Shown here: positions 1 to 43,589 of the stretch, one piece after another | How positions within the stretch are numbered: position 1 is the first letter of the stretch | Layout: the number at the start of each line of letters is the position of its first letter | Notes under the pieces: model-generated | Seen by the model: the letters and a program-made list of their open reading frames with translations, nothing else | What the model was told of the DNA's origin: nothing | Databases searched by the model: none | DNA from: Candidatus Stygibacter australis | Lineage (GTDB): Bacteria; Cloacimonadota; Cloacimonadia; Cloacimonadales; TCS61 | DNA length: 43,589 nt | Direction of reading: 5' to 3' | Assembly: GCA_030765845.1 (NCBI GenBank) | Contig: JAVCDJ010000179.1 | Coordinates: 1 to 43,589, forward strand | Position numbers and translations under genes: made by a program

Positions 1-53
1 AACAAAATTTACTATCAGGTGATCCGTAAGCTTGACCGGTTCTTAAAATTTCC

Positions 54-81
54 AATCACTAATCACAAATCACCAATCACT
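54..81. repeat. 7-bp tandem array (AATCACN)4
   Basis: AATCAC starts at 54, 61, 68 and 75, an exact 7-bp period with a variable seventh base. The same array recurs in the second long copy at about 338-365. Confidence 0.85.
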
Positions 82-93
82 GTGCGAAGCATT

Positions 94-130
94 ATCAGCG
101 TTAATCAGCGTAATCCGCAAAATCCGTGTT
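94..130. repeat. 9-bp-period array, ATCMGCGTA type
   Basis: Four units begin with ATCAGCG, ATCAGCG, ATCCGCA and ATCCGTG, at 94, 104, 113 and 122; spacing is 10, 9 and 9 bp. It is duplicated at 378-414 within the second long repeat. Confidence 0.7.
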
Positions 131-262
131 CTATGTATTTTTTTCGTCTCATCGAAGATACTCCGTAGCTTTATGCGGAGGAGTACGTCTCACTTCTCAC
201 GAAATCAATGTAAGATTTTCAACCACAGAGGTCACAGAGAATGTAATGTAAGATTTTCTGCC

Positions 263-290
263 GCGAACAAACCGAACAAACGCGAACAAA
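263..290. repeat. 9-bp-period array, GCGAACAAA type
   Basis: GCGAACAAA at 263-271, CCGAACAAA at 272-280, then one extra base and GCGAACAAA at 282-290. A related two-unit motif, ACCACAGAG then GTCACAGAG, sits at 222-239. The GCGAACAAA unit resembles the GTGAACAAA units at 3030-3065. Confidence 0.75.
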
Positions 291-452
291 ATTTACTATC
301 AGGTGATCCGTAAGCTTGACCGGTTTTTAAAATTTCCAATCACTAATCACAAATCACCAATCACTGTGCGAAGCATTATCAGCGTTAATCAGCGTAATCC
401 GCAAAATCCGTGTTCTATGTATTTTTTTCGTCTAATCGAAGATACTCCGTAG
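285..452. repeat. 168-bp direct repeat, copy 2
   Basis: This is the second copy of the element at 1-168. The spacer between copies (169-284) carries two copies of a 14-bp motif at 207-220 and 245-258, plus CCACAGAG-type and GCGAACAAA-type short repeats. After 452 the sequence diverges from copy 1. Confidence 0.95.
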
Positions 453-485
453 ACTCACGGTGCTAAGCACATCACCAATTACCAT

Positions 486-2933
486 TTAATCTACATATCT
501 AAATAGAGTGATGGTTTGAATTACTGATATCTGAGTATCATGGATAGTTGCTGTAACGGCTGCGGTTGCCATGCCAGGTCCACCAGGTCCGGGTGGAGGG
601 CATTCATATTTATGGAAACCTACATATTTATATAGCCGACCATGCTCACCGTTATACCAGCCAGTGAAGCCATCATAGGGATCATCATCTTCATTAAGCC
701 CTTCCCAGTCATATAGATCCATAATTACAGGATCAGTAATATCGGATTCTATGGGATGGATATTTTCATCAGTGGTTTCACCTAATGAACTTACCAGCAT
801 TACACGCTGGTTATTTATGGGGCTGTTTTGCCCGTCATGTACAGTTATTCTGCATTGGGTGAGTTTATCTTCTTCATCACCCTCCTCAACCCAGTCACAG
901 TGGATGGGAATACAAACCATGGATAATTCACCATACTGAAGAGGCAATACAAATTCCTGTTCAAAAGTAATATCATCATATATATCTGCTTTGAGATTTA
1001 TCATTTCATTGGTAAAAGCTCCGTCATAAACCATAGTGCCAAAGGCAGTGCCTGGGAGAGATTCTCCAGCCTGATTTGGACCGCCAACACATCCGGTGTA
1101 CCCGATACTGGCATAATCAGAATTAGGATCAAGACTGAAATAGACCATAATGCCTTCCATAACCGGATTATTGAAGGCATCTGTGAGGAATGCAGACGTC
1201 TCTATTAACCACATGCCACCGTCCAAATCTTCTGCTTCATCCATTCCGGAAATATTGAGCTGGCAGGCAGAAGGTGGACCAGGGTTAACCATAATATCTT
1301 CAAAAACGGCAGAGATCATTTGATGATCGGTATTTCTTATCCATGCCTGCACTATGATTAGACCTGTTTGAGTGCCACTGAATACATGAACACGCGCTTC
1401 TCCAGCAGTAGAAATAACGCTGGTGGAATCAGTATAGTTATAAACTATATTTTCTATATTGCTTCCCTCGGGACGAGTGAGAAATTTATACCAGACCTGG
1501 CAGGGAGAAAGCACCAGATTTTCATTAGTATCTCTAAGTTCCAGACAAATTTCAGAAAAGACACTATTATCGTCACAGGCAATCAGGGTAATAGTTTGAG
1601 ATGTAAAATTAAGATGGTCAACTTCATCAGGCAAAATTTCCATTTCAGCAGAATCGGTTAATACATTTCCGGCATGATCAGCAGTGATCTGGGCAGTAAT
1701 GTGATTTAAGCCCATTTGGTTACCTGTATTCAGGTATACAGAAGCAGAGCCATTATAAGTATAGGCTACAGTAGTTGTTCCCAGGGGTGTAATATCAATT
1801 TCGCTTGCCTGAAAGAAGCCCAGTTCTGTGGAGAAGGTGATCTCTGAGCAATCAGGAACTGCACCGATTTCATTTAAAGCAGAAGCAGAAACAGAAATAA
1901 CATTATTGACAGCAGATACAGAGGGCAATTCATCAAGATTGATTTCTATGACATCACTATCGATAATAGTCACGATGATCGTGGTATCAGCAGTGCCAGC
2001 ATAAGCATGTATCAAGGCAATACCGGTAGTTTCATTATCCCAGAAAGATGAAGTAGCCCAACCATTGGCATCAGTAGTAACGTGAGCAATTATATTCCCG
2101 ATAGAAGCACTAAAATAAACGCTTTCATTTGTTGCAGCTAAGCCATCCTGATCCTGAACCAGAACTTCGATCTCACTTGAAGTGATACCATTATCAAAAT
2201 ATATAGTATCAGGATTGGCACTGATACTTACAATTTTAAGATAAGGATCAGGAAATATCTCAACTGAATCACATAGTACCTGCCCATAAGCTTCATCTAT
2301 CCAGGCAGAGATATGAGCCATACCCGGCAGACCGGTATCATAAAAATTAGTATTAGCAGAACCGGAATCGTCTGTATATACCACACTTTGCAGAAGACCT
2401 AAATCTGTATAGAGATGAACAGGAATACCCGAAGCGGGAAAACCCTGTTCATCCTGAACAGTTAAATTTACTTCAGAATATGTATCCATGATATTATCAG
2501 CATAGAGCATATCGGGTGTAATATTCAGAGAAGTAATCAAAATTGGTAAAGGAAGTATCTCCAAAGAATCTGTGAATGTCTGGCTCTCATTCTTCAGACT
2601 GGCGGAAATATGAGCAGTCCCTGGAATTCCATTATCGTGGAATACTGCATAGACATGTCCATCTTCTAAGGATGTAGTTTCAGCTTGAATATTTCCCAGA
2701 TCAGATTCAAAGTAAACTAATTTCCCCTGAACAGGATTGCCATTATTATCAGTGACAAGTATCACTATATTTGAAAATGTTTCATCATTATTATCGGCAT
2801 AAAGTGTATCCGGGATAATAGACAGGTAACTGATCTCATAATCAATCCCGTCTTCTCTGGAATCACAGGATATCAGCAGAAAGCTGATCATGAGAATAAA
2901 TATAAAACTGATAATTACTGTGTGATAACGCAT
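486..2933 (-). CDS. Ig-array lipoprotein 1 of the pilus locus
   Basis: An 815-residue protein with a lipoprotein signal peptide: a hydrophobic stretch, then LISC with the acylated Cys at 23, followed by DSRED. After it come at least three repeats of about 90 residues that look like invasin/Big_1-type Ig domains. Each has a P-D-T/M-L/I-Y start, a TV.D..G.P core and a G.A.I.A end. The last part holds a conserved block with HCDW, an acidic DDDPYDGFTGW segment that could bind metal, and a Pro/Gly-rich PPGPGGPG stretch. It is a paralogue of the lipoprotein gene at 6945-9440. It lies downstream of pilD, 164 bp away, and may have its own promoter. The role is unknown; a surface adhesin or pilus-associated factor is inference from location and Ig modules. 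RBS GAGGAG precedes the ATG. Confidence 0.8.
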   Translation of the reverse strand: MRYHTVIISFIFILMISFLLISCDSREDGIDYEISYLSIIPDTLYADNNDETFSNIVILVTDNNGNPVQGKLVYFESDLGNIQAETTSLEDGHVYAVFHDNGIPGTAHISASLKNESQTFTDSLEILPLPILITSLNITPDMLYADNIMDTYSEVNLTVQDEQGFPASGIPVHLYTDLGLLQSVVYTDDSGSANTNFYDTGLPGMAHISAWIDEAYGQVLCDSVEIFPDPYLKIVSISANPDTIYFDNGITSSEIEVLVQDQDGLAATNESVYFSASIGNIIAHVTTDANGWATSSFWDNETTGIALIHAYAGTADTTIIVTIIDSDVIEINLDELPSVSAVNNVISVSASALNEIGAVPDCSEITFSTELGFFQASEIDITPLGTTTVAYTYNGSASVYLNTGNQMGLNHITAQITADHAGNVLTDSAEMEILPDEVDHLNFTSQTITLIACDDNSVFSEICLELRDTNENLVLSPCQVWYKFLTRPEGSNIENIVYNYTDSTSVISTAGEARVHVFSGTQTGLIIVQAWIRNTDHQMISAVFEDIMVNPGPPSACQLNISGMDEAEDLDGGMWLIETSAFLTDAFNNPVMEGIMVYFSLDPNSDYASIGYTGCVGGPNQAGESLPGTAFGTMVYDGAFTNEMINLKADIYDDITFEQEFVLPLQYGELSMVCIPIHCDWVEEGDEEDKLTQCRITVHDGQNSPINNQRVMLVSSLGETTDENIHPIESDITDPVIMDLYDWEGLNEDDDPYDGFTGWYNGEHGRLYKYVGFHKYECPPPGPGGPGMATAAVTATIHDTQISVIQTITLFRYVD

Positions 2934-2972
2934 AATAAACTCCTCTATCGTTCATTTTGAACTAAACAAACC

Positions 2973-3002
2973 AATAGAGAAGATAAGCAATCACTTTGTC
3001 AA
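2973..3002 (-). promoter_or_regulatory. Possible sigma-70 promoter for lipoprotein 1
   Basis: On the minus strand TTGACA (2997-3002) matches the -35 consensus exactly. A poor -10 candidate, TCTATT (2973-2978), follows at 18 bp spacing. The gene start is about 40 bp further on. The -10 is weak, so this is tentative. Confidence 0.3.
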
Positions 3003-3029
3003 GTATAATTTACAATAAGAATGTTTTCT

Positions 3030-3065
3030 GTGAACAAAGTTAACAAAGTGAACATTGTTAACGAG
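3030..3065. repeat. 4 x 9-bp array, GTKAACAAA type
   Basis: Four contiguous 9-bp units read GTGAACAAA, GTTAACAAA, GTGAACATT and GTTAACGAG. The array lies between pilD and lipoprotein 1. The overlapping inverted repeat GTTAACAA/TTGTTAAC could also be read as a hairpin, but the regular 9-bp period is the clearer signal. Confidence 0.75.
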
Positions 3066-3097
3066 ATTTATATTATAAAATGTTAGTAGTTATCCAT

Positions 3098-3862
3098 TTA
3101 GTAAAAGAAATTGAGATAGAAATAGAGCATATAGTTCCCGGCTATGGTATAGATGAATGCACCGAGGATGAGGAAGGGACCATAAGGGACTTCACTGCTT
3201 TTGTCTTTACCTGATAGTATAACCACCAGAAGAGCAATAGCAGCGGAGATAAATATGGTAAAAAGCACACCTTTGATGCCGATAAATGCCCCAATGGCAG
3301 CGATAAATTTGATATCGCCACCGCCAAGAGCTTCTCTTTTGAGGGAGTGGCTAATGGCAAGTGCAAGCAGATAGAAGAAAAAGAAACCAGTAGCAGAACC
3401 AGTGAGAGCTGAGAGAATAGGCAGATCCACCGCATTAAGGCAAGAAATAGCGAGTCCAATAATTATAAGAGGTAATGAAAGTACATCAGGAATGATCTTA
3501 TGATAAACATCAATAAAGAAAATCATTATACCTATACTATAAAAGATCAGGTATTTGGCAAAAACCCAGTTAAAAGTGCTGCCAAAGTGCCAGAATAAGG
3601 TGATCCAGATAATGGGAGTGATCAATTCCACCAGCATATAATTCATTTTTATCTTCGTTCCGCAATAGGCGCATTTACCTTTGAGGAGCAGGTAGCTGAG
3701 AATAGGAATATTGTGCCAGGGCTTGATATTATTCAGGCAATGCGGACATCTTGAGCCAGGTGAAATGATTGACTGATGAAGAGGGATTCTCCAGATACAG
3801 ACATTAAAGAAGCTGCCAAAAGCTGCCCCAGTAATAAATAGAAAGATATAGATTATAGCCAT
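3098..3862 (-). CDS. pilD: Type IV prepilin peptidase/N-methylase
   Basis: A 254-residue polytopic membrane protein of the A24 aspartyl peptidase family. It cleaves the leader of type IV prepilins and methylates the new N-terminus at the inner membrane. The N-terminal cytoplasmic loop has the zinc tetracysteine C39-P-H-C42 and C64-A-Y-C67. The catalytic aspartates are D118 (in FIDVYHKIIPD) and D183 (in GGGD). Length is usual for the family. It follows pilC but is separated from it by a strong hairpin at 3883-3904, so its expression may be reduced relative to the upstream pilus genes. Confidence 0.95.
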   Translation of the reverse strand: MAIIYIFLFITGAAFGSFFNVCIWRIPLHQSIISPGSRCPHCLNNIKPWHNIPILSYLLLKGKCAYCGTKIKMNYMLVELITPIIWITLFWHFGSTFNWVFAKYLIFYSIGIMIFFIDVYHKIIPDVLSLPLIIIGLAISCLNAVDLPILSALTGSATGFFFFYLLALAISHSLKREALGGGDIKFIAAIGAFIGIKGVLFTIFISAAIALLVVILSGKDKSSEVPYGPFLILGAFIYTIAGNYMLYFYLNFFY

Positions 3863-3876
3863 TATATCACCATATA

Positions 3877-3904
3877 GAAAACGCTCGGGTCACTTGACCC
3901 GAGC
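3877..3904 (-). terminator. Hairpin between pilC and pilD, terminator or attenuator
   Basis: A perfect 10-bp inverted repeat, GCTCGGGTCA against TGACCCGAGC with a 2-nt centre (3883-3904), is followed on the minus strand by GTTTTC. The stem is strong and the T tract short, so it may terminate only part of the transcripts coming from pilC. Confidence 0.65.
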
Positions 3905-3933
3905 ATTTAATTATATTCCAGTATTCGATCCTG

Positions 3934-5187
3934 TTATTTGGCACCAGAAGAGATGGCAAGACCAAGATTGAATATTGGTAAGTAAATCACAATAACAATA
4001 GAACCCACGACAGCTGCCATAAGCACAATAAGAAGAGGTTCGATAAGTGATGACAGTCTGTCAATAACCGAGTCCACGAGTTTTTCATAAAACTCAGCAG
4101 CCTTGGCAAGCAGTCTATCCATATCACCTGTTTCTTCACCGGTAGCCACGAGCTGCAAAAGAGTAGAAGGGAAAACCCCGGTTCTTTTGAGCGCTCCAGC
4201 AACTGTGTAACCTTCTTTTACCATATTACGGGCGTCGGCAACTGCCTTCTCGACAACTGCATTTTGTACCACATCCTGACTGAGCTCCAGTGTATCCATA
4301 ATGGGTACACCAGCTGTCATCAGAATGCTAAATGTTCTGGCAAACTTACTGAGAATGGAATTTTTCATCAATCCGCCAATAACCGGAACATGCAGGGTCA
4401 TTTTATCTATAATAAACCTGCCACGATCGCTGAGGTAAATGAGAAAAACTGTCATTATCACTGCTAAGATTATCAAGAAGAAATAGAAGACATTTGCGCC
4501 TATCCAGTCAGCAATAAAAATAGCAATCTGAGTAGGTATAGGTAAATCAGCGTCAAAATCTTCATAAACTCTGGCAAACATGGGGATAATGTAATAGAAT
4601 AAACAAAATGAAACTATCACCAGGAAACAGAGAATAAATGCAGGATATGTAAGCGCTGTGGAAACCTTACGTCTTGTGTCTTCCAGTTTCTCAAGATAAA
4701 CAGCGAGTTCATCCAGAATTGTATGGAGGGTACCAGAAACCTCACCAGCTTTCACCAGCGAGATATAGAGAGGATTAAAAATACCCGGATGTTCTTCCAG
4801 TGCTTCAGATAAGCTAAATCCTTTTTTAATGTCATTAGCAATTTTCACCAACACTTTACGGAACTTATTGTTTTTCTCACTTTTTTCCAGATTGGTTATC
4901 GATTTCTCGATGGTTAGTCCAGCCGAGAACATCGTAGCCATCTGGCGAGTGAAAAAGACGAGGGTTCTCAATCCCACACCGGTACGCCACTTATAAATTT
5001 GCAGCATCAATTTGTCAAACAGGGACATCTTGCCACGGAATGAACCTTCAGCAGCAGTTTTTACCGATATAACGATATTACCTTCCGCTGCAAGTTTATC
5101 CACGGCTTCATCAAGCGAAGTTGCTTTGATGATACCTTCGGAGCGAGCCCCTTTGACATCCTTAATTATATATTGAAAAGCAGCCAT
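3934..5187 (-). CDS. pilC: Type IV pilus inner-membrane platform protein
   Basis: A 417-residue GspF/PilC-family protein, the inner-membrane platform that couples the PilB and PilT ATPases to pilin extraction and insertion. It has two T2SSF-type domains, roughly residues 70-195 and 270-395. Features seen are the FFTRQMATMFSAGL segment, KAGEVSGTL in the first domain and VATGEETGDMD in the second, and three strongly hydrophobic segments near 175-205, 220-250 and 380-405. An N-terminal region of about 65 residues precedes the first domain. The gene lies 33 bp downstream of pilB. RBS AAGGAA precedes the ATG. Confidence 0.95.
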   Translation of the reverse strand: MAAFQYIIKDVKGARSEGIIKATSLDEAVDKLAAEGNIVISVKTAAEGSFRGKMSLFDKLMLQIYKWRTGVGLRTLVFFTRQMATMFSAGLTIEKSITNLEKSEKNNKFRKVLVKIANDIKKGFSLSEALEEHPGIFNPLYISLVKAGEVSGTLHTILDELAVYLEKLEDTRRKVSTALTYPAFILCFLVIVSFCLFYYIIPMFARVYEDFDADLPIPTQIAIFIADWIGANVFYFFLIILAVIMTVFLIYLSDRGRFIIDKMTLHVPVIGGLMKNSILSKFARTFSILMTAGVPIMDTLELSQDVVQNAVVEKAVADARNMVKEGYTVAGALKRTGVFPSTLLQLVATGEETGDMDRLLAKAAEFYEKLVDSVIDRLSSLIEPLLIVLMAAVVGSIVIVIYLPIFNLGLAISSGAK

Positions 5188-5220
5188 ATATTTTCCTTCT
5201 GCCTGATTTTATAAGCCTGA

Positions 5221-6927
5221 CTATTCAACGACAGTAAACTTGATTACTTCGTTGATAGTAGTCTTACCTTCTTTCATTTTAATAATGGCGCTTTCATGAA
5301 GTGAAAGCATTCCATTTTCAAGAGCAGCATCACGGATATAATCCTGATTAGCACCGTCAAAGATCAGGTGTCTGATCTTGGGTGTTACTTCCAGCATCTC
5401 AAAGATACCTGTACGACCAGAATACCCGGTATTGTCACAATGGACGCAACCAGCTCCTTTCTTGAAATTGATCTTATCAGCAACTTCCCTACTCATGTCA
5501 ATACCCTTCAACTCTTCATCTGATGGTTTATAGTCTTTTACACAATGTGGACAGACCCGTCTAACAAGTCTCTGTGCCATCACCAGATTTAAAGAACTGG
5601 CTACCAGATAGGGAGGAATACCGATATCGATAAGACGAGTAACAGTGGAAGGTGCGTCATTTGCATGAAGTGTGGAGAACACCAGATGACCGGTAAGTGA
5701 GAACTTAATGGCAATATCTGCCGTCTCATGATCTCTAATCTCACCAATCAAAACGATATCCGGGTCCTGACGCAAAACTGAGCGAAGAGCCTTACCAAAG
5801 GTAAGCCCTATCTTAGAATTAGCTTCAATCTGACAGATACCATCCAAACGGTATTCCACAGGATCTTCAACTGTTACGATATTATTTTCAATGTCCATGA
5901 TTTCTTTGAGACCAGCATGGAGAGTAGTGGATTTACCACTACCAGTAGGACCTGACACAATATTTATTCCGTAGGGTCTCTTGATCCACTTTTTAAACAT
6001 ATCAAGGTTATCTTCAGTAAATCCCAGATTAGTGAGAGTAAATCCAAATTCTCCCTTGTCAAGGAGTCTCATCACGACTTTTTCACCCACTACGGTAGGG
6101 GTTATTGAAACACGAACATCCACGCTCTTCATCGCTGTTTTCAAGGAGATATGACCATCTTGGGGCAATCTTCTTTCAGCAATATTGAGCTTAGACATAA
6201 CCTTAATAATAGATACAAGACCCGGATGCATGCTGATAGGCGGAGCCATAACTTCACGCAGAGCTCCATCAACCCTGAATCGAACTCTTGAACTCTTTGA
6301 AAGAGGTTCAATATGAATATCAGTACATCCTGATTTAATGGCTTCTGTGATAATAAGATTGATCAGTTTCACTGCAGGAGCATCTTCATCTCCCTTAGAG
6401 TCAATTGTGATCTCATTTTCTTCATCATCAACAGCCACAAATTCAAAATTACCGACAGCATCTTCCACCTGGGAAGAAGTTCTGATAGACTTGTAATATC
6501 TTTCCAGAGTATCTGTAAGAACACTTTCACCAATCAAAAGTGGGGTGATCGGTAAATCAATAATCTTTTTTAAACTATCCAGAATTACAATATTTTCAGG
6601 ATCGGTCATAGCCACAAACAGAGTAGTATCTGTTCTCTTTACGGCAATACACCGATTTTCAACCGCAAACGGTTCTGGAATTATCTTCACAACAGAAACT
6701 TTCAGTTCGAGCAGATCATCTTCTACTACTACCGGAATATCAAGCTGTTGTTCCAAAGCTTTCAGAAGATCCCTTTCGGTCAGGTATCCTAATTTAACCA
6801 GAGTCTCCCCTATCTTAAGTCTGAAATTGTTCTGCTTCACAAGGGCTTCTTTGATCTGATCTTCAGAAACCTTACCCATGTGTACCAGGATCTCACCTAA
6901 ACGGGCAAATTGGGGATTAAAAGACAT
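5221..6927 (-). CDS. pilB: Type IV pilus assembly ATPase
   Basis: A 568-residue GspE/PilB-family hexameric ATPase that powers pilus extension from the cytoplasmic face. Residues 1-150 form an MshEN/GspE-N type region (GEILVHMGKVS, then GETLVKLGYL). The ATPase core has Walker A GPTGSGKS at 326-333, an acidic Walker B region with DPDIVLIGE at 388-396, and the His box TGHLVFSTLHAND. A tetracysteine zinc motif, C459-P-H-C462 and C494-V-H-C497, marks it as an extension ATPase rather than PilT. It sits between the second Ig lipoprotein gene and pilC. Confidence 0.95.
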   Translation of the reverse strand: MSFNPQFARLGEILVHMGKVSEDQIKEALVKQNNFRLKIGETLVKLGYLTERDLLKALEQQLDIPVVVEDDLLELKVSVVKIIPEPFAVENRCIAVKRTDTTLFVAMTDPENIVILDSLKKIIDLPITPLLIGESVLTDTLERYYKSIRTSSQVEDAVGNFEFVAVDDEENEITIDSKGDEDAPAVKLINLIITEAIKSGCTDIHIEPLSKSSRVRFRVDGALREVMAPPISMHPGLVSIIKVMSKLNIAERRLPQDGHISLKTAMKSVDVRVSITPTVVGEKVVMRLLDKGEFGFTLTNLGFTEDNLDMFKKWIKRPYGINIVSGPTGSGKSTTLHAGLKEIMDIENNIVTVEDPVEYRLDGICQIEANSKIGLTFGKALRSVLRQDPDIVLIGEIRDHETADIAIKFSLTGHLVFSTLHANDAPSTVTRLIDIGIPPYLVASSLNLVMAQRLVRRVCPHCVKDYKPSDEELKGIDMSREVADKINFKKGAGCVHCDNTGYSGRTGIFEMLEVTPKIRHLIFDGANQDYIRDAALENGMLSLHESAIIKMKEGKTTINEVIKFTVVE

Positions 6928-6944
6928 TTATGCAGCTCCTATTT

Positions 6945-9440
6945 TTAATCTGTGTATCTCCACAGTGTAATTGTCGAATTTAAAGAAGTATTAGTTCCAA
7001 AGATATTTGCTGTAACGGCTGCAGTTGCCATGCCAGGTCCACCAGGTCCGGGAGGGAGGCATTCATATTTATGGAATATCACACTTTTGAAGAGCACTCC
7101 AAGATCACCATCATACCAGCCAGTAAACCCATCATGAGGATCATCGTCATCATTAAGACCATCCCAGTCATATGACTGGAGAATAATCGGGTCTGTGATA
7201 TCAGATTCGATTGGATGAATGCCATCATCAGTAGGATCACCTATTGAAGAAGTAAATATAATCCTCTGATTACTGATAGGATTTTGCTGACTGTCATGAA
7301 CAGTCACACGGCATTGTGTTTCCTTATCTTCCCAATCATCTAAAATTACCCAGTCACAATGTATAGGAGTACAGACCATGGTAATCTCACCGTTCTGGAG
7401 GGGAAGTTTCAGTTCACCATCAAATTCGATTTCACTACCAACATCTACGTTGACATTAACCATTTCATTGGTGTAGGTGCCATCATAGATCAAGTATGAG
7501 AAAGCAGTTCCTGAGAGTGAATCTCCATTAGAATTTTCATTTCCCACAAAAGCATCTGCTGCTTCAACGGAAGCGTAATCCGGATTGGGATCAAGTGAGA
7601 AGTATGCTGCTGTTCCATTACCAACCGGGTTACCCCATTCATCAGTAATAAGAGCGGCAATCTGCACTTTCCACATTCCACCATCCATATCTTCACCGCT
7701 ATCATTTCCACTTATTGCAAATTCACATTGATCTGCTGGTCCTGACTGGACAATTATATTTGGTTTGGAAGCTGAAATCTTTTGACCTTCGAGGTTTCTA
7801 CACCAGGCTTGAATCTTGATAATACCAGATTCAGTACCGCTATTGACAGATATTACTGCCATACCATTTGAAGAAATAGTACTCGTAGAATCCGACAGGT
7901 TATAAACTTCGGTATTAATATTACTTCCCTCAGGATAGTTATTTTCTGGACGAACCAGGAATTTGAACCATACTTCTACAGATTCATCGATCATATTACC
8001 ATTCATGTCAAAGAGATTAACAGCCAATTCTGCTGATTCTACACCACCAGTACCTTGAACATCAATAGATATCTGAGCCTGGTTAATAAATTGAATAGAA
8101 TTGACATCATCAGAAATAATAGTGATAGCAGTAGAAGCAGTAGCTGAATCAACAATTGCTGTGATCTGTGCTACACCAGCCTGAATACCTGCTGAATATG
8201 TAGCAACTGCTATTCCACCATCAGTAATTGGAACCGGGCTCATAATAGTACCCAAATCACTGGTAAATAATACAACATAATCATTTCTTACTGGATTGCC
8301 AAAGCTGTCACGTACATATGCCCATACATAAAGATCTTCCGGACTATTCACAGGAATAATGCTCTGAAGTTCTTCATTTTCGTTCTTGGGTATTAATGTC
8401 ATTTGTGTAGGTCTGCCAGCCATGAAAGTCATGGTTTCTTCATCAGAAAGTATTGTTTCAATACCAAGACTATCAACAGAAGCAACAATCTCTGCTGACA
8501 CCACACCTGTTCCTGCCTGAGTTCCAGCATTTAAAAATGCCCTGGCAGATCCATTAGATGTTGTAGTAGTTACAGATTTTCCAAGATAGGTATTATCACT
8601 AGCACTTGTCTGGAAAAATCCAAACTCGGTTTCAAAAGTTATTGCTGTTCCATTAGGCACAGAACCAATAACATTGACTGCAAAAGCATCAATCGTACGC
8701 ACAGTGTTAATAGTGATCTCATTACTCACAACATCCAGAGCCAAATCAATAACTTCCGGCTGAGGTGCGATCACTACAGTAATAGTAGTATCAGTAACAC
8801 CCACAAAGGCATCAATATCGCAGGTTCCCTCGATACCAGCATCCCAGAAACTTGTTGATGCGATTCCGCTGGAATCTGTTGTTACATGAGAGATAATATT
8901 ACCAATGCTGGCTCTGAAATACACGTCTTCATTTGTTGCAGCAAAGCCATCCTGATCCTGAACCAGAACTTCTATTTCACTGGAAGTGATACCATTATCA
9001 AGATAAATAGTACCAGGATTGGCAGTGATCCTTACAATACTAAGATGAGGATTAGAAAGAACCTCAACTGAATCACGCACAACCTGACCACCTTCAACAG
9101 AGGCATTAATATGAGCCATTCCCACCAGTCCATTATCATTGAACGAAGTGAGTGCTACACCATAATCATCTGTATATACTTTTCCCTGAATATATCCTAA
9201 ATCGGCTTCAAATGAAACCGAGATTCCTACTGCAGGAAATCCTTGATTATCTTCTACTGTTACTCTTACTTCCGCAGAAGTTATTATCTCTTGATCTGCA
9301 TACAGAGAATTGGGACTTACAGTCATGGAAGTGATATCGTAATTGATCCCATCACCTTCTCTAGAATCGCAGCCAGTTAGCAGTAGAATTGCCGGGATAA
9401 TAACAGCTAAAAGTATTACCCTTGCTTTCTTCAAATTCAT
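6945..9440 (-). CDS. Ig-array lipoprotein 2, coupled to the secretin gene
   Basis: An 831-residue lipoprotein: signal peptide ending LLTGC with acylated Cys24, then DSREGDG, almost the same after-Cys sequence as its paralogue at 486-2933. It carries tandem Ig-like modules (about residues 35-125, 130-225 and further degenerate ones to about 470), then the conserved C-terminal block with HCDW, DDDDPHDGFTGW and PPGPGGPG. Compared with the paralogue it has one fewer N-terminal module and an extra middle module near residues 345-440. The start codon is only 2 bp after the pilQ stop and its Shine-Dalgarno (GAGGAG) is encoded in the last Glu codons of pilQ, so the two are translationally coupled. 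This suggests a role at the outer-membrane end of the pilus, such as secretin partner or surface adhesin; that is inference. Confidence 0.85.
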   Translation of the reverse strand: MNLKKARVILLAVIIPAILLLTGCDSREGDGINYDITSMTVSPNSLYADQEIITSAEVRVTVEDNQGFPAVGISVSFEADLGYIQGKVYTDDYGVALTSFNDNGLVGMAHINASVEGGQVVRDSVEVLSNPHLSIVRITANPGTIYLDNGITSSEIEVLVQDQDGFAATNEDVYFRASIGNIISHVTTDSSGIASTSFWDAGIEGTCDIDAFVGVTDTTITVVIAPQPEVIDLALDVVSNEITINTVRTIDAFAVNVIGSVPNGTAITFETEFGFFQTSASDNTYLGKSVTTTTSNGSARAFLNAGTQAGTGVVSAEIVASVDSLGIETILSDEETMTFMAGRPTQMTLIPKNENEELQSIIPVNSPEDLYVWAYVRDSFGNPVRNDYVVLFTSDLGTIMSPVPITDGGIAVATYSAGIQAGVAQITAIVDSATASTAITIISDDVNSIQFINQAQISIDVQGTGGVESAELAVNLFDMNGNMIDESVEVWFKFLVRPENNYPEGSNINTEVYNLSDSTSTISSNGMAVISVNSGTESGIIKIQAWCRNLEGQKISASKPNIIVQSGPADQCEFAISGNDSGEDMDGGMWKVQIAALITDEWGNPVGNGTAAYFSLDPNPDYASVEAADAFVGNENSNGDSLSGTAFSYLIYDGTYTNEMVNVNVDVGSEIEFDGELKLPLQNGEITMVCTPIHCDWVILDDWEDKETQCRVTVHDSQQNPISNQRIIFTSSIGDPTDDGIHPIESDITDPIILQSYDWDGLNDDDDPHDGFTGWYDGDLGVLFKSVIFHKYECLPPGPGGPGMATAAVTANIFGTNTSLNSTITLWRYTD

Positions 9441-9442
9441 TT

Positions 9443-10840
9443 TTACTCCTCTTCGGTTTCTTCTTTTAAAATTCGCTTGTCCAGTCGATCATCTGTTAAT
9501 TTGTAGTTGTAAACATCGTTGATATCTACAATACGCGGAGTAATTTCTATTATCAAATCAGTTTTTTCCATTGAAACGCTTTTGTGTTTGAATAAACCAC
9601 CGATGTAAGGTATATCGCTTAAAAATGGCAGATTACTGTTTGTAGTAATTATATTAGTAGATAACAAACCACCAACAATTATCCTATGTCCGTTGGGAAC
9701 TGTCACGGTTGAGGTGATCTTACGCACCTTAGTGCGAGGAATCCTGCCTTGAACAAGTTCTGTTACGGAACTTACTTCGGGTTCAATAGTAGTTGTAATC
9801 TGATTGTCACGATTTACCTTTGGTCGAACTCTCAGCATAATACCTACTTCTTCACGTTCCACCTGAACTTCATCATCTTCATCTCTCACTACATAAGGTA
9901 CTACTTCACCTATATGAATATATCCTTCTTCTCCATTAAGAGCAGTAATGTGAGTATCAGTGAGTAATTCAGCTGCATTGTTTTCCAGCAGAAAATCAAG
10001 TGTAATATCAAAAGCTGTAAGCTGACGTGAGAAATGACCAATGTCATTAAATCCGTCTAATTTTTGGAAATACTGATCTTCTGGCACTACATTAAAATCT
10101 TCCAGATTTCCGTGCGGAATTGCTCCTGTGTCATCAGTATAACCATAAGGTAAACCAACACCATTAGCATTAGTAGGATCTTCAGCAATGATGGTAGTAA
10201 GCTTGTTTAATTTTTGCCAGTCAATACCATATTTTTCAGCTTCAGATACATGCACTTCAATCAACCGGGCGCGAATTTCAATCTGTTTTTGAGGTACATC
10301 AATTTCTTCTATTCTTTTGATAGTTTCAGCATATGTGTTTGGATTAGCTCTTATAATTAAAGCATTCTGTCCTTTTATTTCAGAAAAAATGCCTGGCATA
10401 CCCTTCATGGCATCCACTATCTTGGTTGCTTCCACATAATTAAGATGAACTACATAAGTGCGTTCACCTATTTCTTCATCAATCTTCTTTTTATCGCCTA
10501 CGATAAAGGTATTTTCTCCAATCAGCCGGTATGACAAACCTACTGATTTTACCACCAGGGAAAGTGCCTGTTCAATGGGAACATCTTTAAGATGTATGGT
10601 TATCTTCTTATCTGCAGCTGAATCCTGATCACTACTTTCTTCTGTCGCCATGGCTAAAACTATGTTACAGTCACTCATCTGAGCCATTGTTGCGATAATA
10701 TTGGAAACCTTCCCATCCGTTGCATCAAGGCTAATCTTGTTATCTAATAATTCAGCACCAGCAAATAGTGATACTGACCCTGTAAGCAAAATTAATATTA
10801 TGCTAAAAGATAACGATGCTTTAATGTTGAATGATTTCAT
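9443..10840 (-). CDS. pilQ: Type IV pilus secretin
   Basis: A 465-residue protein with an N-terminal signal peptide (cleavage near residue 28), an STN/N0-like domain at about 35-110 (ISLDATDGKVSNIIATMA), an N1-type secretin domain at about 125-195 (VVHLNYVEATKIVDAMK) and a C-terminal secretin domain from about 200 to 445. The secretin signature VPNGHRIIVGGLLS is clear. It would form the outer-membrane ring through which the pilus exits. At 465 residues it is short for PilQ: no AMIN domain is visible, and it is closer to the minimal secretin core. It is followed immediately by the Ig lipoprotein gene, which overlaps its ribosome-binding region. Confidence 0.92.
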   Translation of the reverse strand: MKSFNIKASLSFSIILILLTGSVSLFAGAELLDNKISLDATDGKVSNIIATMAQMSDCNIVLAMATEESSDQDSAADKKITIHLKDVPIEQALSLVVKSVGLSYRLIGENTFIVGDKKKIDEEIGERTYVVHLNYVEATKIVDAMKGMPGIFSEIKGQNALIIRANPNTYAETIKRIEEIDVPQKQIEIRARLIEVHVSEAEKYGIDWQKLNKLTTIIAEDPTNANGVGLPYGYTDDTGAIPHGNLEDFNVVPEDQYFQKLDGFNDIGHFSRQLTAFDITLDFLLENNAAELLTDTHITALNGEEGYIHIGEVVPYVVRDEDDEVQVEREEVGIMLRVRPKVNRDNQITTTIEPEVSSVTELVQGRIPRTKVRKITSTVTVPNGHRIIVGGLLSTNIITTNSNLPFLSDIPYIGGLFKHKSVSMEKTDLIIEITPRIVDINDVYNYKLTDDRLDKRILKEETEEE

Positions 10841-10861
10841 TTATACTCCTTTGATACTTAT

Positions 10862-11437
10862 TTACCAATTGTATTCTCTTATTGATTTGGATTTGTTTTC
10901 AGTTTTAAGTTTTTCGGGTTTGGGAGGTATCTTGCTCAGCTTCATGTCATAATCCTTACCATTATACTTATAAGTGATCACTCCAGGTTGAATGTCAGTA
11001 ATCTGACCAATTGCTCCTGAGGAAAATTCATCTCCCAATTCGAACTTATCACCAATTCCATAAAGAGTAGTCATCCCTTTATAGCTGATAGCGGCTTTCT
11101 TCTCGCCGATCTCTGGTAAAATCGTCATTTCCAGACGAACCAGATTTTCCACTTTCTCACGCCATTGCTTTTCCAGATCCTTCTGCGTCTTAACGATCAA
11201 ATTCTGTTCCAGCGGGTCTTTCTCAACCGTGAAATAGAAATTTTTCCGATCGCTGATTGAGGAATCAATTTCCTGGATCTGTTGCAGCAGCTTTTCTCCC
11301 AGTCCCATCTTTTTATACTTGGAATCTTCGGGTACGTCTACGATCTTTTTATAGAGAGACGATGTTTTGATCCCAAAGGCTAAAAGCAGAATTACTACAA
11401 GTACAATGACAAAATCTTTCAAATACTTTTGTTCCAC
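10862..11437 (-). CDS. pilP: PilP-like pilus alignment protein
   Basis: A 191-residue protein with one N-terminal membrane anchor (about residues 8-26), a charged, probably coiled region, and a C-terminal beta-rich domain (TLYGIGDKFELGDEFSSGAIGQITDIQPG.). That domain resembles the PilP/GspC homology region that contacts the secretin. It begins with GTG at 11437; the Shine-Dalgarno GGAGG is encoded in the last codons of pilO and the spacing is 7 nt. A membrane anchor in place of the usual lipobox differs from classical PilP. The family call relies largely on position between pilO and pilQ. Confidence 0.7.
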   Translation of the reverse strand: MEQKYLKDFVIVLVVILLLAFGIKTSSLYKKIVDVPEDSKYKKMGLGEKLLQQIQEIDSSISDRKNFYFTVEKDPLEQNLIVKTQKDLEKQWREKVENLVRLEMTILPEIGEKKAAISYKGMTTLYGIGDKFELGDEFSSGAIGQITDIQPGVITYKYNGKDYDMKLSKIPPKPEKLKTENKSKSIREYNW

Positions 11438-11438
11438 T

Positions 11439-11996
11439 TTATGCCTCCTTTATAATCTTAAATGTTGAAAGCTCAATTGTTATCTTGTAACGGGTATCAG
11501 CCCCAACATCCATCATTTCTGACTTTCCACGTGCTTGATAGGGAGTCACATCAAGAGTTTTTATCTTAATTATGCTGTCCAATGCCTCCATGTCTGTCAA
11601 AAATTTACCTAACTGCACAAATGTGCAATTCAATTCCATCGTATATAGATGTTCCAGAGATCTCCCACCAAGTGCTGATATGTCTTTATGTGAATAACTT
11701 ACAATGGGGAATTTATATTTTTCAGCTATATCGTAAAGTTGTTTGGTAAAAGTACCAATTTCATCTGCATCAAATTTCTTATCAGTTGTGATACTGCCCA
11801 TGATAACACGGGATACTTGACGCAACTGCTCATTGAGCACTTTGGCACTATTTAATTTTTCTTGCTCGACCTTTATCCGTTCATCATATTTATCAATGCG
11901 ACCAATCTTATCAGCTATGATCTGCGAGCTGAAATGGAAGAACAGAATAGAGACCATGATCATTATAGCGAGTAAAATTAAGTAATGTTGTCTCAT
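11439..11996 (-). CDS. pilO: PilO-like pilus alignment protein
   Basis: A 185-residue bitopic membrane protein: one transmembrane helix near residues 5-27, a coiled-coil segment at about 35-65, then an alpha/beta domain with the PilO-like feature FVQLGKFLTDMEALDSIIKIKTLDVTP. It forms heterodimers with PilN in the inner membrane and links PilM to PilP and the secretin. Its ATG overlaps the TGA of pilN by four bases, and its Shine-Dalgarno AGGAGGAG is encoded by the run of Arg codons ending pilN. Confidence 0.85.
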   Translation of the reverse strand: MRQHYLILLAIMIMVSILFFHFSSQIIADKIGRIDKYDERIKVEQEKLNSAKVLNEQLRQVSRVIMGSITTDKKFDADEIGTFTKQLYDIAEKYKFPIVSYSHKDISALGGRSLEHLYTMELNCTFVQLGKFLTDMEALDSIIKIKTLDVTPYQARGKSEMMDVGADTRYKITIELSTFKIIKEA

Positions 11997-12592
11997 CGTC
12001 TCCTCCTCTTTTTTATAGTGTCTGATCCCTCATGAACACAGTCAATCTGGAACCTGATTATCTCTACATCCTTTTCATAATCGCGATTTGATTTTACGAA
12101 ATAAATCTCATCAAAATCACCGCTAATCTGGGAATTATTCTTCAGATTCTCGACGAATTCATTGATCAGATCAAACTCTTTCTCATTTTTATCTAACCGG
12201 GTGATACCAAAAATACTCAGAACATCATTCTTGAAAGAAAAATTTGTGATCGCAATCTTGTCACTTGTCTTTTCTGACAGGGCTACAAGTTTCTTTGACC
12301 AGAAAATTCTATCAGTACTGATCTCTGCAATATTGGTCAAGTCCTTGGAGGATAAATACTGATCATTCTCTTTATATGACTTGATCTCTAATTTAATATC
12401 TGCGAGGAGTTGACGACGGTTATCAACCTTGCGAGCCATTATACCATTATAATATAGAACTACACCATAAATAATTGCAGTAAATACTATAAATGCTAAC
12501 GCCGTAGTCCTGAAAGTACGACGCTCTTTTAGTACAGCTTGCTTCAGTTCACCGTATTTGTTTAAGTTAATCTTAAAAAATAGCTGGTTCAT
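11993..12592 (-). CDS. pilN: PilN-like pilus alignment protein
   Basis: A 199-residue bitopic protein: short cytoplasmic N-terminus with FKINLNKY, which resembles the PilM-binding INLLP-type motif of PilN (here INLN, an imperfect match), one transmembrane helix at about 28-48, a coiled segment and a periplasmic ferredoxin-like domain. It ends in KKRRRR, whose AGG AGG codons double as the ribosome-binding site of pilO. It lies 10 bp downstream of pilM. Confidence 0.85.
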   Translation of the reverse strand: MNQLFFKINLNKYGELKQAVLKERRTFRTTALAFIVFTAIIYGVVLYYNGIMARKVDNRRQLLADIKLEIKSYKENDQYLSSKDLTNIAEISTDRIFWSKKLVALSEKTSDKIAITNFSFKNDVLSIFGITRLDKNEKEFDLINEFVENLKNNSQISGDFDEIYFVKSNRDYEKDVEIIRFQIDCVHEGSDTIKKRRRR

Positions 12593-12602
12593 ATCATCTC
12601 CT

Positions 12603-13676
12603 CTATTCCGGTCTCATTGCCAGACCCAACGCCAGCGCCAACTGAGGATCCTGTGCATCAGCAAATTTATCTGCACCGTCAATTTCCGTCATAGGATTGA
12701 ATACTTCGGTTGGAATATTCAATTGCTCTGAAAGATATTCAGGTAAACCTTTCAGTTTTGCAGTGCCACCTACTAATAGAATTTTCCGGAAATCACTATC
12801 TCCGGCTTCCTTTACATAAAATCTCAATGAACGCTTAACTTCCATCGCGATCTGTTCGATTGCTGACTTTTCTGTAATGTCAAGTGCTAAAAGTGATTCT
12901 TTACTGCCAGCCTTATCCATGGCTTTCATACCTAATTCCTTTTTCATCTTCTCAGCTTCTTCAAATGAACACTTGTGAAGCTTTGCTAAATCCTTGGAAT
13001 AGTGATAGCCACCCCAGCTGATATCACGGGTAAAGAATTTTGCCTTATTACTGTAAACTACCATATTGGTCTTATAAGCACCTATATTTAAAAGTACATA
13101 AAGACCATCTTCATCTATGGTTGTTAGAGCAAAACTATTGGCAACGGCTAATGACTCCAGATCCACTACATTCGGTTGAAGTCCTCCAGCGCCTAATATC
13201 TGAGTATGCTCATTCAACAAAGATTTCGTGGTAGAAGCAAGCAGAATATTCATATTATTCGTCTTTTCTTCTACATTTAATACCTGATAATCAAGGACCA
13301 TTTCTGATCCACTGATCGGTAAATGCTTCTTTGCTTCAAAGAACAAGGCAGACTCCAGCTCCTCTTCAGGCAGAAAAATCGTTTTGATCTGCTTAATGCT
13401 GGTATTGTCACCTCCAACAGAGGTTACCAGATGCTTCACCTTTTTGGGATTGATCTTGAGCGAACGCAGCATCCCGGTTAAAACTGGAGCAAATCGGTCA
13501 TTCATTAAGTCTGACTGATTATGCTCCAATCCTTCCGGTATGGTTGGCCTGATTGCATAATTCACTAATTTATAACCTTCATGAACATGCCTCAGATGAA
13601 CCAGCTTGATGCTGTGAGTGCCTATATCAAGCCCTATTGATTCTTTAATCTTATTAAGTTTTTTCTTCTTCGCCAT
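12603..13676 (-). CDS. pilM: Actin-like pilus assembly ATPase
   Basis: A cytoplasmic actin-fold protein of about 357 residues. It shows the phosphate-binding loop SIGLDIGTHSIKLVHL at the N-terminus and the second signature ILLVGGTAKLKGL near residue 300; the ending QLALALGLAMRPE is typical of PilM. PilM binds the N-terminus of PilN. An upstream GTG at 13685 is in frame, but AGGTGA lies 5 nt before the ATG at 13676 and overlaps that GTG, so the ATG is preferred. Confidence 0.93.
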   Translation of the reverse strand: MAKKKKLNKIKESIGLDIGTHSIKLVHLRHVHEGYKLVNYAIRPTIPEGLEHNQSDLMNDRFAPVLTGMLRSLKINPKKVKHLVTSVGGDNTSIKQIKTIFLPEEELESALFFEAKKHLPISGSEMVLDYQVLNVEEKTNNMNILLASTTKSLLNEHTQILGAGGLQPNVVDLESLAVANSFALTTIDEDGLYVLLNIGAYKTNMVVYSNKAKFFTRDISWGGYHYSKDLAKLHKCSFEEAEKMKKELGMKAMDKAGSKESLLALDITEKSAIEQIAMEVKRSLRFYVKEAGDSDFRKILLVGGTAKLKGLPEYLSEQLNIPTEVFNPMTEIDGADKFADAQDPQLALALGLAMRPE

Positions 13677-13718
13677 ATATCTCACCTGTTTTAAAATTAA
13701 AATTCATTATATTCTCTG

Positions 13719-13732
13719 GGCGCTTAAGCGCC
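13719..13732. other. Perfect 14-bp palindrome upstream of pilM
   Basis: GGCGCTTAAGCGCC lies in the 54-bp gap between the large minor pilin gene and pilM, the widest gap from pilA down to pilB. No T tract follows on the minus strand, so it is not a classical terminator. A TATAAT sequence follows a few bases downstream on the minus strand without an acceptable -35. It could be a regulator site or an mRNA processing hairpin. Confidence 0.35.
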
Positions 13733-13739
13733 ACCGATA

Positions 13740-15677
13740 TTAATTTCCGGGTGGCACTTTCATTGTCCAGCCAGTTGAACTGTAGAACAAATCTGAGTTG
13801 CCAAGCCCTTCATAAACTTGTGGATAATCAGGTGGTAACATACCATTATCTATCCGACTATCCCAGTTATAATCTTTATCATATCCTGTCGTTCCATGAG
13901 TTCCATCATAATGCCAGTGGTCGAGGTCCCATTCCGTCTCACTTGTATGATTAACAGGATCATTTCCTGATCTGTGCACAAATCCACGCCTGAATTGCTG
14001 AACTCCACCATACATGCGAATGAATCCACGTTCTCCCATGCCAGCATTAACACCTTCGGGCCACACTGGATTTAACCAGGGCCAGTCGGTTCCCAGATCT
14101 GGGGGATTTAATGGACTTTCATAAGCAGGTGAATCACTTGCAGGAAAACCACAGGTGGTGAATCCATTGTTTGGCACTGGAGGTCCGCCATGCAGCTGAA
14201 ATCCCTGATTGCCGGTCCAATAGGGAGACGGTGGGAAAATGAACTTATGGAAATCAGGATAATCAACCTGCCAGATATTTCCATTGGGTAATGGAAGATC
14301 AAATGGAGGTGTCGATCCATGCGGATGCTGGTAATTGAAGGAGAATATCCCCTCATAATGTGTATTCAGATTGCCATAAAGTTCCCTTTCGCCATCACCA
14401 ATCGCGGCAAAACAACCATAAAGATAAATATCCTCGCAGTTGTCAGCTCTTACTGTCTCTGTATCAGGATCCCAGTGTTTATACTGAATGTAAATTCTTT
14501 CCTCTGATACCAGACCTAACATATCAACATTCACACCCACATCTGGAGGTTCTCCAGGTGCTACGCTGCTATAGGTCAAATCACTGGTGATAAAGATCGT
14601 GTCTGCGCAACCCCAGGTCATTTTGCCTGCTACGTTGCCTTCTATCCACAGTTGACAATACACAAACGCTGATTGATCTACCAGAGGGATGTTAAATGTA
14701 CCAATATCCCACTCAATTGTTTTCACATCAATATAATTCGTCCAGATGGAATCTCCAACTGAGAAATTTGGGGGAATTCTATCAGGGAATGTGTTACGGA
14801 CCATAAATGTATCACGCTCAGTGATGATATCAGCATATCTGCAGGTTGCATTTGAACCATTTATCTTCACAAAACAGATATCACGATCAATAGAACTATC
14901 CAGCAAATAACCATTAGTCCTGATCTCGATAGCGGTTCCCGCAGAAATATTAATATAAGAAGCATTTTCAACATAGCCACCCGGGAAAACTTGGTCCATG
15001 GGTGCTGAGTTGACTGCTGGTAATCCAGTGGAATAGTCCATGATCCTGCCATAAGTTGTCACCAGGGCATTGAACGTGGGCCAGCCACCATTATTTCCAC
15101 CAGTTGTCTGACGAATCCAGATGTCATCATTACTGTGCACTGGTCCATTCATTACGTCAGGACCATAAAATCTCACGTGATCCTGTCCTGTGTATTCGTC
15201 GTTTTCAGATGCTTCCCACATGGTATAATACTGATATTGAGCAAGACTTCTACCTGATAATTGACTCTCAGCGTATCTGCGAACTGGTGACTTTTTCATG
15301 ATGTCGCTGCTGCTTTCAGAAGCACGCCCACGTTTCACCTTGATCAAGGTTGGACCAATCCGCACTCTACCATTGTTGAAAACTGGCTGATTATCAATTT
15401 TATAGGTAGTTCTCCTTTCTCCATTCTTAATTTCTACATCATGATCACTGTTAGGAAACAATGCAGGATTTAGCTGCATTATTATATTTGTACGCATTTG
15501 CTCTGATCTCAACAAGGTTTCCGCTTGAAGTATATCATTTCCATATTGTATCTTCATATTATCAAAACGAATCAGACCCATCATTGAGATCGTGGAAATG
15601 CTCGCAATTAAAATTACAATTACAGAAGCACTTAATAACAGGACAGCACCTTTTTCACTTAATAAAAGTTTTTTCAT
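13740..15677 (-). CDS. Large PilX-like minor pilin
   Basis: A 645-residue protein with a prepilin-type N-terminus: MKKLLLSEKG, then a hydrophobic helix (about 11-33) starting AVLLLSAS, as in PilX/GspK-like proteins that lack Glu at mature position 5. The large C-terminal part (about residues 120-645) is rich in Trp, Tyr, Pro and Asn and contains HVRFYGPDVMNGPVHSNDDI, a pattern I associate with DUF4900-type proteins of pilus loci. It is far longer than usual pilins, so a tip-located or adhesive minor pilin is likely but inferred. RBS AGGAGG precedes the ATG. It lies between the smaller minor pilins and pilM. Confidence 0.75.
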   Translation of the reverse strand: MKKLLLSEKGAVLLLSASVIVILIASISTISMMGLIRFDNMKIQYGNDILQAETLLRSEQMRTNIIMQLNPALFPNSDHDVEIKNGERRTTYKIDNQPVFNNGRVRIGPTLIKVKRGRASESSSDIMKKSPVRRYAESQLSGRSLAQYQYYTMWEASENDEYTGQDHVRFYGPDVMNGPVHSNDDIWIRQTTGGNNGGWPTFNALVTTYGRIMDYSTGLPAVNSAPMDQVFPGGYVENASYINISAGTAIEIRTNGYLLDSSIDRDICFVKINGSNATCRYADIITERDTFMVRNTFPDRIPPNFSVGDSIWTNYIDVKTIEWDIGTFNIPLVDQSAFVYCQLWIEGNVAGKMTWGCADTIFITSDLTYSSVAPGEPPDVGVNVDMLGLVSEERIYIQYKHWDPDTETVRADNCEDIYLYGCFAAIGDGERELYGNLNTHYEGIFSFNYQHPHGSTPPFDLPLPNGNIWQVDYPDFHKFIFPPSPYWTGNQGFQLHGGPPVPNNGFTTCGFPASDSPAYESPLNPPDLGTDWPWLNPVWPEGVNAGMGERGFIRMYGGVQQFRRGFVHRSGNDPVNHTSETEWDLDHWHYDGTHGTTGYDKDYNWDSRIDNGMLPPDYPQVYEGLGNSDLFYSSTGWTMKVPPGN

Positions 15678-15692
15678 TTTTGCCTCCTGCCT

Positions 15693-16373
15693 TTAAATGA
15701 CCAGTTCGGTGGGAGTATTACCCATGAATACTTTTGTGCTGTATTTAATTGATTTTGTATTCATGCGCAGATCATCATCCGCCGATTGACCATTACTACG
15801 CTCGCGAAAGCGTACCTGTGCTTCCAGATTGATTCCAATTAAGCGTACATTACCATTATTATCAACTTTCAGTGGGGTGAAAGCCGAGTCATTATTTATT
15901 ATTCGATATTTTAGCACTCCGTTTATTCGCGTACTCCCTTCAGGGAATATCCATATATCTCGGGAATTAGTTAATGGTGATGAAAACATGGTTGCACCAT
16001 AATTACCACGAATCTTCATTGCTCCACTGCCATCGATAGAAACTTGACTCTCTATCGGAAACTGCGGATTTGTATCGATTTTCATGGTTATCGAGTTTCC
16101 ATTGCCACCTATTGTCGTTTGATTGGCGGATAATAATCCGCTCAATGCCTGACTGTTAGTATTGATGCCACGTTGAACATAGCCATATCGGATTGTCTCA
16201 ATCGCGTGAAAAAGATCATCCTGGAGTTTTGTGTACTCTTTTAAGTCCTGATAGGCTGCAGTGAAATTAAGCACTGACATCGCCAAAACTGCGAATACTA
16301 TAACTCCTAAAGGTAGCGAAGCAACTATGTCCGGTAACAAAATACCACTTTCGTTATGTATTTTATTAAACAT
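15693..16373 (-). CDS. Minor pilin, PilW/GspJ-like
   Basis: A 226-residue protein with a prepilin leader ending ESG (Gly10) and a mature N-terminus ILLPD, so Asp takes the place of the usual Glu5. The hydrophobic helix (about 16-36) is followed by a beta-rich domain. Its ATG shares a base with the stop of the preceding pilin gene (TAATG), indicating translational coupling. Family placement as PilW-like rests on order and size; sequence similarity alone is weak. Confidence 0.75.
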   Translation of the reverse strand: MFNKIHNESGILLPDIVASLPLGVIVFAVLAMSVLNFTAAYQDLKEYTKLQDDLFHAIETIRYGYVQRGINTNSQALSGLLSANQTTIGGNGNSITMKIDTNPQFPIESQVSIDGSGAMKIRGNYGATMFSSPLTNSRDIWIFPEGSTRINGVLKYRIINNDSAFTPLKVDNNGNVRLIGINLEAQVRFRERSNGQSADDDLRMNTKSIKYSTKVFMGNTPTELVI

Positions 16374-16846
16374 TAGATGCTACTCCTTTTCCAGTAGTAA
16401 TCTTCCTGTATCATTATACTATGGCTTTTGTTCTGAATACTGGTCATACTCGAGGTTGGGTTTTCTTTCCACCTGACATAAATCTTGACATAATCGCGAT
16501 TGTATCCTACTAAACCGTAGGGATTGCCAATTATTGATGATTCAATGGTCACGATTGCAGTGGTTAACTTACCCTTATAATTCTCCAGGGTTACAGATTC
16601 TGTTCCTGGTTGTACTCTTGGTCTCGAGTAAATACCATTACTCTTGTTGTTATACTTGATTTCCTCAAGGTAACCTTGAGCAATTAGCAAAGCACTGCGG
16701 GTATGATAATGCAAATCCGCCTGTGCCCGGGCGTATTCAATTGACATGAACAATCCCAGTATAGCTATTGATACTATAAGCGTCACCGCTAATACGTGAA
16801 TCAATCCAAAGCCAGATTCATTACGTATATCTACTATTTTATTCAT
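16373..16846 (-). CDS. Minor pilin, PilV/GspI-like
   Basis: A 157-residue protein with a class III leader ending NESG (Gly12), then FGLIH. Position 5 of the mature protein is His instead of Glu. The hydrophobic segment FGLIHVLAVTLIVSIAILGLF is followed by an AQADLHYHTRSALLIAQGYLEEIK helix, like PilV/GspI. It begins one base after the pilT stop codon and overlaps the next minor pilin gene by one base. Confidence 0.8.
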   Translation of the reverse strand: MNKIVDIRNESGFGLIHVLAVTLIVSIAILGLFMSIEYARAQADLHYHTRSALLIAQGYLEEIKYNNKSNGIYSRPRVQPGTESVTLENYKGKLTTAIVTIESSIIGNPYGLVGYNRDYVKIYVRWKENPTSSMTSIQNKSHSIMIQEDYYWKRSSI

Positions 16847-17902
16847 TTAGAAACCTACGCCGGTCGCAAACATCTTGGGATTATCTGCAACCTGTTCCGC
16901 TACGGTCCTATCGATCAATCCGTTCATTACATGATTGTATAATGATTGATCTACGGTTTGCATACCTTCTTTGGTCCCACTCTGGATTACTGAAGGTATC
17001 TGGTATGTTTTTTCTTCGCGAATCAGATTTCGCACAGCTGCATTAGCTATCATGATCTCCAGTGCAGGAATACGTCCATCAATATCTTTACGGGGTAATA
17101 GGGTCTGTGCCACTACTGCCTGCAAAGATTCTGATAACATGGATCGTATCTGCCCCTGTTGTTCTTTAGGGAACATGTCAATTATACGGTCTATTGATTT
17201 TGTTGCACTTGATGTATGCAGTGTTGCCATTACAAGATGACCTGTCTCTGCAGCAGTCAGTGCCAAAGACACCGTCTCAAGATCACGCATCTCACCCACC
17301 AGGATCACATCCGGATCCTCACGCAGGGCAGAACGCAATGCTGCAGTAAATGACCATGTATCATGACCTAATTCACGCTGATTTACCAGCGAATTCTTAC
17401 TCGTATGCACAAACTCGATCGGGTCTTCAATAGAAATAATGTGGCACTGCTTCTTCTCATTCACATGGTCTATCATTGTAGCCAATGTGGTTGATTTGCC
17501 ACTACCTGTCGGACCCGTAACCAGTATCAAACCTTTCTGGCGTAATGCAAGCCTTGATAATATCTCCGGAAGATGAAGCTCTTCCAAACTTTTTATCTCA
17601 TTCGGAATTACTCGAAAAGCACATGCCCTTCCATTCACTTGATGAAAGGCATTTACACGAAATCGAGTCTGATCATCCAGTTTTGTGGAAAAATCAAATT
17701 CCAGCCGTTCCATAAAAAGGGTCTTTTGACTCTCATTCATGGTTGAGAATATTAGCTCATCAACATCATCTTGACTCATTACTGGCATATTCAGCTTCTT
17801 CATCCGTCCATAAACTCGCACCATTGGTACGGAGCCAGCACTAATATGAAGATCCGATGCTCCTGCATCTGCTGTAAATTGTAGTAATTCCTTTATAGTC
17901 AA
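16847..17902 (-). CDS. pilT: Pilus retraction ATPase
   Basis: A 351-residue PilT-family hexameric ATPase that drives pilus retraction and twitching. Seen: N-terminal ASDLHISAGS motif, Walker A GPTGSGKS at 130-137, acidic Walker B DPDVILVGE at 196-204, His box TGHLVMATLHTSSA, and the C-terminal NAAVRNLIREEK segment typical of PilT (AIRNLIRE motif). There is no zinc tetracysteine. It starts 13 bp after the pilA stop, so pilin and retraction ATPase are cotranscribed, which is less common than a separate pilT. Confidence 0.95.
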   Translation of the reverse strand: MTIKELLQFTADAGASDLHISAGSVPMVRVYGRMKKLNMPVMSQDDVDELIFSTMNESQKTLFMERLEFDFSTKLDDQTRFRVNAFHQVNGRACAFRVIPNEIKSLEELHLPEILSRLALRQKGLILVTGPTGSGKSTTLATMIDHVNEKKQCHIISIEDPIEFVHTSKNSLVNQRELGHDTWSFTAALRSALREDPDVILVGEMRDLETVSLALTAAETGHLVMATLHTSSATKSIDRIIDMFPKEQQGQIRSMLSESLQAVVAQTLLPRKDIDGRIPALEIMIANAAVRNLIREEKTYQIPSVIQSGTKEGMQTVDQSLYNHVMNGLIDRTVAEQVADNPKMFATGVGF

Positions 17903-17915
17903 AGCTTGCCTCCGA

Positions 17916-18344
17916 TTAATCGATGTTTTCTTCTTCTTGCTCTTCCTGATCGATTCCGTAGCCGTGATACAAAGCTTCCTCTACATCATACCATACCTGT
18001 TTTCCTTCCCCTGCTGGAAAATCACTTGTAGAAGTACCTATGTACTTTGATGGGGGATTTCCGATAACTTCAAATTCCCAGTTCTTTTCGGTTGCGTTAC
18101 CTAATTTTGCGTCAATTAATGCATCTTCTACGGCATAACCTTCTGTTGTGCCAAATGTCTGATACTGTACACGAAAAGCACTACGGATTGCTGCGATAGC
18201 ACTCTGAGCTTCAGTAGCTCTTGCCTTGTTTACATAACTCATGTAAATCGGTACTGCGATTGCGGCAAGGATAGCAATAATTACTACCACTACCAACAAC
18301 TCAATCAAACTAAATCCTTTTTGGTTCTTGAACTTCATCAACAT
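17916..18344 (-). CDS. pilA: Major type IV pilin
   Basis: A 142-residue prepilin with leader MLMKFKNQKG and cleavage before Phe11; mature FSLIE has the conserved Glu5 needed for assembly. The hydrophobic helix to about residue 35 continues into an amphipathic helix (YMSYVNKARATEAQSAIAAIR), and a short globular domain of about 85 residues ends in an acidic tail (DQEEQEEENID). No cysteine pair is present. The Shine-Dalgarno GGAGG is 4 nt from the first ATG (18344) and 10 nt from an in-frame ATG at 18338, so either start is possible and the leader differs by two residues. It heads the pilus operon and is preceded by a sigma-54-like element. Confidence 0.95.
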   Translation of the reverse strand: MLMKFKNQKGFSLIELLVVVVIIAILAAIAVPIYMSYVNKARATEAQSAIAAIRSAFRVQYQTFGTTEGYAVEDALIDAKLGNATEKNWEFEVIGNPPSKYIGTSTSDFPAGEGKQVWYDVEEALYHGYGIDQEEQEEENID

Positions 18345-18394
18345 TCTTCCTCCTTATTGATGATACTTTCTTTTTTTGATATAATATATTCTAT

Positions 18395-18410
18395 AGCAGA
18401 ATATGTTCCA
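18395..18410 (-). promoter_or_regulatory. Sigma-54-type -24/-12 element of pilA
   Basis: The minus strand reads TGGAACATATTCTGCT, which fits TGGCACG-N4-TTGCW with the invariant GG and GC at the required spacing and three other mismatches. The element places transcription start about 40 nt before the pilA start codon. Sigma-54 control of pilA is known from Pseudomonas, Geobacter and Myxococcus. An AT-rich stretch just downstream could also supply a sigma-70 -10 box, but no good -35 accompanies it. Confidence 0.6.
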
Positions 18411-18690
18411 CTTTTCGAAATTCTCTTTAATTTTAATAGAAGTGAAATAATTTATCTATCTTTTTCATACCTTCACCTTCTTTCCAACACTCTAAGTTCA
18501 TATCTCTTATCTCCTGATGCCATTTAAGGGACATCTATGAAATGCTGTCAATAAAAATTTACTTTAAGTAGCTCTTGCCTGACTACTAATCCTCTCATTG
18601 ATCAGCTATACAATTTCCCGCTTTTATATATTTTCTGTCTATTATTTTCTTTACACCCTGTAAGTTTTGTTGACAATTTTGTAGACAATA

Positions 18691-18719
18691 AAAATGCCCC
18701 GTCCTTTCCAGAACGGGGC
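18691..18719 (-). terminator. Rho-independent terminator of the C25 protease gene
   Basis: The 7-bp GC-rich stem GCCCCGT/ACGGGGC (18696-18702 with 18713-18719) and a 10-nt loop are followed on the minus strand by ATTTTTATT. It is placed about 27 bp after the stop codon. Confidence 0.85.
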
Positions 18720-18745
18720 TGCTTCTATTTCCAAGGATAATTTTA

Positions 18746-21700
18746 TTACTTCATTAATACCATTTTTTTCGTAGTTGTATAATCACTGGTGCTGAACTTA
18801 TAAAAATATACACCACTACTTACAGGTTTTCCGGAATCATCTCTACCCTGCCAGATTACTGAGTGCTCACCAGCTTCCTGAGTTCCTGAAATAAGAGTTT
18901 TTACGATTTGTCCACGGATATTATAAATAGTTAAATTTACTATTCCCGCTTCCTGCATATTAAACTTGATATCTGTTACAGGATTGAATGGGTTAGGATA
19001 ATTTCCTATATCAAAAGCTGAACTTACTTCATCTTCATCTGTCTCTATGGGTTCGAGAACTTCCACGGTAACTGGAATTCTGGTTTCCAAACGGTTATCA
19101 GTGATAACTATCTCACACTCATGTAAACCTATTTCCATGTCCTCGGTATTGATAGTAACATCGATAATTGAGGCCTCACCATAACCAAGTTCACCTTCTA
19201 TCTCACTTAACAATATCCAGCTCAGAGGATATGTCATCTCAATCTCACCAAACAGATCATGAGGTTCTTGACCATAGCCATCGCCATTTATACGCCATTC
19301 AAGGATCATGCCACCAGTATAACCAGGATTGATCTCAATATCTATATCACAAGTTGCTGTTTCTCCATCACGCAATCTGCCATATCCATTTTGTGTCTCA
19401 CCATACCAGTTTACGTCAACTCCGTCTCCACTTACGCCGTCCCATTCCAAAGGTCCGCCAGAGCCACCCACAAAATCAGTTACTCCGGTTATATTCACTC
19501 CATCAGGAAAACCTATCATTAATCCCTGTACCCATTCATCATCAACGCTGTTATTAGTAACGCTGAATGTCCAGGTGATTATCTCGCCGGGTTCAAAATG
19601 ATGTGTATTACAGGTCACTTCTGAGTTTTCAATACTTCTTCCAGTAACTGCTTCTGTACGTAAACTGTAAAATACGGGATCTGTGCGGTAATTGGAGATT
19701 TCTATCTGATCTTCTCCGTTTTCTCCCCGAATGATCTCAAAATTAAGGTCCCCCGGAGTGATCCAAAGTCCTGGAGGTGCATAACTCGCCAGCATATAAA
19801 TTTCTATCCACTCTGCTTCATCACAGCTCATCGTTACTGTTACTTCAAAGGGATGACCAAAATTAATATCATCAGATACATCAAAACTAAAAATATCTTC
19901 CAGATTTAAAAGTTCCTCTGATGCTACATCACCTAATACTTCTTCTCCATCAGTTATCGTGATATACTCATCATCAATAGCAATACTCACTACAGTATTT
20001 GTTGCCTGCTCGCTACCAAGGTTTTCGATATTAAGGCTAATCTCCACTGTATCACCAGCATCGATCACGTCATCACCATTGCTGTTAATATCAAAGGAAT
20101 GTAAAAGTAGATATGGACCTTCATTAGGCAGCAACTGAATAATCTCTTCAGAAGTAATTTTATTATAGGCAGTAATTACAAGATCAAGGTCTGCCGGCAT
20201 GGCAGGAGTATTTGTCATATCAATCACAAATTCTCCATTCTCATCAGCATATCCATTATCAATTATCATTCCTTCATAACTCAGGCAATACATGGCTCCA
20301 GGTGCATCCGTAACTACTTCAAAATCTGGTAAACCAATAAATGCTGTAGGCAGATGCTCGATTTCCATTGCCAAAGGTGTCATTGTCCTCACCTGCAATG
20401 ATGGATCTCCAAATATATGCCAGGTCTTTGCCATGGCAACATCACCACTTTCGTCGATCATATATGATACACCATTAAACCATAATCCACCTAAGGTGTT
20501 CAATTCATCTGCAATCATCAAATCTATCGATTCGTCCTGTGCATACATAGGTGGTGCCCAGCTTTGATTAATTGAAGACGCAAAAATTGCAGTAGCTCCT
20601 GTAGGTGCATCACCATTAGTAGCACGCATCCAGGCTTCAGCAAAACAGGTAGTAGACGTAAAATTACCATTTACACAGGCAATAGAACTTATAAAGGGAA
20701 GCATATAATCATTTGTAAGGGCATTCACATGAGTATTAGAAAATCCTGTAGATACCCAGCTCGTATTAGAGCCGTGACCACAATAATTGATTATTCCGCG
20801 ACCTTCATTTAAGGCATTTGCCACCATTGTAGCATTTCCGCCATTAGTATCATATATCTCATCTACTTCCAGATATCCATAATCTATAAGATCATCACGG
20901 ATATATCCTATATGCACGTAATCTGCTTCTCCATAATGTCCTTGACCAGATCCCTGAGAAGAAGCTATTCCTACACCCTTCTGCATCCAGTCTCCATCTA
21001 TTACATCACGCTCATAATATACTGACCGCTCAACTTGAGTTTCCACCTGTGCTTCTGTCTCAGCGGAAAATCTGCCTATAAATATCTCTGAATAATTATC
21101 ATTTCCCTCTAAATAAGTGTATTGAGGATCTCCACCAGCTCCTGAATAACTCTTGGTTGCTAATTGCGTGCCATCTCCAACTAAAAGTATCCACACAAGT
21201 CCATCTCCAGCTTCATATTCTGAAGTAATAAAATTCTGAATACTTGTAGAATTATTACCGATAACACTCACATCTTCCAATGTGGTTGGAATTCCCTTGG
21301 CATTTTTCCAGTCCACAAAAGGCTGCATCTCATCCATAAAATCAGGATAACTGATCACGATCATTCTGCCTGCTGTCTCACTTATCTGATCATAACGGGT
21401 TGTTGAGATATATTCATTCCAGTTTATAAATTCTCTTTCATATAATGTTACGAATTCCGGACGGAAAGAAATATGACTTTCTTTAATATTTACCGTATCT
21501 GTGCCAATATTGACTATGGAAAAAGTAACATTTGTGTACACCCGCAGTATTCCACTTACAGGATTATACTGCATCGGCATTATATTAACCGCTATCCCAC
21601 GCACATCTCTAAATATATATGGTGTCTGTAAACTGGCAATGCTTTCTGGATAAAAGGCATCTTCAGTATATTGTGCACCAAATTCAAAAGGAACTGTGGA

Positions 21701-22075
21701 AGGATCAATACTACGAGACATTATCCCCCTGCTGGGAGCAATATTCATCTCATATTCCACATATTCGCTTGATATGACATTAACTTCCATCAATCCAGCA
21801 TCTGATATTGCCAGATTACGCACTATACGAGCTACTTCTGGACTTCCGGCTTCACTTGTACGACTCTCTCCATTTAATCCTACACGCCAACACGTCTCGC
21901 CATCGATCATTACAGCTTCACGATTAAAACTGCCTAATTGCAGCTCTAATTCACTGGAAGCTTCATTTGAATTGATTACGTTTACGCTTAATCCATTGCC
22001 ATTGATCTCTATTACCTCAGCGTTTATAACTAAGGTTAAGAAAATTATGAGTAAAACAAGTAATGATTTTTTCAT
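18746..22075 (-). CDS. Secreted gingipain-like C25 cysteine protease with sorting domain
   Basis: About 1109 residues from the ATG at 22075, chosen over an in-frame start at 22117 because GGAGG lies 6 nt before it and it gives a clean signal peptide (MKKSLLVLLIIFLTLVINA). A propeptide-like region (about 25-210) is followed by a peptidase C25 domain. The catalytic dyad is His434 in NYCGHG and Cys467 in IACVNG; the 33-residue spacing is the same as His211/Cys244 in gingipain RgpB. Then come beta-sandwich domains and a C-terminal FlgD/type-A-like sorting domain (YPNPFNP, YNIRGQIVKTL, SSGVYFYK). The protein is probably exported and retained at, or released from, the surface. A terminator follows it. 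Confidence 0.92.
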   Translation of the reverse strand: MKKSLLVLLIIFLTLVINAEVIEINGNGLSVNVINSNEASSELELQLGSFNREAVMIDGETCWRVGLNGESRTSEAGSPEVARIVRNLAISDAGLMEVNVISSEYVEYEMNIAPSRGIMSRSIDPSTVPFEFGAQYTEDAFYPESIASLQTPYIFRDVRGIAVNIMPMQYNPVSGILRVYTNVTFSIVNIGTDTVNIKESHISFRPEFVTLYEREFINWNEYISTTRYDQISETAGRMIVISYPDFMDEMQPFVDWKNAKGIPTTLEDVSVIGNNSTSIQNFITSEYEAGDGLVWILLVGDGTQLATKSYSGAGGDPQYTYLEGNDNYSEIFIGRFSAETEAQVETQVERSVYYERDVIDGDWMQKGVGIASSQGSGQGHYGEADYVHIGYIRDDLIDYGYLEVDEIYDTNGGNATMVANALNEGRGIINYCGHGSNTSWVSTGFSNTHVNALTNDYMLPFISSIACVNGNFTSTTCFAEAWMRATNGDAPTGATAIFASSINQSWAPPMYAQDESIDLMIADELNTLGGLWFNGVSYMIDESGDVAMAKTWHIFGDPSLQVRTMTPLAMEIEHLPTAFIGLPDFEVVTDAPGAMYCLSYEGMIIDNGYADENGEFVIDMTNTPAMPADLDLVITAYNKITSEEIIQLLPNEGPYLLLHSFDINSNGDDVIDAGDTVEISLNIENLGSEQATNTVVSIAIDDEYITITDGEEVLGDVASEELLNLEDIFSFDVSDDINFGHPFEVTVTMSCDEAEWIEIYMLASYAPPGLWITPGDLNFEIIRGENGEDQIEISNYRTDPVFYSLRTEAVTGRSIENSEVTCNTHHFEPGEIITWTFSVTNNSVDDEWVQGLMIGFPDGVNITGVTDFVGGSGGPLEWDGVSGDGVDVNWYGETQNGYGRLRDGETATCDIDIEINPGYTGGMILEWRINGDGYGQEPHDLFGEIEMTYPLSWILLSEIEGELGYGEASIIDVTINTEDMEIGLHECEIVITDNRLETRIPVTVEVLEPIETDEDEVSSAFDIGNYPNPFNPVTDIKFNMQEAGIVNLTIYNIRGQIVKTLISGTQEAGEHSVIWQGRDDSGKPVSSGVYFYKFSTSDYTTTKKMVLMK

Positions 22076-22194
22076 CCTTACCCTCCGATTTATTTCTATT
22101 CTTTTCTCATACTCCATTATTTAAGCATAATTCATTCCAATACTTGCAATACTCCTGCTAAATATTCTCCCAGGATATTATTATTTTTTTGTAA

Positions 22195-22596
22195 TTATTG
22201 CTTTTCGTCTGGTGCGATCCCTCTTTCTAATAATACCTTGGCAATTTCTTCCGTCGGATAATATCCAATGTGACGATGGAATTCTTTGCCCTCAGAGTCA
22301 AGGAATATCTGTGTAGGGATCATCTTTATTCCATATTCACCTGAAAGTTTTTTTTCCTCATTTACATTGTGAAAGATCACTTCCACCTTATCCCCATAAT
22401 CTACTCGAACTTCTTCCATCACCTTTTCCATCATCTTGCAGGGTATGCAGGTGGTTGAGCCAAATTCCAAAAATGTCACCACTGGCTTTGCCACACTCAA
22501 TGTATCCTGCATTACTGTGTCCTGTATTGCAACTTCCTCAGACCATAAAACAGCAGCCATTATAAATAATAAGACCAGTAATATTATCTGCCTCAT
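22195..22596 (-). CDS. Exported thioredoxin-like protein
   Basis: A 133-residue protein with an N-terminal signal peptide (about residues 1-18) and a thioredoxin fold: redox motif C50-I-P-C53, central GIKMIPTQIFLD with the cis-Pro, and a C-terminal helix. It is likely periplasmic, receiving electrons from the CcdA-like protein encoded just upstream (12 bp gap). RBS AGGAG precedes the ATG. Confidence 0.88.
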   Translation of the reverse strand: MRQIILLVLLFIMAAVLWSEEVAIQDTVMQDTLSVAKPVVTFLEFGSTTCIPCKMMEKVMEEVRVDYGDKVEVIFHNVNEEKKLSGEYGIKMIPTQIFLDSEGKEFHRHIGYYPTEEIAKVLLERGIAPDEKQ

Positions 22597-22608
22597 CTCT
22601 TATCTCCT

Positions 22609-23304
22609 TTAAAATACATTTTTTATCACATTAAATATTCCGGCTATTATCAGTAATATTCCGCTTATCCTCCGAATATAGGTCGTACCGGATGACTGAT
22701 TATTCCAGCGCAGCAGTTTCTTGATAACTTCCAGAAATCCTCCTGCTCCTGCGATTATACCGCAATGACCAATAATAAATGCCAGCACCAGTCCAATACT
22801 GAATAAGGGCATACTCTCAAAACTGCTGATGCTGATGCTCAGCACTGGTGCCATAAAGGCAAGGGCACAAACTCCCAGTCCTATCCCTAATAATAGCCCT
22901 AGATAAAATCCATTCCAGTAACGATTTTTGGTTATCCGCCGGTCTATCATTTCCATTCCAATACTAAAGGGCAGCAGTTCCAGAAAATATAATCCTGCAA
23001 GTACCAGCAGTAAACTCACGAATATCTGAAAAATTATCTGTACTGGACCCAGCAGTATCCCCACCAGAAAAGATAAAACTGCCATCAACACTAAAGTAAC
23101 CAGTATACCCAAAGAAAAAAACAATCCTATAATAAATCCTTCCCTGGGCTTCAGACCTTCCTGACGGTTTATATATGCTATCACCAGCGGTATGCTCGAT
23201 AGATGACAGGGACTTAGCAATACGCTCATGATCCCCCAGACCAGTGAAGCAAAAATCGCCCCTACTGGTGCTCCATATAGTGCCGCAGCAATATTCTCAA
23301 GCAT
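22609..23304 (-). CDS. CcdA/ArsG-like membrane thiol transporter
   Basis: A 231-residue polytopic membrane protein with about six helices. Two conserved Cys lie in CcdA/DsbD-like contexts: LLSPCHLSSIPLV near residue 33 and GLGVCALAFMAPVL near residue 145, each followed by Pro. CcdA-type proteins carry reducing power across the membrane to exported thioredoxins. The SPCH variant and the neighbours also fit the ArsG-type branch of this superfamily, annotated as organoarsenical efflux. Starts 2 bp after the small thioredoxin gene. Confidence 0.85.
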   Translation of the reverse strand: MLENIAAALYGAPVGAIFASLVWGIMSVLLSPCHLSSIPLVIAYINRQEGLKPREGFIIGLFFSLGILVTLVLMAVLSFLVGILLGPVQIIFQIFVSLLLVLAGLYFLELLPFSIGMEMIDRRITKNRYWNGFYLGLLLGIGLGVCALAFMAPVLSISISSFESMPLFSIGLVLAFIIGHCGIIAGAGGFLEVIKKLLRWNNQSSGTTYIRRISGILLIIAGIFNVIKNVF

Positions 23305-23306
23305 AG

Positions 23307-23543
23307 TTATTCACTTCCCAGCAGTTTTTCCAGTTCCTTATCCTTAAGTACCTTACCTGTTGATACCACTTTATTATTCACCACCAATGCCGGGGTGCTC
23401 ATCACACCATAACCGATTATTCTCTCAATATCACTTACATGCTCAATGTCTGCTGCAATTTGCAGCTTCTCCACTGTATCCCTCACATTCTTTTCCAATT
23501 GATGACACTTCTTGCAACCACTTCCTAAAATTTTGATTTCCAT
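23307..23543 (-). CDS. Small glutaredoxin-like redox protein
   Basis: A 78-residue cytoplasmic thioredoxin-fold protein of the redox-active disulfide protein 2 (TM0996/MTH895-like) family: C10-K-K-C13 after a short beta strand, cis-Pro in GVMSTPALVVNNKVVSTGKV. It is a plausible electron donor for the neighbouring CcdA-like protein and permease. Length is typical. RBS GGAG is present. Confidence 0.9.
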   Translation of the reverse strand: MEIKILGSGCKKCHQLEKNVRDTVEKLQIAADIEHVSDIERIIGYGVMSTPALVVNNKVVSTGKVLKDKELEKLLGSE

Positions 23544-23563
23544 AATTTATTACTCCTTATATA

Positions 23564-24529
23564 TTATAAATATTGATATATCGCATTAAATAAATAGCCC
23601 ACCAGAATTATCCCAATTCCCGTGATCACTAAAAAAGCCCCTATCAGCTTCACCTTGATCACCTTCCGCAGGATTATCATTTCCGGCAGTGATAATGCCG
23701 TCACTGCCATCAGAAATGCCAGTGCGGTTCCTAATCCCACTCCTTTTCCTATCAATGCCTCAGCAATCGGAATTGCCCCCAAAGCATTGGAATATAAGGG
23801 AATTCCACATATCACCGCAACTATCACTGCTAAAGGATTTTCTGGTCCCGCATAGCGTGCCAGTATTTCCTCAGGTGCCCAGCCGTGAATTGCCGCCCCT
23901 ATTCCTATACCTATTAATAAGTATATCCAGATACGTCCCACGATCTCCTTCAATTGCGACAGGGCAAAGGCAAATCGATCCTTTTGATTCTGCTTGATCT
24001 CTTCACCAACCCCCATTTGCAGCTTCCACACATATTCTTCCACATATCTTTCCAGCTTAAGCCTGCCGATCAAATATCCACCCAAAGTGCCGATCAGCAC
24101 TCCGCACACTACATACAGAAGAGCTGTCTTCACTCCAAAGGATGCCAGCAAGATCACAAATGCCGCCTCATTTACTATTGGTGAGGTGATCAAAAATGAA
24201 AAAGTTACCCCCAGTGGAATTCCTCCTTCCACAAAACCTATAAATAAAGGTACCGATGAACATGAACAAAAGGGTGTTACTATCCCCAGCAGCGAAGCCA
24301 TGAAGTTTGCCTGAATACCGCGAAATTTGCTCACTATCCGGCGAGTACGCTCCGTCTGAAAATAGCTCCGTACATAAGAGATCAAAAAGATCATCAGCGA
24401 TAACAGGATCAATATCTTGATCACATCATAAAAAAAGAAATGTACACTCCCTGCCAGATTACTGCCTCGCTCCAGTCCAAATACATTCTCTACCAGCAGC
24501 CAGATAAGATTTTCTAACCACTTGAACAA
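23564..24529 (-). CDS. Permease with CSCSSVP motif, ArsP/DUF318 family
   Basis: A membrane protein of about 321 residues with roughly eight helices in two halves. It has TPFCSCSSVPLFIGF in the first half and GIPLYSNALGAIPIAEAL in the second, the signatures of the DUF318 permease family (ArsP-like). Some members export organoarsenicals or metals. The longest reading begins with TTG at 24556, but AGGGGG lies 6 nt before an in-frame TTG at 24529, inside the end of arsR. That start overlaps arsR by 16 bp and implies translational coupling. Substrate is not determined. Confidence 0.85.
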   Translation of the reverse strand: MFKWLENLIWLLVENVFGLERGSNLAGSVHFFFYDVIKILILLSLMIFLISYVRSYFQTERTRRIVSKFRGIQANFMASLLGIVTPFCSCSSVPLFIGFVEGGIPLGVTFSFLITSPIVNEAAFVILLASFGVKTALLYVVCGVLIGTLGGYLIGRLKLERYVEEYVWKLQMGVGEEIKQNQKDRFAFALSQLKEIVGRIWIYLLIGIGIGAAIHGWAPEEILARYAGPENPLAVIVAVICGIPLYSNALGAIPIAEALIGKGVGLGTALAFLMAVTALSLPEMIILRKVIKVKLIGAFLVITGIGIILVGYLFNAIYQYL

Positions 24530-24852
24530 TTGCAGCCCCCTTCGTCTTTTATACAACTTACGAAATCAAGTATGCAGGGCATCATTAAACGGTAATAATA
24601 ATAATTACCTTCTTTCTCAAAACTAACTATCCCATTCTCTTTCAGCACATTCAAATGCCGCGATACAGTAGATATATCTGATCCCACCAGCTCCTGTAAT
24701 TCACATACGCATCTGCGACCTTCAGATAGCGCTATGATCATCTTAAGCCTTGAGGGATGCCCCATTGCCTTAAATATCATGGCTTCCTTTTCATAACTTT
24801 CACAACTGCAGCTTCCTGTCCCTTCACTACATCCACATTTATGTTCAGCCAT
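24514..24852 (-). CDS. ArsR-family metal/thiol-responsive repressor
   Basis: A 112-residue winged-helix protein. The recognition helix region is SDISTVSRHLNVLKENGIV, with the beta wing FEKEGNYYYYRL. The RRCVCELQELV segment carries the Cys48-x-Cys50 pair expected of ArsR-type As(III)/metal sensors. It has ten cysteines in all, including CGC and CSC near the N-terminus (6, 8, 15, 17) and CNC at the C-terminus (107, 109). It is the first gene of a five-gene operon with the permease and thiol-redox genes, and very likely represses it from the inverted repeat upstream. Confidence 0.92.
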   Translation of the reverse strand: MAEHKCGCSEGTGSCSCESYEKEAMIFKAMGHPSRLKMIIALSEGRRCVCELQELVGSDISTVSRHLNVLKENGIVSFEKEGNYYYYRLMMPCILDFVSCIKDEGGCNCSSG

Positions 24853-24868
24853 TATTCTCTCCTTGTTC

Positions 24869-24911
24869 TATAAATACAAAAAAACCTATTTGGTCAATTA
24901 ACCAAATAGGT
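24869..24911 (-). promoter_or_regulatory. arsR promoter with overlapping operator
   Basis: A perfect 11-bp inverted repeat, ACCTATTTGGT/ACCAAATAGGT with a 6-bp spacer (24884-24911), overlaps the -35 box TTGACC (24892-24897). TTTATA (24869-24874) is a -10 box at 17 bp spacing. The predicted leader is very short, about 10 nt, with the Shine-Dalgarno at its 5' end. The repeat is followed by seven T on the minus strand, so a terminator reading is possible, but no gene ends within 600 bp upstream. Confidence 0.65.
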
Positions 24912-25121
24912 CAAGCCTTTTCTTATTTTACCCAACCAAGACCTTGCGCATGGTGCCTGCACCTCCGCAATGGTCGATCAAATAAAACCAACCCACATGA
25001 CACAAAATCCACCAAACTGAACATATTGTGTAACACCCCTTATAAAATGTATCACGACAGCCCAAATCCCCTCATACCGCACATCTCCTCCCTGCTTCCC
25101 AGACAAGTCCCACCCCTAACC

Positions 25122-25177
25122 CTGAACAACAAAGCACGTACTCACATTAAAATGTCACTACGTGCTTTGTTGTTCAG
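25122..25177. repeat. Long perfect inverted repeat (hairpin)
   Basis: Arms of 19 bp (25122-25140 and 25159-25177) are perfectly complementary, and the 18-nt centre holds a further 5-bp stem (ACATT/AATGT at 25144-25148 and 25151-25155). There is no T tract on either side, so it is unlike a rho-independent terminator; a mobile palindromic element or structured RNA is possible. Confidence 0.9.
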
Positions 25178-25217
25178 CTTCATTTCCGCTTTAAAGGCTA
25201 AGAAGATACAAATTACA

Positions 25218-25253
25218 GGACTTATAGGTCTTATATGTCATATTGGTCATATT
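25218..25253. repeat. 4 x 9-bp array, GGTCWTATA type
   Basis: Four contiguous units: GGACTTATA, GGTCTTATA, TGTCATATT and GGTCATATT. Its unit is closely related to that of the array at 43106-43141, 18 kb away. Confidence 0.85.
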
Positions 25254-25533
25254 TTTGTGGATTTTGTAAATCAATTTAAGTAGGACCTGCACTGCGGGTG
25301 GTATCCCGGAAGAGGGGCGAGAACTATGGCAGTTATTAGCAGCAAATTACATTTTCAGGGATTGGATGACAACGGTCGTTATCTGCACCCCTCGCAGATC
25401 GTTCCGTAGCCTTGGCAGCGTAAGCGAAGGAGGGACCTGGAAATACTCGGCGGTGCACATGCACTTATATAATATGCTCAAAAATTTGGATTAGGAAATG
25501 CAAATTTTCAGCTGATAAAGCTTGATGAATGAT

Positions 25534-26352
25534 CTATCTCTTTCTGAATCCTATTATATTGGGGATTTGCCAGAATGATTGCTGGTCTTCGTTATCAAAG
25601 AAACCTGATTCAAAAGTTCCTGCACATCTGAGATGGAATTCTTCAGTTTCGATATAACTGGAAGCTTCTGGACCACCTTCGAGGTGCATCATTTTATCAA
25701 GATCAAGAGGGAGCTGCAACAGGAGATTGATCAGTTCGTGCATTGTGTAAGGAGAACGACAGAAGATGAAAAGGATATTGCCCTCTATATCTTGACCGAG
25801 AGCAGCTTCACTCCACTTATCTGTTTGTTTACTCCAGACATTTTTGCCCCCTGATGCGATCATGCGAATGCACTGCAGAGCAGAATTGTATTTGCCTATC
25901 AATTCAGGAGCTCCCGGCTGCTGCCAGTCGATCATTTGTGCTTCGGGCAAACCTTCTTCTTTGGGATTACAGACAAAGTACATCTTGTAAGTAGAGTGTC
26001 TGAAAGGATTATTTTTGTGTTGGTAATTAGTCAGATAGCCTGTGCCAGTAATGTGATCAGTCTGGAACATTCCGGCATTTATCGCTCCGATAAACCCAAA
26101 ATCTAAAGCCCAGTTTTCAATAGTTCTCTTTTTATTTTCATGTTCGCTGGCAAGGAGAAGATCAAAATCATATTGGGCAGGATCAATTCTCACAATATCC
26201 ACGGTGGAATTACCAGAAGAGCTGGATACTGCCAGTTCGAACTTGCCATATTCCAGACCATTACCGATTTTTTGCCATTCAACAGCATGCATCAGGGTAG
26301 AGTAAAACAAGGTCAGAAAAATTAAGAAAATGATCTGGTATTTCTTTTTCAT
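25534..26352 (-). CDS. Exported phosphodiester glycosidase-like protein (DUF2233/NAGPA)
   Basis: A 272-residue protein with a signal peptide (about 1-23, ending MHA). The rest resembles the NAGPA/DUF2233 phosphodiester glycosidase fold: AINAGMFQTD near residue 90, IASGGKNVWSKQT at about 165, the ALGQDIEGNILFIFCRSPYTMHEL segment, and LEGGPEASSYI near 225. Enzymes of this family remove N-acetylglucosamine from phosphodiesters, in bacteria probably acting on cell-surface glycans. The true substrate is unknown. About 36 bp separate it from the NYN-domain gene, so they may share a transcript. Confidence 0.8.
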   Translation of the reverse strand: MKKKYQIIFLIFLTLFYSTLMHAVEWQKIGNGLEYGKFELAVSSSSGNSTVDIVRIDPAQYDFDLLLASEHENKKRTIENWALDFGFIGAINAGMFQTDHITGTGYLTNYQHKNNPFRHSTYKMYFVCNPKEEGLPEAQMIDWQQPGAPELIGKYNSALQCIRMIASGGKNVWSKQTDKWSEAALGQDIEGNILFIFCRSPYTMHELINLLLQLPLDLDKMMHLEGGPEASSYIETEEFHLRCAGTFESGFFDNEDQQSFWQIPNIIGFRKR

Positions 26353-26387
26353 ATTAATAATGTAGATTCTGATCTGTCACCCTCAGG

Positions 26388-27140
26388 TTATTTTGATACT
26401 TTATTCCTGATGAAGACATGTTTTATATTGCGGTTTTCTGTGGTTCTTTCATCAATCTGGAATTTACCCAGTGATTTTATGAGCGGTGTAAGTTTCAGGA
26501 AGCCATAATTACGAGGATCAAAGTTTGGCTTCTTTTTGAGGATGAGATTTCCTACATCACCAAGGAATGCCCAGCCGTCATCATCTGCCAGATCATCAAT
26601 TGAACCTGCTATTAGTTTTATCAGTCTGCTGTCTATCTTGGATATCGATTCTTTGGGTTTTACGTGAGCAGTTGTTTTGGTGCTGCTGCTTATCTCTGGT
26701 TCATCTCTTGTGATGATCTCCAAGTAGATAAATTTATCGCAGGCAGCAATAAAGGGTTCCGGTGTCTTCTTCTCACCAATACCGATCACATACATACTGG
26801 CTTCACGCAGCCTGATCGACAGCCTAGTGAAATCGCTGTCACTGGAAACAAGGCAAAAACCATCGACCTTACCGGAATAAAGAATATCCATGGCATCAAT
26901 TATCATGGCTGAATCTGAGCTGTTTTTTCCTACTGTATATGAATATTGCTGGATTGGTGTAATGGCATTTTCCAGAAGTACTGTTTTCCAGCCCTTAAGG
27001 GTTGGTTTAGTCCAGTCACCATAAATGCGTTTGAAAGTGGGAACGCCATATTTGGCAATTTCCTGTATCATACCCTTGATATTTTTATATGTGATATTAT
27101 CAGCATCGATAAGTACAGCGAGCATAAGTTCTTTTTTCAT
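26388..27140 (-). CDS. NYN-domain putative nuclease with C-terminal OST-HTH/LOTUS domain
   Basis: About 250 residues from the ATG at 27140 (GAGG 8 nt upstream); an in-frame GTG at 27173 has no good ribosome-binding site. The N-terminal NYN (PIN-like, LabA/DUF88) domain has the acidic metal-binding pattern AVLIDADNI, SSDSAMIIDAMDIL and LVSSDSDFTRL. A C-terminal region of about 75 residues (about 170-245) fits an OST-HTH/LOTUS domain, which binds RNA in other proteins. A role in RNA processing or decay is inference. It lies about 120 bp downstream of mmdB. Confidence 0.85.
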   Translation of the reverse strand: MKKELMLAVLIDADNITYKNIKGMIQEIAKYGVPTFKRIYGDWTKPTLKGWKTVLLENAITPIQQYSYTVGKNSSDSAMIIDAMDILYSGKVDGFCLVSSDSDFTRLSIRLREASMYVIGIGEKKTPEPFIAACDKFIYLEIITRDEPEISSSTKTTAHVKPKESISKIDSRLIKLIAGSIDDLADDDGWAFLGDVGNLILKKKPNFDPRNYGFLKLTPLIKSLGKFQIDERTTENRNIKHVFIRNKVSK

Positions 27141-27258
27141 ACTTGAAACCTCAATTAAATTTTCTTCAGGCACTATTAATTATTCTCCATTATCTGGCAA
27201 GCATTTAGTAGTCTGAAATGATAAGGGCAGGTCATTACTGTCTCGTATATTTTATCTA

Positions 27259-28416
27259 TTAATAACCCAGAATCCCCAGAAAAACACCGGCAGCTACAGC
27301 AGATCCTATCACTCCGGCTACATTAGGAGCCATTGCATGCATGAGCAGAAAATTACTGCGGTCATGCTGCTGACCCAGATGATGTACTACCCGGGCACTA
27401 TCTGGCACAGCACTCACGCCGGCAGCACCGATCATGGGATTGATCTTGTCTTTGAGGAAAATATTCATTAATTTAGCAAATATCACACCGGTAGCAGTGG
27501 CAATGCAAAAGCTGAAAGCTCCCAAAGCAAATATTTTAATGGAGTTGGCTGTGAGAAATCCCATATTTACCCCATTCACCATTCTTATCGCCTGCGTGCT
27601 GGCACCCACACAAATACCCAACAGTATGGTTACAATATCTATTATCGCATTACTGGCTGTGCGAGCCAGGCGTTCAGTAACTCCCGATTCTTTGAGAATA
27701 TTACCAAAAAACAACATACCCAGAAGTGGAACCGCTCCTGGAGCGATCAGTATGGTTATAATAAAGCCAATCACTGGAAAAAATATCTTTTCCTTCTTGG
27801 TGACCAGTCTGGGAGTTTTCATGCGGATTTTTCTTTCTTTCGATGTGGTGAGTAATTTAATTATTGGGGGCTGGATCACTGGCACCAGAGCCATATAGGA
27901 ATAGGCAGCAATTGCAATCGGACCCAGCAGATGGGGAGCCAGCTTTGTGGAAAGGAATATGGATGTGGGACCATCAGCTCCACCAATGATACCGATCGCC
28001 CCAGCTTCAAATACATTGAATTCGAGCAGTAATGCGCCAATGAAAGTGACAAAAATACCAAACTGAGCTGCTGCACCTAATAGTATCAGCTTGGGATTGG
28101 CTATCAAAGTGGAGAAATCCGTCATGGAACCAATTCCCAGAAATATCAGGGGGGGATAAAATCCCAGCTTAACTCCCAGATAGAGGATATTGAAAACTGA
28201 GCCTTCAGTGTAAACGCCATATGCACCAGCACCCGGCATATTACCGATGATAATTCCAAAACCAATAGGTACCAGCAGGAGAGGTTCATAATTTTTTGCT
28301 ATTCCCAGGTAAATAAAAAATATCCCTATAGCCATCATTATCAGATAAAGATAGCTGTCACTTTGGAATAAGTGATAAAATCCGGTAGTAGAAAAGAAAC
28401 TGAGAAATTCGGACAT
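27259..28416 (-). CDS. mmdB: Sodium-translocating methylmalonyl-CoA decarboxylase, beta subunit
   Basis: A 385-residue OadB/MmdB-family integral membrane subunit that couples decarboxylation of carboxybiotin to sodium export. The conserved IGGADGPTSIF motif carries the sodium-site Asp148; further family segments are GVNMGFLTANSIKIFALG and INPMIGAAGVSAVPDSARV. About nine to eleven hydrophobic segments. Length is usual (about 375-430). It is the last gene of the mmdA-D-C-B cluster, 16 bp after mmdC. Confidence 0.95.
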   Translation of the reverse strand: MSEFLSFFSTTGFYHLFQSDSYLYLIMMAIGIFFIYLGIAKNYEPLLLVPIGFGIIIGNMPGAGAYGVYTEGSVFNILYLGVKLGFYPPLIFLGIGSMTDFSTLIANPKLILLGAAAQFGIFVTFIGALLLEFNVFEAGAIGIIGGADGPTSIFLSTKLAPHLLGPIAIAAYSYMALVPVIQPPIIKLLTTSKERKIRMKTPRLVTKKEKIFFPVIGFIITILIAPGAVPLLGMLFFGNILKESGVTERLARTASNAIIDIVTILLGICVGASTQAIRMVNGVNMGFLTANSIKIFALGAFSFCIATATGVIFAKLMNIFLKDKINPMIGAAGVSAVPDSARVVHHLGQQHDRSNFLLMHAMAPNVAGVIGSAVAAGVFLGILGY

Positions 28417-28432
28417 AATTTAGCTCCCGCTC

Positions 28433-28861
28433 TTAACCGACTTCGATGATCGGGTCATTTTCCTGAATGCTCTGCTGTTCTTTCACAAATATCTTTTTCA
28501 CTGTACCAGAGGCAGTAGATGCTATCTCACTTTCCATTTTCATCGCTTCCAGAATAATAATTGTATCTTCTTTTGCCACCGTATCACCAACGGCTACCTT
28601 GATCGAGATCACAAGTCCTGGTATCGGAGAAGTTACGGTTCCAGGAGATACTGATACCGGTTTTTTCTCATGTGAACTGAGTATTTCCAGATCAGGTGAT
28701 TTTTTGGGTGCACGGATTATTTTAGTTACTTTCTGGGCTTCTGTATCAATATCTACTTCAAAATCATGACCATTGACTTTTACAATCACCCTATCTGATG
28801 AATAATCAACAATCCTTGTATCATATTCTTTTTCATTTATGGTGAGTTTATACTTTTTCAT
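28433..28861 (-). CDS. mmdC: Biotin carboxyl carrier subunit of the decarboxylase
   Basis: A 142-residue protein with a biotinyl-lipoyl domain at about 75-142; EAMKMES holds the biotin-accepting Lys108. The linker (about 50-75) is Lys/Ser/Pro-rich rather than the Pro/Ala-rich hinge of many carriers. Its ATG overlaps the stop codon of mmdD (TAATG), so the two are translationally coupled. It carries the carboxyl group between the alpha and beta subunits. Confidence 0.93.
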   Translation of the reverse strand: MKKYKLTINEKEYDTRIVDYSSDRVIVKVNGHDFEVDIDTEAQKVTKIIRAPKKSPDLEILSSHEKKPVSVSPGTVTSPIPGLVISIKVAVGDTVAKEDTIIILEAMKMESEIASTASGTVKKIFVKEQQSIQENDPIIEVG

Positions 28862-29436
28862 TAATTCCTCCTTGAGGGATCAACTTCATTCATTGGTATA
28901 TAGTTTGACGCTTTCCACATACTAAGTGGGGCACGTTTCCAGGTAAGCAGCAATTTATTATTTTCTTCAACTTCCAGTTCATGAAGACGTATAGTAGTGA
29001 CAATTGCCGCTATAATATTATCTTCTTCAATAGTTCCCAGTCCTGAAGTAGAATATTCAGATACCGCTTGTGGTTTATGAGCTTTCTTTCTATCCAGATG
29101 GCGTAATTGGGCAATGATCAGTGCCACTAAAATTAAACTGGCAAATACTGTTCCCATACCTACAATTACAATCCCCAGATAGTATCTTTTTCTACCTTCA
29201 GAATACATTTTTACTGCCTTCTGAATATCACTGTTGCTGCAATTAAAGTCTCTGATTGGAGTGTGAGTATTTGTATCAATATCCAGATCAAGATATTCAA
29301 TCATCTTTCTTACAGGGATTTCAGATTCTTCTGAAATTTGAATAAGTGTCATACTACTATTCAATTCAGCATCTGCCTGCAAAAATTGTGAGATGACCAA
29401 TATCATTAACAATATCAGAAAATTATTACATTTCAT
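28861..29436 (-). CDS. mmdD: Decarboxylase small membrane subunit with an extra N-terminal domain
   Basis: A 191-residue OadG-like protein. The core is the single helix GMGTVFASLILVALIIAQL (about 93-111), a linker, and the C-terminal IVTTIRLHELE...WKRAPLSMWKASNY segment that resembles the OadG-type tail. In front of the helix is a signal-peptide-like stretch (1-22) and about 65 residues with a small helical domain (TLIQISEESEIPVRKMIEYL). Classical OadG/MmdD subunits are about 80-130 residues and lack this. It would sit outside the membrane and is an unusual addition. The gene is 12 bp downstream of mmdA. Confidence 0.8.
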   Translation of the reverse strand: MKCNNFLILLMILVISQFLQADAELNSSMTLIQISEESEIPVRKMIEYLDLDIDTNTHTPIRDFNCSNSDIQKAVKMYSEGRKRYYLGIVIVGMGTVFASLILVALIIAQLRHLDRKKAHKPQAVSEYSTSGLGTIEEDNIIAAIVTTIRLHELEVEENNKLLLTWKRAPLSMWKASNYIPMNEVDPSRRN

Positions 29437-29448
29437 AAACTATCCTGT

Positions 29449-30999
29449 CTATAGCGGTATATTGCCATGTTTCTTAGGTGGATTACTTCCTCTTTTGGTA
29501 GCCAGCATTTCCATAGCACGAATGATACGGAATCTGGTTTGGGAAGGTTCTATAACATCATCAATATAGCCTTTACTGGCTGCAACATAAGGATTTGCAA
29601 ATTTCTCTCGATATTCATCTTCTTTCTCTTTTTTCATTCCTGCCGGATCAGCAGCTTCAGCAACATCCTTACGAAAAACGATTTCCACAGCACCAGCAGG
29701 TCCCATTACAGCTATTTCTGCTGTGGGCCAGGCATAAACCAGATCAGCTCCCATCTCACGACTGTTCATCACACAATATGCACCACCATATGCTTTCCTG
29801 AGAATAATTGTAATACGGGGCACTGTGGCTTCGGCAAAAGCATAGAGGATCTTAGCTCCCTGACGGATTATCCCATTATGCTCCTGATTTGATCCCGGTA
29901 GATAACCCGGCACGTCCTCCAGGACAACCAGTGGAATATTAAAGGCATCGCAAAAACGAATAAAACGGGCAGCTTTTACAGAGGCATTAATATCCAGCAC
30001 TCCAGCAAGAACTCTTGGCTGATTTGCTATTATTCCCACAGAATGTCCATTCATGCGAACAAAACCAACTACAATATTCTGGGCAAAATTACGGGCAACC
30101 TCCAGAAATTCATGATTATCTGCTATGGTTTCAATAATATCCAGAATATTATAAGGTTTATTGGCATTTTCAGGCATGATGCTGGCTAATTGATCACAAT
30201 TCCGGTCTATCGGATCATGAGTTTTGGTATAGGGAGGTTCTTCCATATTGTTAGATGGTATATAGCTGATCAACTTCCTGATCAATAATAGGGTTTCCTC
30301 TTCTGTATCACTGACGAAATGGGCTACGCCACTTTTTCTACTGTGAACTTCCGGCCCTCCCAGGGCATCTGTTGTAACTTCCTCATTTAATACAGTTTTT
30401 ACTACTTTAGGACCAGTTACAAACATGTAGCTGGTCTGCTGGTTCATAAAAATGAAATCAGTTATTGCTGGAGAATATACTGCTCCACCAGCACAAGGAC
30501 CCATAATAGCTGAGATTTGAGGGATCACTCCTGATGCGCGTACATTACGATAAAATATGGATGCATATCCGCTAAGCGCATCTACCCCTTCCTGCACTCT
30601 CGCTCCACCAGAATCATTCAACCCGATCATGGGAGCTCCCATCTTCATTGCCATATCCATCACTTTACAGATTTTCTCGGCATGGGTTTTGGAAAGAGAA
30701 CCACCAGTTACCGTAAAATCCTGAGCAAATATAAATACTATTCGCTCATCTATTGTTCCGCAGCCGGTTACAACGCCATCACCAGCAAATTTCTTCTTTT
30801 CCATCCCAAAATCATGGCTGGTATGTTCAATAAACATATCAAATTCTTCGAAGCTGTCAGTATCCACCAGTACTTCTATCCGCTCTCTGGCAGTAAGTTT
30901 TCCTTTTGCATGCTGGGCTTCGATCCTTTTTTCACCTCCACCAAGCTTTGCTTTTTCCCGCCGGCTTCTAAGGTCGGCAATTTTATTTTCAACTGCCAT
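29449..30999 (-). CDS. mmdA: Methylmalonyl-CoA decarboxylase alpha (carboxyltransferase) subunit
   Basis: A 516-residue protein of the biotin-dependent carboxyltransferase family, which transfers the carboxyl group of methylmalonyl-CoA to biotin. Seen: [15 protein letters not shown], the oxyanion region [17 protein letters not shown] near residue 165, [27 protein letters not shown] near 360-390, and [27 protein letters not shown]. The protein alone could be propionyl-CoA carboxylase beta, but the linked mmdD, mmdC and mmdB show it is the sodium-pump enzyme. RBS GGAGG precedes the ATG. A terminator separates it from the epimerase gene, so it may need its own promoter. Confidence 0.95.
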
Positions 31000-31036
31000 A
31001 TTACCTCCAATTATCCACTAATTGATTTATAATTAA

Positions 31037-31068
31037 GAAAAAAGACCAGGCTGATCAGACTGGTCTTT
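31037..31068 (-). terminator. Terminator between epimerase and mmdA
   Basis: A 9-bp stem AAAGACCAG/CTGGTCTTT with a 10-nt loop (31041-31068) is followed on the minus strand by TTTC. It lies 12 bp beyond the epimerase stop. The T run is continuous with the stem end, giving six T. Confidence 0.8.
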
Positions 31069-31079
31069 ATTTGAGAATA

Positions 31080-31487
31080 TTAACCGTCTTTTTCCTGACA
31101 TAATTCCAATAGGACTCCCTTCATCGCTCTGGGATGTAAAAATCCTATGGATGCATGATGCGCTCCAGGACGGGGTACTTTATCCAATGGACTCAGTTCT
31201 TGCTCTTCTGCCATCTTCAGCTCATTCTCAATATTATCTGTTGCCAATGCTATATGATGGATACCTTGACCCTTTTTCTCTATAAATTTGGCAATCGGAC
31301 TATCATCTGATGTGGGTTCCAATAATTCAATCCGTACTTCTTTACCGACCGGTAGAAATGCCACTCGTACTTTTTGGCTTTCCACAGTCTCAATTCCTTC
31401 TACTTCCAGTCCCAGTTTTTGATAAACTGCTATTGCTTCCTGCAGATTTTTTACTGCTATTCCAATATGACTGACTTTTTTGATCAT
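31080..31487 (-). CDS. mce: Methylmalonyl-CoA epimerase
   Basis: A 135-residue vicinal-oxygen-chelate protein that interconverts (S)- and (R)-methylmalonyl-CoA. Metal ligands of the family are visible: His7 in VSHIGIAV, a central Glu in RIELLEPT, the His pair in GIHHIALAT and the Glu in VLLELCQ. The length is usual. Its ATG overlaps the korC stop by four bases, so it is translated with the oxidoreductase genes, tying succinyl-CoA formation to the methylmalonyl-CoA pathway. Confidence 0.95.
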   Translation of the reverse strand: MIKKVSHIGIAVKNLQEAIAVYQKLGLEVEGIETVESQKVRVAFLPVGKEVRIELLEPTSDDSPIAKFIEKKGQGIHHIALATDNIENELKMAEEQELSPLDKVPRPGAHHASIGFLHPRAMKGVLLELCQEKDG

Positions 31488-32059
31488 ACTTTTTCCTGAT
31501 TGGATTCACCATATTCATCAGCAAGTTTAAATGCTAATTTCATAGCCTTAAGATTTGATTCACTAAATTCAGGTTTAAACGCTTTTATAGCTTCCTTCAA
31601 GTACTTCTCAGTTACTATATTTGTAACTCTCACAAGAAAACTTAGAGCCATTATATTAGTAGGTAAACTGGAACCAAGTTTTTCTATTGCAATTTGAGTA
31701 AATGGCAGTGCATAGATCTTCTGATCGGTAATGGTGTAGTTTTTCACAAAAATCGTATCAATGATCAGTACACCTCCATCTCGCAAATTAGGAAAAAACT
31801 TATCGCAGGATTCCTGTGTTAATGCTATCAGAGAATCAAAATGGGTAGCTTCAGGAAAAAATATTGGCTCATTACTGATAACCACATCTGATCTTGAAGA
31901 ACCACCCCGTGATGCAGCTCCATAACTTTGAGTTTGAGTAACATTTAAACCTTGCAGGGTCGCTGCTTCTGAGAGGATCAAACCTGCTGTTAATAAACCC
32001 TGTCCTCCACTACCACTTAATCTTACCTGTTTCTTGATGGTTCCTTTATGATTACTCAT
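31484..32059 (-). CDS. korC: 2-oxoglutarate:ferredoxin oxidoreductase gamma subunit
   Basis: About 191 residues, the 2-oxoacid:acceptor oxidoreductase gamma domain (RLSGSGGQGLLTAGLILSEAA at the N-terminus, TQSYGAASRGGSSRSDVVIS next). Start chosen at the ATG at 32059, 6 nt after GGAG, over an in-frame GTG at 32062. It overlaps the end of korB by 8 bp. Confidence 0.93.
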   Translation of the reverse strand: MSNHKGTIKKQVRLSGSGGQGLLTAGLILSEAATLQGLNVTQTQSYGAASRGGSSRSDVVISNEPIFFPEATHFDSLIALTQESCDKFFPNLRDGGVLIIDTIFVKNYTITDQKIYALPFTQIAIEKLGSSLPTNIMALSFLVRVTNIVTEKYLKEAIKAFKPEFSESNLKAMKLAFKLADEYGESNQEKV

Positions 32060-32900
32060 CACTCTCTCCTTGCTTAGGTTGAAGCGATTTCACCAGCTCA
32101 GCATATTTTTCGGAATATTCTGGGGCTTCTACATTATTAAAAATTCCTCGTGGCAACTGGTCATTTTTCTCATCATCATTCAATTTATCATATATCTTCA
32201 CCGGAACATAGCTGTCTCTTAACTGTTTCATCATCTGAGGTGCACTACCCAGTTTATTCAATTTGCCATAGATTACTGGACAGGCACACATTACTTCTAT
32301 AAAGGAAAAACCTTTATGCTCAAATCCTGCTTTGATTATCGATTGCATCTCAATTGCATGATATGCTGTTGTACGGGCTACAAAAGTGGCTCCGGCACCA
32401 ATCGTGAGTTTGCAGAGGTCAAATTCATTGTCAATGTTGCCAAAGGGCATGGTAGTAGCTATGGCTCCATGGGGTGTAGTGGGAGAATACTGCCCGCCAG
32501 TCATGCCATAAATATGGTTATTTATGCAAATTACAGTAAGGTTTATATTGCGCCGGCAGGCGTGTATCAGATGATTTCCACCAATGGCACTGGCATCTCC
32601 ATCTCCTGTAACAACGATTACATTCAAAGCTGGTTTTGCCATCTTGATACCCGTGGCATATGCTAATGCTCTGCCATGAAGAGTATGAGCTGTATTCAAA
32701 TCTATATAAACAGGCATCCGTGAAGAACAGCCGATACCAGAAACCATTGCACAATCATCCTTTTCCCAGCCAATCTCTGCTATCGCTCTAATTGTCGCAC
32801 CTAATACTATGCCATCAGAACATCCGGGACACCAGACATGAGGAAATTTCTTATTATGCCGTAAATATTTATGGATTTCTTTTTGAGGTATTTTTTTCAT
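32052..32900 (-). CDS. korB: 2-oxoglutarate:ferredoxin oxidoreductase beta subunit
   Basis: A 282-residue thiamine-diphosphate-binding subunit. The TPP motif is TGDGDASAIGGNHLIHACRR followed by INN. The N-terminal FPHVWCPGCSDGI has CPGC cysteines typical of the beta subunit. The start follows an almost full-length Shine-Dalgarno (AAGGAGGTGA) placed in the last codons of korA. Succinyl-CoA formation from 2-oxoglutarate is preferred over other 2-oxoacids because the epimerase gene is in the same operon; sequence alone does not fix the substrate. Confidence 0.93.
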   Translation of the reverse strand: MKKIPQKEIHKYLRHNKKFPHVWCPGCSDGIVLGATIRAIAEIGWEKDDCAMVSGIGCSSRMPVYIDLNTAHTLHGRALAYATGIKMAKPALNVIVVTGDGDASAIGGNHLIHACRRNINLTVICINNHIYGMTGGQYSPTTPHGAIATTMPFGNIDNEFDLCKLTIGAGATFVARTTAYHAIEMQSIIKAGFEHKGFSFIEVMCACPVIYGKLNKLGSAPQMMKQLRDSYVPVKIYDKLNDDEKNDQLPRGIFNNVEAPEYSEKYAELVKSLQPKQGESDE

Positions 32901-32901
32901 T

Positions 32902-34047
32902 TTAATTCACCTCCTTAAGGGCAGTAAGTATCTCTTCCGGTGTGATCAATTCCCCTGTAACCTTATGAAGTTCCGTTATTTTTCGAGTTTTCTTCGATTT
33001 CCCTAATATTCGCTTGATCTCGATCGAAAGCTGTCCCTGATTCAGTTCTGGAATTAAGATCAGCTTTTTATCACTTAGATATGTGCGAACTGCTTCATCC
33101 GGGAAGGGCCAGATTGTGAGAGGTCTCACCAGTAATAATTTTTTGCCATGATCATGGGCAATTTCTATGGCAGCCTTAGCTGCTCTGGCAGTAATACCTG
33201 CAGCAAAAATTGCCACTCGGGCACTTTCATCACCAAATACTTCTATCTGTACCAGATCATCTATATTTTGAGAAATTTTATTCTTTAAACGATTCATCAT
33301 TGCGGAAACTTCATCTGGTCGTGTTGTGGGAAAACCATGATCATCATGTGCCAGACCAGTAACATGAAAACGATAACCATCCCCAAATGATGCCAGTGGT
33401 GCCCTGTATTTGGGATTATCAGGATAATGCTTATACCATTCTGGAGGAATAGTCGGTTTGATGCGTTCAATGATCTTCACCTTTTCCAGATCAGGTAATA
33501 ATACTGGTTCACGCATGTGCCCCAGCATGGCATCAGATAGCACCATCACACAGGTACGATATTTTTCAGCCAGGTTTACTGCCCGAATAGTCAATTCATA
33601 ACACTCCAGCACAGAATGCGGATAAAGGGCGATTGCGGGAGCATCTCCATGGTTACACCAGCGCGCCTGCTGTATATCTGCCTGGGATGGTTGAGTTGGT
33701 AAACCTGTACTGGGTCCGCCACGCATTACATTAACAACCACACATGGTTGCTCAATCATTTTGGCATAGCCGATACCCTCAGCCATCAAAGAAATTCCCG
33801 GACCGCTGGTCGCTGTCATACTTTTTGAACCAGCTAATGAAGCACCAATTATCGCTGAGATACTGGCAATTTCATCTTCCATCTGTAAAAATACACCACC
33901 CCGGCGAGGTAATTCCCGCGACATGAATTCTGTTATCTCGGTTGAAGGAGTAATCGGGTAACCTGCAAAAAAATTGATTCCTGCATCCACGGCACCCCGT
34001 GCTACAGCTTCATTTCCCTGCATTAATACTGGTTTGTTTCTTTCCAT
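32902..34047 (-). CDS. korA: 2-oxoglutarate:ferredoxin oxidoreductase alpha subunit
   Basis: A 381-residue alpha subunit holding the pyrimidine-binding and transketolase C-like domains. Seen: GNEAVARGAVDAGINFFAGYP, ITPSTEITEFM, MEDEIASISAIIGASLAGSK, TSGPGISLMAEGIGYA and VMRGGPSTGLPTQPSQADIQ. It is co-transcribed between the ferredoxin gene korD and korB with 7-bp and 1-bp gaps. Confidence 0.94.
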   Translation of the reverse strand: MERNKPVLMQGNEAVARGAVDAGINFFAGYPITPSTEITEFMSRELPRRGGVFLQMEDEIASISAIIGASLAGSKSMTATSGPGISLMAEGIGYAKMIEQPCVVVNVMRGGPSTGLPTQPSQADIQQARWCNHGDAPAIALYPHSVLECYELTIRAVNLAEKYRTCVMVLSDAMLGHMREPVLLPDLEKVKIIERIKPTIPPEWYKHYPDNPKYRAPLASFGDGYRFHVTGLAHDDHGFPTTRPDEVSAMMNRLKNKISQNIDDLVQIEVFGDESARVAIFAAGITARAAKAAIEIAHDHGKKLLLVRPLTIWPFPDEAVRTYLSDKKLILIPELNQGQLSIEIKRILGKSKKTRKITELHKVTGELITPEEILTALKEVN

Positions 34048-34054
34048 AATTTCC

Positions 34055-34354
34055 TTACCTTTTTGCTCCTGTTATTGCAAAATCAGGACATAGTCTGTCA
34101 CAGGTTTCACAGTGAATACACTTTTCCGGATGCTCCACAAATGGTGAGCCGTCAAGATTACGACCCAATGTTTTCGTGGGGCAAAATGCTACACAAATTC
34201 CGCACTTCTTACACCAGTCATGAAAAATGAAAACTGGGGTCTTGCGATAGTCGCCTTCATATTTGACTTCGTTGACTTCAACCTGCATCTTCAAAGGTGT
34301 ATCATCTTGTTTGATGATAAGACCATCGCGGTTCTTTTCTACCTTATCTGGCAT
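34055..34354 (-). CDS. korD: Ferredoxin-type delta subunit of the oxidoreductase
   Basis: A 99-residue protein with two 4Fe-4S motifs, C48-x2-C51-x2-C54-x3-C58 and C79-x2-C82-x2-C85-x3-C89. It transfers electrons from the thiamine-diphosphate site to ferredoxin. First gene of the kor-epimerase operon; RBS GGAGG lies a few bases before the ATG. Confidence 0.93.
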   Translation of the reverse strand: MPDKVEKNRDGLIIKQDDTPLKMQVEVNEVKYEGDYRKTPVFIFHDWCKKCGICVAFCPTKTLGRNLDGSPFVEHPEKCIHCETCDRLCPDFAITGAKR

Positions 34355-34434
34355 GATTTCCTCCGATTTATCGTGGATTATTTAATTTCATAGTTGTTAA
34401 TTGAATGCGTTATTTAAGATTGGAGCAGTAGTGC

Positions 34435-34461
34435 AAAAAAAAAGCCCCGGATCCTGTCCGG
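34435..34461 (-). terminator. Second terminator after uvrB
   Basis: A short stem CCGGA/TCCGG (34447-34451 with 34457-34461) is followed on the minus strand by GGC and nine T. The stem is only 5 bp, but the T tract is long. It lies directly downstream of the stronger terminator at 34475-34500. Confidence 0.6.
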
Positions 34462-34474
34462 TCTTTTCCTGTTT

Positions 34475-34500
34475 AAAAAAAAATCCCCTCTGGTCGGGGA
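34475..34500 (-). terminator. Rho-independent terminator of uvrB
   Basis: The stem TCCCC/GGGGA (34484-34488 and 34496-34500) has a 7-nt loop and is followed on the minus strand by nine T. It lies about 50 bp after the uvrB stop and isolates the uvrB transcript from the kor operon. Confidence 0.85.
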
Positions 34501-34549
34501 CAGCAGCGGTTCAGTATCTGTAGATGCCATCAACCTCTTACTCCTGTTC

Positions 34550-36535
34550 TTAAATTTCCTCAAGCTCGATTATCCTGTCCCGTAATTCTGCCGCCCGTTC
34601 AAAATCAAGATCACGAGCCGCTATTTTCATTTCCTTCCGCAACAGGGTGATAATATTCTCTTTTGATTTCAGTTCCAGATACTCTCTGAAATCTACTTTT
34701 TCCTTTTTGGGACTCTTTTCCCTGTATCCGGCTGCCACACTTGTGGAGGTCATAATCTCGTCAATATTTTTTTTGATAGATTCCGGTTTGATGTTATGTT
34801 CTTGATTGTAAGCAAGTTGCTTGATTCGCCTGCGATTTGTCTCATTCAATACAGTTTTAATTGCATCAGTCATATTATCAGCATAAAAAATCACCCTTCC
34901 TTCCACATGTCTAGCGGCCCTGCCTGCTGTCTGGATCAAACTACGCACTGATCGCAAAAATCCGGTTTTATCTGCATCAAATATTGCTACAAGAGAAACC
35001 TCAGGTAGATCCAGACCTTCCCGCAATAAATTTACTCCTATCAGAACATCAAATTTACCCAGTCTTAATTCCCTGATAATATTTGATCTCTCCATTGTCT
35101 TTATTTCACTATGCAGATAACGGGCTTTGATATTTGCCCTATTCAAGTATGTCGCAAGATCTTCTGACATTCTTTTTGTAAGTGTGGTCACCAGTATTCT
35201 CTGCTGCAGAGGTTTGCGCAGTCGAATCTCTTCCATCAGATCGTCCACCTGCGTTGCCACTGGTCGCACTATTATCTCTGGATCAAGCAGACCCGTAGGT
35301 CTGATGATCTGCTCCACGATCACCCCTTGACATTTATCAAGCTCATATTCAGCAGGTGTGGCAGAAGCAAATATCACCTGCTTCATTCTCTGCTCAAATT
35401 CTGCCCACTTCAAAGGCCTGTTATCAAAAGCGGAAGGTAATCTGAATCCATATTCCACCAGGTTCTTTTTCCTGGAATAATCACCTTTATACATGGCTTT
35501 TATCTGCGGCAAGCTAGCATGAGATTCATCAATCACCATCAGAAAATCTTCCGGGAAATAATCTAAAAGTGTATAGGGCGGATTACCTGGCTTAGTACCC
35601 ACCAGATGACGTGAATAATTTTCTATTCCAGAACAATAACCTAATTCCTGTAACATCTCAATATCAAATAATGTTCGCTGCTCAATCCGTTGGGCTTCTA
35701 TCAATTTATTATTGTTTTCAAAATAATTCACTCGCTGTTTAAGCTCTTCTTTAATTGTTCCTATTGCCCTGTTCAAAGATGAGGAAGTAGTAATGAAATG
35801 ATTTGCCGGATAAATTGGATATTCATCAACATTTTCCAGGATTTTGTTATCAAGTGGATTTATGCGGGTTATCTGCTCCAATTCATCACCAAAAAATTCC
35901 AGCCGAACGGAATGCTCCATATAAGCAGGATATATTTCTATAGTATCACCACGAACTCTAAAAGTCCCCCGTTCAAATGCTACATCATTTCTACCATAGT
36001 GTATTTTAACCAGTTGACGCAGCAATTTATCCCGCTTGATCACGTCACCCTTACGCAGACGAATAAGTGCTTCCCGATAATTCTCAGGGGTACCTAATCC
36101 ATATATACAGCTTACACTGGCTACTATGATCACATCACGTCGTTCCATCAGTGACATGGTTGCCCGTAATCTTAGTTTCTCTATCTGCTTATTGATGTCA
36201 GCATCTTTTTCTATATATATATCACGACCGGGGATATAGGCTTCTGGTTGATAATAATCATAATATGAAATAAAGAATTCTACTGCGTTATCAGGAAATA
36301 ATTGCATGAATTCTCCATATAGCTGGGCTGCCAGTGTCTTATTATGAGAAATTACTAAGGTAGGTTTTTGAACTTGAGCTATCACCTGGGCAATGGTGAA
36401 TGTTTTCCCGGACCCTGTCACTCCCAGAAGTGTCTGATATCTTTCACCAGCCAGAATTGCGCTGGTCAATTCACGTATCGCCTCAGGCTGGTCACCTTTG
36501 GGCTGATAAGATGATACTATCTTAAATTCACCCAT
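34550..36535 (-). CDS. uvrB: UvrABC excinuclease subunit B
   Basis: A 661-residue nucleotide excision repair helicase-like subunit that verifies damage and recruits UvrC. Walker A GVTGSGKT at 38-45, damage-clamping beta hairpin YYDYYQPEAYIP at 91-102, DESHASLPQIKAMYKGD, helicase motif VI region QTAGRAARH, and a C-terminal UVR motif (LRKEMKIAARDLDFERAAELRDRI) that binds UvrC. Length is usual. Only 12 bp separate it from the preceding sensor kinase gene, so the two are probably co-transcribed. Confidence 0.97.
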   Translation of the reverse strand: MGEFKIVSSYQPKGDQPEAIRELTSAILAGERYQTLLGVTGSGKTFTIAQVIAQVQKPTLVISHNKTLAAQLYGEFMQLFPDNAVEFFISYYDYYQPEAYIPGRDIYIEKDADINKQIEKLRLRATMSLMERRDVIIVASVSCIYGLGTPENYREALIRLRKGDVIKRDKLLRQLVKIHYGRNDVAFERGTFRVRGDTIEIYPAYMEHSVRLEFFGDELEQITRINPLDNKILENVDEYPIYPANHFITTSSSLNRAIGTIKEELKQRVNYFENNNKLIEAQRIEQRTLFDIEMLQELGYCSGIENYSRHLVGTKPGNPPYTLLDYFPEDFLMVIDESHASLPQIKAMYKGDYSRKKNLVEYGFRLPSAFDNRPLKWAEFEQRMKQVIFASATPAEYELDKCQGVIVEQIIRPTGLLDPEIIVRPVATQVDDLMEEIRLRKPLQQRILVTTLTKRMSEDLATYLNRANIKARYLHSEIKTMERSNIIRELRLGKFDVLIGVNLLREGLDLPEVSLVAIFDADKTGFLRSVRSLIQTAGRAARHVEGRVIFYADNMTDAIKTVLNETNRRRIKQLAYNQEHNIKPESIKKNIDEIMTSTSVAAGYREKSPKKEKVDFREYLELKSKENIITLLRKEMKIAARDLDFERAAELRDRIIELEEI

Positions 36536-36547
36536 CAGATTATATAA

Positions 36548-38620
36548 TTATTCTGCAAGCGGCAGAGAAATCTCAAATAATGCTCCAGAATTATGATTCC
36601 GGGCTTTGATTGATCCCTTTAGTACCTTTTCAATTATCATCTTACTAATATATAATCCCAAACCTGGTGCTTCTGATTTATCTGGTGAACTGAAATATGG
36701 TTCATAGATCCGGTCCATTATAGCTAATGAAATCCCACCCGCATTATCTAATATGCTGATTATCAAGTTGTTATCCATTATTTTTGACTTGATCTTGATC
36801 TGTGGTTTTTCTATTTTTCTCAGTAAAAATTCATCATAAGAATTTTTAATGATCTCCTGTAATGCCTGCTTAAATTCATTTGTGTTAATTGTGATCTCAA
36901 GATCTTTTTCAACCTCATTTTTCAGCTTTACATTGCTCGATTCTTCATCCTTCAGGACGACAGTCTGCAATTCTGATATCAGATCGTGAATATTAGCTTT
37001 TTTTGCTAAACTCTCCGCTTTATGATATTGATTAAAAAAATGTACTTTATCCCTCAAATACTTGATCTGATTTTCCACAGTCTGGTGTATCTGATGAAAT
37101 CCCTCAGGTGTTAATTCTTCACATTCATAGGCTTCCACCCAGTTATGTATCTGAGTGCTGAGTGCATTTAAAACTTCCAGCCACTGGATCGATATATGAG
37201 ATAAAAGGTCATTGATCGCCGCATATTTTGATTTCTGGATCAGGTATTTATCCTGACTGCGGATTTCAGTTAATTGCTCATTAAGCTTATCGTTAAATAA
37301 TTCCTTAAGTTCCTTCAGCTCTTTTTTCACCTGCTTCAATGTCCGGGAATCATGCTTATAGTTCTTCAATTCTGTCTGATTGCATATAAATCCCTTGGAA
37401 GATAATGGCTTATGCTTTGAGCTAAACCGATTCCGGCAGATTATATGAACCTTTTTCTCCACTCCAAATCTATCTACTATCCGGTAATCTCCTTCCCAGT
37501 CCCTTTGTTCTGCCAGACTTTGATGAAATCCCTCATAAAATTCTTCCTGGTCTTTTTTATGCACCTGATTCAAAAATTCCCCAAAACTGATTGGCAGATC
37601 ACTCTCAGTTATCCCTAATATTTCAACTGCTTCTGGAGTACCGGTAAATTGATCAGTTAAAAAATCATATTCCCAATAGGCTATCCCGGAGATTCTCTCT
37701 ATCTCATTCAAGATTCCCTTTACCCTTTTAAGCTCATGTTTAACTTCTTTCAGATGAGTAATATCTTCCACAGTTCCGATCAGAGAAATACTGTCTTCAA
37801 TTGGATCATAAAATGCTGCTCCCAGCACATGGACATATTTAACTTTGTCCCGCAGATTTATCCGATGCTCATAATCAAGATTTGAGGTCAGCTTCTCATC
37901 TGATATCTCGGATAAAACATGCTCTTTGTCATCATCATGAACGCAACTAATATAATCCTTCAATTTGATCCTTTCCGTAACGTTCATCGATCTTGGACAT
38001 TCAAATATATTCAATGCCCCTTCTGTTACATATAATTCCTGGTTATAAGTATTGTATTGAAAAAATCCACTTGTGGAAATCTCTTGTGCCTTGCTGAACA
38101 GATTCTCATACCGCTTCACTCCCAGCTGATGGATCTGTTCCATTGTGATATCCTGGAGCAACACCACTAATATTTTCCCCGGCTGTGTGATAATACGGTA
38201 GGATTTGTTATTTCTCTGATGAAAATATTCACTGATCATCGGTTTTCTGTATTGATAGGAGTTTTTCAGAAATGTCAGTAACTTATCATCATTATCAGCA
38301 ATAAAGCTGCTGATGGGTTTACCAATTATTTCTTTCTCGGCAAAAAATTCTCTCTCCGTCAAACCCGGGCTTGATTTTATTATAGCAAAATCTGTACATT
38401 TGTCATGACCATTAAAGATTGGCTCAAGATCAAGGGTGTCATAGTTTTGCTCTTCTAAACTATTCTCTCCAAAATGACAGGATAAATCTAAATCTGCTCG
38501 GGTAACATTGAAGCTGTGCTTTTCTAAAAAGCTGTGCATGGAATCAATATCTGCGTACAGCTTATTTATCCATTCTTTCAAATTTATATCGTACTTCACA
38601 AAATTACTGCCTTCAGACAT
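36548..38620 (-). CDS. PAS-domain sensor kinase-like protein lacking the phospho-acceptor His
   Basis: A 690-residue soluble protein, no transmembrane helix seen. Two or three PAS/PAC regions lie at about 60-165, 175-295 and 300-420 (the PAC-like YEHRINLRDKVKYVHVLGAAFYDP and DWEGDYRIVDRFG segments are clear). A coiled coil (about 420-460), a dimerisation helix pair (about 462-545) and a HATPase_c domain (about 560-690) follow; the last has the N box EIIKNSYDE, G1 DNAGG and G2 GLGLYISK. In related kinases the first helix reads IAHQWRQPLN; here the aligned segment is ISIQWLEVLN, with Ile478 where the His should be and a His only at 475. ATP binding appears intact but autophosphorylation may be lost. 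No response regulator is adjacent; it is upstream of uvrB. Confidence 0.85.
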   Translation of the reverse strand: MSEGSNFVKYDINLKEWINKLYADIDSMHSFLEKHSFNVTRADLDLSCHFGENSLEEQNYDTLDLEPIFNGHDKCTDFAIIKSSPGLTEREFFAEKEIIGKPISSFIADNDDKLLTFLKNSYQYRKPMISEYFHQRNNKSYRIITQPGKILVVLLQDITMEQIHQLGVKRYENLFSKAQEISTSGFFQYNTYNQELYVTEGALNIFECPRSMNVTERIKLKDYISCVHDDDKEHVLSEISDEKLTSNLDYEHRINLRDKVKYVHVLGAAFYDPIEDSISLIGTVEDITHLKEVKHELKRVKGILNEIERISGIAYWEYDFLTDQFTGTPEAVEILGITESDLPISFGEFLNQVHKKDQEEFYEGFHQSLAEQRDWEGDYRIVDRFGVEKKVHIICRNRFSSKHKPLSSKGFICNQTELKNYKHDSRTLKQVKKELKELKELFNDKLNEQLTEIRSQDKYLIQKSKYAAINDLLSHISIQWLEVLNALSTQIHNWVEAYECEELTPEGFHQIHQTVENQIKYLRDKVHFFNQYHKAESLAKKANIHDLISELQTVVLKDEESSNVKLKNEVEKDLEITINTNEFKQALQEIIKNSYDEFLLRKIEKPQIKIKSKIMDNNLIISILDNAGGISLAIMDRIYEPYFSSPDKSEAPGLGLYISKMIIEKVLKGSIKARNHNSGALFEISLPLAE

Positions 38621-38783
38621 TCACTTCCCCTGCAATTATTTCTCGCATATTCCTGATTCTATTTTTTTCTGTCAAGCATTCTATCTTATCTGCCTTTTAA
38701 CTAATAAAACCTGTATCTTCCCAATATATAACGGATTACACCGTTTATCATGCACGGGCTATCCCGCTAATATTGTACCTATC

Positions 38784-41700
38784 TTATCTTAATATTAATA
38801 ACTTACCACTTTCTTCCATACCCCTGCCTTTTAATTGGTAAAAATATATGCCGGCACTACATTTTTCTCCCTGATCATTTCTGCCAGTCCAGTAGTAGTT
38901 ATTGATTCCTTCTATTAGAGTTAATTCACTGCTCTTGACCTTCTGACCCCTGATATTATAGATCCCCAGTTCCATTTCAGTATCTTCCTGGTAATTGAAT
39001 AGGATCTCAAAGGTGGTGCCACTGGCTCTTGCAGAACTGCTTATAAAGGGATTTGGATAATTCCTCACACTTAGTATTTCTACTGGTGCTATCTCATCAG
39101 GTGTCTCTCCTGTGAGCTCAAAGGCAAAATCAAATTCATTGATCACATCAGCTTCCACAATAAAATCATTTGCCCACTGCTCCAGATAATCTCCCATTGT
39201 CAGTCTGATATCATAAGTCCTGGCTGGCAATTCAAGCTCAAATACTCCCCCATTCTCACTAACTGCTGAATATATCCCCATTTCCACAACTACTCCATCA
39301 ACACCTTCCCCTGTTTCAGAATCTGTGATCATAGCTGATATTGTACCCATGCCCAGAACTTCGGTTTCAGATAAATATAATTCCCGCAATTCCAGATCTG
39401 ATAATCCTCTATTCCATATCCGCACTTCATCCATTATTCCATATAAATAACCTTCAGCAGTCGGACTGTCAGGGGATTTGCCAATATACATATCTGTGCT
39501 GTCAGCCATCAGGGCACTGCCCAGTGCACCTTGTGCCAATACTTCACCATTAATATAAGTTTTTGCGGTTAATCCATTATTTACTATTGCCACCTGGTTC
39601 CATTCCTGCCAGTGAAATCTCCCGTTTGGTGTATTAGGAGCTCCATCATTTGTGCCACCTGACTCAGTATGAAAACGGTGATGAATATAGTCTGCATCTG
39701 CATTCAACCACGCGCATTGATTGCGTCCCGGTCTCCCGATCATTCCTCTCCAGCCTGTATTCAAAGTATCTGCATTGATCCAGAAAAGTGTTGTATAATG
39801 CAAAGCTGATTCGGTGAGTTCATCGTTGGCTGACACTGTGATATATCCCGCCCCATTAAATTCCACACCATTACCAAAAGGTGTTTCCACAATACTTGTT
39901 AACCATCCCAAACCTTGCCAGTTACTCATCATATCATTATAATCATCATCAAAGGGGAAATATGCCAGTTGCTCATATTCCAGTGAACTGCCATCTTCAA
40001 AATGTATCATCCCTGCCTCAGATAAACCCGAACTGTAATTGGCTATTATCTCTATACTGTGCTCTCCAGCATCCACTCCTGCTTCTGCAAGATCAAGTCC
40101 CGGCTCAGCCACTATCCCAAGCGGTTCCGTATCACCATCCAGATATATCTCATAATTCTCAAATTCCCGATTCTGGGGCACAGCATCCCAGCTCAGATAA
40201 TAATCATATACCCCGGCAAACTGCACTCCCGGCAGAAGTTCGATTAATTCATACGCCAACTCGCTGTCAGCCAATATCTCCAATTCACTTGTCAATCCCT
40301 CATAAAATTCCAAAGCAATAGAAATCTGATAATTGCCTTTCCAGACATTATCAAGCACGATATTGCCTTCCTCGGGATAGCTTAATTCATAATTATAAGG
40401 GCTGTTCACTCCCTCCAGATTTCGCAGCGTTATCATTGCTCCGCCTGCACTGTCTCCTGAATTAGTTGTTAGATCTATACTCACCTGGGCGGTCATATAT
40501 AAAGGTAATATCTGGCTGATCGTAAAATCTGAACTATAGGAAGAGTAATGTGCTGCCACTGCGTAGCGATATTCACCAGCTTCCAGGCTAAGCCATTCTT
40601 CATCTATAAAACTTGTTTCAGTAATTGGTGCTCCGGTCAATTGCACCCAGTTATCTTGATTGAATTCATCTTCGATTAGAAGACGATATACCCAGTAACC
40701 AGTAAGCGACCTGCTCATCAAACTTGATGGTGCTTCCCAGCTTACTACTGCTGCAGTTTCATCATCTCCATTCACCACCACGTTTAAAGGCGCAATTGGA
40801 TCATCTGCCAGGCTGCCATCCAAAGCAACCTGTTCACCGTCTACCACTTCAATATTCTCATATCTTACTCTTTCATACAGCGGATGATCCATGATCACGG
40901 TATATTCTCCAGGATACACTTCCAGATTGTAACTGCCATCAGCACCAGTCTCGGTCACAAATGCTCCGGCCATCACTTCTGCCCCGGCAATATTTGCTCC
41001 GGTTGCAGCATCACTCACAATACCCGTAAGTGTTCCTGTTCCGCCGGTACCTTCCCAGCGGTATAATGCCACACTGCCCGTCACCCATTGCGGGTTGACA
41101 ATATTATTTCCATTATCAAGCACTGCATACCAGCTGCCCATATCAGGATAAGGCATATCAAAGGCGAATATCCCGAAATCACTCTCGCTGATCGTATTAA
41201 ATCCCTCAAATGGTAAGCTTGACACGTAACTGAAATACTGCACCAGATCACACATGAAAAAATTCACTGCTCCCTGCTGCTGCCTGTCATAAAACCAGGT
41301 ATCTTCACTGGTGTCATCCATCACAATATTACCATATATTGCTTGACTGTCTGCCTCATATTCCACTACCAGCCGATAATCCGCTTCATCATCTTCCGGT
41401 ATATCTATTTCTGTATATGCTATCTGAGGTATCTCATTATTGATCTGAAGCTCCACTTCATACACATCTCCACCTGCTGTGTTCTCCGTAACCATTTGAT
41501 ATTCCACACTGCCCCAGGCGGTACTCATCTGCACCCAGTATTCATGTCCATCGCCAATCGTAAAATCATATACCCCTTCATTGCCTGTCCAGCCCACCAT
41601 ATCACCCGTAACCTGACCATTTAATCTCAATCCGATCAATACACGAGCTCCGTCCAAAGACTGACCTGCGCTATCTGTTGCATGAACTATCATATGTGCA

Positions 41701-42962
41701 TAATTGGGAGCATACTTTTCTGTCACACTGCGCATCACGCCATCAGATCGCACATCGATCACTGAACCAAAATTACTTCCCCAGCCATTCTCATACATAT
41801 AAAAATTATTAATACTGCCACCATCCCAATGTATCCATTCTTCATCCCAGAATTCATTCCAGGTATGATCAACTGTAAAGCATACGATACTGGTCATAGG
41901 CACCAGAGCTGTTCTTCCGATTGCCACCCGCATATCCGCATGTTCTCCACATCTGCCTATATGCTTGCGATATATCCGCACCGGCTGATGAGGTCGCTCA
42001 AAATTACTCGTAAACACCAGACTCTGTCCCAGCCATTTCGTACAGGCACCTATTGCAGAATCATACCCAGTAGTAAAATCATTGGCATATTCGCACTGCA
42101 CCAGATAATTTCGCAGTGAGGGATAATCATCATCAGCATAATTATACAAAAAATCACGCCAGAAATATCCCTCATCAGGTCCCACTATATTTGTGGTATG
42201 GCTCCCGTTACTCTCTACTATGTCAGGAGAAATAAATGCCGGTATCTCATCTGTTATCTTAGGATGTACTATATGCCAGTAATAAATATCCCTGGGCACT
42301 TCCACCTGATGAACAACACCATTACTACTCTTTGTCCAGTATCGCGTTGTGCTGTAATAATCATCATCCATCAATGAATTACCATAATCCACAACCTCCA
42401 CATAGTTCAATTCCTGGTCATATTCATAGATCATCTCCGCATTCTGGATATATAATTCCGGATATGCCCACTCGCTGCTTAAATACACAGTAGAAGCTGT
42501 CGCTATACAAAACGCCACCTCATCCACGATGGGATCATCCACGTCAATGATCACATTAGCCCAGTATTCCTGCAATTCCTCATCAAGCGATAGTAGCGTG
42601 GTCTCCAGCTCTGCCTGGATCCATAAAGGTGCTCTATCAATTGCATCAAGCACGACTCCACTCGCTTCACTGCTCAATCCGTTTACGTTCATCTCATGAG
42701 TTATCCCCGTGTATTCCACGCTTATATGTTCTCCGGAAGGTAAAAATGTGTTAATGTTCACTGAATCTGCCAGCTCCCAGCCCTCACGGTCAATTTCATC
42801 AATTCTTTGAGTTATCTCTATTTCATCTCCCTGATACGCTGCAGCATTTACCAGGGCAGGATCGCTGGGTTCTGATAGTTCCCGGCAGGTTAATCCTCTT
42901 GCAGATTCAGCAAATAACATCATTCCACTCATTAAAATAAAAAGTATTAATAATTTCTTCAT
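38784..42962 (-). CDS. Secreted transglutaminase-like, LamG-containing protein with sorting domain
   Basis: A 1392-residue exported protein with a signal peptide (about 1-20). A transglutaminase-like core has Cys338 in GRCGEHADMRV, His366 in DHTWNEFW and Asp380 in IHWDGG, the complete Cys-His-Asp triad. Then come a carboxypeptidase-regulatory-like beta domain (about 637-705), an FN3-like region (about 715-800), further beta domains, a LamG-type concanavalin-like domain (about 990-1195, AYFPFDDDYND to DEVRIWNRGLSD), a second regulatory-like domain (about 1200-1270) and a C-terminal sorting domain (YPNPF, YNIRGQKVK, SAGIYFYQL). It could cross-link or hydrolyse amide bonds and bind carbohydrate at the surface; activity is inferred. 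The gene is preceded by RBS GAGGAG. Confidence 0.88.
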   Translation of the reverse strand: MKKLLILFILMSGMMLFAESARGLTCRELSEPSDPALVNAAAYQGDEIEITQRIDEIDREGWELADSVNINTFLPSGEHISVEYTGITHEMNVNGLSSEASGVVLDAIDRAPLWIQAELETTLLSLDEELQEYWANVIIDVDDPIVDEVAFCIATASTVYLSSEWAYPELYIQNAEMIYEYDQELNYVEVVDYGNSLMDDDYYSTTRYWTKSSNGVVHQVEVPRDIYYWHIVHPKITDEIPAFISPDIVESNGSHTTNIVGPDEGYFWRDFLYNYADDDYPSLRNYLVQCEYANDFTTGYDSAIGACTKWLGQSLVFTSNFERPHQPVRIYRKHIGRCGEHADMRVAIGRTALVPMTSIVCFTVDHTWNEFWDEEWIHWDGGSINNFYMYENGWGSNFGSVIDVRSDGVMRSVTEKYAPNYAHMIVHATDSAGQSLDGARVLIGLRLNGQVTGDMVGWTGNEGVYDFTIGDGHEYWVQMSTAWGSVEYQMVTENTAGGDVYEVELQINNEIPQIAYTEIDIPEDDEADYRLVVEYEADSQAIYGNIVMDDTSEDTWFYDRQQQGAVNFFMCDLVQYFSYVSSLPFEGFNTISESDFGIFAFDMPYPDMGSWYAVLDNGNNIVNPQWVTGSVALYRWEGTGGTGTLTGIVSDAATGANIAGAEVMAGAFVTETGADGSYNLEVYPGEYTVIMDHPLYERVRYENIEVVDGEQVALDGSLADDPIAPLNVVVNGDDETAAVVSWEAPSSLMSRSLTGYWVYRLLIEDEFNQDNWVQLTGAPITETSFIDEEWLSLEAGEYRYAVAAHYSSYSSDFTISQILPLYMTAQVSIDLTTNSGDSAGGAMITLRNLEGVNSPYNYELSYPEEGNIVLDNVWKGNYQISIALEFYEGLTSELEILADSELAYELIELLPGVQFAGVYDYYLSWDAVPQNREFENYEIYLDGDTEPLGIVAEPGLDLAEAGVDAGEHSIEIIANYSSGLSEAGMIHFEDGSSLEYEQLAYFPFDDDYNDMMSNWQGLGWLTSIVETPFGNGVEFNGAGYITVSANDELTESALHYTTLFWINADTLNTGWRGMIGRPGRNQCAWLNADADYIHHRFHTESGGTNDGAPNTPNGRFHWQEWNQVAIVNNGLTAKTYINGEVLAQGALGSALMADSTDMYIGKSPDSPTAEGYLYGIMDEVRIWNRGLSDLELRELYLSETEVLGMGTISAMITDSETGEGVDGVVVEMGIYSAVSENGGVFELELPARTYDIRLTMGDYLEQWANDFIVEADVINEFDFAFELTGETPDEIAPVEILSVRNYPNPFISSSARASGTTFEILFNYQEDTEMELGIYNIRGQKVKSSELTLIEGINNYYWTGRNDQGEKCSAGIYFYQLKGRGMEESGKLLILR

Positions 42963-43289
42963 TCTTGCTCCTCAATATCTTTTGTCATTTTATTCCTTGA
43001 TTCTCCATTTTCACTGAAAATTCATTTATCATGGATTCCACTTGAAATAAATTGCTTCCCCCACCAGATAATTGTCAATCAAAATAATCCCCGATCCCTC
43101 TAATAGGTCATATAAATCCTATAGTATCTATATGTCGCTTATCCCCCGCAACAACTCGTCAGCTTAGCATGATTATTTAGTTCACTAATTGATCTTATAT
43201 AAAATTGTATTTTTTTGTTGACCTGAATATAAATAATTATTAGTTTATCAAACATATTGATTCTGATCTATTAATGGAGGTATAAAATT
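42963..43289. other. Divergent intergenic region
   Basis: This 327-bp region lies between the minus-strand transglutaminase-like gene and the plus-strand gene at the edge, so it should hold both promoters. On the plus strand TTGACC at 43218-43223 is a possible -35, but the -10 at the right spacing (TAGTTT) is poor. A 4 x 9-bp array occupies 43106-43141. Nothing else is recognised. Confidence 0.55.
43106..43141. repeat. 4 x 9-bp array, KGTCNTATA type
   Basis: Contiguous units GGTCATATA, AATCCTATA, GTATCTATA and TGTCGCTTA form a degenerate 9-bp series related to the array at 25218-25253. It lies in the divergent intergenic region. Confidence 0.65.
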
Positions 43290-43589
43290 ATGAAAAACTT
43301 ATTTTTATTTATCATTTTATTGTTATTTTGCAGCGTAGTATCGGTCTGGGGGCAGGATATGATAGTAGTTGATAGCTATCCGGAAATTGAGGGCAGGGTC
43401 ATGGATATTCAGGAAACAAATTTACCGGGAATTTCGGAATACGGCTTTACTTTTGCCATAGAAGGTATGGGAGGAGGAATTGGTTATTTTCCGCTTAATT
43501 CAGAGTTTGAAATACATTCCATAGCAGTCAATTTAGGCGCTGTATCTCTGGCTTACAGCGGTGTGATGGACAGCATAATAGTTGCTTTT
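43290..43589 (+). CDS. Secreted protein, 5' part only
   Basis: An open frame of 100 codons running off the right edge, the only plus-strand gene found. GGAGG lies 9 nt before the ATG. The N-terminus is a signal peptide (MKNLFLFIILLLFCSVVSVWG, with a possible cleavage before QDMIV). The visible rest (GRVMDIQETNLPGISEYGFTFAIEGMGGGIGYFPL) is Gly-rich and beta-like. I do not recognise a family. The frame stays open throughout and codon use looks like that of the neighbours. Confidence 0.75.
   Translation, partial: MKNLFLFIILLLFCSVVSVWGQDMIVVDSYPEIEGRVMDIQETNLPGISEYGFTFAIEGMGGGIGYFPLNSEFEIHSIAVNLGAVSLAYSGVMDSIIVAF

Follow-up and report, generated by a model that had tools for sequence, protein, structure and literature searches.

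The window, i.e., the whole analyzed stretch of 43,589 nucleotides, features on its reverse strand a gene for a PAS-bearing protein with a histidine kinase core but without the phospho-acceptor histidine, which is directly followed by uvrB. Translation of positions 36548-38620 (reverse strand) yields KYAAINDLLSHISIQWLEVLNALS. The features of the locus are as follows:

38670-38675, reverse strand: TTGACA, a -35-like element within GCTTGACA upstream of the kinase, identical in three genomes
36548-38620, reverse strand: probable PAS-sensor pseudo-histidine kinase of 690 amino acids without acceptor His, based on the open reading frame and orthologs in two other genomes
38126-38620, reverse strand: N-terminal part (residues 1-165), predicted with low confidence to adopt a PAS-like fold and carrying a conserved NFxKYDxxxxEWIN...TRADxDLS segment
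37736-38125, reverse strand: PAS-like domain (residues 166-295); with 87% identity within the closest ortholog pair, it is the best-conserved region of the protein
37361-37735, reverse strand: PAS_3 domain (residues 296-420), Pfam PF08447 at residues 329-411 with 7.5e-13
37001-37231, reverse strand: degenerate DHp helical hairpin (residues 464-540), from alignments and the helices of the model
37198-37196, reverse strand: His475, three residues before the acceptor column, with His, His and Gln across the three orthologs
37189-37187, reverse strand: Ile478 at the phospho-acceptor position, codon ATC; the two orthologs have AGA (Arg) and CAA (Gln) instead
36551-37000, reverse strand: CA (HATPase_c) domain (residues 541-690), from motifs and a structural match
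36844-36842, reverse strand: N box, N593
36748-36734, reverse strand: G1 box, D625-G629
36664-36653, reverse strand: G2 box, G653-L656
34550-36535, reverse strand: uvrB, starting 12 bp after the kinase stop
34447-34501, reverse strand: pair of hairpins with trailing T-runs between uvrB and a ferredoxin gene, present in all three genomes

The CA domain is recognized by the Pfam model HATPase_c with 49 bits at a cut-off of 26.4, and its N, G1 and G2 boxes are intact, as the initial annotation had stated. These nucleotide motifs (N593, D625-G629, G653-L656) are likewise kept in the orthologs. An alanine as first glycine of the G2 box was considered as a special trait and dropped; the position varies in canonical paralogs. 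In the sensor half, a weak PAS match was obtained for the PAS-like domain in the third ortholog, and the N-terminal part is present in the three orthologs only. Its NFxKYDxxxxEWIN...TRADxDLS segment, residues 1-60 of the kinase (38441-38620, reverse strand), is well kept across the three orthologs, and no further protein with such a segment was found among the genomes of the family that were searched.

The isoleucine which the initial annotation had seen in place of the phospho-acceptor His is borne out: residues 476-485 read ISIQWLEVLN, whereas aligned paralogs carry IAHQWRQPLN. In an HMM alignment of the kinases of the window's genome and its close relatives, counted as rows with a residue in the acceptor column, this column holds 57 His, two Asn (one gene seen twice) and one each of Ile, Arg and Gln, the latter three being the 690-amino-acid protein and its two orthologs. 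The protein thus shares the ATPase domain with all three boxes with canonical kinases of the HQW type, but lacks their acceptor. The erosion further includes the surrounding H box, which reads LSRHWLDALN in G002 and VAQHWLQPVQ in G022. Positions +4, +5 and +7 do not vary across 36 aligned rows of the HQW type, but each is changed in at least one ortholog, with the proline at +5 appearing as Val, Ala or Pro. Position +3 is Leu in all three orthologs versus Arg or Lys in aligned paralogs. When columns with a conservation of 85% or more across 32 His-bearing kinases are considered, one ortholog or more deviates at 10 of 12 columns of the DHp domain and at 5 of 15 of the CA domain (Fisher p 0.02). 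As a separate observation, a second kinase of the window's genome carries Asn for the acceptor His (IANQWKQPLN; G000:C36, about 20.6-22.0 kb, reverse strand). The gene for this Asn-bearing kinase (loci L007/L008/L025) is located on contig C36, where several HATPase genes are clustered.

Full-length orthologs occur in only two other Cloacimonadota genomes among 125 searched, namely G002 of the same genus (65% identical, Arg at the acceptor position) and G022 of the same family (41% identical, Gln), so that three orthologs are known in all. The absence of the kinase from G001, a genome of the same genus which is 67% complete, was dropped as evidence; it is uninformative because uvrB is missing there, too. 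Paralogs share 23-32% identity, mostly over the kinase core, and keep the His. In a maximum likelihood tree of the DHp-CA part, the trio forms one clade (100/99) within the clade of HQW kinases (100/100), i.e., it shares common ancestry with the PAS kinases of the IAHQWRQPLN type in the same genomes, which retain the acceptor His while this lineage is without it. Because the trio is a single clade inside His-bearing kinases, the acceptor was probably lost once, in an ancestor that preceded the split of the three orthologs, judging from the alignment and tree. Thus, the alignment with homologues proposed in the initial annotation reveals a loss that is conserved in both orthologs, though the replacing residue differs (Ile, Arg or Gln).

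The reading frame is open in all three orthologs, and dN/dS over the whole gene amounts to 0.098 for the closest pair, an approximate value because synonymous sites are near saturation; a ratio of about 0.1 indicates that the gene is under selection. Conserved loss of the acceptor and purifying selection, a combination expected of a pseudo-histidine kinase, were hence found together. Within the closest ortholog pair, identity reaches 74% in the sensor part and about 50% in both the DHp and the CA domain. Pairs of His-bearing kinases within the genus feature 83-100% in the DHp domain, which is the best-conserved part in most of them, 65-89% in the CA domain, and 38-92% in the sensor where comparable over its length. 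The order of conservation is accordingly reversed: selection acts mainly on the sensor half and is relaxed on the transmitter, although the nucleotide motifs persist.

Structure prediction of the full-length protein from three sequences was poor (AlphaFold, pLDDT 52). A model of the DHp-CA part from 35 sequences was of moderate quality (pLDDT 78) and displayed a helical hairpin and a CA domain; being a monomer, it gives no information on the residue that is opposite the ATP site of the second chain. Its best structural matches are solved histidine kinases, with a TMt of 0.85 for the CA part versus ADP-bound ThkA (3a0t) and a TMt of 0.67 (rank 37) for the DHp-CA model versus DivL (4q20_B).

The gap of 12 bp to uvrB given in the initial annotation is correct, and the corresponding distances from kinase stop to uvrB start are 12, 13 and 17 bp in the three genomes, all of which share the gene order secreted protein, kinase, uvrB, ferredoxin and 2-oxoacid oxidoreductase subunits. 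This kinase accompanies none of the further uvrB genes whose upstream sequence was examined. The short gaps together with the conserved terminator-like hairpins suggest that kinase and uvrB form a co-transcribed two-gene operon, at whose transcript end the hairpins at 34447-34501 would probably act as terminators. A function as leader-type attenuator of the oxidoreductase genes is possible as well. In all three genomes, the hairpins overlap a short reading frame, noted by eye, which has an AGGAG-like site, and an Rfam search, including these hairpins, gave no match. Upstream of the kinase, no clear -10 element partnering TTGACA was seen; a promoter scan found no excess over shuffled sequences and did not flag the element. 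The neighbor uvrB, an odd partner according to the initial annotation, is shared by all three genomes and looks co-transcribed with the kinase, but no functional link is evident. Further upstream, a large secreted protein with an apparent C-terminal sorting-type tail is encoded (38784-42962, reverse strand), which by eye comprises a transglutaminase-like N-terminal and a LamG-like C-terminal part. Of 123 Cloacimonadota genomes, 60 encode relatives of its N-terminal half; as these genomes mostly lack the kinase, the secreted protein was rejected as a dedicated kinase partner. No receiver-domain match, response regulator or second kinase was found within the window, and 52 receiver matches lie elsewhere in the genome.

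The favored explanation, to which we would give an even chance, is that a conserved, PAS-sensing pseudo-histidine kinase arose from the HQW-type PAS kinases of Cloacimonadota and, like DivL and RocA, acts via another protein. Since the acceptor is lost, autophosphorylation is, according to histidine kinase chemistry, very unlikely; the proposal of the initial annotation that the protein does without it gains support from the non-His residue in both orthologs. According to the proposed mechanism, the PAS domains would still sense a signal and the DHp hairpin would still dimerize, while the pseudokinase itself would not autophosphorylate and binding of ATP or ADP would at most tune its shape. 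The output would presumably consist of protein-protein contact, most likely by altering the activity of a canonical kinase or by reading a response regulator, in analogy to DivL and RocA. A regulator of another kinase, likewise considered initially, is thus supported as a possible role. The probable co-transcription with uvrB would set the timing of kinase production and not its target.

A kinase acting in trans or an ATP-gated effector would likewise be compatible with the retained N, G1 and G2 motifs. It is unlikely that the protein works as one half of a heterodimer and uses its intact CA domain to phosphorylate the His of the other half, a canonical HQW kinase, so that it could donate but not accept phosphate. 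Apart from the retained motifs, this arrangement would fit the many HQW paralogs in the genome and the resemblance of the predicted fold to ADP/ATP-bound kinases; still, the CA domain diverges as fast as the DHp domain (51%), while working kinases keep 65-89%, which argues mildly against it, and the DHp surface needed for pairing with a paralog has diverged. Rather improbable is a nucleotide-gated effector similar in principle to NifL, in which PAS signal and ATP/ADP occupancy control the binding to a target outside two-component systems, possibly UvrB or its regulation. Kept nucleotide motifs beside a lost acceptor, the conserved adjacency to uvrB and the shared terminator-like hairpins are consistent with this possibility, but adjacency alone is weak evidence of interaction. 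Moreover, the NifL model matches the two other orthologs weakly, in the DHp/ATPase region and with 40.8 and 45.6 bits far below its cut-off of 242, is absent from the best 25 matches of the window's protein, and no nifA was recognized among the open reading frames of the window.

The weaker conservation of the kinase core could also be plain decay, with only the sensor half working. That the C-terminal core is a decaying remnant, so that the PAS half alone or nothing functions, is improbable to the same degree as the nucleotide-gated effector: the DHp and CA domains diverge faster than the sensor and the end branches of the tree are longer than in ordinary ortholog pairs, but the N, G1 and G2 residues persist even at 41% overall identity, the frames are open, and the CA domain, too, shows more synonymous than replacement change (pS 0.65 versus pN 0.35). 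Autophosphorylation on another histidine, i.e., His475 or His492 in this protein and the His at +1 in orthologs, is highly doubtful. His residues at -3 and at +14 occur in two orthologs each and at +1 in two, but no His column within residues 450-538 is common to all three, and the surrounding H box is lost as well. His475, which the initial annotation had offered as acceptor, lies outside the acceptor column of the alignment and is Gln in the third ortholog; it was rejected as a family-wide acceptor. Only a faint chance is left for a PAS pseudokinase, made from the same transcript as UvrB, through which an environmental signal would act directly on nucleotide excision repair and whose ATPase domain would be a nucleotide switch instead of a kinase. 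Although the draft genome consists of 278 contigs, a sequencing or assembly error at 37187-37189 has a negligible chance and was rejected, as both other orthologs are non-His and several further H-box positions are changed. The refutation named in the initial annotation, such an error together with homologues that have an intact His, therefore fails.

The conserved pseudo-histidine kinase reading places the protein in a known functional class, of which it is a new member in a little-studied phylum; to our knowledge, few pseudo-histidine kinases have been characterized. The drift of the acceptor to Ile, Arg and Gln with kept nucleotide motifs and PAS domains provides a natural test of the histidine kinase fold without phosphotransfer. 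In addition, the reversed conservation, with the sensor above the transmitter, may be a marker by which further proteins of this kind can be spotted in genome data.

Among known systems, DivL of Caulobacter (Tyr550 for His, PDB 4q20) likewise features a histidine kinase fold with PAS sensors, a replaced acceptor and kept nucleotide motifs. In vitro, the PAS-bearing DivL, with Tyr for His, lacks both kinase and phosphatase activity but specifically binds DivK~P, and it is considered a modulator of CckA (PMC4211667). Nevertheless, the structural alignment with DivL amounts to 18-19% identity, i.e., there is no close sequence kinship. DivL carries Tyr and appears to keep all other histidine kinase motifs including the H box, whereas the acceptor here is Ile, Arg or Gln and the H box is eroded, with changes at +3, +4 and +5. 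Furthermore, the pseudokinase adjoins uvrB and has no known partner of the DivK/CckA type. Direct inhibition of one sensor kinase by another was described for RetS, which is not a pseudokinase (PMC5992135). RocA, a pseudokinase of group A Streptococcus, works through the canonical kinase CovS (PMC7028121). It is membrane-bound, while no transmembrane segment was noticed here on inspection. In RocA, a His is still present, though dispensable, and CA residues are lost; in the present protein, the His is lost and the CA motifs are kept. The likeness to RocA lies in the pseudokinase nature of both proteins, and action via a canonical kinase is the model proposed here.
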